This document shows, in pieces, positions 1 to 37,484 of a stretch of 37,484 nt of DNA. A program made the translations under genes and the position numbers. The notes below the pieces were generated by a model. The model did not search any database. It was not told where the DNA came from and saw only the letters and a program-made list of their open reading frames with translations. This stretch comes from Neisseria sp. (GTDB taxonomy: Bacteria > Pseudomonadota > Gammaproteobacteria > Burkholderiales > Neisseriaceae): NCBI RefSeq assembly GCF_030523955.1, contig NZ_JAUNHL010000028.1, positions 1 through 37,484 of the forward strand. Direction: 5' to 3'. Every line of letters begins with the position of its first letter. Position 1 is the stretch's first letter.

Positions 1-96
1 CCGTGGGAGATTTTATGACTGCATTGCTACGGAGTTCTTATTTTAATTGACTATAGAATAGTTTGTTGCTTGGAACCTGCACGTTACCCTAATCAG

Positions 97-137
97 AATG
101 CCTGTCTGAAAACCGGTTCCCTTTTCAGACAGGCATT
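97..137. terminator. uptake-sequence hairpin after pth
   Basis: Two inverted copies of TGCCTGTCTGAA (99-110 and 124-135) form a perfect 16-bp stem (97-112 with 122-137) and a 9-nt loop. It lies 7 bases beyond the pth stop. Paired uptake sequences commonly act as transcription terminators in Neisseria. I see nothing recognisable in bases 1-96. Confidence 0.8.
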
Positions 138-143
138 GTTGTT

Positions 144-722
144 TCAACTGCGTTTGCTGTGTAAAAAACGTGTGGCTTCTTCCCATTGGCCGTCCAAAAT
201 GAGCGGCAGCCCTTCTATCGACTGGCTGATACTGTCGTCTATCAGCCGCCGGTCATCCGCACTGGGTTTGTTGAGTACGTAAGCGGTTACCAGATTGCGG
301 TCGCCCGGGTGGTCGATACCCAAGCGCAAGCGGTAAAAATCCGGCGTGCCGAGTTTGGCCTGAATATCTTTCAAACCGTTGTGGCCGCCGTTACCGCCGC
401 CGAGTTTGAAACGGATACGGCCGCAAGCAATATCGAGTTCGTCGTGTACCACCAGTATTTCCTGCGGTAGGATTTTATAAAACTGAGCCAATGCGCCCAC
501 CGCTTTGCCGGAAAGATTCATAAACGTATCCGGCTTCAACAGCCATAGCTCGCCCTGCGGCCGGTTTACCCGCGCCACTTGGCCGTAAAACTTCTTTTCG
601 TCTCGCAAGCCGGCCTTCCATTGCCAAGCCAATTCGTCGATAAACCAAAAACCCGCATTGTGGCGGGTTTGTTCGTATTCTTTGCCGGGATTGCCCAAGC
701 CGACAATTAATCTGATGCTCAT
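144..722 (-). CDS. pth: peptidyl-tRNA hydrolase
   Basis: Cytosolic esterase that cleaves peptidyl-tRNAs released early from ribosomes and recycles the tRNA. The 192-residue length is normal. The family signature GLGNPG is at residues 8-13. The catalytic histidine is His21 (RHNAG), and the Asp that polarises it is Asp94 in VVHDELD. The substrate-binding asparagines are Asn69 (TFMN) and Asn115 (GGHNGL). AGGA lies upstream of the ATG. It is the last gene of a ratA-ratB-pth set, 12 bases after the ratB stop, and ends just before an uptake-sequence hairpin. Identification is secure. Confidence 0.97.
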   Translation of the reverse strand: MSIRLIVGLGNPGKEYEQTRHNAGFWFIDELAWQWKAGLRDEKKFYGQVARVNRPQGELWLLKPDTFMNLSGKAVGALAQFYKILPQEILVVHDELDIACGRIRFKLGGGNGGHNGLKDIQAKLGTPDFYRLRLGIDHPGDRNLVTAYVLNKPSADDRRLIDDSISQSIEGLPLILDGQWEEATRFLHSKRS

Positions 723-734
723 ATTTTTTTCCTA

Positions 735-1022
735 CTATCGGCTTTTTTCTGCCGGTTTGTTGGCCGCCCGCAAACGCCGCGCTTCTTTCGGATCAATCAA
801 AAGCGGACGGTAAATTTCCACTCTGTCGTACGGCTGCAAAACATAATCGTCGCGCACTTTTTTGCCGAATACCCCGATGGGGGTGCTGTTTTGCCGCGCC
901 GCCGGCCATTCGGGTTCGGCCAACGCCACCGCCTGACGGGCAGTCAAACCCGCCGTTACGGTAAAACGCTGCAATCTCTGGCTGTGGCTGTCGCCCGACA
1001 CCACTTCGATTTCAATTTGCAT
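735..1022 (-). CDS. RnfH/RatB family small protein
   Basis: A 95-residue ubiquitin-fold-like protein of the RnfH (UPF0125, also called RatB) family, with the core beginning QIEIEVV and the motif YDRVEIYRPL about 30 residues from the C-terminus. The molecular role is not established; the gene typically sits beside ratA. An ATG 30 bases further upstream is in frame, but the family N-terminus begins at the ATG at 1022, which overlaps the end of ratA by 11 bases. That overlap suggests translational coupling. The C-terminal tail is lysine/arginine-rich. Confidence 0.85.
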   Translation of the reverse strand: MQIEIEVVSGDSHSQRLQRFTVTAGLTARQAVALAEPEWPAARQNSTPIGVFGKKVRDDYVLQPYDRVEIYRPLLIDPKEARRLRAANKPAEKSR

Positions 1023-1446
1023 AACGGCGGTCTGCCTCGGCGATAAACGCATCCACCAATCTGCCTGCCAGATGGCTGAACACCGGGCTAATTAGAGCGG
1101 AAAGTACGCTGCTGGCAAAGTCGTAATTCAAACGAAATTCGATTTTGCAGGCATCGTCGCCCAAAGGAATAAATTTCCAGCTGCCTTCCAGCGTTTTAAA
1201 CGGCCCTTCCAGCAGCCTCATTTGGATTTCGCGCCCCGGCACATTGATATTATGCGTGGCAAACGATTGCTTCACGCCTTTGTAATCCATAAACAGGCGC
1301 GCTTTCAATTCGTTACCTTCGCGCGAGATGATTTCGGTACGCCCGTACCAAGGCAGAAACTTGGGATAGTCCTCCGCCCGGTCGACCAGCTCGAACATCT
1401 GTTCGGCCGAATGCAGCACCAATACGTTTTTTTCAACAGTTTTCAT
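1012..1446 (-). CDS. ratA: RatA-type START/Coq10-like protein
   Basis: A 144-residue protein of the polyketide-cyclase/START superfamily (Coq10-like branch). The pattern EQMFELVDRAEDYPKFLPW (residues 15-33) is characteristic, and the length is typical. E. coli RatA was described as blocking 70S ribosome association. Mitochondrial Coq10 relatives bind ubiquinone, so a quinone-related role is equally possible. It is the first gene of ratA-ratB-pth and overlaps ratB by 11 bases. In many genomes smpB lies next to ratA; here smpB is about 10.5 kb away. Confidence 0.88.
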   Translation of the reverse strand: MKTVEKNVLVLHSAEQMFELVDRAEDYPKFLPWYGRTEIISREGNELKARLFMDYKGVKQSFATHNINVPGREIQMRLLEGPFKTLEGSWKFIPLGDDACKIEFRLNYDFASSVLSALISPVFSHLAGRLVDAFIAEADRRYAN

Positions 1447-1484
1447 AAACCCGGCTTATACAAAACGGTTTCACACACTCACAA

Positions 1485-1590
1485 TGCCTGTCTGAAAAAA
1501 CTTATCCCGCTTCGCAAAAATCCCTATAGTGAATCTAAAATAAGTTTCCGATACAATACAGTAGATTACCATCAAACGTTCAGACAGGCA
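1485..1590. repeat. two inverted uptake sequences, widely spaced
   Basis: TGCCTGTCTGAA at 1485-1496 and its reverse complement at 1579-1590 lie between ratA and the next gene. The 82-base spacing makes a tight terminator hairpin unlikely, so they may simply serve as DNA uptake sites. The intervening AT-rich DNA probably holds the ratA promoter. Confidence 0.75.
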
Positions 1591-1602
1591 TTTCGGCAGT
1601 AT

Positions 1603-2058
1603 TTAACGGAAGGCACCGCGGCCTTTGCCCTTGCCTTTTTTACCCTGCATCGACTGCATTTGCTGCTGCATGGTCTTCATCTGCTCGGCACGGTTAAATA
1701 CCGAGAGGCTCTTGAAAAACTTATGCGCCTCCGCTTCCGAGCAATTATTGTTGGCGGCGCGGTAAATGGTTAGCGCATCTTTCTGATACTGGCCGCCGCT
1801 GTTGTACATCCGTTTCAAATCGGCCGGATTCACGCGACCGGCCAACGGATCGATATTAAACGACTTCAAACGCTCGGCAAACTGCTTGCGCTGGCGTTTC
1901 ACCACAAACACAGTCACCGCAGCTGCGATTGCAATCGTCACCAGTACCGAGAGCACCGCCACCCACCAAGTTACGCCGAACAATATCAAAAGCCCGATAA
2001 TCAGCGCCGCTATCAAAGACACCCGTATCGCGGGCTGGATAAACATTTTTTTGTCCAT
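1603..2058 (-). CDS. small membrane protein, function unknown
   Basis: A 151-residue protein I do not recognise by name. Two adjacent hydrophobic segments (about residues 9-28 and 30-52) form a membrane hairpin. They are followed by a basic stretch (KRQRKQ) and a soluble helical domain with conserved-looking polar residues (NNNCSEAEAHKFFKSL). The tail is low-complexity, with Gln/Met repeats and then Lys/Gly repeats. It appears monocistronic, flanked by uptake sequences. Membrane location is inferred from hydropathy only. Confidence 0.7.
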   Translation of the reverse strand: MDKKMFIQPAIRVSLIAALIIGLLILFGVTWWVAVLSVLVTIAIAAAVTVFVVKRQRKQFAERLKSFNIDPLAGRVNPADLKRMYNSGGQYQKDALTIYRAANNNCSEAEAHKFFKSLSVFNRAEQMKTMQQQMQSMQGKKGKGKGRGAFR

Positions 2059-2150
2059 TCAATCAACTGCTTTCTGTTGAAATACTTACTATTAATAACA
2101 AACCATCACCCGCCCTGCGGCAGATTTTCCCAAAAATCGTGAATACGGCA

Positions 2151-2162
2151 TGCCTGTCTGAA
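2151..2162 (+). repeat. single uptake sequence (TG-wadDUS)
   Basis: Exact TGCCTGTCTGAA, 28 bases beyond the holA stop, with no inverted partner nearby. Confidence 0.85.
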
Positions 2163-2190
2163 ACTCAAAGAATGCGATTGGCACAACCGT

Positions 2191-3198
2191 TCAGGCCGCC
2201 AAGCCGCTCACCAACATTTTAAATTCGCCCCATGCATCGCCCTCTTCCGCGCCTTTGATGATACGGTCGATACGTGCGCACTCTTGTAAAGCGTTCACCA
2301 AACGGCCGATAGGGATGCGTTGCACCGCTTTGGGCGCCAAAGTTTGCTTGTCGCCCCACAAACGCAGGCTGTTGCGCACCGAGGCCACGCTTTGCCCCTG
2401 CTTCAAGGCGGCGGTTAGCCGGATTAAACTGCGGATATCGTCGCTCACCGCCCACAACAGCAATACCGGCTCTTCGCCGCCGGCCTCCAAACCTTCCAAC
2501 AAACGCGCCACCCGCGCCGCATCGCCGCCCATCCAAGCGGACGACAGCTGGAACACATCAAAACGCGCCACATTGGCCACCGCAGCCTGCACTTCCTCTA
2601 TACCCAGCAAATGGCCTTCCGGATAAAGCAGCGCCAACTTATCGATTTCCTGCTTGGCCGCCAAGAGATTGCCTTCCACCCGCTCGGCAAATAAAGCAAG
2701 CGCTTCGCGGTCGATCTCCAAACCGTGCCGCCGCAAACGCCCGCTGATCCATTGCGGCAAAGCCTGCGTACCGACCGCTTTCGCTTCCAGCACCACCGCA
2801 CGCTGCGAGAGTGCGCCAAACCATTTGCCCTGCATCTGCGCACGCTCAAGTTTGGGCAGCATCACGACGACAACCGTATCTTCCGGCAAACGTTCGGCCA
2901 ATTGCTGCAAAGCTTCACCGCCGCTTTTACCCGGTTTCCCGTTGGGAATATGGATTTCCATCAACTTCAAATCGGCAAACAAACCCATGCTGTTGGCGGC
3001 AGCCAGCAATTCGTTCCAGTCAAAACTATTATCGGCGGTATAAACTTCGCGGTTGAGATAACCCTGATGCTTGGCAGCCGCACGCAAGGCGTCAAGCGCT
3101 TCCACGCGCAGTAAATCCTCTTCGCCGTGTATCAGGTAAAGCGGCTGCAAACCGGCGGAAAGCTGTTCGGCCAAATCGGAAATGGCAACGGCCGGCAT
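2191..3198 (-). CDS. holA: DNA polymerase III delta subunit
   Basis: The delta subunit of the clamp loader, which opens the beta sliding clamp. At 335 residues from the ATG at 3198 it is the usual length. The N-terminus has the family pattern PLYLIHGEEDLLRVEALDAL, followed by the degenerate AAA+ fold and a C-terminal collar domain. A longer in-frame start exists at 3267, but the 3198 ATG overlaps the lptE stop as TAATG, the classic coupled arrangement. lptE-holA is a common gene pair. Confidence 0.95.
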   Translation of the reverse strand: MPAVAISDLAEQLSAGLQPLYLIHGEEDLLRVEALDALRAAAKHQGYLNREVYTADNSFDWNELLAAANSMGLFADLKLMEIHIPNGKPGKSGGEALQQLAERLPEDTVVVVMLPKLERAQMQGKWFGALSQRAVVLEAKAVGTQALPQWISGRLRRHGLEIDREALALFAERVEGNLLAAKQEIDKLALLYPEGHLLGIEEVQAAVANVARFDVFQLSSAWMGGDAARVARLLEGLEAGGEEPVLLLWAVSDDIRSLIRLTAALKQGQSVASVRNSLRLWGDKQTLAPKAVQRIPIGRLVNALQECARIDRIIKGAEEGDAWGEFKMLVSGLAA

Positions 3199-3671
3199 TA
3201 CTGCGCTTTCAAAAAGGCCAAGCGGCGGACAATCTGCTGCGCGGCATCTTGGCGCATATCTTGCCAAATCATCGCTTCGTCTTCTTTTTTACCCAAAATT
3301 TCGTTATCCGCATAACGCATCGGGCGGCGTATCATGATTTCCATCGGTTCGCCCAGAGGCGCTCCGTTGCGGCTGGCTTGTGCGGTAACCCGCAACACCA
3401 GCAGATATTCGTTGATGCTGGCGGCGCGCGTAATCGTCAACACATTTTTCTCAACGGAAAGATGGGTAATGCTGATGGCTGCCTGCGCATGAGAGGCGTC
3501 CACTGGCACGCCGTCAGCAAGGCGCAGCGCGTTTTCCAACGACTGTTGCAATTCGCCGCCCTCTACCCGCCAGTTTTTATAAGGCAGATGATCGTAGGGC
3601 TGGTTGCCTTTCAGATGGAATCCGCAGGCAGACAAGGCCAGCAGGCCGGTAATCAAAATGAGTTTTCGCAT
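3198..3671 (-). CDS. lptE: LPS assembly lipoprotein LptE
   Basis: Outer-membrane lipoprotein that plugs the LptD barrel and delivers lipopolysaccharide to the cell surface. Read from the ATG at 3671 it has 157 residues. It begins with a signal peptide ending in the lipobox LSAC (Cys15), followed by GFHLKG, the usual LptE start after the lipidated cysteine. An upstream ATG would add 11 residues ahead of the signal peptide and is unlikely. AGGA lies before the chosen start. The stop overlaps the holA start. Confidence 0.93.
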   Translation of the reverse strand: MRKLILITGLLALSACGFHLKGNQPYDHLPYKNWRVEGGELQQSLENALRLADGVPVDASHAQAAISITHLSVEKNVLTITRAASINEYLLVLRVTAQASRNGAPLGEPMEIMIRRPMRYADNEILGKKEDEAMIWQDMRQDAAQQIVRRLAFLKAQ

Positions 3672-3757
3672 AACAATTCCTGTGGGCGGGCGAGGCCAAA
3701 GCAAGCCGCATTATATCGCCAAACTGCTGATAAATCGACACGCGCCCGCGTGTCTCT

Positions 3758-4951
3758 TTAAGCGGAAGCCGCCGCCAGCCAAGCATCAAGCGCGGCACGC
3801 AGTTTGCCTACGCCCTCGGCCACTTCGGCATCGTCTATCAACAGACTGGGGGCCAACCGCAATACGTTTGGCCCGGCAACCAATATCATCAAGCCTTGCG
3901 TTAAAGCCGCCGCACTAATCTCGCCGGCACGCCCGCGATAGGGTTCGGCCAATACGCAGCCGATCAGCAAGCCTTGGCCGCGCACGGTTTGGAATACGCC
4001 GGTTTCTTCGCCGACTTTCTGCAAGGCCGCTTTCAGTTTTTCGCCTTGGCGCACGGTGTTTTCCAAGGTGGATGTACAATTGATGATATCGAAAGCCTTG
4101 GCCGCCACCGCACAAGCCAGCGGGTTGCCGCCGAAGGTGGAGCCGTGGGTGCCCGGGCCGAAACTGGGAGCGAATTTGTCGCTGGTCAGCATCGCGCCGA
4201 CGGGGAAACCGCTGCCGAGCGCTTTGGCACTGGTGAGAATATCGGGTATCACGTCGCCTTGCTGATAGGCAAACAGCTTGCCGGTGCGCCCCATGCCTGT
4301 CTGAACCTCATCGAAAATCAGCGCGGCACCGTATTGGTCGCACAAGCGGCGTGCCGCCTGCAAGAAATTGGTTTCGGCAGGCAAGACGCCGCTTTCGCCC
4401 TGCACCGGCTCGATAATCACCGCACAGGTTTTATCGGAAACCGCCGCTTCCAATGCGGCCGTATCGTTAAACGGAATATGGGTAATTCCCTGCGGCAGCG
4501 GCGCAAAATCTTCGCTGTATTTCGGCTGGCCGCCGACGGACACGGTAAACAGCGTACGGCCGTGGAAAGCGTTCACGCAGGCAATGATTTCGTTTTTATC
4601 GGCACCATAATGATCGCGTGCGTATTTGCGCGCCAGCTTCAGCGCCGCTTCATTGGCTTCCGCACCGGAATTGCAGAAAAACACCTTATCGGCAAAAGTA
4701 TGCTCCACCAATTTTTCCGCCAGATTCTGCGCCGCTTCCGTGGTGTAAATATTGGAAATATGCCAAAGCTTGCCGGCCTGCTCGGTAAGCGCCTGCACCA
4801 AATCAGGATGGCAGTGACCCAATGCGTTCACGGCAATGCCGCCGGCCAAATCCAAATATTCGCGGCCTTCGGTATCCCAAACGCGGCTGCCCAGCCCTTT
4901 GGCCGGGATAACGGGAGCGAAAGAAAAATTGGGGGTAAGGTAGTTTTTCAT
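3758..4951 (-). CDS. argD: acetylornithine/succinyl-DAP aminotransferase
   Basis: PLP-dependent class III aminotransferase of arginine biosynthesis (N-acetylornithine to N-acetylglutamate semialdehyde), often also serving in lysine biosynthesis. The 397 residues from the ATG at 4951 match the family length. Visible features are DLAGGIAVNALGHCHP (35-50), the PLP-contacting FDEVQTG (Asp214), and the Schiff-base lysine Lys243 in SAKALGSGFP. AAAGGA lies upstream of the start. An uptake sequence (4294-4305) lies inside the coding region. Related transaminases such as AstC or GabT are possible, but the motifs favour ArgD. Confidence 0.92.
   Translation of the reverse strand: MKNYLTPNFSFAPVIPAKGLGSRVWDTEGREYLDLAGGIAVNALGHCHPDLVQALTEQAGKLWHISNIYTTEAAQNLAEKLVEHTFADKVFFCNSGAEANEAALKLARKYARDHYGADKNEIIACVNAFHGRTLFTVSVGGQPKYSEDFAPLPQGITHIPFNDTAALEAAVSDKTCAVIIEPVQGESGVLPAETNFLQAARRLCDQYGAALIFDEVQTGMGRTGKLFAYQQGDVIPDILTSAKALGSGFPVGAMLTSDKFAPSFGPGTHGSTFGGNPLACAVAAKAFDIINCTSTLENTVRQGEKLKAALQKVGEETGVFQTVRGQGLLIGCVLAEPYRGRAGEISAAALTQGLMILVAGPNVLRLAPSLLIDDAEVAEGVGKLRAALDAWLAAASA
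4294..4305 (+). repeat. uptake sequence inside argD
   Basis: Exact TGCCTGTCTGAA within the argD coding region, antisense to the gene. Confidence 0.85.
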
Positions 4952-5035
4952 CAGATAAATTCCTTTATCACGCCGATTATGACGGCTTATCACAAGGAGG
5001 CGGATATTGCCGCCGATGCCGCATTATGCGGGCTT

Positions 5036-5047
5036 TTCAGACAGGCA
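5036..5047 (-). repeat. single uptake sequence
   Basis: Exact reverse complement TTCAGACAGGCA, directly abutting the stop codon of the small lipoprotein gene. Confidence 0.85.
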
Positions 5048-5356
5048 TCAATAACGCTCGTAACGCTGTTCTATGCTGCCGCCGCTACCTTCCAAACGAT
5101 AAACCGGCCGTACCGGATATTCGCGTACCGGATACGGATAGCGGCGCGGGTATTCATAAGCCGAAGCAGGGGTTACGTCGCCATAAATCACCGTGGTGCC
5201 GGGCGGCGCGTTAATCGTTACCGTTTTATTGACGGTGGTTTCGCTGTGCACCGGCAAATCAATCCGGCCATAACGGCCATAAGGCGTTTCGCTGTATACG
5301 CAGGCCGACAGCAAACTTAAAGCCGCCGCACAAATCAGATGATTGCAAATATTCAT
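5048..5356 (-). CDS. small lipoprotein, function unknown
   Basis: A 102-residue predicted lipoprotein. A short signal peptide ends in the lipobox LLSAC (Cys19). The mature part contains a beta-rich stretch (TVNKTVTINAPPGTTVIYG) and a low-complexity segment rich in Tyr, Pro and Arg (YPRRYPYPVREYPVRP), ending in a Tyr/Arg tail. I do not recognise the family. It follows the methyltransferase gene by 15 bases on the same strand, so the two are probably co-transcribed. Confidence 0.75.
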   Translation of the reverse strand: MNICNHLICAAALSLLSACVYSETPYGRYGRIDLPVHSETTVNKTVTINAPPGTTVIYGDVTPASAYEYPRRYPYPVREYPVRPVYRLEGSGGSIEQRYERY

Positions 5357-5371
5357 GTTCTATTCCCTTAT

Positions 5372-6316
5372 TCAACGGTGGCGGATTTCCCAACATTGAT
5401 GGATTTTTTTGTTGCGGAAATCTTCGGGCACCGATTGTTTGGAGACATCTCGAATCCGGTAGCGTTCCGCCAACGCCGGATCCAATTCGAAACTGCGCAG
5501 GTTATTGGAAAAAAACAGCAAACCCTCCGGCGAGAGCAACCGCATCGCACCGTCCACCAACTTCGCTTGGTCGCGCTGGATATCGAGAACATCCAACATT
5601 TTCTTGCTGTTGGAAAAACTCGGCGGATCCATCACCATCAAATCAAACTGTTTTTTTTCTTCCATGCCTGTCTGAAGATATTGGAACACATCGGCGCGTA
5701 CAATCCGGTGTTGTTCCTCATCCATACCGTTCAACTTAAAATTGCGGCGTGCCCAATCCAGATAAGTATTCGACAAATCCACCGTTTCGCTGTAAACCGC
5801 GCCGCCGGTAGCAGCGTATACGCTAAAGCTGCCGGTATAGGAAAACAGGTTTAAAAACCGCTTGCCGCCAGCCATCTCACCCACCCGAAAGCGGGTATTG
5901 CGGTGGTCGAGAAACAGGCCGGTATCCAGATATTTATCCAGATTCACCCAGAACTTCCTCCCGTGCTCACCCACCACAAAATCCTCGCCCTGTGCGCCGG
6001 TTTTCTCGTATTGCTCCTTACCGCGCTGGCGTTCGCGCCGCTTCAGGTGAATCGCATCGGGCGCCAAACCGGTTACAAAACCGATCGCTTCCTTCACGCC
6101 TGCCAACCATACTTCATATTCCTCCGGCTGCATCAGCCAACCGGTATCGTATTCCTGCAGATGAATCCGCTCGCCGTAAACATCCACCGCAAAAGGAAAT
6201 TGCGGAATATCGCGGTCATACAGGCGCCAGGCCTCGATATCATTGCGCCGCGCCCACTTCATCAAATGTTTGATATTTTTGCCCAAGCGGTTGGCAAACG
6301 GGGAAAAATCGGTCAT
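5372..6316 (-). CDS. rlmK: stand-alone RlmK-type 23S rRNA methyltransferase
   Basis: Class I SAM-dependent methyltransferase matching, from memory, the C-terminal half of E. coli RlmL (the RlmK part), which makes m7G2069 in 23S rRNA. Shared blocks are FANRLGKNIKHLMKWARR near the N-terminus, YLDTGLFLDHR, the SAM-binding FLNLFSYTGSFSVYAA, the catalytic-type DPPSFSNSK and the C-terminal IHQCWEI. At 314 residues it lacks the THUMP and N2-methyltransferase half, so it is a single-domain version. An uptake sequence lies inside the gene (5665-5676). The exact target base is inferred from homology. Confidence 0.82.
   Translation of the reverse strand: MTDFSPFANRLGKNIKHLMKWARRNDIEAWRLYDRDIPQFPFAVDVYGERIHLQEYDTGWLMQPEEYEVWLAGVKEAIGFVTGLAPDAIHLKRRERQRGKEQYEKTGAQGEDFVVGEHGRKFWVNLDKYLDTGLFLDHRNTRFRVGEMAGGKRFLNLFSYTGSFSVYAATGGAVYSETVDLSNTYLDWARRNFKLNGMDEEQHRIVRADVFQYLQTGMEEKKQFDLMVMDPPSFSNSKKMLDVLDIQRDQAKLVDGAMRLLSPEGLLFFSNNLRSFELDPALAERYRIRDVSKQSVPEDFRNKKIHQCWEIRHR
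5665..5676 (+). repeat. uptake sequence inside rlmK
   Basis: Exact TGCCTGTCTGAA inside the methyltransferase gene. Confidence 0.85.
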
Positions 6317-6742
6317 GTTGCTATGCCTGTCTGAAAAACCGCTATTTTACCTTACTTTAACGGCGTGTGGCTTGACCGCCCAGCGCAAACTCTTTATCAT
6401 TCGCCACTTATTTTCTGAAGCCATCGCCAGTCAGCCTAAAGCCGCATCTGTTTTTATTCGATTACGCGGCCTTGTTCCGGCCCGCATCGCTTGCCGCCTT
6501 AGGGCAAATCCGAAGCAAAAGCCGGCGAACGACAAACAGCCTTTTCGCTGCGTTCGATTTTCTGAGACTCCTTTTAAAATTGCAGGTTGTCGGCTATGTA
6601 AACCACAGGCATTAAAGCCTGCGACAACCTTGTCTATTCCGATAATCCGTTATCGCCTATTTCCGTAGACTCCATTTGCTTCAAGGCTGCCCGCTGTTGT
6701 TACACGGGCGGAAGATGTTGTTGCCTTAAACGAAAGCATCAA
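6317..6742 (+). promoter_or_regulatory. long leader upstream of DEAD-box helicase gene
   Basis: A 426-base non-coding stretch. It holds one uptake sequence (6324-6335), just upstream of the rlmK start, and a nested inverted repeat. The outer arms are AGGTTGTCG (6584-6592) and CGACAACCT (6622-6630); the inner arms are CAGGC (6606-6610) and GCCTG (6617-6621). Cold-inducible RNA helicase genes often have long structured leaders, so autoregulation through this UTR is possible. That is inference. No other gene is visible here. Confidence 0.4.
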
Positions 6743-8128
6743 ATGAGCATTCATTTTCAAGACTTAATTTCCGATAAAAACATTCTCTCTGCCCTCAAAA
6801 CCGAAGGCTACGACACCCCTACCCCGATTCAGGCGCAAGCCATTCCCGCCGCATTGGCCGAGCGCGACATCATGGCCTCGGCACAAACCGGCTCCGGCAA
6901 AACCGCTGCCTTTCTGTTGCCCACGCTGCAACGCCTCACCCGCCGCAGCGAAAAAGCCGGCAAAGGTCCGCGCGCCTTGGTGCTTACCCCCACCCGCGAA
7001 TTGGCCGCACAAGTGGAAAAAAACGCCCAAGCCTATGCACGCAATATGAAATGGTTCCGTACCGTCAGCATTGTCGGCGGCTCTTCTTTCGGCTACCAAC
7101 TGCGCGCCTTAAGCAAACCCGTCGATCTGGTGGTCGCCACACCCGGCCGTCTGATGGATTTGATGAAGAGCGGCAAAATCGATTTCGACCGTTTGGAAGT
7201 ACTGGTACTCGACGAAGCCGACCGCATGCTCGACATGGGCTTTATCGACGACATCGAAACCATCGTCGAAGCCACCCCCGCAGACCGCCAAACCCTGCTG
7301 TTTTCCGCCACTTGGGACGGCGCGGTCGGCAAACTTGCCCGCAAACTGACCCAAAACCCCGAAGTCATCGAAATCGAACGGGTGGACGATCAGGGCAAAA
7401 TTGAAGAACAACTGCTCTATTGCGACGACAAACGCCATAAAAACCGCCTGCTCGACCACATCTTGCGCGATGCCAACATCGACCAAGTCGTCATCTTCAC
7501 CAGCACCAAAGCCATGACCGAAGTATTGGCCGACGAACTCTACGAAAAAGGCTTTGCCGCCAATTGTCTGCACGGCGACATGCCGCAAGGCTGGCGCAAC
7601 CGCACGCTGATGGATTTGCGCAAAGGCCGCTGCAAGATTCTGGTGGCCACCGATGTAGCCGCCCGCGGCATCGACGTCCCCACCATCACCCATGTCATCA
7701 ACTACGATTTACCCAAACAGGCCGAAGACTACGTACACCGCATCGGCCGCACCGGTCGCGCCGGCCGCACCGGTTTGGCGGTAACCTTCGCCGAAGTGGG
7801 CGAGCACATCAAAGTGCACAAAATCGAAAAATACATCGCACGCCGCCTGCCCGAATTAACCATCGAAGGCATGGAGCCGACCCGCAAACGCAGCAAAGGC
7901 GGTGACAAACCCAAAGGCGGAAAAGGCCATTGGGGTGGTAAAGGCGGCTTCGATAAAGACAAAAAACCTTACGGCAAGAAAGAAGGCTTCAAATCCGCTC
8001 ATCATAAAGAAGGCGGCAAAGGCAAGCCCAAAGACGGCGGCAAAGGCCGCGCGTTCGAATCGAAAGGCAAATCCTTCGATGCCAGAAGCAAAAAAGCGCA
8101 AAGCGCCCGCAAAAGCCCGCATGCTTGA
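6743..8128 (+). CDS. DEAD-box ATP-dependent RNA helicase (RhlE-like)
   Basis: A 461-residue RNA helicase with all superfamily 2 motifs: Q motif PTPIQ (Gln30), Walker A AQTGSGKT (47-54), PTRELA (83-88), TPGR (133-136), DEAD (157-160), SAT (188-190), ARGID and HRIGRTGRAGRTG. After the core, about 85 residues form a highly basic Lys/Gly/Ser-rich tail, typical of RNA-tethering tails in RhlE/DeaD-type helicases. Likely roles are ribosome assembly and mRNA remodelling at low temperature. The exact subfamily (RhlE, RhlB or SrmB-like) is less certain than the class. Confidence 0.93.
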   Translation: MSIHFQDLISDKNILSALKTEGYDTPTPIQAQAIPAALAERDIMASAQTGSGKTAAFLLPTLQRLTRRSEKAGKGPRALVLTPTRELAAQVEKNAQAYARNMKWFRTVSIVGGSSFGYQLRALSKPVDLVVATPGRLMDLMKSGKIDFDRLEVLVLDEADRMLDMGFIDDIETIVEATPADRQTLLFSATWDGAVGKLARKLTQNPEVIEIERVDDQGKIEEQLLYCDDKRHKNRLLDHILRDANIDQVVIFTSTKAMTEVLADELYEKGFAANCLHGDMPQGWRNRTLMDLRKGRCKILVATDVAARGIDVPTITHVINYDLPKQAEDYVHRIGRTGRAGRTGLAVTFAEVGEHIKVHKIEKYIARRLPELTIEGMEPTRKRSKGGDKPKGGKGHWGGKGGFDKDKKPYGKKEGFKSAHHKEGGKGKPKDGGKGRAFESKGKSFDARSKKAQSARKSPHA

Positions 8129-8139
8129 AACACAACGGC

Positions 8140-8218
8140 TTAAATAAGGTTTTTCGCCATATTAAACGCTTATTTAAATAACCGTTCCGTCATGCTCGAG
8201 CGTGACCCGAGTATGACG
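8140..8218 (+). terminator. two stem-loops after the helicase gene
   Basis: First, a 9-bp AT-rich inverted repeat, TTAAATAAG (8140-8148) with CTTATTTAA (8169-8177). Second, an 11-bp stem CGTCATGCTCG (8188-8198) with CGAGTATGACG (8208-8218), containing one G-T wobble and followed by a short T-rich stretch. The second resembles dispersed CGTCAT...ATGACG palindromes of many proteobacteria. Both could help terminate the helicase transcript. Confidence 0.45.
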
Positions 8219-8251
8219 TACGTACTTTTAAGTTGTTTAAGCATCATAACC

Positions 8252-8313
8252 AAATGCCTGTCTGAAAATCCGTTCGCACATTCTGCGCAAGGATTATTTT
8301 CAGACAGGCATTT
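8252..8313. terminator. bidirectional uptake-sequence terminator
   Basis: Inverted uptake sequences at 8255-8266 and 8299-8310 extend to a perfect 18-bp stem (8252-8269 with 8296-8313) and a 26-base loop. It lies between the convergent helicase and clpA genes and can serve both. Confidence 0.8.
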
Positions 8314-8343
8314 GTTACTTGCCAAACGGCTCACTCAATACAA

Positions 8344-10620
8344 TTACAAGGCAGCATCCGCCGTTTCCGACAACGGTTCACGTTCAAACTGCAACACCAC
8401 TTGCTGTTTCTCGGCATCCCAATCGATGGCGACAAAACCGCCGTCGGCCAATTGGCCGAACAACAACTCGTCTGCCAGCGCCTTGCGGATTTTTTCCTGA
8501 ATCAGACGCCCCATCGGGCGGGCGCCCATTTGCGGGTCGAAACCTTTCTCGGCCAGATATTTGCGCAACGCGGGGGTAAATTCCACTTCCACTTTTTTAT
8601 CCAACAATTGCTGTTCCAGTTGCAACAGGAATTTATCCACCACTCTGGCAATCACCGCTTCGTTCAACGGCGCAAATGGGATAATGGCGTCCAAACGGTT
8701 GCGGAATTCCGGCGTGAAGAGCTTGTTGATGGCCTGCATTTCGTCGCCGCGCTCACGTTTGCCGGCAAAACCGATGGTAGGCTTGCTCAGACTCTCTGCC
8801 CCTGCATTGGTGGTCATAATGATGATTACGTTACGGAAGTCGGCACTCTTGCCGTTATTGTCGGTAAGCTTGCCGTGATCCATCACTTGCAGCAGCACAT
8901 TGAAAATATCGGGATGCGCCTTCTCGATTTCATCCAGCAGCAGCACACAATACGGCTGCTTGTTCACCGCCTCGGTCAGCAGGCCGCCCTGCTCGAAGCC
9001 GACATAGCCCGGCGGTGCACCGATCAGGCGCGATACGGCATGACGCTCCATATATTCCGACATATCAAATCGTTGCAGCGGCACACCAAGCGAGAAGGCC
9101 AGCTGGCGCGCCACTTCGGTTTTGCCCACGCCGGTGGGGCCGGAAAACAAAAAACTGCCGATGGGTTTATCCGGTTGTCCCAAACCTGAACGCGCCATTT
9201 TCACCGCCGCCACCAAAGCTTCGATGGCCGCATCCTGCCCGTATACCATGTTTTTCAAATCGCGGCCCAAATATTGCAGTACCTGTTTGTCATCATGCGA
9301 CACGGTTTTTTCGGGAATCCGCGCCACTTTGGCGATTACCGCCTCAATTTGTGCTTTACCGATAACCTTTTTCTGCTTGGATTTGGGCAGAATCCGCTGG
9401 GCGGCACCGGCTTCGTCCATCACGTCGATGGCCTTATCCGGCAAAAAGCGCTCGTTGATATAGCGCGCCGACAATTCGGCTGCGGCCTCCAACGCCGCCT
9501 TGGTATAACGCACTTGGTGAAAGTCTTCAAACATCGGCTTCAAACCATGCAGAATCTGCACGGTCTCCGATATGCTGGGCTCCACCACATCGATTTTCTG
9601 AAAACGGCGGCTTAACGCATGGTCTTTATCGAAAATCGTACGGTATTCATCGTAAGTAGTCGCACCGATGCAACGCAGCTGTCCTTTCGCCAGTGCGGGT
9701 TTCAGCAGGTTGGAAGCATCCATGGTGCCGCCGGAAACACTTCCCGCTCCGATAATGGTATGAATTTCGTCCACAAACAGCACCGCATTCGGAATCTGCG
9801 CCAGCTGTTTCAACACCGCTTTCACCCGTGCTTCGAAGTCTCCGCGGTACTTGGTGCCCGCCAGCAAGGCGCCCATATCCAGCGAAAACACCGAAGCGCC
9901 TTTTAAAGTATCCGGCACTTGGCCGTAAACAATCTGATGCGCCAAACCCTCTGCCAACGCAGTTTTGCCCACCCCGGCCTCACCCACCAACAACGGGTTG
10001 TTTTTACGGCGCCGGCACAATACCTGTATTAAACGCTCCATCTCGTGTTGACGCCCGATTAAAGGATCGATACGGCCGGCCAATACCTCAGCATTCAGAT
10101 TGATGGTGTAATGTGACAAAGCGTCCTGTTCCTGTGCACCGGCTGCCTGCTCCTCACCAATATTTGGATTCCCCTCGCCTTTCGGCGTTTTACCATGTGC
10201 CAGATAGTTCAGCACATCATAACGGGTAACCGATTGCAATTGCAGAAAATACACCGCCGGACTTTCTTTCTCGCTCATCAATGCGGCCAATACATCCACC
10301 GGCTTCACATCATGTTTATCCGCCGATTGCGCATGAACGATGGCACGCTGCAACACACGCTGAAAACCCAATGTCGGTTCGGTTTCCGTGCGCTCCAACA
10401 TGCCGTCGGGCAACACCGGCGTATTTTCGACAATGCTGCTGATCAGCTGTTCCGACAACACCGCGCAGTCCACATTCAAAGCCTGCAATAATTCGGCCAC
10501 CGGCTCCGATTGCTCAATCAGCGTTAACAGCAGATGCTCTAAGCTGATGAATTCGTAACCGCGTGCGCGTGCATCGGCATAGACGTGCTGCAAAATCCGT
10601 TCCAATTCAACTGAAATCAA
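8344..10620 (-). CDS. clpA: ClpA unfoldase ATPase of the ClpAP protease
   Basis: Hexameric AAA+ unfoldase that feeds substrates to ClpP and takes N-degron substrates from ClpS. The 758-residue length equals that of E. coli ClpA. An N-terminal Clp repeat domain (about 1-140) precedes two AAA+ modules. The first has Walker A GEAGVGKT (213-220) and LFVDEIHT; the second has GPTGVGKT near residue 500 and [11 protein letters not shown]. The start codon is TTG, directly abutting the clpS TAA stop, with GGAGGAG inside the end of clpS as the ribosome-binding site. This coupling supports the TTG start. Confidence 0.95.
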
Positions 10621-10941
10621 TTACATCTCCTCCACAGTACACAACAGCGGGAAGCCGGCATCCAACGCCCGCTTCGATACCTGCTGCTGCTTGGTTTCTG
10701 CAATATCCCGCGTATACACCCCGCAAAGACCTTTTCCCTCGTGATGTACCAAAAGCATCACCGCAACCGCTTTTTCATGCGGCAACCCAAATACTTCGGT
10801 GAGAATTTCCACCACGAACTCCATCGTCGTGTAATCATCGTTCAATAAATAAACACCATATTTCTTAGGTGGCTGCAATTTCGGACGTCTGGTTTGCGTT
10901 TCACCGGCCGTATGGCCTGATAAGGGATTCATGCTACTCAT
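10621..10941 (-). CDS. clpS: ClpS adaptor protein
   Basis: A 106-residue adaptor that binds N-degron proteins and hands them to ClpA. The hallmark is VYLLNDDYTTMEFVVEIL, the N-end residue pocket region. The C-terminus reads PLLCTVEEM, close to the E. coli PLLCTLEKA ending. The first ATG (10941) gives the usual length; an internal ATG three codons later is the alternative. It is immediately upstream of clpA and translationally coupled to it. Confidence 0.95.
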   Translation of the reverse strand: MSSMNPLSGHTAGETQTRRPKLQPPKKYGVYLLNDDYTTMEFVVEILTEVFGLPHEKAVAVMLLVHHEGKGLCGVYTRDIAETKQQQVSKRALDAGFPLLCTVEEM

Positions 10942-11028
10942 GGTCGGGTTAAATTTCCTGTTTTCAATCTTTGGATTGTTGTTTTTTCGTTTATTTTAAT
11001 AATTTTCTCACTTTTTCCCAATCAAAAC

Positions 11029-11057
11029 TTGACTACCCTCCTTAACAAAGGTAAAAA
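11029..11057 (+). promoter_or_regulatory. predicted sigma-70 promoter for the cold-shock gene
   Basis: TTGACT (11029-11034), a 17-base spacer and TAAAAA (11052-11057) resemble -35 and -10 boxes. This would give an untranslated leader of about 130 bases before the csp ATG, the kind of leader known for cspA-type genes. The -10 match is modest. The rest of 10942-11192 is AT-rich and also contains the clpS upstream region on the other strand. Confidence 0.4.
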
Positions 11058-11192
11058 GAGTTTAAAGCAAAGCAGCCGGCGTATAAAGGCGTATAAAAGA
11101 GTGTCATGGTTTGGAAAATTGATAGTATTTTCTGCGCTTCTTCGATGTTTTTTGCTTTTATTTGTTAATTTTGTTATAGGAAGTAGTGTTTC

Positions 11193-11396
11193 ATGGCAAC
11201 CGGTACTGTAAAATGGTTTAACGATGCAAAAGGTTTTGGTTTTATCACTCCCGATGAAGGCGGCGAAGATTTGTTTGCTCACTTCTCTGCAATCAACATG
11301 GATGGTTTCAAAACCCTGAAAGAAGGCCAAAAGGTTTCTTTCGACGTGAATACTGGCCCCAAAGGCAAACAAGCTGCAAATATCCAAGCAGTTTGA
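11193..11396 (+). CDS. cold-shock protein (CspA family)
   Basis: A 67-residue single cold-shock domain, an OB-fold RNA chaperone. RNP1 is KGFGFI (13-18) and RNP2 is DLFAHF (26-31). The opening [18 protein letters not shown] is canonical. AGGAAG precedes the ATG. The gene is monocistronic, with its own predicted promoter upstream and terminator downstream. Several paralogues exist in most genomes, so I give no specific letter. Confidence 0.96.
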
Positions 11397-11441
11397 TTCG
11401 GTAACGCGATATTAAAGTGCCGGTTTGACCGGGACAACGTG

Positions 11442-11464
11442 ATGGCGGGTTTTTAACCTGCCAT
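11442..11464 (+). terminator. intrinsic terminator of the cold-shock gene
   Basis: A 10-bp stem ATGGCGGGTT (11442-11451) with AACCTGCCAT (11455-11464), one G-T wobble and a 3-base loop, followed by a T-rich run. It ends 34 bases before the next small ORF. Confidence 0.7.
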
Positions 11465-11497
11465 TTGTTTTGACTGTTCTTTTGTTTACAGTTCACC

Positions 11498-11686
11498 ATG
11501 AATACCTACGAAAACGCCTTGCGCCAGCTTGATGAATTGATCGCCGTTTTGGAAAAAGATGTTGTCACCGAGCAGCAGAATTTTGAAATTCTACGCTTGA
11601 AAACCTTGAAACGCATACTAGTCGCAAATGATCAAGCCATGCTGGATAAAATCGACCGTTATTACCAACGCCATATTTCAAAATGA
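11498..11686 (+). CDS. small hypothetical protein
   Basis: A 62-residue, probably all-helical protein with regularly spaced Leu/Ile residues (LRQLDELIAVLEKDVV), suggestive of a coiled coil. I recognise no family. There is no strong ribosome-binding site before the ATG. It overlaps the following DUF1653 ORF by 4 bases (ATGA), which argues for a real, co-translated pair. Confidence 0.55.
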   Translation: MNTYENALRQLDELIAVLEKDVVTEQQNFEILRLKTLKRILVANDQAMLDKIDRYYQRHISK

Positions 11687-11907
11687 ATCATCCCATACTC
11701 CAGCCCGGCATCTACCGTCATTATAAAGGATTACTATACGAGGTAAGCGGCTTAGCCCGCCACTCCGAAACCGAAGAATGGTTGGTGGTTTATCGCGCAC
11801 TGTACGGCGAATACGGTTTATGGGTACGCCCCCTCCCCATGTTTTCGGAACAGGTGGAATATCAAGGAACATTCACACCACGTTTCCAATTGGTTCGGGC
11901 ATTCTAA
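11683..11907 (+). CDS. DUF1653-like small protein
   Basis: A 74-residue protein with the DUF1653 pattern: PGIYRHYKG at the N-terminus, YEVSGLARHSETEE, VVYRALYG, and a C-terminal PRFQLV. The family is widespread and its function unknown. Its start overlaps the preceding stop as ATGA. Confidence 0.8.
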   Translation: MNHPILQPGIYRHYKGLLYEVSGLARHSETEEWLVVYRALYGEYGLWVRPLPMFSEQVEYQGTFTPRFQLVRAF

Positions 11908-11980
11908 ATACGATATCCCAACCTACCTGCTCTTGAAATATAGCCTATTGCACGGTATGGTAATGCTGTATTAGTTCGAA

Positions 11981-11992
11981 TGCCTGTCTGAA
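11981..11992 (+). repeat. single uptake sequence upstream of smpB
   Basis: Exact TGCCTGTCTGAA, 20 bases before the smpB start. Confidence 0.85.
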
Positions 11993-12012
11993 ACATTATT
12001 GCAAAAAAAATC

Positions 12013-12459
12013 ATGAGTATCGCAAACAATAAAAAAGCTTTTCACGATTATTTTATCGAAGATGAAATAGAAGCCGGCTTAGTGCTGGAAGGCTGGGAAG
12101 TAAAAGCCATCCGTGCTGGGCGCGTGCAGCTGAAAGAAAGCTATATCCATTGGAAGAAAGATGCGTTTTATCTGGTAGGCTGCCACATTACTGCGCTGCC
12201 CACCGCCTCCACCCATGTCAAACCCAATCCTGTACGCCAACGCAAATTATTGATGAACCAATCGGAAATCAATAAATTAATCGGTAAAACCGAACGTGCC
12301 GGTTACACGCTCGTACCCTTGAACCTGCATTACAAACGCGGTTATATCAAAGTCGACATCGGCTTGGCCAAGGGCAAAAAGCAGCACGACAAACGCCAAT
12401 CCCAAAAGGAAGCCGATTGGAAGCGTGAAAAACAGCGGCTGATGAAAAATGCAGGATAA
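12013..12459 (+). CDS. smpB: SsrA-binding protein
   Basis: tmRNA partner needed for trans-translation and rescue of stalled ribosomes. The 148-residue length is normal. It carries the conserved core [49 protein letters not shown] and a basic C-terminal tail ([12 protein letters not shown]) that enters the empty mRNA channel. The Shine-Dalgarno sequence is weak. The ssrA gene is not in the window. Confidence 0.97.
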
Positions 12460-12529
12460 CTCCCATCCTTCAACCAGACAATAAGCCTTTGCTCCATGCA
12501 TACTCTATGAGCCACAAAAGGAAAAACCA

Positions 12530-12961
12530 ATGAAACGCCTAAGCTTACTTATTCTCAGTAGCATCACACTATTATCCGCCTGCCAAAGCAGCCAACCCTC
12601 ACTCGCCCCCGACGGAGCGCAACAACTCAGTAATATCCGCCATATTTGCATTTTGTCCCGTCCCCAAGATCCTAATCCGAACTTACCGCCGCAAATCACC
12701 CAATCCTTGGCCAAATACGGCATCAGCAGCGAAACAGTAGATGTCATCTCCAACCGCCAACGCCTGTATGAACCGGAATGCCGTTACAATCTGCGCTACA
12801 ACACCCGTGGCAACGGCACCAGCATGAACTACATCTCTTTGCTCATCCGCACGCCAGATCATCCGGTTTCCAGCTTGCGCGCGAATCCGAACTTTAAATC
12901 CCCTCAAAACCAACAAGCGGAAATCGACCGCATCATCGGCCAATTGTTGAACAAAAAATAA
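12530..12961 (+). CDS. lipoprotein, function unknown
   Basis: A 143-residue predicted lipoprotein. The signal peptide ends in the lipobox LLSAC (Cys18). The mature part has a compact alpha/beta pattern with two further cysteines (HICILSRP and EPECRYNLRY) that could form a disulfide. I do not recognise the family with confidence. AAAGGA precedes the ATG. It ends just before a hairpin made of two foreign-dialect uptake sequences. Confidence 0.75.
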   Translation: MKRLSLLILSSITLLSACQSSQPSLAPDGAQQLSNIRHICILSRPQDPNPNLPPQITQSLAKYGISSETVDVISNRQRLYEPECRYNLRYNTRGNGTSMNYISLLIRTPDHPVSSLRANPNFKSPQNQQAEIDRIIGQLLNKK

Positions 12962-12970
12962 AACCCTCTT

Positions 12971-13008
12971 ATTCAGGCAGCCTTTGCAATTGAAAAGGCC
13001 GTCTGAAT
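12971..13008. terminator. hairpin from two foreign uptake-sequence dialects
   Basis: TTCAGGCAGCCT (12972-12983) is the reverse complement of the Simonsiella-type AG-simDUS. AGGCCGTCTGAA (12996-13007) is the classical AG-DUS of Neisseria. They face each other and form an imperfect 15-bp stem with one wobble and one A-C mismatch, just after a lipoprotein stop. Neither is the dialect used elsewhere in the window. Confidence 0.7.
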
Positions 13009-13093
13009 ACTCTCCGCATCAAACATGCCGCCATTTCGCTCATTCAATTCATTTTTTTGCGTAAAAACATGCAATAATCGCATTATCATCCTT

Positions 13094-13105
13094 TTCAGAC
13101 AGGCA
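13094..13105 (-). repeat. single native uptake sequence
   Basis: Exact TTCAGACAGGCA, 50 bases before the next gene. It is native dialect between foreign-dialect sites. Confidence 0.85.
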
Positions 13106-13155
13106 TTACATCCCAATAATGGCGTTACCCAAACTCTGAACGGAGCGCTCCCGCT

Positions 13156-13497
13156 GTGAATCCCTCTTCTCTCGCCCTGCCCTTATTTCTGATTATTGCC
13201 GGTGCCGTGTGGTTTCTCAAAACCACCGGCATTCTGCCTGCCACCGCTACCTTGATTGCAGTTGGCTTAGCTATCGGCGGTATTGCCGTATTGATTATGG
13301 ACGGCATCAACAAACAATCCATTGTCTCCGGCCCTTTGTTGATTTATCTTGGTACCGCCATTTATCTGCGCAGCAATTTCTTGATGGAAACCTCGCCCTT
13401 GGTCGCCTTAGGCATGATGATTCTGGGCTGCCTGCTGCTCCTATCACGCAGCAGCATCGTACCGTACAAACGGGATAAATCCTTGCCCAAGCCCTAA
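13156..13497 (+). CDS. small multi-pass membrane protein
   Basis: A 113-residue, strongly hydrophobic protein with about four membrane segments (roughly 6-21, 29-48, 56-72 and 80-97). The pattern LFLIIAGAVWFLKTTGILP resembles the LiaI/LiaF-type DUF5668 membrane segment, but I cannot confirm this. The start is GTG. The only Shine-Dalgarno-like GGAG lies within a perfect 10-bp palindrome (13142-13151). A hairpin follows the stop. Confidence 0.65.
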   Translation: MNPSSLALPLFLIIAGAVWFLKTTGILPATATLIAVGLAIGGIAVLIMDGINKQSIVSGPLLIYLGTAIYLRSNFLMETSPLVALGMMILGCLLLLSRSSIVPYKRDKSLPKP

Positions 13498-13519
13498 TTA
13501 ACACTGAAGATAGCGGTAT

Positions 13520-13568
13520 ATCAGGCAGTCTGAAAATGGTACAATACGCCACTTTCAGACTGCCTGAT
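13520..13568. terminator. hairpin of non-native uptake-like sequence before guaA
   Basis: AGGCAGTCTGAA (13523-13534) and its inverse (13554-13565) form a perfect 16-bp stem (13520-13535 with 13553-13568) and a 17-base loop. The 12-mer differs from the native TGCCTGTCTGAA and from the named dialects I remember. It lies 42 bases before the guaA ATG, so it probably terminates the upstream gene. Confidence 0.65.
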
Positions 13569-13609
13569 TTTCTCTTTATTTCATCCAAGTTACCCAATTC
13601 AAGACCATC

Positions 13610-15175
13610 ATGACCCAAGACAAAATCCTCATCCTCGATTTCGGCTCGCAAGTCACCCAACTTATCGCCCGCCGCGTGCGCGAAGCCCATGTTTACTGCG
13701 AACTGCACTCTTTCGATATGCCTTTGGCCGACATCAAAGCCTTCAACCCGAAAGCGATTATCCTTTCCGGCGGCCCCAATTCGGTTTACAACTCCGATTA
13801 TCAGGCCGACACCGGCATCTTCGATTTGGGCGTGCCCGTGCTCGGCATTTGTTACGGCATGCAGTTTATGGCGCACCATCTGGGCGGCGAAGTGTCGCCG
13901 GGCGACCAGCGCGAATTCGGTTATGCGCAAGTGAAAACCATCGATTGCGAATTAACGCGCGGCATTTCAGACGGCCAGGCCAACACGCTCGATGTGTGGA
14001 TGAGCCACGGCGATAAAGTGTCCAGGCTACCTGAAGGCTTCGTGGTCATCGGCGACACGCCGAGCTGCCCGATTGCGATGATGGAACACGCCGAAAAACA
14101 ATTCTACGGCATCCAGTTCCACCCCGAAGTTACCCACACCAAACAAGGCCGCGCCCTCTTAAACCGCTTCGTGCTGGACATCGCCGGCGCCAAACCGAGC
14201 TGGACCATGCCCAACTACATCGACGAAGCCGTCGCCAAAATCCGCGAACAAGTGGGCGGCGACGAAGTGATTTTGGGCCTGTCGGGCGGCGTCGATTCCA
14301 GCGTGGCCGCCGCGCTGATTCACCGCGCTATCGGCGACCAGCTTACCTGCGTGTTCGTCGATCACGGCCTGTTGCGCCTCAACGAAGGCAAAATGGTGAT
14401 GGATATGTTTGCGCGCAATCTGGGCGTGAACGTGATTCATGTGGACGCCACCGAACAGTTTATGGGCAAACTCGCCGGCGTAACCGACCCCGAGCAAAAG
14501 CGCAAAATCATCGGCGGCGAGTTTGTGGAAGTGTTTGATGCCGAAGCCAAAAAACGCGTTAACGCCAAATGGCTGGCACAGGGCACAATCTACCCCGACG
14601 TGATCGAAAGCGCGGGCGCGAAAACCAAAAAAGCACACGCCATCAAAAGCCACCACAACGTCGGCGGCCTGCCTGAAAACATGAATCTGAAACTGCTCGA
14701 GCCTTTGCGCGACCTGTTTAAAGACGAAGTGCGCGAACTGGGCGTGGCGCTCGGCCTGCCGCGCGAAATGGTGTACCGCCACCCCTTCCCCGGCCCGGGC
14801 CTGGGCGTGCGCATTTTGGGCGAAGTGAAAAAGAATTATGCCGACCTCTTGCGCCGGGCCGATGATATTTTCATTCAAGAGCTGCGCAACACCTTCGATG
14901 AAAACGGCACCTCGTGGTACGACCTCACCAGCCAGGCCTTCGCCGTGTTCCTGCCGGTGAAGTCGGTGGGCGTGATGGGCGACGGCCGCACTTACGAATA
15001 CGTGGTCGCCCTGCGCGCGGTCATCACCAGCGACTTTATGACCGCCCATTGGGCGGAGCTGCCTTATTCGCTGCTGGGCAAAGTGTCCAACCGCATCATC
15101 AACGAAGTGCGCGGCATCAACCGCGTGGTGTACGACGTGAGCGGCAAACCGCCTTCTACGATCGAATGGGAGTAA
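13610..15175 (+). CDS. guaA: GMP synthase (glutamine-hydrolysing)
   Basis: Converts XMP to GMP with ATP and glutamine. The 521-residue length is typical. The class I glutamine amidotransferase domain has its nucleophile at Cys81 (GICYGMQ) and His171/Glu173 (FHPEVTHT). The ATP pyrophosphatase domain has the P-loop SGGVDS at 225-230. The C-terminal dimerisation domain ends [12 protein letters not shown], as expected. Codon use looks richer in GCG, GTG and GGC than in neighbouring genes. Two uptake sequences of other dialects lie inside the gene (13966-13976 and 14024-14035), so a recombinant origin is likely. Confidence 0.98.
13966..13976 (-). repeat. Neisseria-type DUS core inside guaA
   Basis: TTCAGACGGCC contains the exact 10-mer inverse of GCCGTCTGAA, the classic Neisseria uptake sequence. 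It covers codons 119-123 of guaA. Confidence 0.7.
14024..14035 (+). repeat. Eikenella-type uptake sequence inside guaA
   Basis: AGGCTACCTGAA is an exact 12/12 match to the AG-eikDUS dialect as I recall it. It falls exactly on codons 139-142 (AGG CTA CCT GAA), which include the uncommon codons AGG and CTA in an otherwise GC-rich gene. Confidence 0.65.
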
Positions 15176-15181
15176 CCGCTT

Positions 15182-15225
15182 AATCAAAATGCCTGTCTGA
15201 AAATTTTCAGACAGGCATTTTGATT
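15182..15225. terminator. perfect 44-bp palindromic terminator after guaA
   Basis: Two native uptake sequences (15190-15201 and 15206-15217) are embedded in a perfect palindrome with 22-base arms and no spacer at its centre. It lies 6 bases after the guaA stop, between convergent genes, and can terminate both. Confidence 0.8.
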
Positions 15226-15258
15226 GTAAGATATTTCATTATTTGAAAATAGTGAGCA

Positions 15259-15462
15259 TTAGCTGTTAAATCCTAATTCAGCAATAGCTGCTTTAAAGGT
15301 AGCCTGATCAAAGCCATCAGCCGTATGGGTAACGACAACCACACCGGTTTCATGATTAGCATTCACCATGCGAACACCTGATACTTCCTCACCTTTAGCA
15401 ATCAATTTTTTTGAATCTTCTTTGCTTGCCATACCCGTTACGTCTAATTTCCACTGCGGCAT
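15259..15462 (-). CDS. HMA-like small protein lacking metal-binding cysteines
   Basis: A 67-residue protein whose beta-alpha-beta-beta-alpha-beta pattern and LDVTGMAS / FKAAIAELGF motifs resemble heavy-metal-associated (copper chaperone-like) domains. In those proteins GM is followed by CxxC; here the segment reads GMASKEDSKK and the protein has no cysteine. Metal transfer by the usual mechanism is therefore unlikely, and the function is unknown. AAAGGA lies upstream of the ATG. It is monocistronic and convergent with guaA. Confidence 0.75.
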   Translation of the reverse strand: MPQWKLDVTGMASKEDSKKLIAKGEEVSGVRMVNANHETGVVVVTHTADGFDQATFKAAIAELGFNS

Positions 15463-16039
15463 ATTTATCCTTTCTTTCAGTAAATAAGTAAATCCGGTAA
15501 CCCGTATAATGCATTGAAATAATACTCAATAAATCTGAGCCAATCCCAATCTCTTTGCTTAAAATTCATAACGATAGTTTGCTTATTTTGCCTGCATAGC
15601 TTTACTTTGTCCAACTTAGATAAGCATTTGACCCAAACATAAATCTATTCTGTCACTTTCATGCATCATAACTAACATGACAAATCAAACAATAGTCTTT
15701 CCTTATCAAAAGTCATCATGATTTAACATTTCACTTGTAGCGGAAACCTTATAAAGAAATCTATAGTCATTACGTATCATCGATATATTGAAGCAGCGCA
15801 GAACGAAATCAAATCGCACAAGTGCTGAAGCTGAGTAAAGAAGCACCCAAAAGCAATATAGCGGATTTAATTACTTCGATACAAGGCAGCAAGCCGCAGA
15901 CAGTACAAAAGTAGTACGGAACTGATTCTGACACCTTCAGCAGCTACAAAATCGTTCTCTTTACTTAAGAATTAAAGCGCAGCAACAACATGTGAGGAAT
16001 GAAGTTTTTCGCTTCATATAAATCAGTATACAAACAAAA
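15463..16039. other. gene-free stretch with repeat remnants
   Basis: No convincing gene. The part nearest 15463 should hold the promoter of the HMA-like gene, but I see no clear boxes. A Correia-like remnant occupies about 15857-16000. Further left, around 15798-15846, a more decayed segment contains GTGCTGAAGC and resembles the same repeat in the opposite orientation. Confidence 0.5.
15857..16000 (-). repeat. degenerate Correia-like repeat (CREE/NEMIS type)
   Basis: From memory of the Neisseria Correia repeat, several blocks occur in order: a terminus-like TATAGCGGATTTAATT (15857-15872), ACAAGGC (15881-15887), GCCGCAGACAGTACAAA (15893-15909), TAGTACGGAAC (15912-15922) and ATCGTTCTCTTTA (15951-15963). 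This includes the internal segment found only in the long form. The right terminus is not recognisable, so the end coordinate is approximate. It lies between lpdA and guaA. Confidence 0.55.
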
Positions 16040-16080
16040 ACCACTCTATGCCTGTCTGAAAAGATACGGCACAGAGTGGT
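16040..16080 (-). terminator. intrinsic terminator of the lpdA transcript
   Basis: ACCACTCT plus TGCC (16040-16052, one A-C mismatch) pairs with GGCA plus AGAGTGGT (16068-16080). On the minus strand it is followed by TTTTTGTTTG, a standard U-tract. A single uptake sequence (16049-16060) is built into one arm. It lies about 60 bases after the lpdA stop. Confidence 0.75.
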
Positions 16081-16141
16081 CTCACGGTAGTTAAATTATG
16101 TTTTTCTAAATTCCGTTATTCAGGGGCAATTCAGACGTCTG

Positions 16142-17575
16142 TTAGCCATGCAAAGCGCGTTTATCCGCAGCCAAGCAAGCTTCGTGCACCACTTCCGATA
16201 ATGTCGGGTGTGCATGGACGATGCGGGCGATGTCTTCGCTGCTGGCTTTGAATTCCAGCGCGGTTACACCTTCTGCCACCAGTTCGCTTACCATCGGGCC
16301 TACCATGTGCACACCTAGCAAGCGGTCGGTTTTGGCACAAGCCAATACCTTAACGGTGCCTTTCGCTTTGCCCAAACCCAATGCACGACCGTTGGCACCA
16401 AAGCCTGAAGTGCCTTTCTTGTATTCCACACCTTCGGCCTTTAACTGCTCCTCGGTTTTACCCACCCAAGCGATTTCCGGATCGGTGTAAATCACAAACG
16501 GGATACTGTTGAAATCAATATGCGGTTTCTGGCCAGCAATGCGTTCGGCTACGGCTACACCTTCGTCACTGGCTTTGTGAGCCAGCATCGGGCCGCGCAC
16601 CACGTCGCCAATCGCCCACACGTTAGGCAGATTGGTGCGGCATTCATCGTCTACTTTCACAAAACCGCGCTCGTCTTTTTCCAAACCCACCGCTTCGGCA
16701 TTCAAACCGCTGGTATTAGGAATACGGCCAATTGAAATAATCAACTTGTCAAACACTTCGGTTTTGGCTTCGCCTTGTGCGGTTTCAAATTTTACTTCCA
16801 CGCCACCGTCTACATTTTGAATATCGCCAATTTTCACACCAAGCTCAATATTCAAACCTTGCTCTTTGGTGAAGTATTTGAAGGCTTCTTTGGCAATTTG
16901 CTGATCAGCGGCAGCCAAGAAAGTCGGCATCGCTTCCAGAATGGTGACTGTAGAACCCACTCGGTTCCATACCGAACCCATCTCCAAACCAATCACACCT
17001 GAACCAATCACACCTAGTTTTGCAGGCACTGCGGTCAAATTCAGCGCACCTTCGTTATCCAGTACGTTGACATTATCAATCGCGATTTGCGGCAGCGGGC
17101 GCGGTACCGAACCGGTTGCCACGATAACATGCTTGGCCTCGACAACAGTTTTCTCACCCTTATTGTCGACTTCGATTTGATATAAATCACCGTTTTTGCC
17201 TACAAAAGAACCTTTACCGTGCAGGCTTTCAACTTTATTTTTCTTAAATAGAAAACCGATACCGCCGGTCAGTTTGGTGACAATCTCGTCTTTGCGCTCA
17301 ATCATTTTCGCTGCGTCGAATTTTACATCGCCCACGGTAATACCATGCTCGGCAAAATCGTGTTGTGCAGCATGAAAATGTTCACTCGACTGCAACAATG
17401 CTTTAGAGGGAATACAACCAACATTCAAGCAGGTACCGCCCAAAGCCGGTGCGTCACCGGCTTTGTTGACACCCGCATCAATACAAGCTGTTTTAAAACC
17501 CAATTGGGCGGCACGGATAGCGGCTACATAACCACCTGGCCCTGCGCCGATAACCACCACGTCAAATTGTGACAT
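16142..17575 (-). CDS. lpdA: dihydrolipoyl dehydrogenase (E3)
   Basis: FAD- and NAD-dependent E3 that reoxidises lipoamide on the 2-oxoglutarate dehydrogenase complex. It has 477 residues. The FAD-binding GAGPGG is at 10-15, the redox disulfide Cys49/Cys54 is in GGTCLNVGC, and the catalytic pair His456/Glu461 is in [12 protein letters not shown]. No N-terminal lipoyl domain is present, unlike the E3 of the pyruvate complex in Neisseria. AAGGA precedes the ATG. Position downstream of odhA-odhB assigns it to the 2-oxoglutarate complex. Confidence 0.96.
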
Positions 17576-17622
17576 CTTCTTTATCCTTTTCTATTGCTAT
17601 TTGATATGTTTAGATATCAGTA

Positions 17623-17634
17623 TGCCTGTCTGAA
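17623..17634 (+). repeat. single uptake sequence upstream of lpdA
   Basis: Exact TGCCTGTCTGAA between the small lipoprotein gene and lpdA. Confidence 0.85.
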
Positions 17635-17672
17635 AAACAAGCAACACTTTGTTTCAAGAATTATGTTCCTGT

Positions 17673-17921
17673 TTAACGGCAAGATCTGCGTTCAACTTCT
17701 TTGCCGGTCGCATTATTAGTGACTTTAATAATGGCATTCGGATAGGTTTTGCACAACGTCTGGCGTGCCATCTCTATCCCTTCTTTATTGCTGTCCAAAT
17801 CCGCCCGCTTACTCAACAGGCGTCCTTTACTGCTATATGCTTCCACCGAGTATGCATGATGAGATGCACAAGCTGTTAAAAAAATTGCAGGTAACAACAA
17901 ATAATAGAATTTAGCCTTCAT
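17673..17921 (-). CDS. tiny lipoprotein between odhB and lpdA
   Basis: An 82-residue predicted lipoprotein with a signal peptide ending in the lipobox LTAC (Cys18). The mature part reads SVEAYSSKGRLLSKRADLDS, then MARQTLCKTYPNA, with a second cysteine near the C-terminus (RRSC). I do not recognise the family. GAGGAG lies before the ATG. It sits on the same strand between two subunit genes of one enzyme complex, an unusual place for an envelope protein. Confidence 0.7.
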   Translation of the reverse strand: MKAKFYYLLLPAIFLTACASHHAYSVEAYSSKGRLLSKRADLDSNKEGIEMARQTLCKTYPNAIIKVTNNATGKEVERRSCR

Positions 17922-18007
17922 TCTTATCTCCTCACGATTACAGCGATACCTTTAAATATCAATTGAAATATATACTTCGTATCACCGCTGCTTGCCGCGA
18001 AGCGAAA

Positions 18008-18037
18008 CCGCGTGCCAACCAGAAGGTTGACACGCGG
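18008..18037 (-). terminator. stem-loop between odhB and the small lipoprotein gene
   Basis: CCGCGTG (18008-18014) and CAACC (18016-18020) pair with GGTTG (18025-18029) and CACGCGG (18031-18037), with one C-A mismatch and a 4-base loop. It lies 7 bases after the odhB stop. The following U-tract is weak, so it may be a partial terminator or a 3'-end stabiliser. Confidence 0.55.
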
Positions 18038-18043
18038 ATCATG

Positions 18044-19249
18044 TTACAGATCCAGCAATAAACGTGCCGGGTCTTCCAACAGGTCTTTGATGGTTACCAG
18101 CGTTAATACGGCTTCACGACCATCAATGATGCGGTGATCATAAGACAAAGCCAGATACATCATCGGACGCACCACCACTTGGCCGTTCTCCACTACTGCA
18201 CGCTCTTTAGTAGCATGCATGCCCAAAATAGCCGATTGCGGCGGATTAATGATGGGGGTGGACATCATCGAACCGAAAGTACCGCCGTTGGTAATGCTGA
18301 AAGTACCGCCGGTTAAATCTTCAATTGCGATTTTTCCGTCTTTGGCTTTAGCAGCATAATCCATAATCGCTTTTTCGATATCGGCAATGCTCATTTGGTC
18401 TGCGTCACGCAGAATCGGCACTACCAAACCACGCGGGCTGCCAATGGCGATGCCGATATCGAAATAACCGTGGTAAACAATGTCTTTACCATCTACAGAA
18501 GCATTGACCACCGGATATTTTTTCAGCGCAGCGACGGCCGCTTTCACAAAGAAAGACATAAAGCCCAGTTTAACACCGTGCTCTTTCTCAAATTTTTCTT
18601 TGTACTTATTACGCAAATCCATCACCGGCTTCATGTTAACTTCATTGAAGGTAGTCAGGATGGCGTTTTCCTGCTGGGAAGCCAACAAGCGTTCGGCCAC
18701 ACGTGCGCGCAGGCGGCTCATCGGTACTCGTTGCTCCGGACGGTTACCCAAAGGCAGCGGTGCAGCAGGAGCGGTAGATACATTGGTTTGTGCAGCTGCC
18801 GGGCTGGCGTTTTGTACGTCTTCTTTCAAAACACGGCCATCACGACCTGATCCTTGTACGCTGTTGATGTCCACACCTTTTTCGGCAGCCAGTTTAGCAG
18901 CAGCAGGCATCGCTACTCCGGCTTGGCTGTTGTTGCTTGCAGCGGGTGCAGCAGCGGCAGGCGCCGCAGTGGACTCGGTTGCAGTAGCAGGCGCCCCGGC
19001 ACTGGCTTGGGCTTCGGTATCAATCTTAGCCAACAATTGCTGTGACTCCACAACTTCACCATCTTGAATCAAGATTTCAACCAATACACCCGCTTGCGGT
19101 GCCGGAACTTCCAACACCACTTTATCGGTTTCGATATCAATCAAAACTTCATCACGTGCTACGGCTTCACCGACTTTTTTATGCCAAGAAAGTAAAGTGC
19201 CTTCAGACACACTCTCAGCAAATACCGGTACTTTTACTTCAACAATCAT
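18044..19249 (-). CDS. odhB: dihydrolipoamide succinyltransferase (E2 of OGDH)
   Basis: E2 core of the 2-oxoglutarate dehydrogenase complex, also called sucB, with 401 residues from the ATG at 19249. A TTG four codons earlier is less likely because GGAG lies between the two. The N-terminal lipoyl domain has the lipoylated Lys43 in ETDKVVLEV. An Ala/Pro-rich linker, a peripheral-subunit-binding domain ([20 protein letters not shown]) and a catalytic domain with SYDHRIIDG follow. It is located between odhA and lpdA. Confidence 0.97.
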
Positions 19250-19274
19250 GTTTTTCTCCAAGTGTATGTAAAAT

Positions 19275-19309
19275 CGGCTGTCTGAAGAGAAAGAGGTTTC
19301 AAACAGCCG
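19275..19309. terminator. stem-loop between odhA and odhB
   Basis: CGGCTGTCTGAA (19275-19286) pairs with TTCAAACAGCCG (19298-19309) with one mismatch. It looks like a degenerate uptake-sequence pair. Between two co-transcribed genes it may cause partial attenuation or mark an RNA-processing site. Confidence 0.5.
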
Positions 19310-19319
19310 GAGAAGTTTG

Positions 19320-22151
19320 TTATTTAAGGCCTAGCGCATCTTCAACCAATTGTTTCAATTGGGCGACATGTTTACTCAGGTAACCAACAGCAGGTGAGGC
19401 ACTGCTCGGACGACCAGCGAAAGACACGGTTTGCCCAGCTTTACTCATGCGCTCCAAACGGTGGCGGGTTTGATACCATGCCCCTTGGTTCTTCGGCTCC
19501 TCCTGAGTCCAAACGATTTCTTTGGCATTCGGATATTTGGCCAATTCTGCTTCCGCTTCCGCATAAGGGAAAGGATAGAGCTGCTCCACACGGATAATCG
19601 CAATATCATCAGTCAAGCCGTTTTCTTGGCGCGCTTTATCCAAGTCATAGTAAACTTGACCTGAACACATCACTATGCGTTTAACGCTACCGTTATCCTT
19701 GCGTTCAACAGTATCACCGATAACCGGGCGGAAAGTACTACCCTCAGTGAAGTTAGTCAGCGGGCTCATCGAGTCTTTAAAACGCAACAGACGTTTCGAC
19801 ATGAAGATAACAAGGGGTTTACGATAAGAACGCAATGCTTGACGGCGCAAAATATGGAACATCTGCGAAGCTTCGGAAGGCATTACAATCTGCATATTTT
19901 CTTCGGAACACAGTTGCAGCCAACGCTCCAAGCGGGCAGATGAGTGCTCGGGACCTTGCCCATCGTAACCGTGCGGCAAAATGGTGGTCAGACCGCACAA
20001 GCGGCCCCACTTGGTTTCGCCTGAAGAAATAAACTGGTCAATCACTACTTGTGCACCGTTGGCGAAGTCACCGAATTGTGCCTCCCAAATCACCAGCTTA
20101 TCAGGGGCAGAGCAGGCAAACCCGTATTCATAAGCCATCACCGCTTCTTCGTTCAAGATGGAGTCAATAACGATGAAATCAGCTTGATTCTCGCTCATAT
20201 GCTTGAGCGGTACATAATCACCTTGGTCGAACTTCTCACGTTTCTGGTCATGCAATACGGCATGTCGGTGTGAGAAGGTGCCACGACCGGAGTCTTCACC
20301 GGAAATACGTACTGCAGTGCCGTTGGTAACCAAGCTTGCATAAGCGATGGTTTCCGCCATACCCCAGTCAATCGGTTGCTCACCTGCTGCCATGGCTTTG
20401 CGGCCCTCCAGCATTTTCTTCACAGTCGGATGAAGATTGAAATTTTCCGGTACTGAGGTAAATTTATCTGCCAAGCGCTGGATATCAGCTGCCGGCAAGC
20501 CGCTTTCTACCGCTTCACGCCAATCTTGGCCGGCGTATTTAGACCAGTCTACGCGGTGTTTGCTTTCATAATCGGTTAACCGAGTTTGCTCGACATGCTC
20601 GCCTTTATCCAAAGCGTCACGGTAAGCTTGAATATAGCCCTCCGCATCCTCAGGTTTAATAACACCTTCTGCAACCAGCTTATCAGCAAAAATCGCACGA
20701 GTACCCGGATGTTTAGATACGGCTTTATACATCATCGGCTGAGTCAGCAAAGGATCATCGCCCTCGTTATGGCCGAGTTTGCGGTAACATACGATGTCGA
20801 TAACCACATCTTTCTGGAATTCCCTACGGTAATCCAGAGCAGCCTGTACCACAAAACAAACCGCCTCAGGATCATCCCCGTTTACATGGAATACCGGTGC
20901 ATCCACCATTTTGGCGATATCGGTGCAATAGGTAGTAGAACGGGTATCACGTACATCTGAAGTGGTAAAACCAATCTGGTTATTGATAACCATATGAATG
21001 GTACCACCGGTGGTATAACCACGGGTTTTCGACATATTGAATGTCGCTTGGTTAACGCCCAAACCAATAAAAGCCGAGTCGCCATGAATCAATACTGGCA
21101 ATACTTGGGCCCGGCCATCAGAACCGCGGCGGCGTTGTTTGGCACGTACGGAACCTTCTACCACCGGATTAACAATTTCCAAGTGAGAAGGGTTAAATGC
21201 CAAGGTTACATGCATCGGACCATTCGGCGTAGCAATATCGGAATTAAAGCCCATGTGGTATTTGACGTCGCCGCTAGGTAGTTTTACTTCCGCTTTGCCT
21301 TCGAATTCGGCAAACAGATCTCGCGGCAGTTTACCCAGCGTGTTCACCAAAACGTTTAAACGACCACGGTGGGCCATACCGATAATCACCTCTTCCACAC
21401 CGTCTTTGCCAGCATGCTGAATCAAGTAATTAAGGCCAACAATCGCACTTTCGCCACCTTCTACCGAGAAACGCTTCTGGCCGACATATTTGGTATGCAG
21501 ATAGCGTTCCAGCGTTTCTGCGGCCGTAACCTGTTTCAATAAGTCTCGCTTCTCTTCCGCACTAAATTTCGGAGTAGACAAGCTGCCTTCGAAATAATTA
21601 CGAATCCAACGACGCTCTTTGCTATCGGGGATGTACATGTATTCGATACCGATATTGCCGCAATAGGTTTGTTTGAGTTTACTAATGATTTCAGACAAGG
21701 GCAATTTATCAGCCATATCTGCAAAGTCACCTTCACCCATACTGAATTTAAGCGCCATATCAGCATCACCCAAACCATGATAAGCAGGTTCTAAGGCTTC
21801 TACATGCACCGGAGGTTTGCGCTTGAGCGGATCCAAATTGGCAGCACCGGATCCCTGAATACGATAGGCCGACATTAAACGCAATACGCCTACCTGTTTC
21901 TTCAGCATATTTTCATCAACAGTTCCTGCTGAAGTTGCACGGGTCTTCGCTAAATTAGCAAAAGATTCCTGAATCGGGCGGTGCGCTACATCACGCTCCA
22001 CCGCACCCGGCTGCAACACCAACTCGGAGAAATACTGCTTCCAATGTTCGTCTACGGAATTGGGATCATTCAAATAATTTTCGTACAACTCCTCAATATA
22101 AGGGGCGTTCGAACCGAATAAATAAGAAAAACCTTGTTGTTCGTCCATCAT
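19320..22151 (-). CDS. odhA: 2-oxoglutarate dehydrogenase E1
   Basis: Thiamine diphosphate-dependent E1 that decarboxylates 2-oxoglutarate, also called sucA. From the ATG at 22151 it has 943 residues, the usual size; the open frame extends 24 codons further but lacks E1-like sequence there. The N-terminal segment [20 protein letters not shown] is the E2-binding region. HRGRLNVL and [18 protein letters not shown] are characteristic ThDP-domain motifs. AGGG lies 9 bases before the ATG. Confidence 0.97.
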
Positions 22152-22265
22152 GACGTCATACCCTAAAATGAATAAAGGCAGAAAGGCGCGTAAAATTGGA
22201 TACATACACTGGGCATGTTTCAATAACGTATCTATTCCACCCTCTTGTTAAATAATTTAGTCGGC

Positions 22266-22295
22266 TTTTCAGACAGGCATATACCTGTCTGAAAA
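22266..22295. terminator. uptake-sequence hairpin between gltA and odhA
   Basis: An exact uptake sequence (22268-22279) faces a one-mismatch copy TACCTGTCTGAA (22282-22293), giving a 12-bp stem and 6-base loop. It lies 20 bases after the gltA stop. The U-tract is weak, so partial read-through from gltA into odhA is likely. Confidence 0.65.
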
Positions 22296-22315
22296 ATTAA
22301 CGACCTCAACAAACA

Positions 22316-23599
22316 TTAACGTTTGTCTACCGGCAGATAATCCCGGCGTGGAGAACCTGTGTACAATTGACGCGGGCGACCAATTTTCTGCCCCGGATCG
22401 CTGATCATTTCATGCCAGTGCGAGATCCAGCCTACGGTACGCGCCAGCGCAAAAATCACTGTAAACATGGACACCGGAATACCTAATGCAGACAGAACGA
22501 TACCTGAATAGAAGTCCACATTCGGGTACAGTTTCTTCTCAATGAAGTAAGGATCGTTCAAAGCAATGCGTTCCAACTCCATTGCCAGCTTGAATTGCGG
22601 ATCGTCTTCCAAGCCCAATTCACGCAATACTTCATCACAAGTTTTCTTCATAATGGCCGCTCGCGGATCCATATTTTTATAAACACGGTGGCCAAAGCCC
22701 ATCAAGCGGTATTTCTTGGCTTTTACACCTTCCATAAATTCGGCTACATTAGAAACATCACCGATTTCATCCAGCATTTTCAATACGGCTTCATTAGCAC
22801 CGCCATGAGACGGCCCCCAAAGACTGGCAATACCGGCAGCAATACAGGCAAACGGGTTAGCACCTGAAGAACCGGCCAAGCGAACAGTAGACGTAGAGGC
22901 ATTTTGCTCATGGTCTGCATGTAAAGTGAAAATACGATCCAATGCACGAACCAATACCGGATTCGGCTCGTAAGGTTCGGTTGGAGTAGCAAACATCATG
23001 TGCATGAAGTTGGCAGTGTAAGACAAGTCGTTACGTGGATAGTTGAACGGCAAGCCTTTGGAATAACGGTAACACATTGCAGCAATAGTCGGAATTTTAG
23101 AAATCAAACGATAAATCGCCACTTTGCGGTGTTCAGGATCAGAAATTTCCAAACTGTCTTGATAGAAAGCAGATAAAGCGCCAACCACGCCCACCATCAT
23201 CGCCATTGGGTGAGCATCACGGCGGAAACCGCGGAAGAACCATGTCAATTGCTCATGCACCATGGTATGTTTGGTTACAGTTTCGACAAATTGCGCTTTT
23301 TGTTCCGCGGTAGGTAACTCGCCGTAAATCAGCAAGTAACAAGTTTCCAGATAATCACCATGCTCGGCCAATTGCTCAATCGGATAACCGCGGTAATACA
23401 GATAACCTTTGTCGCCATCGATAAAAGTTATTTTCGACTCACAGCTTGCAGTTGAGACAAAGCCAGGGTCAAAAGTGAACATATCCGTACCCTTGGTAAA
23501 AGCTCGGATATCAACTACATCATTACCTAAGGTACCTTTCAATACCGGTAATTCCAATACTTCTTTGCCTTCGAGTTGCACTTTCATTGTTTGGGACAT
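22316..23599 (-). CDS. gltA: citrate synthase, type II
   Basis: Condenses acetyl-CoA and oxaloacetate. The 427-residue length is typical of the hexameric, NADH-sensitive Gram-negative type. Visible motifs are [47 protein letters not shown] and the catalytic-region [18 protein letters not shown] lies 11 bases before the ATG. It follows sdhE on the same strand by 45 bases. Confidence 0.97.
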
Positions 23600-23644
23600 C
23601 TTTATATACTCCTTTATTCTTCTAGGTCAGGTTTTTTCTAACAG

Positions 23645-23893
23645 TTAACACCGTCTGATTTTATCCAGCAACGATTTGAATTCAGGATTGTCCGTTTCTT
23701 CTTTTTCATTAACCAATGCCAAAAAACTGGGATCGGGCAACTCCAAAATTTCCACGAATACTGATAATTCTTCATCACTCAGATTATCGAACTCTTTTTC
23801 CATGAACCGCCCGAGCACAATATCAAGCTCGAGCAATCCACGGCGAGTCAGAAAGCGGATACGCCGCTTAGCTGTTTCATCGAAAGTTGCCAT
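23645..23893 (-). CDS. sdhE: SdhE FAD assembly factor
   Basis: An 82-residue protein that promotes covalent attachment of FAD to SdhA. The RGxxE-type motif is RRGLLELD (17-24), with the family pattern FLTRRG before it and a helical bundle after. Its ATG follows the sdhB stop by one base, showing tight coupling. Its target, the SdhA flavin-linking histidine, is present in the neighbouring sdhA. Confidence 0.93.
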   Translation of the reverse strand: MATFDETAKRRIRFLTRRGLLELDIVLGRFMEKEFDNLSDEELSVFVEILELPDPSFLALVNEKEETDNPEFKSLLDKIRRC

Positions 23894-23894
23894 A

Positions 23895-24602
23895 TCAAAT
23901 GGCTCGTTTCAACATAATTTCTTTAATCTTACCGATGGCACGGGTCGGATTCAAGTGTTTCGGGCACACATCAACGCAGTTCATGATGGTATGACAACGG
24001 AACAATCGATAAGGGTCGTTTAAATTATCCAACCGCTCATTAGTGATGGTATCGCGGCTATCAGCGATAAAACGATATGCATTCAATAGTCCGGACGGAC
24101 CGACAAACTTATCAGGGTTCCACCAGAAAGATGGGCAAGCAGTCGAGCAACAAGCACACAGAATGCATTCATACAAGCCGTCTAATTCCTTGCGGTCTTC
24201 CTGAGATTGCAAGCGCTCACGGTTAGGATCAGCAGGCGTATCATTCACCACGTAAGGCTTGATGGAATGATACTGCTTGAAGAACTGGGTCATGTCCACA
24301 ATCAAATCGCGGATAACCGGCAAGCCAGGCAGGGGACGCAGTACGATGGGCTGCTGCAGGCTACGAATATCAGTCAAACAGGCCAATCCGTTTTTACCAT
24401 TGATATTCATACCATCCGAACCACAAATACCTTCACGACAGGAACGGCGGAAGGAAAAGCTGTCATCCTGAGCTTTAATTTTCACCATCGCGTCCAGTAG
24501 TTTCACGTCGGTCGGTTCAATTTCGATTTCATAATCTTTCATGTATGGCTTAGCATCCACATCGGGATTATAGCGGTACACTTTGAAACGTACTTTTTCC
24601 AT
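23895..24602 (-). CDS. sdhB: succinate dehydrogenase iron-sulfur subunit
   Basis: A 235-residue electron-transfer subunit. The [2Fe-2S] ligands are Cys55, Cys60 and Cys75, with Asp63 at the fourth ligand position as in E. coli (CREGICGSDG). The [4Fe-4S] motif is CILCACCSTACP, and the [3Fe-4S] motif is CHTIMNCVDVCP. The [3Fe-4S] cluster next to quinone identifies it as a membrane-linked SQR subunit, in contrast to the FrdB-like protein at 36211-36864. Confidence 0.97.
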   Translation of the reverse strand: MEKVRFKVYRYNPDVDAKPYMKDYEIEIEPTDVKLLDAMVKIKAQDDSFSFRRSCREGICGSDGMNINGKNGLACLTDIRSLQQPIVLRPLPGLPVIRDLIVDMTQFFKQYHSIKPYVVNDTPADPNRERLQSQEDRKELDGLYECILCACCSTACPSFWWNPDKFVGPSGLLNAYRFIADSRDTITNERLDNLNDPYRLFRCHTIMNCVDVCPKHLNPTRAIGKIKEIMLKRAI

Positions 24603-24613
24603 TTATGTGTTCC

Positions 24614-26380
24614 TTAATAAACGCGTTTGGCCGGTTCGATGTAATCGACAGTCAATGGTTTTGTGTGAACCGGTTTGTAGTGCAGACTGTTATCTGCCGA
24701 ATAAAACAAGGTATGTTTCATCCAGTTTTCATCATCGCGATCAGGATGATCATCAGAAGCGTGGGCACCACGCGATTCTTTACGTGCCTCGGCAGAAATC
24801 AGTGTCGCTTTCGCCACCTCCATCAAATTATCCAATTCCAAAGCTTCGATACGTGCCGTATTCCACACTTGGCTCTTATCCTTGATTTCAGTATTTTTGC
24901 TTCGCTCATACAAAGCCAATACTTTGTCTACGCCTTCTTTCAGAATCGCATCGGTACGGAATACGCCGGCATGCAACTGTACGGTACGCTGCAGCTCACG
25001 ACGCAATTCATCCACATTTTCACCACCGGATTGATTATTCAGGCGGTTTAGGCGCTCTTTGGTGAACTCGCCAGCATTGGCAGGCAGCGGTTTCCAATCG
25101 GATTGCTGATTAATGAAATTAATCATACTGTCACCGGCCGACTTACCAAATACCACCAAGTCAAGCAACGAGTTAGTACCCAAACGGTTAGCTCCATGTA
25201 CCGAAGCACAGGCACATTCACCGGCAGCGTACAGACCTTTAACCACCACTTCAGGATTATCACCCTCCGGTACGGTTACTTCGCCTAAATAGTTGGTCGG
25301 AATGCCGCCCATCATATAGTGCGTAGTCGGCACCACGGGAATCGGATCCTTAATCGGATCGATACCAGCAAATTGAATAGAAATCTCTCGAATCCCCGGC
25401 AGCTTCTCCATAATTTTTTCAGCGCCGATGTGATCAATTTTCAACAATACGTGATCTTTATTCACACCACAGCCGCGACCTTCGTAAATTTCCATTGCCA
25501 TCGCACGAGACACTACATCGCGCGAAGCCAAGTCTTTAACGGTCGGCGCATAGCGTTCCATGAAGCGCTCGCCGTTGGCATTCAACAAAATACCACCCTC
25601 ACCGCGCACACCTTCCGTAATCAACACACCTGCACCTGCTACACCTGTCGGATGGAATTGCCAAAATTCCATATCCTCCAACGGAATACCCGCACGGGCA
25701 CAAATACCCAATCCGTCACCGGTATTCATAAATGCGTTGGTAGAAGAAGCATAGATACGGCCAGCCCCGCCGGTAGCAAACAATACGGCTTTAGCATGGA
25801 AAATGTAAACATCACCGCTTTCCATTTCCATTACGGTTACACCTACCACATCACCGTTTTCATCGCGAATCAAGTCCAACGCAGTCCATTCCACAAAAAA
25901 CTGTGTGTTCGCGCGTACATTTTGCTGATACAACGTGTGCAACATGGCATGACCGGTACGGTCGGCTACCGCACAAGCCCGCTCCACTGCGCGTTTACCA
26001 TGTTCTGCAGTATGGCCACCGAACGGACGTTGGTAAATTTTTCCGCTTTCTACACGGTCAAACGGCATGCCCATGTGTTCCAACTCAATAACAGCTTCCG
26101 GTGCACGGCGGGTCATGAATTCGATGGCATCTTGGTCACCCAGCCAGTCGGAACCTTTTACAGTATCATACATGTGCCAAGTCCAATGGTCTTCCTGCAC
26201 ATTACCCAATGAAGCGGAAATACCGCCTTGCGCCGCTACTGTATGAGAACGGGTTGGAAAAACTTTAGATAAAACAGCAGTATTAAGGCCAGCTTTGGAC
26301 AACTGCAATGCAGCACGCAAACCGGCACCACCGCCGCCTACGATAACGGCGTCAAATTTTCTAACAGGAAAACTCATCAT
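24614..26380 (-). CDS. sdhA: succinate dehydrogenase flavoprotein subunit
   Basis: A 588-residue catalytic subunit oxidising succinate to fumarate. The dinucleotide motif is GGGGAG (15-20). His46 in [11 protein letters not shown] is the covalent FAD attachment site. [15 protein letters not shown] and [13 protein letters not shown] carry the dicarboxylate-binding residues. The start overlaps the sdhD stop (TAATG); a second ATG directly follows and either could be used. Confidence 0.97.
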
Positions 26381-26727
26381 TACCCCCAGATTACTTTAAT
26401 AGAATATACGGCACAGCCTACCAACCACACGATGGTTGCACATTGCAGAAACAAACGCAGACCAAAAGGTTTGATGTAGTCCATCCACAAATCGCGCATC
26501 CCCACCCAAGCATGCAGGAAAAGCGCCAAGAAAGTAACCTGAGTAAATACTTTCACCCAAGTTTTACCGAAAAATGCCTGCCATTCGGAATAGTCATCCG
26601 CTCCGATCATACCCAGCAGGAAGAAAAAGAAAATAACGGTATAAACCAACATAATCACAGCAGTTGCACGCTGCATTGCCCAATCACGCAAACCGTAATG
26701 AGCACCGGCAAGTTTACGATTTACCAT
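26380..26727 (-). CDS. sdhD: succinate dehydrogenase membrane anchor SdhD
   Basis: A 115-residue hydrophobic protein with three membrane helices. His72 in [17 protein letters not shown] is the expected heme b ligand region, and the following Asp/Tyr lie near the quinone site. Its start overlaps the end of sdhC by 7 bases, and its stop overlaps the sdhA start. Confidence 0.93.
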
Positions 26728-27098
26728 AGAGCGACTCCCAGCACCAAAGCAGATACAACACCTGAAATCAAAACAATACGCGCGGTTTTACGTGCGGTTT
26801 CCAATTCCAAACCCAAGTGCGCGTCCAGCAGCAAAAAGCGTACACCAGCAATCAAATGATGCATCAATGCCCACAGTACACCGATCAGTATCAATTTCAC
26901 TAAAAAGTTATCCGCCCAAGCCTTATAGGTATCGAAAGTTTCGCCACTGCTTAACGATCCGCCCAACAAAGCCAGCAGAATAGGCAACATCACAAAAAGG
27001 ATAACGCCGCTGATGCGATGCAAAATCGAAACTATCCCTGGAATCGGCAGCTTAATTTGCTGGAGATCCAGAAATACAGGTCGTTTTTTTGTCTGCAT
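26721..27098 (-). CDS. sdhC: succinate dehydrogenase cytochrome b556 subunit
   Basis: A 125-residue, three-helix membrane subunit. The HRISG motif (27-31) belongs to the quinone-site region, and His80/His81 in ALMHHLIAGVRFLLLD include the heme b ligand. It is the first gene of sdhCDAB-sdhE. AAGGA lies before the ATG. In N. meningitidis the iron-responsive sRNA NrrF represses sdh mRNA; I could not identify an NrrF gene or site here. Confidence 0.94.
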   Translation of the reverse strand: MQTKKRPVFLDLQQIKLPIPGIVSILHRISGVILFVMLPILLALLGGSLSSGETFDTYKAWADNFLVKLILIGVLWALMHHLIAGVRFLLLDAHLGLELETARKTARIVLISGVVSALVLGVALW

Positions 27099-27639
27099 TT
27101 CAGTTCCTTGAATATATTAATATTAAAAAATGACCGTGGTTTGTTTGAAGTTAAAACGCAGCTTGCTTGCGATTACAGCAAACTACTTTAACCTATAATT
27201 TACCTTGTTTATCTCTTATTGGGTAGTCTTTTTTATCATAATTTTAAGTGAAATTTAGCAACATTTTACCTTTATACTTTTGTAATAACCAAGATTTCCA
27301 GCATCAACAATTATTTAAGCAACCAAAGCGCAATTGTGTTGCAAACTTGACCATTTAATATATTTATCATGCCGAACAATTAAAGGATGCGCCCAACACT
27401 CACTAGATACGCGGAAATTACCGAGTTTGAGTCTCAGTGATAGATATTTACAAAATATGGTTACACTATCCTACAAATATTGGTATGATAAGCCTGTCTG
27501 TACGGTCGAAGATTACGATATTATCTTTCGTATTGCCGAGACTGTTGCCGTTTCTAATTTTGCTGCATAGTTTATGCTGCTTTTTTATTCATTATTGTCT
27601 TATTTTTTATTCATTATTGTCTTAAAGGAGAACTTTGGT
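27099..27639. promoter_or_regulatory. divergent sdhC-mdh intergenic region
   Basis: An AT-rich 541-base stretch between divergent sdhC and mdh that must contain both promoters. I see no convincing pair of boxes or FNR-type palindrome. A short stem GCATA/TATGC (27565-27577) followed by a T-run precedes the 22-bp tandem duplication. An open frame at 27334-27570 has no family resemblance and I do not call it a gene. Confidence 0.45.
27581..27624 (+). repeat. perfect 22-bp tandem duplication before mdh
   Basis: Two identical 22-base units (27581-27602 and 27603-27624), each six Ts followed by ATTCATTATTGTCTTA, abut the mdh ribosome-binding site (AAAGGAG, 27624-27630). Copy number could change by slippage or recombination and alter the mdh leader. 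Confidence 0.9.
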
Positions 27640-28617
27640 ATGAAAACACCCGTTCGCGTAGCCGTTACCGGTGCTGCAGGCCAAATTGGTTATAGCTTAT
27701 TGTTCCGCATCGCCAGCGGTGAAATGCTGGGTAAAGACCAACCGGTTATTCTGCAATTACTGGATTTGCCGCAGGCGCAAAATGCAGTTAAAGGCGTGAT
27801 GATGGAATTGCAAGACTGTGCTTTCCCTCTGCTGGCCGACATGGTTGCTTCCGATGATCCTGAAGTGGCTTTCAAAGATGCCGATATTGCTATTTTGGTG
27901 GGTGCCCGTCCGCGCAGCAAAGGTATGGAACGTGCCGATTTGTTGCAGGCCAATGCCGAAATCTTCACCGTTCAAGGCGCAGCCCTGAACAAAGTGGCCA
28001 GCCGTGACGTAAAAGTATTGGTGGTTGGCAATCCGGCCAACACCAATGCTTACATTGCCATGAAATCGGCTCCGGATCTGCCTGCTAAAAACTTTACCGC
28101 GATGCTGCGCCTGGATCACAACCGTGCAGCCAGCCAAATTGCCGAGAAAACCGGCCAGTCGGTTAAGGATATTGAGAAACTGTGCGTATGGGGCAACCAC
28201 TCGCCGACCATGTACGCCGATTACCGCTTTGCCACCATTAACGGCGAAAGCGTTAAAGACATGATCAACGATCAAGTGTGGAATGCCGAAGTATTCCTGC
28301 CTACCGTTGGCAAACGCGGTGCGGCGATTATCGAAGCGCGCGGCTTGTCTTCCGCTGCCTCAGCCGCCAATGCAGCCATCGATCACGTACGCGACTGGGT
28401 ATTGGGCACCAACGGCAAATGGGTAACCATGGGTATTCCTTCCGACGGTTCTTACGGTATTCCCGAGGAAACCATGTTCGGTTTCCCGGTAACCTGCGAA
28501 AACGGCGAATACAAAATTGTGGAAGGTTTGGAAATCGATGATTTCAGCCAAGAGCGTATCAATATCACGCTGAAAGAATTGGAAGAAGAGAAAGCAGGCG
28601 TTGCCCACCTGCTGTAA
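27640..28617 (+). CDS. mdh: NAD-dependent malate dehydrogenase
   Basis: Cytosolic enzyme interconverting malate and oxaloacetate. From the ATG at 27640, nine bases after AAAGGAG, it has 325 residues. The NAD-binding loop is GAAGQIGY (12-19). The substrate-binding arginines lie in [11 protein letters not shown], and the catalytic histidine is in [12 protein letters not shown]. It is the type 2 (Burkholderia-like) MDH. An upstream in-frame ATG runs through the tandem repeat and is unlikely. Confidence 0.96.
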
Positions 28618-28651
28618 AGCAGATGTGATATTTGTTTTCTTTATAAAAATA

Positions 28652-28687
28652 AAAATGCCTGTCTGAATTTTTTCAGACAGGCATTTT
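28652..28687. terminator. bidirectional uptake-sequence terminator
   Basis: Inverted uptake sequences (28656-28667 and 28672-28683) extend to a 16-bp stem with a 4-base loop, between the convergent mdh and RTX genes. Confidence 0.85.
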
Positions 28688-28701
28688 GCTGAAATGTAGG
28701 A

Positions 28702-31350
28702 TTAGACAATTGCGGCTGATGATGATTCGTTCACGGTAATATCCACCGGGAAAACCGCCATCGAATAGCTTTGATCGCTGTTATTCGTATATTTCACAAA
28801 GTCGGGGTTGGTTATCGTTTGCCCTGCGAACTCGAAAACCTCTATCTGAAACACGGAACTGCTGAAGAAATTGGAAAGTTGTACCGAGCTGCCTTCTTCC
28901 GCGTCGGATAAAATCAGATGATTACCCTCTTTCTTGAATATAATTTCTTCAGGCCGGATATCGGTAAATCGGATGGTATCTTTTTCTGTTGCCCGGCCGA
29001 CATCGGTAATCACGTCTTGGCCGTATAACTTACTGAAAACATAAGTATCGCCGCCGGTACCGCCATTGAGCGTATCGTTGGCGAAACCGCCGACGAGGGT
29101 ATCATTGCCGTTGCCGCCGAATATACGGTCGTTACCGTTGCCGCCGTCAAGTTCATCGTTACCGTTATCGCCTTCTAGCCGGTCATCACCGTCACCGCCG
29201 GATAGTTTGTCGTTACCGTGGCCGCCCGACAAAGTGTCTCTGCCTTCGCCGCCGGTTAAGGTATCGTCACCATTTTCACCATACAAACCGTCATCGCCCG
29301 CATCTCCCCACAGTTGGTCGTTACCGGCACCGCCGTACAGCTGATCGTTTCCGGAACCGCCTGCGACTTGGTCGTTACCCAAACCGGCAAAAATAGTGTC
29401 CAAGGTGTTTGATCCCAACAGTATATCGTCATTAGCACTACCGGCACCTCTGATACTAAGCGATGCCATGTCCTGATAAGTGATGGTTTTATCATCAAAT
29501 TCGAATTGATAATAACGGTAATCTTGATTCGCAGTCTGGTCGTTTTCACTCAGATATATCTGGCCGGCAAAATAACGGCGGATCACCACACTGTCGCCAC
29601 TATTCTGGCCAAAAGCATTAATGATTAAATCATTGCCCGAACGGGAAAAATAATTGTAGAAATAGTTGGCACCTTTGAAACGCAAGGTATTGGTATCAGC
29701 GGCACCTTCACCGTAATCAAATACTTTATCGTGCCCGTGGCCGCGCTCGAAAATATAGGTATCCGCTCCTTCGCCGCCGCTGAGCAAATCATCGCCGCTA
29801 CCGCCAACCAATGTATCGTTGCCTGCGTAAGTGAATAATTGATCATTACCGGCATTGCCGTATATTTCATCCTGTGTAGCGGCGCCGGCCAGATAATCGT
29901 CGTTTCTGCTGCTGCCTTCAAAACGGATGCTGACTTGCCCCATATCTTCGGGCGTTAGAGTCTGATCGCTGAAAGCGAATTGGAAATAACCGGCGATATA
30001 GCTGAAATAATTCTGAACGGCAACTTGATCCTCTCCGCCATATGCCTTAATAATCAAATCGTTTCCGCTTCGGATGAACTGCGCATCCGCCAATTGTGCA
30101 TCGTTAAACAGCAAGGTATTAAGCTGAGAGCTGCTTTCTTGAATGATATCCGCTCCATGCCCGCGCTCGAATACATAGGTATCGGCACCATAACTTCCAA
30201 TCAGCGTATCATTTCCCGCCTCACCGATAAAAGTGTCGTTACCGCCGCCACCGGTAATTTCATCTTTACCGCTGCTGCCTGCCAACGCATCATCCTCCCA
30301 TGTGCCGGCAATTCGGTTGATGGTTTCGGTATCCGGTAAATTCAGGCCGTTAATCAGCGCTTTTACTTCGGCGGAGGTCAGCTTCTTATCGGCAAACTCA
30401 AACTGTACGTCGTTTTTGATAAATTCGCCTTCATCGCCAAATACATCCCGTACCAAAACTTGGCTGCCGTCGCCATAAGCCTGAATCAGCAAATCGCTGC
30501 CTTGTCGACTATAAACGGCAGAAGATGAATCTGCATTTTGAAAACGGAAGATATTCAAACCATTCAAATCGCTATTGAGGATAACGGTATCTTTTCCGTG
30601 CCCCGATGCAAAAATAAAGGTTTGTACCGTATTTTCGCCATAGCTGTTGATTTTGGTGTCATACATCATGTCGTCGCCGGCACCGCCTGTCAGCGTATCG
30701 TTACCAAACCCGGCATACAGTACATCGTTACCGTCTCCGCCCAACAAGATATCATTGCCGTCATGACCGTGCAGTTCGTCATTACCGCTGCCGCCGGAGA
30801 GCACATCATTCCCCTCGAAACCATACAAGGTATCGTCGCCCGCTTCTCCCGAGAGCTGGTTTTCACCGGTACCGCCAAACAGCACATCATTTTGGCTGCT
30901 ACCGCTCAAACCCTCGGGTCCGGCCAATCCGACAATCCGCGTAAGGATGTCTTCGTAGCCGTAAGTCTGGCCGTTGAATTCAAATTGGATGTTTTTATGT
31001 GTTTGATAAAAAGATGATCCATAATTGTGAAATTCAGCGAAATACTGCTCTACTTTGATGGTTTCATGATTACCAAACGGCCGGATCAGCAAATCCCAGC
31101 CGGAACGGGTGAATACCGCATCCTCCAATTGGCCGTCTTGAAAGGTCAAAGTAGTTTTAGGCCATGCCTTATCCCGTGTGTAGGAACCATAAACGATGCT
31201 GTCCGCACCGAAGCCACGGGCATAATGATAAGTGGGCTGGCCGTAACCATATTGCCGGTCGCTCCAGCGGTAAACCGTATCTATCGGCGTATAATGATAA
31301 TAAGCAGGGAATTTGAGGCTGATGGCATCCACGATTTGATTAGAAGACAT
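28702..31350 (-). CDS. RTX calcium-binding repeat protein, probable T1SS substrate
   Basis: An 882-residue acidic protein with no N-terminal signal peptide. Glycine/aspartate nonapeptide blocks (GGxGNDxLx) at about 146-228, 351-390, 483-530 and 640-768 alternate with five copies of a beta-rich module (about 41-134, 244-333, 391-472, 531-632 and 769-855). The module pattern is FERGHGxD, LxFxxA, F(S/I)RSGNDLII, a short basic stretch with YF, and F(E/A)F. This resembles the haemolysin-type Ca-binding related domain. There is no toxin, protease or lipase domain. The C-terminal tail DITVNESSSAAIV fits a type I secretion signal. AAAGGA precedes the ATG. No secretion genes are nearby. Confidence 0.85.
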   Translation of the reverse strand: MSSNQIVDAISLKFPAYYHYTPIDTVYRWSDRQYGYGQPTYHYARGFGADSIVYGSYTRDKAWPKTTLTFQDGQLEDAVFTRSGWDLLIRPFGNHETIKVEQYFAEFHNYGSSFYQTHKNIQFEFNGQTYGYEDILTRIVGLAGPEGLSGSSQNDVLFGGTGENQLSGEAGDDTLYGFEGNDVLSGGSGNDELHGHDGNDILLGGDGNDVLYAGFGNDTLTGGAGDDMMYDTKINSYGENTVQTFIFASGHGKDTVILNSDLNGLNIFRFQNADSSSAVYSRQGSDLLIQAYGDGSQVLVRDVFGDEGEFIKNDVQFEFADKKLTSAEVKALINGLNLPDTETINRIAGTWEDDALAGSSGKDEITGGGGNDTFIGEAGNDTLIGSYGADTYVFERGHGADIIQESSSQLNTLLFNDAQLADAQFIRSGNDLIIKAYGGEDQVAVQNYFSYIAGYFQFAFSDQTLTPEDMGQVSIRFEGSSRNDDYLAGAATQDEIYGNAGNDQLFTYAGNDTLVGGSGDDLLSGGEGADTYIFERGHGHDKVFDYGEGAADTNTLRFKGANYFYNYFSRSGNDLIINAFGQNSGDSVVIRRYFAGQIYLSENDQTANQDYRYYQFEFDDKTITYQDMASLSIRGAGSANDDILLGSNTLDTIFAGLGNDQVAGGSGNDQLYGGAGNDQLWGDAGDDGLYGENGDDTLTGGEGRDTLSGGHGNDKLSGGDGDDRLEGDNGNDELDGGNGNDRIFGGNGNDTLVGGFANDTLNGGTGGDTYVFSKLYGQDVITDVGRATEKDTIRFTDIRPEEIIFKKEGNHLILSDAEEGSSVQLSNFFSSSVFQIEVFEFAGQTITNPDFVKYTNNSDQSYSMAVFPVDITVNESSSAAIV

Positions 31351-31440
31351 GATGTATTTCCTTTAAGGTAAGGTTAAGTACAACAGCGACAAAAGCAGAA
31401 GGGGTTCGACAGCAGCCCGAATCTGCCGTAAAACAAAGCA

Positions 31441-31479
31441 TATTGATTAAAAAAGAAATATACAATTCGTATATCAATA
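31441..31479 (-). promoter_or_regulatory. inverted repeats upstream of the RTX gene
   Basis: ATATAC (31458-31463) and GTATAT (31469-31474) form a palindrome with a 5-base spacer, nested within TATTGAT (31441-31447) and ATCAATA (31473-31479). It lies about 105 bases before the RTX start and could be an operator or part of the promoter. The region is AT-rich, so chance is a real possibility. Confidence 0.3.
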
Positions 31480-31533
31480 TATCATAGCCAATCATTAACC
31501 GTATGGTTTAAAACGCCAAAACTGATTAAAAAC

Positions 31534-31570
31534 AAAATGCCTGTCTGAAAAACTTTCAGACAGGCATTTT
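31534..31570. terminator. uptake-sequence terminator of the DASS gene
   Basis: Inverted uptake sequences (31538-31549 and 31555-31566) form a 17-bp stem with a 3-base loop, 18 bases beyond the transporter stop. Confidence 0.85.
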
Positions 31571-31587
31571 TAATAAATAACAATTAA

Positions 31588-33078
31588 TTACCAATAACCC
31601 AACAGTTTCCACCACATCACGCCGACCGTAGCGAAAATAATGATTTCGACCACACTCATGATAAAGCCGGCTTTCCACCATTCGGTCATGGTAACGTAGC
31701 CGGAGCCGTAAATCACCGGCGAAGAGCCCGAAGCATAGTGGGTAAGCGACATCATGATGCTGGTGGAGGCGGCCAATACCAGTGCATACAGCATCGGCGG
31801 AGCACCAAGGGCGAGGCCGGTGGCGTAAAATGCGCCGAGCATGGCGGTAACGTGCGCGGTGCCGCTGGCAAACATATAGTGCGAATAAATATACGCCAAG
31901 GTCAGTAAGGCGCAACCGGCTACCCAGTTTAATCCCAAACCGGAAATACCTTCTTCCAACACGCCGGAGAACCAGCTGATCAAACCCAATTTATTGAGGA
32001 AAGTTGCCATCATCACCAAAGCGGCAAACCAGATAACGGTATCCCAAGCGCTTTTTTCTTTCAGCACGTCATCCCAAGTGAGCACGCCGGTCAGCAGTAA
32101 CAAGGAAAGGCCGATAAAGGTGGTGGTGGTGGCGTCCACCGCAGCTGCTTTACCGAAAATCATCGCCGGAACGCCGGCCCACAACACCAGCAGCAAGGCG
32201 AAAATGCCGAGCATAATCCATTCGTTGCGGCTCATCGGCCCCATTTCTTTCAATTTCTGTTTGGCCAGATCGGTGGCATTGGGCGTTTGTTTGATTTCCG
32301 GCGGATAAAGCCAGAACAAAATCAGCGGCATCAAAATCATCGCCACCATACCGGGCACCACCATCGCGACAAACCAAGTGCCCCAAGAGATCGAAATATT
32401 GGAATTGGTGGCTTCGGCAATCAATTTCACCACCAGCGGATTCGGGGCGGTGGCGGTGATAAACAGCATGCAGGAAATGATATTGGCGTGATAATTCACC
32501 AATGCGAGATATTTACCGATTCTGCCTTCGGTATGGTTTTCCGGGTCGGAATCAAAACTGGCGGCAATCGCCCTCATCACCGGATGCACGATGGCACCGC
32601 CGCGGGCGGTGTTGCTGGGGGTTACAGGGGCGAGCACCAAATCGGAAATCACGAGGCTGTAGGCCACACCGAGCGTACGCTTGCCCCAAATGGCAATAAA
32701 CATATAGCCAAAGCGCGTACCCAAACCGGTTTTCAGCAAGCCGCGCGAAATCATGATGGCCACGCCGATCATCCAGATCAATGTGTTATTGAGGCTGCTC
32801 AAAGCATCTTTGGCCGCCTGCCCGGCCGGATTGGCAATCGCCTTGCCGGTTTCCGGATCGACTTCGGGCACGGTGATGCCCAGCAAAGCAACCAGTGTAA
32901 TGCCGATGATCGCGACGGCACCGATGGGCATGGCTTTGCCGATAATCGCCGCGATAATGCCGACAAACAAGGCCAGCAAATGCCAAGCATTGGCGGTGAC
33001 GCCCTCAGGCACCGGAATCAGCCAGATAACCAGCGCCAAGGCCAGCGCTACTAGTGTGGGAGTTGGTTTGAAACCCAT
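31588..33078 (-). CDS. DASS/CitT-family dicarboxylate or citrate carrier
   Basis: A 496-residue inner-membrane protein with a dozen or so hydrophobic segments, from the ATG at 33078 (GGAG before it). The two SNT-type substrate/Na+ motifs of the divalent anion symporter family are visible: TPSNTARGG and, in the C-terminal half, ASGTAHVTAML. TATAPNPL is also typical of CitT/TtdT/SodiT-like members. Probable substrates are malate, fumarate, succinate, 2-oxoglutarate or citrate; many relatives exchange them for succinate. It lies directly downstream of the putative NADH:fumarate reductase operon, separated by a hairpin. Confidence 0.88.
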   Translation of the reverse strand: MGFKPTPTLVALALALVIWLIPVPEGVTANAWHLLALFVGIIAAIIGKAMPIGAVAIIGITLVALLGITVPEVDPETGKAIANPAGQAAKDALSSLNNTLIWMIGVAIMISRGLLKTGLGTRFGYMFIAIWGKRTLGVAYSLVISDLVLAPVTPSNTARGGAIVHPVMRAIAASFDSDPENHTEGRIGKYLALVNYHANIISCMLFITATAPNPLVVKLIAEATNSNISISWGTWFVAMVVPGMVAMILMPLILFWLYPPEIKQTPNATDLAKQKLKEMGPMSRNEWIMLGIFALLLVLWAGVPAMIFGKAAAVDATTTTFIGLSLLLLTGVLTWDDVLKEKSAWDTVIWFAALVMMATFLNKLGLISWFSGVLEEGISGLGLNWVAGCALLTLAYIYSHYMFASGTAHVTAMLGAFYATGLALGAPPMLYALVLAASTSIMMSLTHYASGSSPVIYGSGYVTMTEWWKAGFIMSVVEIIIFATVGVMWWKLLGYW

Positions 33079-33246
33079 GATGTATCTCCAAAATTGGAAT
33101 TGAGTTGAAACACGACCGAAAGAAGCAATGCGCAACCGCTTTTTTATTTGCCGCCGTCATCGGTTTTCAGCCGTATGTTCGATGTTTAACACCAAACCTA
33201 TGGATTTCCGTGATGCGTAAAATCTTTGTTTTTATATATTTTTATT

Positions 33247-33304
33247 TTTTCAGACAGGCATTCTTTCCTTTAAATCAAATGTAAATCAAATGCCTGTCTG
33301 AAAA
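33247..33304. terminator. uptake-sequence hairpin after the NuoF-like gene
   Basis: Inverted uptake sequences (33249-33260 and 33291-33302) form a 16-bp stem with a 26-base loop, 9 bases after the NuoF-like stop. It separates the operon from the transporter gene. Confidence 0.75.
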
Positions 33305-33312
33305 CCATATCG

Positions 33313-34578
33313 TTAAAATGATTGCGGTGCTTCAGATAAGCCGTACTCTTGCGGGAAGGTACGCATCGAGCTTTGGGTAACGGTGACCGCGCCGTCTATC
33401 AAACCGCAGCGGCCGCTGTGCGGCAACAGACGGCAGAGGTTTTGCAGAGCGTGCAAATCGTCATCGGTGGCCACACCGCTGTCTACCCGGTGCAGTAAGC
33501 GCGACAACTGGAAGGTGCCGCCTTTGCAAGGTGGGCACTGGCCGCAGGAATTGGTGGCGAAAAATTCAACATACTCGCACACCTTGCGCACCACGCTCGT
33601 ACCTTCGGAAATCACAATCATCGCACCGGTACCCAAGCTCGAATGGCGCTCGCGTACCGAGATAAAATCCAGCGGTACGTCCAAATCCTTAGCCGTCAGC
33701 AAGGTATTGGAAGGGCCGCCGGTGAACACCGCTTTAAACGCCCGGCCTTCCAACATGCCGCCGCCGTGTTCGAAGATCAGCTCTTTGAGCGTGGTGCCCA
33801 TCGGTAATTCGTACAAACCCGGTTTCAATACGTCGCCGGAGAGCGAATAAAGCTTGGTACCCGCCGCCCCGCCTTCGCCCAAACCGCGGTACCATTCGGC
33901 GCCGTTGGCCAGAATATTGGGCACGTTGGCAAAGGTTTCGGTGTTATTGATGAGCGTCGGATCATCATTTACCCCGCTCTCGGCCGGATACGGCGGCTTG
34001 CGGTGCGGAAACGGAAAACCGCCGTTCAACCACGACACCACCGCCGTTTCTTCGCCGCCGATATAGCGGCCGGAAGTTTCCACTAATTTCAGCGACAAGG
34101 GCTCGCCCAGATAAGTCTCTATCTGCGCAAACAACTCGTGTTGCCGCCATTGCCCGATTGCCGCGCCCACGGCCGCAATCGATTCTTTTTGATGGGGATT
34201 TATGTACATCACCACATGATTGGCACGGCAGGCCACCGCGGCAATCAAAGTGCCTTCAATCACTTGGTGCGGGGTATGTTCCAGTAAAAAACGGTCTTTA
34301 AAAGTACCCGGCTCGTCCTCATTGGCGTTGCACACCACATATTTGCCGCCGTTTTTGCTTTTCGCATTCACCGCCGCTTCCCATTTGCGCCAAGTCGGGA
34401 AGCCAGCGCCGCCCATACCGCCCAAACCGGCAGCCTCAAGCGTGGCCACAATAGTTGCCGGATTATCCAGCGCCACCTGCAAACCGCGGCCGCCGCCCGC
34501 TTCCAGCCAAGCGCCCAAATCGGCGCCGACCAAGCGTTTCGGATTCAGCAATACTTGGTTTACCTTATTTTCAGCCAT
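33313..34578 (-). CDS. NuoF-like NADH/FMN iron-sulfur subunit
   Basis: A 421-residue flavoprotein resembling the 51-kDa NADH-binding subunit of complex I. The NADH-binding GLGGMGGAGFPTWRKW is at 51-66, FMN-region NANEDEPGTFKDR at 84-96 and GRYIGGEETA at 170-179. The [4Fe-4S] ligands are Cys345, Cys348, Cys351 and Cys391. The start overlaps the FrdA-like gene end by 8 bases, with GGAG before it. No other nuo gene is nearby, so this is not complex I. It is inferred to pass NADH electrons to the two upstream-encoded subunits. Confidence 0.88.
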   Translation of the reverse strand: MAENKVNQVLLNPKRLVGADLGAWLEAGGGRGLQVALDNPATIVATLEAAGLGGMGGAGFPTWRKWEAAVNAKSKNGGKYVVCNANEDEPGTFKDRFLLEHTPHQVIEGTLIAAVACRANHVVMYINPHQKESIAAVGAAIGQWRQHELFAQIETYLGEPLSLKLVETSGRYIGGEETAVVSWLNGGFPFPHRKPPYPAESGVNDDPTLINNTETFANVPNILANGAEWYRGLGEGGAAGTKLYSLSGDVLKPGLYELPMGTTLKELIFEHGGGMLEGRAFKAVFTGGPSNTLLTAKDLDVPLDFISVRERHSSLGTGAMIVISEGTSVVRKVCEYVEFFATNSCGQCPPCKGGTFQLSRLLHRVDSGVATDDDLHALQNLCRLLPHSGRCGLIDGAVTVTQSSMRTFPQEYGLSEAPQSF

Positions 34579-36214
34579 GATGGTTCTCCTTGAGACGTGC
34601 GTGTTCACGCAAATCGAAACTGCCGTAGTCAGGATAAAGTACCGGTGCTTTCACCGTACTGCGGATGCCCGCATGGGTCATTTCCCGTTGCAGGTTATAG
34701 ACGTGGCCTAAACTGCCGCGTTTTTTGTTAAACGGATGGTTGGAACGCTCGATACCGGCCGCTGCCGCAGCACCGGCACGACGGCCGAAGCTGATGATGT
34801 CCAGCAATGCATTGCCCATCAAGCGGTTGCGGCCGTGAATACCGCCGGTTACCTCGCCTGCTCCGTACAAACCGGGTACCGAAGTCGCACCGTTGGCATC
34901 AATTTGCATGCCGCCGTTTTGATAATGCAAAGTCGGATGAATCAACATCGGTTCAACCGCCGGATCAATACCGCATTTATGGGCAACATGCGAGAGCGAT
35001 ACCAAACGCTTCAATACGTCCGGATCCTTGGCAATCAGGCGCGGGGTATCAAGAAATACGCCGACCTGACCGTCGCGTACTACACCGCGGCCTTCTGCCA
35101 CTTCTCGCAAAATCGCCGCCGCCACCACATCGCGCGGTTGCAATTCATCGACAAACCGCTCGCCCAAACCATTCACCAACTGAGTACCCGCCGAGCGTAC
35201 CGCTTCGGAAATCAGCGCACCGGCCAAATAAGAGGGATAGGCCACGCCGGTGGGATGGTATTGGAAGGAATCGACATCTCTCAGCTTCACGCCCATACGG
35301 TAAGCCAATACCAAACCGTCGGCCGTTGCGCCGTAATGATTGGAAGTAGCAAACCCCTGCAGATGCAAACGGCCGCTGCCGCCGGTAGCCAAGATCACCG
35401 CTTTGGCCTGCACCATAACCAGCTTGCGGTTTTCCAAATCGTACAACACCGCACCGACGCAATTTCCGCGTTCGTCCGACAACAATTCGATGGCCGGGCA
35501 ACGGTTCAACAAAGTAATTCTGCGATCCAACTCTACCGCCTCACGCAATACCCTCATCATTTCAAGGCCAGTGAAATCGCGATAACACAACACGCGCGCA
35601 ATCGTGGTACCGCCCGCGCGTTTACGTTGCAAATAACCGCTGTTGTCCGAGCCGGGTTTCAAATCGAAATTCATGCCCAAGCCGATAAGCCAGCGGATGG
35701 CCGCCGGACCGTCGGTAACCATTTGGGCCACCAATTCTTTGTTGCCGGCATGATGACCACCCTTAATGGTGTCTTCGAAGTGCTGCTGCAAACTATCGTC
35801 TTCGCCCACCGCAGCCTGAATACCGCCTTCGGCCATTACGGTGTTGCTGTCACCGATACGCAGTTTGTTGGCCATCATCACAGACGCGCCCCCCTCAGCC
35901 GCTGCCAACGCCGCCGCCGCACCTGCGCCGCCGCCGCCGATCACCAGCACATCGGTATCGATTTGTTCGGCTCCTGCCAAATCGAAGTCCTGAATCAGCG
36001 GTTGGCTCAACAACAACTGCGCCAATTGCGGATGGCAAAACTCACCGGCATTGGCGCCAACCGGCAGCTTGATACGCGCACCGTCGTTATAATCAGGATG
36101 AAAGCCGCTCAACAAAGCGTCTTTCGGTAAAGAATCCGAGCGCATTTCCAACGAGGAAGAACGTAAGGCAGCCAAAGCTTGGGCATAATCAATGCCGGAT
36201 ACGGGATGTGTCAT
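34571..36214 (-). CDS. FrdA/NadB-like flavoprotein, probable fumarate reductase
   Basis: A 547-residue member of the fumarate reductase/succinate dehydrogenase/aspartate oxidase flavoprotein family. An unusual N-terminal extension of about 85 residues precedes the FAD motif GGGGAG (93-98). The dicarboxylate-site residues are all present: His320 (QYHPTG), Ser336-Glu337, the catalytic Arg361 (QPRD), His430 (PTLHY) and Arg464 (HGRNRL). The FAD-linking histidine is replaced by Asn124 (DSNTVMAEGG), so FAD is probably non-covalent. The C-terminal domain is short, about 70 residues. Aspartate oxidase or another enoate reductase is an alternative. Confidence 0.85.
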   Translation of the reverse strand: MTHPVSGIDYAQALAALRSSSLEMRSDSLPKDALLSGFHPDYNDGARIKLPVGANAGEFCHPQLAQLLLSQPLIQDFDLAGAEQIDTDVLVIGGGGAGAAAALAAAEGGASVMMANKLRIGDSNTVMAEGGIQAAVGEDDSLQQHFEDTIKGGHHAGNKELVAQMVTDGPAAIRWLIGLGMNFDLKPGSDNSGYLQRKRAGGTTIARVLCYRDFTGLEMMRVLREAVELDRRITLLNRCPAIELLSDERGNCVGAVLYDLENRKLVMVQAKAVILATGGSGRLHLQGFATSNHYGATADGLVLAYRMGVKLRDVDSFQYHPTGVAYPSYLAGALISEAVRSAGTQLVNGLGERFVDELQPRDVVAAAILREVAEGRGVVRDGQVGVFLDTPRLIAKDPDVLKRLVSLSHVAHKCGIDPAVEPMLIHPTLHYQNGGMQIDANGATSVPGLYGAGEVTGGIHGRNRLMGNALLDIISFGRRAGAAAAAGIERSNHPFNKKRGSLGHVYNLQREMTHAGIRSTVKAPVLYPDYGSFDLREHARLKENHHG

Positions 36215-36864
36215 GAACCTACCTCCTCTTGTAAAGCGTGGATATCCACGCGCATCGCGCCGTTATCGATTTGCTGCAGGCGACGCATCAAGTCTATCGG
36301 ACGCAGCATACGTGCCGAGCGCATACGGCGGGCAAACAGGCCGACGTGATTGGGCCGGATGTTTTCCGGGCAGGCCAAGGTACACAAATTGCACATCACA
36401 CATTCGTCAAACGTTTGGGCCGCAGCAGAAAACTCGCCCGCCACCACCTCGGCCACGCCATCTTGTACATGAAGGCCTTTCGGACAAGCTCGGTCGCAAC
36501 CGCCGCAATGACGGCAATGCGCCGCTTCGGGAAAATAACGCGCCGCATCGTCCAACCAGTTCCAGCCGTCGCCCGCCTCAGCCACATCGTAATAATGCAC
36601 ATGCTCGGGAATAAAATAATCCAGAAAGCTGACTTGCATACCGGGCTCAACTTTGGTTTCGCAGGCCAGTGCGGTGGTGACATCACGCTCACCCTCGCGG
36701 CGGATCAGGCAGCGGCAAGAACCGCAAACTCCCTGCCCCATGCAACCCACATTCGCAGTCAGCGCCTGGCCTGCATGGGCAAAAGCCTGAATGATGGATG
36801 AATCGGGCGAGGCATAAACCTCCTGCCCGTCGATAATTAAACGGTACGGTTCTTGTGTGCTCAT
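36211..36864 (-). CDS. FrdB-like iron-sulfur subunit with two 4Fe-4S motifs
   Basis: A 217-residue electron-transfer subunit. Its N-terminal ferredoxin domain has [2Fe-2S] ligands in Cys41, Cys47, Cys50 and Cys68. Two complete CxxCxxCxxxCP motifs follow, Cys117-Cys127 and Cys155-Cys165. In quinone-linked SdhB/FrdB the second motif makes a [3Fe-4S] cluster; here it is ferredoxin-like, pointing to two [4Fe-4S] clusters and a non-quinone partner. Its stop overlaps the FrdA-like start by 4 bases (ATGA). It is the first gene of the operon. Confidence 0.85.
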   Translation of the reverse strand: MSTQEPYRLIIDGQEVYASPDSSIIQAFAHAGQALTANVGCMGQGVCGSCRCLIRREGERDVTTALACETKVEPGMQVSFLDYFIPEHVHYYDVAEAGDGWNWLDDAARYFPEAAHCRHCGGCDRACPKGLHVQDGVAEVVAGEFSAAAQTFDECVMCNLCTLACPENIRPNHVGLFARRMRSARMLRPIDLMRRLQQIDNGAMRVDIHALQEEVGS

Positions 36865-36900
36865 AGTGGTCTACCTGTAATCCAATTACTTACTGTGATT

Positions 36901-36919
36901 GAGAATGTTTTTCATTTTT
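36901..36919. promoter_or_regulatory. possible Fur box before the FrdB-like gene
   Basis: GAGAATGTTTTTCATTTTT matches 13 of 19 positions of the Fur consensus by my count and lies 36 bases upstream of the start codon. Iron control of a three-cluster enzyme is plausible. The AT-rich context raises the chance of coincidence. Confidence 0.3.
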
Positions 36920-36998
36920 TCTTTTAAAATCAATATTATTTTTTTAAAGTGTAACAGAGTTCTTTTTCAAGCTACATTAACTGCCTGTACTCAAGATA

Positions 36999-37010
36999 TG
37001 CCTGTCTGAA
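36999..37010 (+). repeat. single uptake sequence in the operon leader
   Basis: Exact TGCCTGTCTGAA, about 135 bases upstream of the FrdB-like start. Confidence 0.85.
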
Positions 37011-37140
37011 AATCTGTTTCTCATCAAAAAGCAAATATAAAAAATATAAATTCATGATTTAAAAATAAATAATTATATTTCATACAAAATTAGCAATTAC
37101 CTTTAGAAACTATCTCATACAAAAATACAATATTAACCAA

Positions 37141-37182
37141 TTGATATCTTTAAATTAAATGAAATTTCTTGTTTTATATCAA
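37141..37182 (-). promoter_or_regulatory. possible FNR-dependent promoter
   Basis: TTGTTTTATATCAA (37169-37182) matches 9 of 10 defined bases of the FNR consensus TTGAT-N4-ATCAA. For a class II arrangement on the minus strand the -10 box would fall at 37141-37146, where the minus strand reads TATCAA. This would drive the FrdB-FrdA-NuoF operon under low oxygen, with a leader of about 270 bases. It is a prediction only. The rest of 36865-37460 is AT-rich and shows no gene. Confidence 0.35.
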
Positions 37183-37463
37183 ACAATGTTATTTAATTTC
37201 ACAACAACGCTACTTCTTGATTTACCGCAAAATATTCATCACTTTATCTAAAAAATTCTGCGGAAATCTTGTGATACATCCCTAAATTCTGTTAAAAACA
37301 AGCATACAGGCAAATCGAAATAGTTATTTTGTTACGATATTATTTTTCTAAATTCGTATGCAGCCAAACCACCTGCTAATTAACAATTTATAGCAGTTTA
37401 TGATATGCTCAATCCAATGTATTTTTTGGCCTTGAATTGACAATCTAAGTGCAACAAATGCGA

Positions 37464-37484
37464 AGAGGTGCCCATAAAGCAGTA
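37464..37484 (+). promoter_or_regulatory. start of a probable lysine riboswitch (cut by window edge)
   Basis: AGAGGTGC (37464-37471) followed six bases later by AGCAGTA (37478-37484) matches the conserved 5' portion of lysine (L-box) riboswitches: AGAGG(T/C)GC, a short P2 arm, then AGTA, as in lysC leaders of B. subtilis and E. coli. The remainder lies beyond the window. The gene to the right would then be a lysine transporter or biosynthesis gene. Confidence 0.5.

Follow-up and report, generated by a model that had tools for sequence, protein, structure and literature searches.

The window, a 37,484-nucleotide stretch of Neisseria sp. DNA, carries on its minus strand three overlapping genes for FrdB-, FrdA- and NuoF-like proteins (hereafter the trio), as the initial annotation had described and at the positions listed in Table 1. 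The frdB- and frdA-like genes overlapped by 4 nt, and the frdA- and nuoF-like genes by 38 nt if the GTG start of the latter is used; translation more likely begins at the ATG of codon 11. No fourth gene, hence no NuoE-like gene, was present inside the three overlapping genes, and neither NuoE nor NuoG was found within the trio operon. Profile searches identified Fer2_4 and Fer4 dicluster domains in the FrdB-like protein, FAD_binding_2 (241 bits) in the FrdA-like protein, and Complex1_51K, SLBB and NADH_4Fe-4S in the NuoF-like protein. The trio was anchor-free, as first described: the SdhC/SdhD-like matches in the window were only its own sdhCD. The complete sdhCDAB also claimed for the window was recovered, with SdhA, SdhC and SdhD above their equivalog cut-offs and SdhB above its subfamily cut-off. 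The genome also carries a quinol:fumarate reductase, frdABCD, on a different contig (L115:4523-7834); this operon and the DASS transporter downstream of the trio were both absent from the initial annotation. Since FrdABCD is also encoded, the trio would not be the only fumarate reductase of this genome.

Table 1. Position of the trio and of the associated features in the window
Feature	Coordinates	Strand	Remarks
FrdB-like electron-transfer subunit	36211..36864	-	217 aa; plant-type [2Fe-2S] and two four-cysteine motifs (two [4Fe-4S])
FrdA-like flavoprotein	34571..36214	-	547 aa; own N-terminal ~83 aa, then FAD/fumarate domains
NuoF-like NADH/FMN/[4Fe-4S] subunit	33313..34608	-	431 aa with the GTG start
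DASS (SLC13-type) anion transporter	31588..33135	-	TIGR00785, 389.5 bits (cut-off 198.6); downstream of the trio
Terminator-like inverted-repeat hairpin	31534..31570	-	Two DUS-like repeats after the transporter; pattern match only
Degenerate FNR-like site (TTGATTTACCGCAA)	37217..37230	+	Position of the conserved TTGA-N6-TCAA element
Malate dehydrogenase-like gene	27574..28617	+	Ldh_1_N/Ldh_1_C; context: reductive arm, oxaloacetate to malate
sdhCDAB, ordinary succinate:quinone oxidoreductase	23895..27098	-	Context, outside the trio complex

Subunits of the trio

With E. coli SdhA (1nek) as the reference, the equivalents of H242, E255, R286, H354 and R399 were invariant in 34 of 34 aligned FrdA sequences, so that the dicarboxylate-binding residues announced for the FrdA-like protein were present; the Thr254 equivalent was a serine in the protein of the window. 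The position of the covalent-FAD histidine of complex II (His45) was occupied by an asparagine in all 34. The covalent attachment of FAD in complex II is needed for succinate oxidation, according to PMC10238741, and the asparagine thus favors fumarate reduction over succinate oxidation. Reverse operation was initially considered conceivable; the enzyme would then be a succinate:NAD+ oxidoreductase performing a quinone-free step of the TCA cycle. Fe-S relays are reversible in principle, but the absence of the histidine whose bond to FAD complex II requires for this direction, a cost of approximately +68 kJ/mol under standard conditions (computed from textbook potentials) and the ordinary sdhCDAB already there make this very improbable. 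The FrdA-like protein was devoid of the C-terminal helical domain of complex II, and its predicted structure (pLDDT 80.7) had E. coli FrdA (1kf6) as the best PDB match.

Against the nadB model, the FrdA-like protein scored 281.8 bits, and no NadB above the cut-off was found in the genome, as would be expected of an NAD-linked aspartate dehydrogenase taking the place of NadB in NAD synthesis. However, the score was far under the nadB cut-off of 452.75, the genes neighboring the trio were a fumarase and an anion transporter, and NadA was missing from 15 of the 27 trio genomes. The genome of the window was among these 15; with the cut-off not reached and the NadA partner missing there, this barely credible candidate was dropped.

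In the FrdB-like protein, twelve cysteines (C41, 47, 50, 68, 117, 120, 123, 127, 155, 158, 161 and 165) were invariant among the 34 aligned sequences. It scored 19.9 bits on TIGR00384 (SdhB/FrdB family, cut-off 88), outside that family, and reached 19.7 of the 385 bits required by the TfrB model, which has 488 positions. The fold search returned nine weak matches at E <= 0.001, with a query TM-score of at most 0.33 among the 50 matches listed, and was uninformative beyond the ferredoxin-type domains.

The NuoF-like protein possessed the FMN/NADH fold and the [4Fe-4S] cysteines. The trio NuoF shared 32-40% identity with the NuoF-like proteins encoded elsewhere in the same genomes, and in a tree of 30 of the 49 matches, the 19 trio and 11 other sequences were split at 100/100 support. 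The trio NuoF is thus likely to be a dedicated subunit, in a clade apart from respiratory NuoF. Residues 12-422 aligned to residues 99-509 of 584 in 9bov_B, a bifurcating NADH subunit; the 431-aa protein corresponded to the core only, and the N- and C-terminal extensions of 9bov_B were missing. Bifurcating NuoF-type enzymes (HydABC, StnABC/NfnABC) usually need extra N- and C-terminal domains together with a NuoE-like subunit. Natural FrdA-NuoF fusions were also considered and rejected, as the long frames in L046, L062 and L067 run in a different frame from the FrdA match that they overlap.

Conservation, relatives and neighboring genes

As anticipated initially, the trio recurred across genomes, and the order frdB-frdA-nuoF was kept in 26 of 26 Neisseriaceae regions. 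Of the 36 named loci where FrdA identity was at least 54%, 34 had all three genes, some of them clipped by contig ends; in the other two, L049 and L068, the sequence ends before NuoF. The trio was found in four of the five plasmid loci fetched (from eight matches), the fifth being the NuoF-free locus of Ilyobacter. At class level it occurred at 11 of 14 loci, and the remaining three were of the Hdr-linked type. Among 83 genomes of the family, 28 had the trio-type NuoF and 27 of those also had FrdA. The exception was G042, where NuoF lies 212 bases from the contig start. FrdA identity was 74-83% across the family (fragments left out); outside it, in bacteria that were for the most part Pseudomonadota, the range was 54-68%. 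The trio is thus not a chance association. The distances of FrdB, FrdA and NuoF co-varied (r 0.93, 0.91 and 0.94; 0 of 2000 permutations), at levels that shared descent alone could produce. The support for the clade of trio FrdA was only 90/84. The distribution was patchy, with the trio in 12 of 369 genomes of the class and, in a phylum sample of 398 genomes, only in that of the window. Copies looked disrupted in the relatives G029 (frdA), and G044 and G065 (nuoF with one in-frame stop), so that the function is dispensable.

Neighbors were surveyed at 78 loci including the window, with flanks of 1.5 to 9 kb and some genomes counted twice; gene positions in high-GC loci are tblastn matches rather than gene calls. 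No Hdr/Flx or Kor gene was found beside the trio at these 78 loci; apart from the sdhCD of the window, the survey matched only a stretch of 54 residues resembling SucC, at the edge of L126. A membrane anchor hidden beside the trio in other genomes, a case raised in the initial annotation, was sought at the 77 fetched loci and no SdhC/SdhD match was obtained by tblastn at E 1e-6, a search that a very divergent anchor could escape.

In Neisseriaceae, the DASS transporter followed the trio in 25 of 26 regions; it probably imports or exchanges dicarboxylates. A divergent class I fumarase flanked the trio in 24 of 26 regions, and fumarases of that type were more common in trio genomes (24/27 against 32/56, p 0.005 with kinship ignored). 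Outside Neisseriaceae, the carboxylate transporters near the trio belonged to several families, DASS at 8 of 42 loci and SDF, 2HCT and AEC at one each, and no class I fumarase stood beside the trio at any of the 42, 11 of which had flanks of only 1.5 kb. The adjacent fumarase is a Neisseriaceae trait. No class I fumarase was found in the genome of the window. Of the 27 upstream regions, 25 carried the FNR-like element TTGA-N6-TCAA in its exact form; in the window it was imperfect. Located between the fumarase and frdB, it ranked first of 414 windows by conservation; single-sequence FNR-like matches elsewhere were often at chance level. The trio is probably controlled by FNR in the genus.

The relatives of FrdA at 43-52% identity had no NuoF nearby, and most of them were encoded in operons of the reductive TCA cycle or next to Hdr genes. 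Their FrdBA genes preceded sucC-sucD-korA in 16 of 20 regions and were accompanied by hdr and kor genes in two, the other two being incomplete. These settings point to fumarate as the substrate. Hdr genes accompanied the FrdBA core in the relatives L163 and L164, and Hdr/Flx genes were present in L163, L164 and L075. The core occurred with Hdr/Flx-like genes in Ilyobacter. The Hdr-linked loci L131 and L132 (FrdA identity 43-44%) belonged to the sister clade.

Electron bifurcation was considered conceivable in the initial annotation; in a bifurcating or confurcating enzyme, NADH would drive the joint reduction of fumarate and ferredoxin. The Hdr/Flx-like genes next to the FrdBA core in Ilyobacter, and the Hdr genes next to it in L163 and L164, are in favor of this. 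Bifurcation by flxABCD-hdrABC with tfrAB is also proposed in PMC6315080. The usual additional parts were nevertheless absent at the trio, as none of the 78 loci matched the seven Hdr/Flx-like proteins of Ilyobacter (E 1e-6; flanks of 1.5 to 9 kb), and both the terminal extensions of 9bov_B and a NuoE-like gene were lacking. We consider bifurcation or confurcation by the trio improbable.

Putative reaction and physiological role

The trio probably encodes a soluble, quinone-free, three-subunit NADH:fumarate oxidoreductase. This reading, already advanced from the DNA of the window, fits the conservation of the unit, the residues, the neighbors, the relatives in reductive-TCA operons and the lack of an anchor. 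The same complex could act on another unsaturated acid such as mesaconate, acrylate or aconitate. FAD_binding_2 enzymes differ in their acceptor, DASS transporters move several di- and tricarboxylates, the Thr254 equivalent is a serine, and class I fumarase was beside the trio at none of the 42 loci outside Neisseriaceae. However, the dicarboxylate-binding arginines and histidines were invariant (34/34), fumarase adjoined the trio in 24 of 26 Neisseriaceae regions, and the nearest NuoF-free relatives shared their operons with genes for subunits of succinyl-CoA synthetase and of 2-oxoacid:ferredoxin oxidoreductase. An acceptor other than fumarate is therefore unlikely.

For the NADH:fumarate oxidoreductase, we propose that NADH docks on the NuoF-like subunit and reduces FMN. 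The electrons would leave one by one through the [4Fe-4S] cluster of this subunit, pass through the two [4Fe-4S] and the [2Fe-2S] clusters of the FrdB-like subunit and reach the FAD of the FrdA-like subunit, bound non-covalently, where fumarate would be reduced to succinate. The whole route would involve no quinone, membrane or proton pumping. The transporter may bring in malate or fumarate and export succinate, and class I fumarase, dicarboxylate transporter and trio together would form a sink for NADH electrons at low oxygen.

Fumarate reduction is usually coupled to low-potential quinols (menaquinol, rhodoquinol). Neither MenD nor MqnA/D was above cut-off in any of the 83 family genomes, so that a quinol route would have to lean on ubiquinol or a putative rhodoquinol. 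A link between the trio and a loss of frdABCD had been suggested for testing. The genome of the window has both, and no negative association was seen in the 83-genome table, where FrdC was above cut-off in 4 of 27 trio genomes and 2 of 56 others (p 0.08); this loss was rejected as the reason for the trio. By the markers used, the Neisseriaceae searched lack both known menaquinone routes, and a one-operon NADH enzyme would explain how fumarate could nevertheless serve them as an electron sink. If the proposal is correct, the trio would be a simple, apparently little-described electron outlet for such bacteria under oxygen shortage. It would also give a function to proteins annotated merely as FAD-binding, 4Fe-4S dicluster or NuoF-domain, and the three genes would offer a compact means of producing succinate in redox balance.

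Comparison with known systems

The initial annotation knew of no characterized member. No NuoF-containing fumarate reductase appeared in the titles and abstract openings among the matches listed, in a search covering few subscription journals. Soluble fumarate reductases linked to NADH or to Hdr have, for their part, already been described or proposed.

The FrdA-like protein shares the FAD domain and the dicarboxylate residues with complex II (SQR/QFR), whereas the trio lacks its covalent-FAD histidine, C-terminal helical domain and anchor, and has an Fe-S subunit far below the SdhB/FrdB cut-off. Similarly, the NuoF-like protein has the FMN/NADH fold and [4Fe-4S] cysteines of complex I NuoF but belongs to a separate clade, in an operon without NuoE and NuoG. 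A core-only NuoF-like protein in a three-gene unit also differs from HydABC and StnABC/NfnABC. The thiol:fumarate reductase TfrAB of methanogens is soluble. Among NCBIfam models, TfrA gave the highest score with the FrdA-like protein, 346 bits, below its cut-off of 718. The C-terminal cysteine-rich, thiol-oxidizing half of TfrB was missing from the FrdB-like protein, whose 217 aa hold only ferredoxin-type domains.

TfrAB with flxABCD-hdrABC is described from tubeworm symbionts and Thioflavicoccus (PMC6315080). It is a soluble FrdBA-type pair, as in the trio, with input by Flx/Hdr in an rTCA setting instead of a single NuoF-like subunit. The Hdr-linked loci L131 and L132 may correspond to this published system; its interspersed Hdr/Flx genes were seen at none of the 78 trio loci. 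An evenly balanced proposal is that of one ancient, soluble FrdBA core with swappable inputs: NuoF-type NADH in heterotrophs (Neisseria, Roseomonas, Cupriavidus, Azospirillum), Hdr/Flx bifurcating in Ilyobacter and some gammaproteobacteria, and perhaps ferredoxin in rTCA autotrophs. In this scheme, the NuoF version would provide ubiquinone-only bacteria with a fumarate electron sink needing no low-potential quinone.

A soluble NADH-dependent fumarate reductase was reportedly described by Miura et al. in 2008 from Hydrogenobacter thermophilus, an rTCA thermophile, and is said to have five subunits encoded by scattered genes. It and the trio would be alike in being cytosolic, with NADH as the donor, fumarate as the acceptor and a catalytic subunit of the FrdA type. 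The five subunits and scattered genes reported for the Hydrogenobacter enzyme differ from the three genes of the Neisseria trio, contained in one operon.

Gene layout and conservation of the unit

The three overlapping genes and the complete sdhCDAB set reported in the initial annotation were both present on the minus strand and within the window, respectively. The window corresponded to a complete contig (C61, 37,484 bases) of a 2.81 Mb genome. The best matches with a name belong to Neisseria, and the sample of 83 family genomes is for this reason referred to here as Neisseriaceae.

Features of contig C61 (forward-strand positions)
Feature	Position	Strand	Remark
sdhCDAB	23895–27098		complete set
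Malate dehydrogenase-like gene	27574–28617
RTX calcium-binding nonapeptide-repeat-rich protein	28702–31350	-	882 aa
TGCCTGTCTGAA (example)	31538–31566		one of 25 sites
DASS transporter (SLC13-type)	31588–33135	-	after the NuoF-like gene
NuoF-like	33313–34608	-	overlapping gene of the trio
FrdA-like	34571–36214	-	overlapping gene of the trio
FrdB-like	36211–36864	-	overlapping gene of the trio
TTGACTGAAATCAA, imperfect copy	37217–37230		FNR-like element

The sequence TGCCTGTCTGAA, which resembles a DNA uptake sequence dialect, was found at 25 sites in the window with 0 expected, and in places its copies formed inverted pairs resembling a terminator hairpin.

Of the 83 Neisseriaceae genomes, 27 carried the FrdA-like gene, the window's own among them, and the order FrdB-FrdA-NuoF was kept in all 26 enlarged regions (L080–L105). 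The DASS gene followed the trio in 25 of these and a class I fumarase lay divergently upstream in 24; the two exceptions (L086, which also hits a contig end, and L094) corresponded to genomes without a class I fumarase match (G018 and G030). In region L082 the unit was flanked on either side by a class I fumarase gene, each 86% identical to the query, and G046 had two copies. Trio-type NuoF occurred in 28 of the 83 genomes, namely the 27 bearing FrdA and G042, where it was located 212 bases from the contig start. Among 42 named loci, FrdA reached at least 54% identity in 36, and all three genes were seen in 34 of these, some cut short; L049 and L068 ended before NuoF. The other six (L069–L074, FrdA 33–37%) were not of trio type. 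In a tree of 30 of the 49 NuoF matches, the 19 trio copies stood apart from 11 other NuoF-like copies (support 100/100). The pairwise distances of the three proteins co-varied over 32 loci (r 0.93, 0.91 and 0.94; 0 of 2000 permutations as high), a pattern that shared inheritance alone could explain. Some copies appeared damaged: frdA of G029 was broken by stops (L105 being listed among the broken-looking copies), and nuoF of G044 and G065 each contained one in-frame stop within the matched stretch.

The most conserved 14-base element between fumarase and frdB was the FNR-like TTGACTGAAATCAA, ranking first of 414 scored windows (23 de-duplicated rows). TTGA-N6-TCAA was exact in 25 of 27 rows, the exceptions being the imperfect copy of the window and L082. 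When single sequences were scored, the best FNR-like match was often no better than in shuffles.

Outside the Neisseriaceae, 42 trio loci were available, 11 of them with 1.5 kb flanks only. A DASS gene (25–51% identity) was near the trio in eight and a Cache-kinase/sigma-54-regulator pair in four; SDF (Cupriavidus), 2HCT (Azospirillum) and Mem_trans (AEC, Azorhizobium) transporters were seen once each. Class I fumarase was near none of the 42, those with short flanks included. Taken together, the fumarase and carboxylate transporter neighbours point to C4-dicarboxylates as substrate.

Subunit features and probable direction of the reaction

In the FrdA-like protein, FAD_binding_2 spanned residues 88–470, and the alignment with the SdhA/FrdA model for Gram-negative bacteria broke off at residue 497, position 413 of 568, so that the C-terminal helical domain is missing. 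A stretch of its own, about 83 residues (1–83), preceded the fold, with H39-P40-D41 invariant and Cys60 nearly invariant. The predicted fold (pLDDT 80.7) best matched E. coli FrdA (1kf6). Alignment to E. coli SdhA (1nek) placed H320, E337, R361, H430 and R464 opposite H242, E255, R286, H354 and R399, with Ser at the equivalent of T254; these six SdhA residues are those of the fumarate site. All 34 relatives in the alignment kept the five equivalents unchanged.

The covalent-FAD histidine 45 of SdhA corresponded to Asn124, again Asn in 34/34. The covalent bond is described as raising the FAD potential by about 100 mV and as needed for succinate oxidation (review, PMC10238741). With its histidine replaced, reduction would be the expected direction for the trio.

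The FrdB-like protein carried 12 cysteines invariant in 34/34 sequences, which make up a [2Fe-2S] motif and a pair of [4Fe-4S] motifs with four cysteines each; it scored 19.9 bits on the SdhB family model (cut-off 88) and is not SdhB by that model. The NuoF-like protein combined an FMN/NADH domain with SLBB, and C355, C358, C361 and C401 were invariant in 32/32 sequences.

Relatives without NuoF

FrdA matches were found in 15/369 class genomes and 30/398 phylum genomes, each count including the window's genome. Eleven class loci (52–58% identity) carried NuoF, which was absent from the 1.5 kb or less fetched downstream in 3 class and 29 phylum loci (43–52%). Of these 32 loci, 30 showed FrdB; for the remaining two, fewer than 120 bases were available upstream. 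Since NuoF accompanies only some matching loci, the trio itself is patchy (12/369 class genomes; 1/398 in the phylum sample, the window's own); across Pseudomonadota it occurs sporadically and is not common.

Among 20 enlarged regions of the NuoF-free type, 16 had SucC, SucD and KorA downstream of FrdBA (KorB also in 15), two had HdrC, HdrB, KorA, KorB and HdrA, and two ended too soon. The sucCD/kor neighbours thus place the catalytic pair in reductive-TCA-like operons, where the reduction of fumarate to succinate is the expected reaction. One such operon (L169:1713–14975) contained, besides FrdB-FrdA, SucCD and KorAB, a POR-like pair and an EAL-domain gene, and recurred in many genomes of the phylum sample. 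Reductive-TCA genes with fumarate reductase are reported for magnetotactic cocci in PMC6783814, and tfrAB with korABCD and flxABCD-hdrABC for tubeworm symbionts and Thioflavicoccus in PMC6315080; the hosts of the NuoF-free type may be bacteria of either kind. In an FrdA tree of 69 chosen rows, the Hdr/rTCA clade had support 100/99 and the NuoF side 90/84. On a plasmid of Ilyobacter polytropus (L075:673–9575), the FrdB-FrdA pair (46%) came directly after an operon with Hdr-like, hydrogenase-subunit-like, Flx-like and FAD/NAD-protein genes, itself preceded by an aspartate ammonia-lyase gene. This locus is a candidate NADH-fumarate-ferredoxin bifurcating system.

Quinones and comparison with known systems

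The MenD cut-off was passed by 0/83 Neisseriaceae genomes, the weaker matches in 81 being probably other ThDP enzymes, and MqnA/D were found in 0/83. By calculation, electron transfer from NADH to fumarate yields about -68 kJ/mol and that from ubiquinol is uphill. Menaquinone is described as lost from an ancestor of the Pseudomonadota, and fumarate reductase as working with low-potential quinones (PMC11707229).

The proposed co-occurrence of the trio with frdABCD loss was not borne out. The window's genome also encodes FrdABCD (contig C22, L115:4523–7834), with FrdA at 1043 bits (cut-off 854), FrdB at 371 (333), FrdD at 75 (60), and FrdC at 106, under one equivalog cut-off (143) and over that of Pfam; the trio is therefore no replacement there. 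FrdC passed in 6/83 genomes, four with the trio and two without (p 0.08). This quinol enzyme occurs despite no menaquinone genes passing in the family. No class I fumarase turned up in the genome of the window itself; the contig extends 620 bases upstream of frdB and the gene lies 430–490 bases away in the nearest relatives, which makes a simple gap in the assembly an incomplete explanation of its absence.

A soluble three-subunit NADH:fumarate oxidoreductase, as initially proposed, is retained as the best reading and is in our view quite likely, given the fumarate-site residues, the conserved unit and the dicarboxylate neighbours. The second, FrdABCD-type enzyme of the genome, the missing class I fumarase and the damaged frdA and nuoF copies speak against it. 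By the features tested, the trio is not complex II (the SdhB score, Asn for the covalent-FAD His, the missing helical domain), nor a Flx-Hdr complex, as a Hdr/Flx-like match, like a Kor-like one, was found beside 0/78 trio loci. TfrAB, NadB and a bifurcating NuoF enzyme were likewise rejected by the features tested. The three-gene NuoF-linked form is new relative to the literature that could be searched. In its mode of action it would resemble the Hydrogenobacter enzyme.
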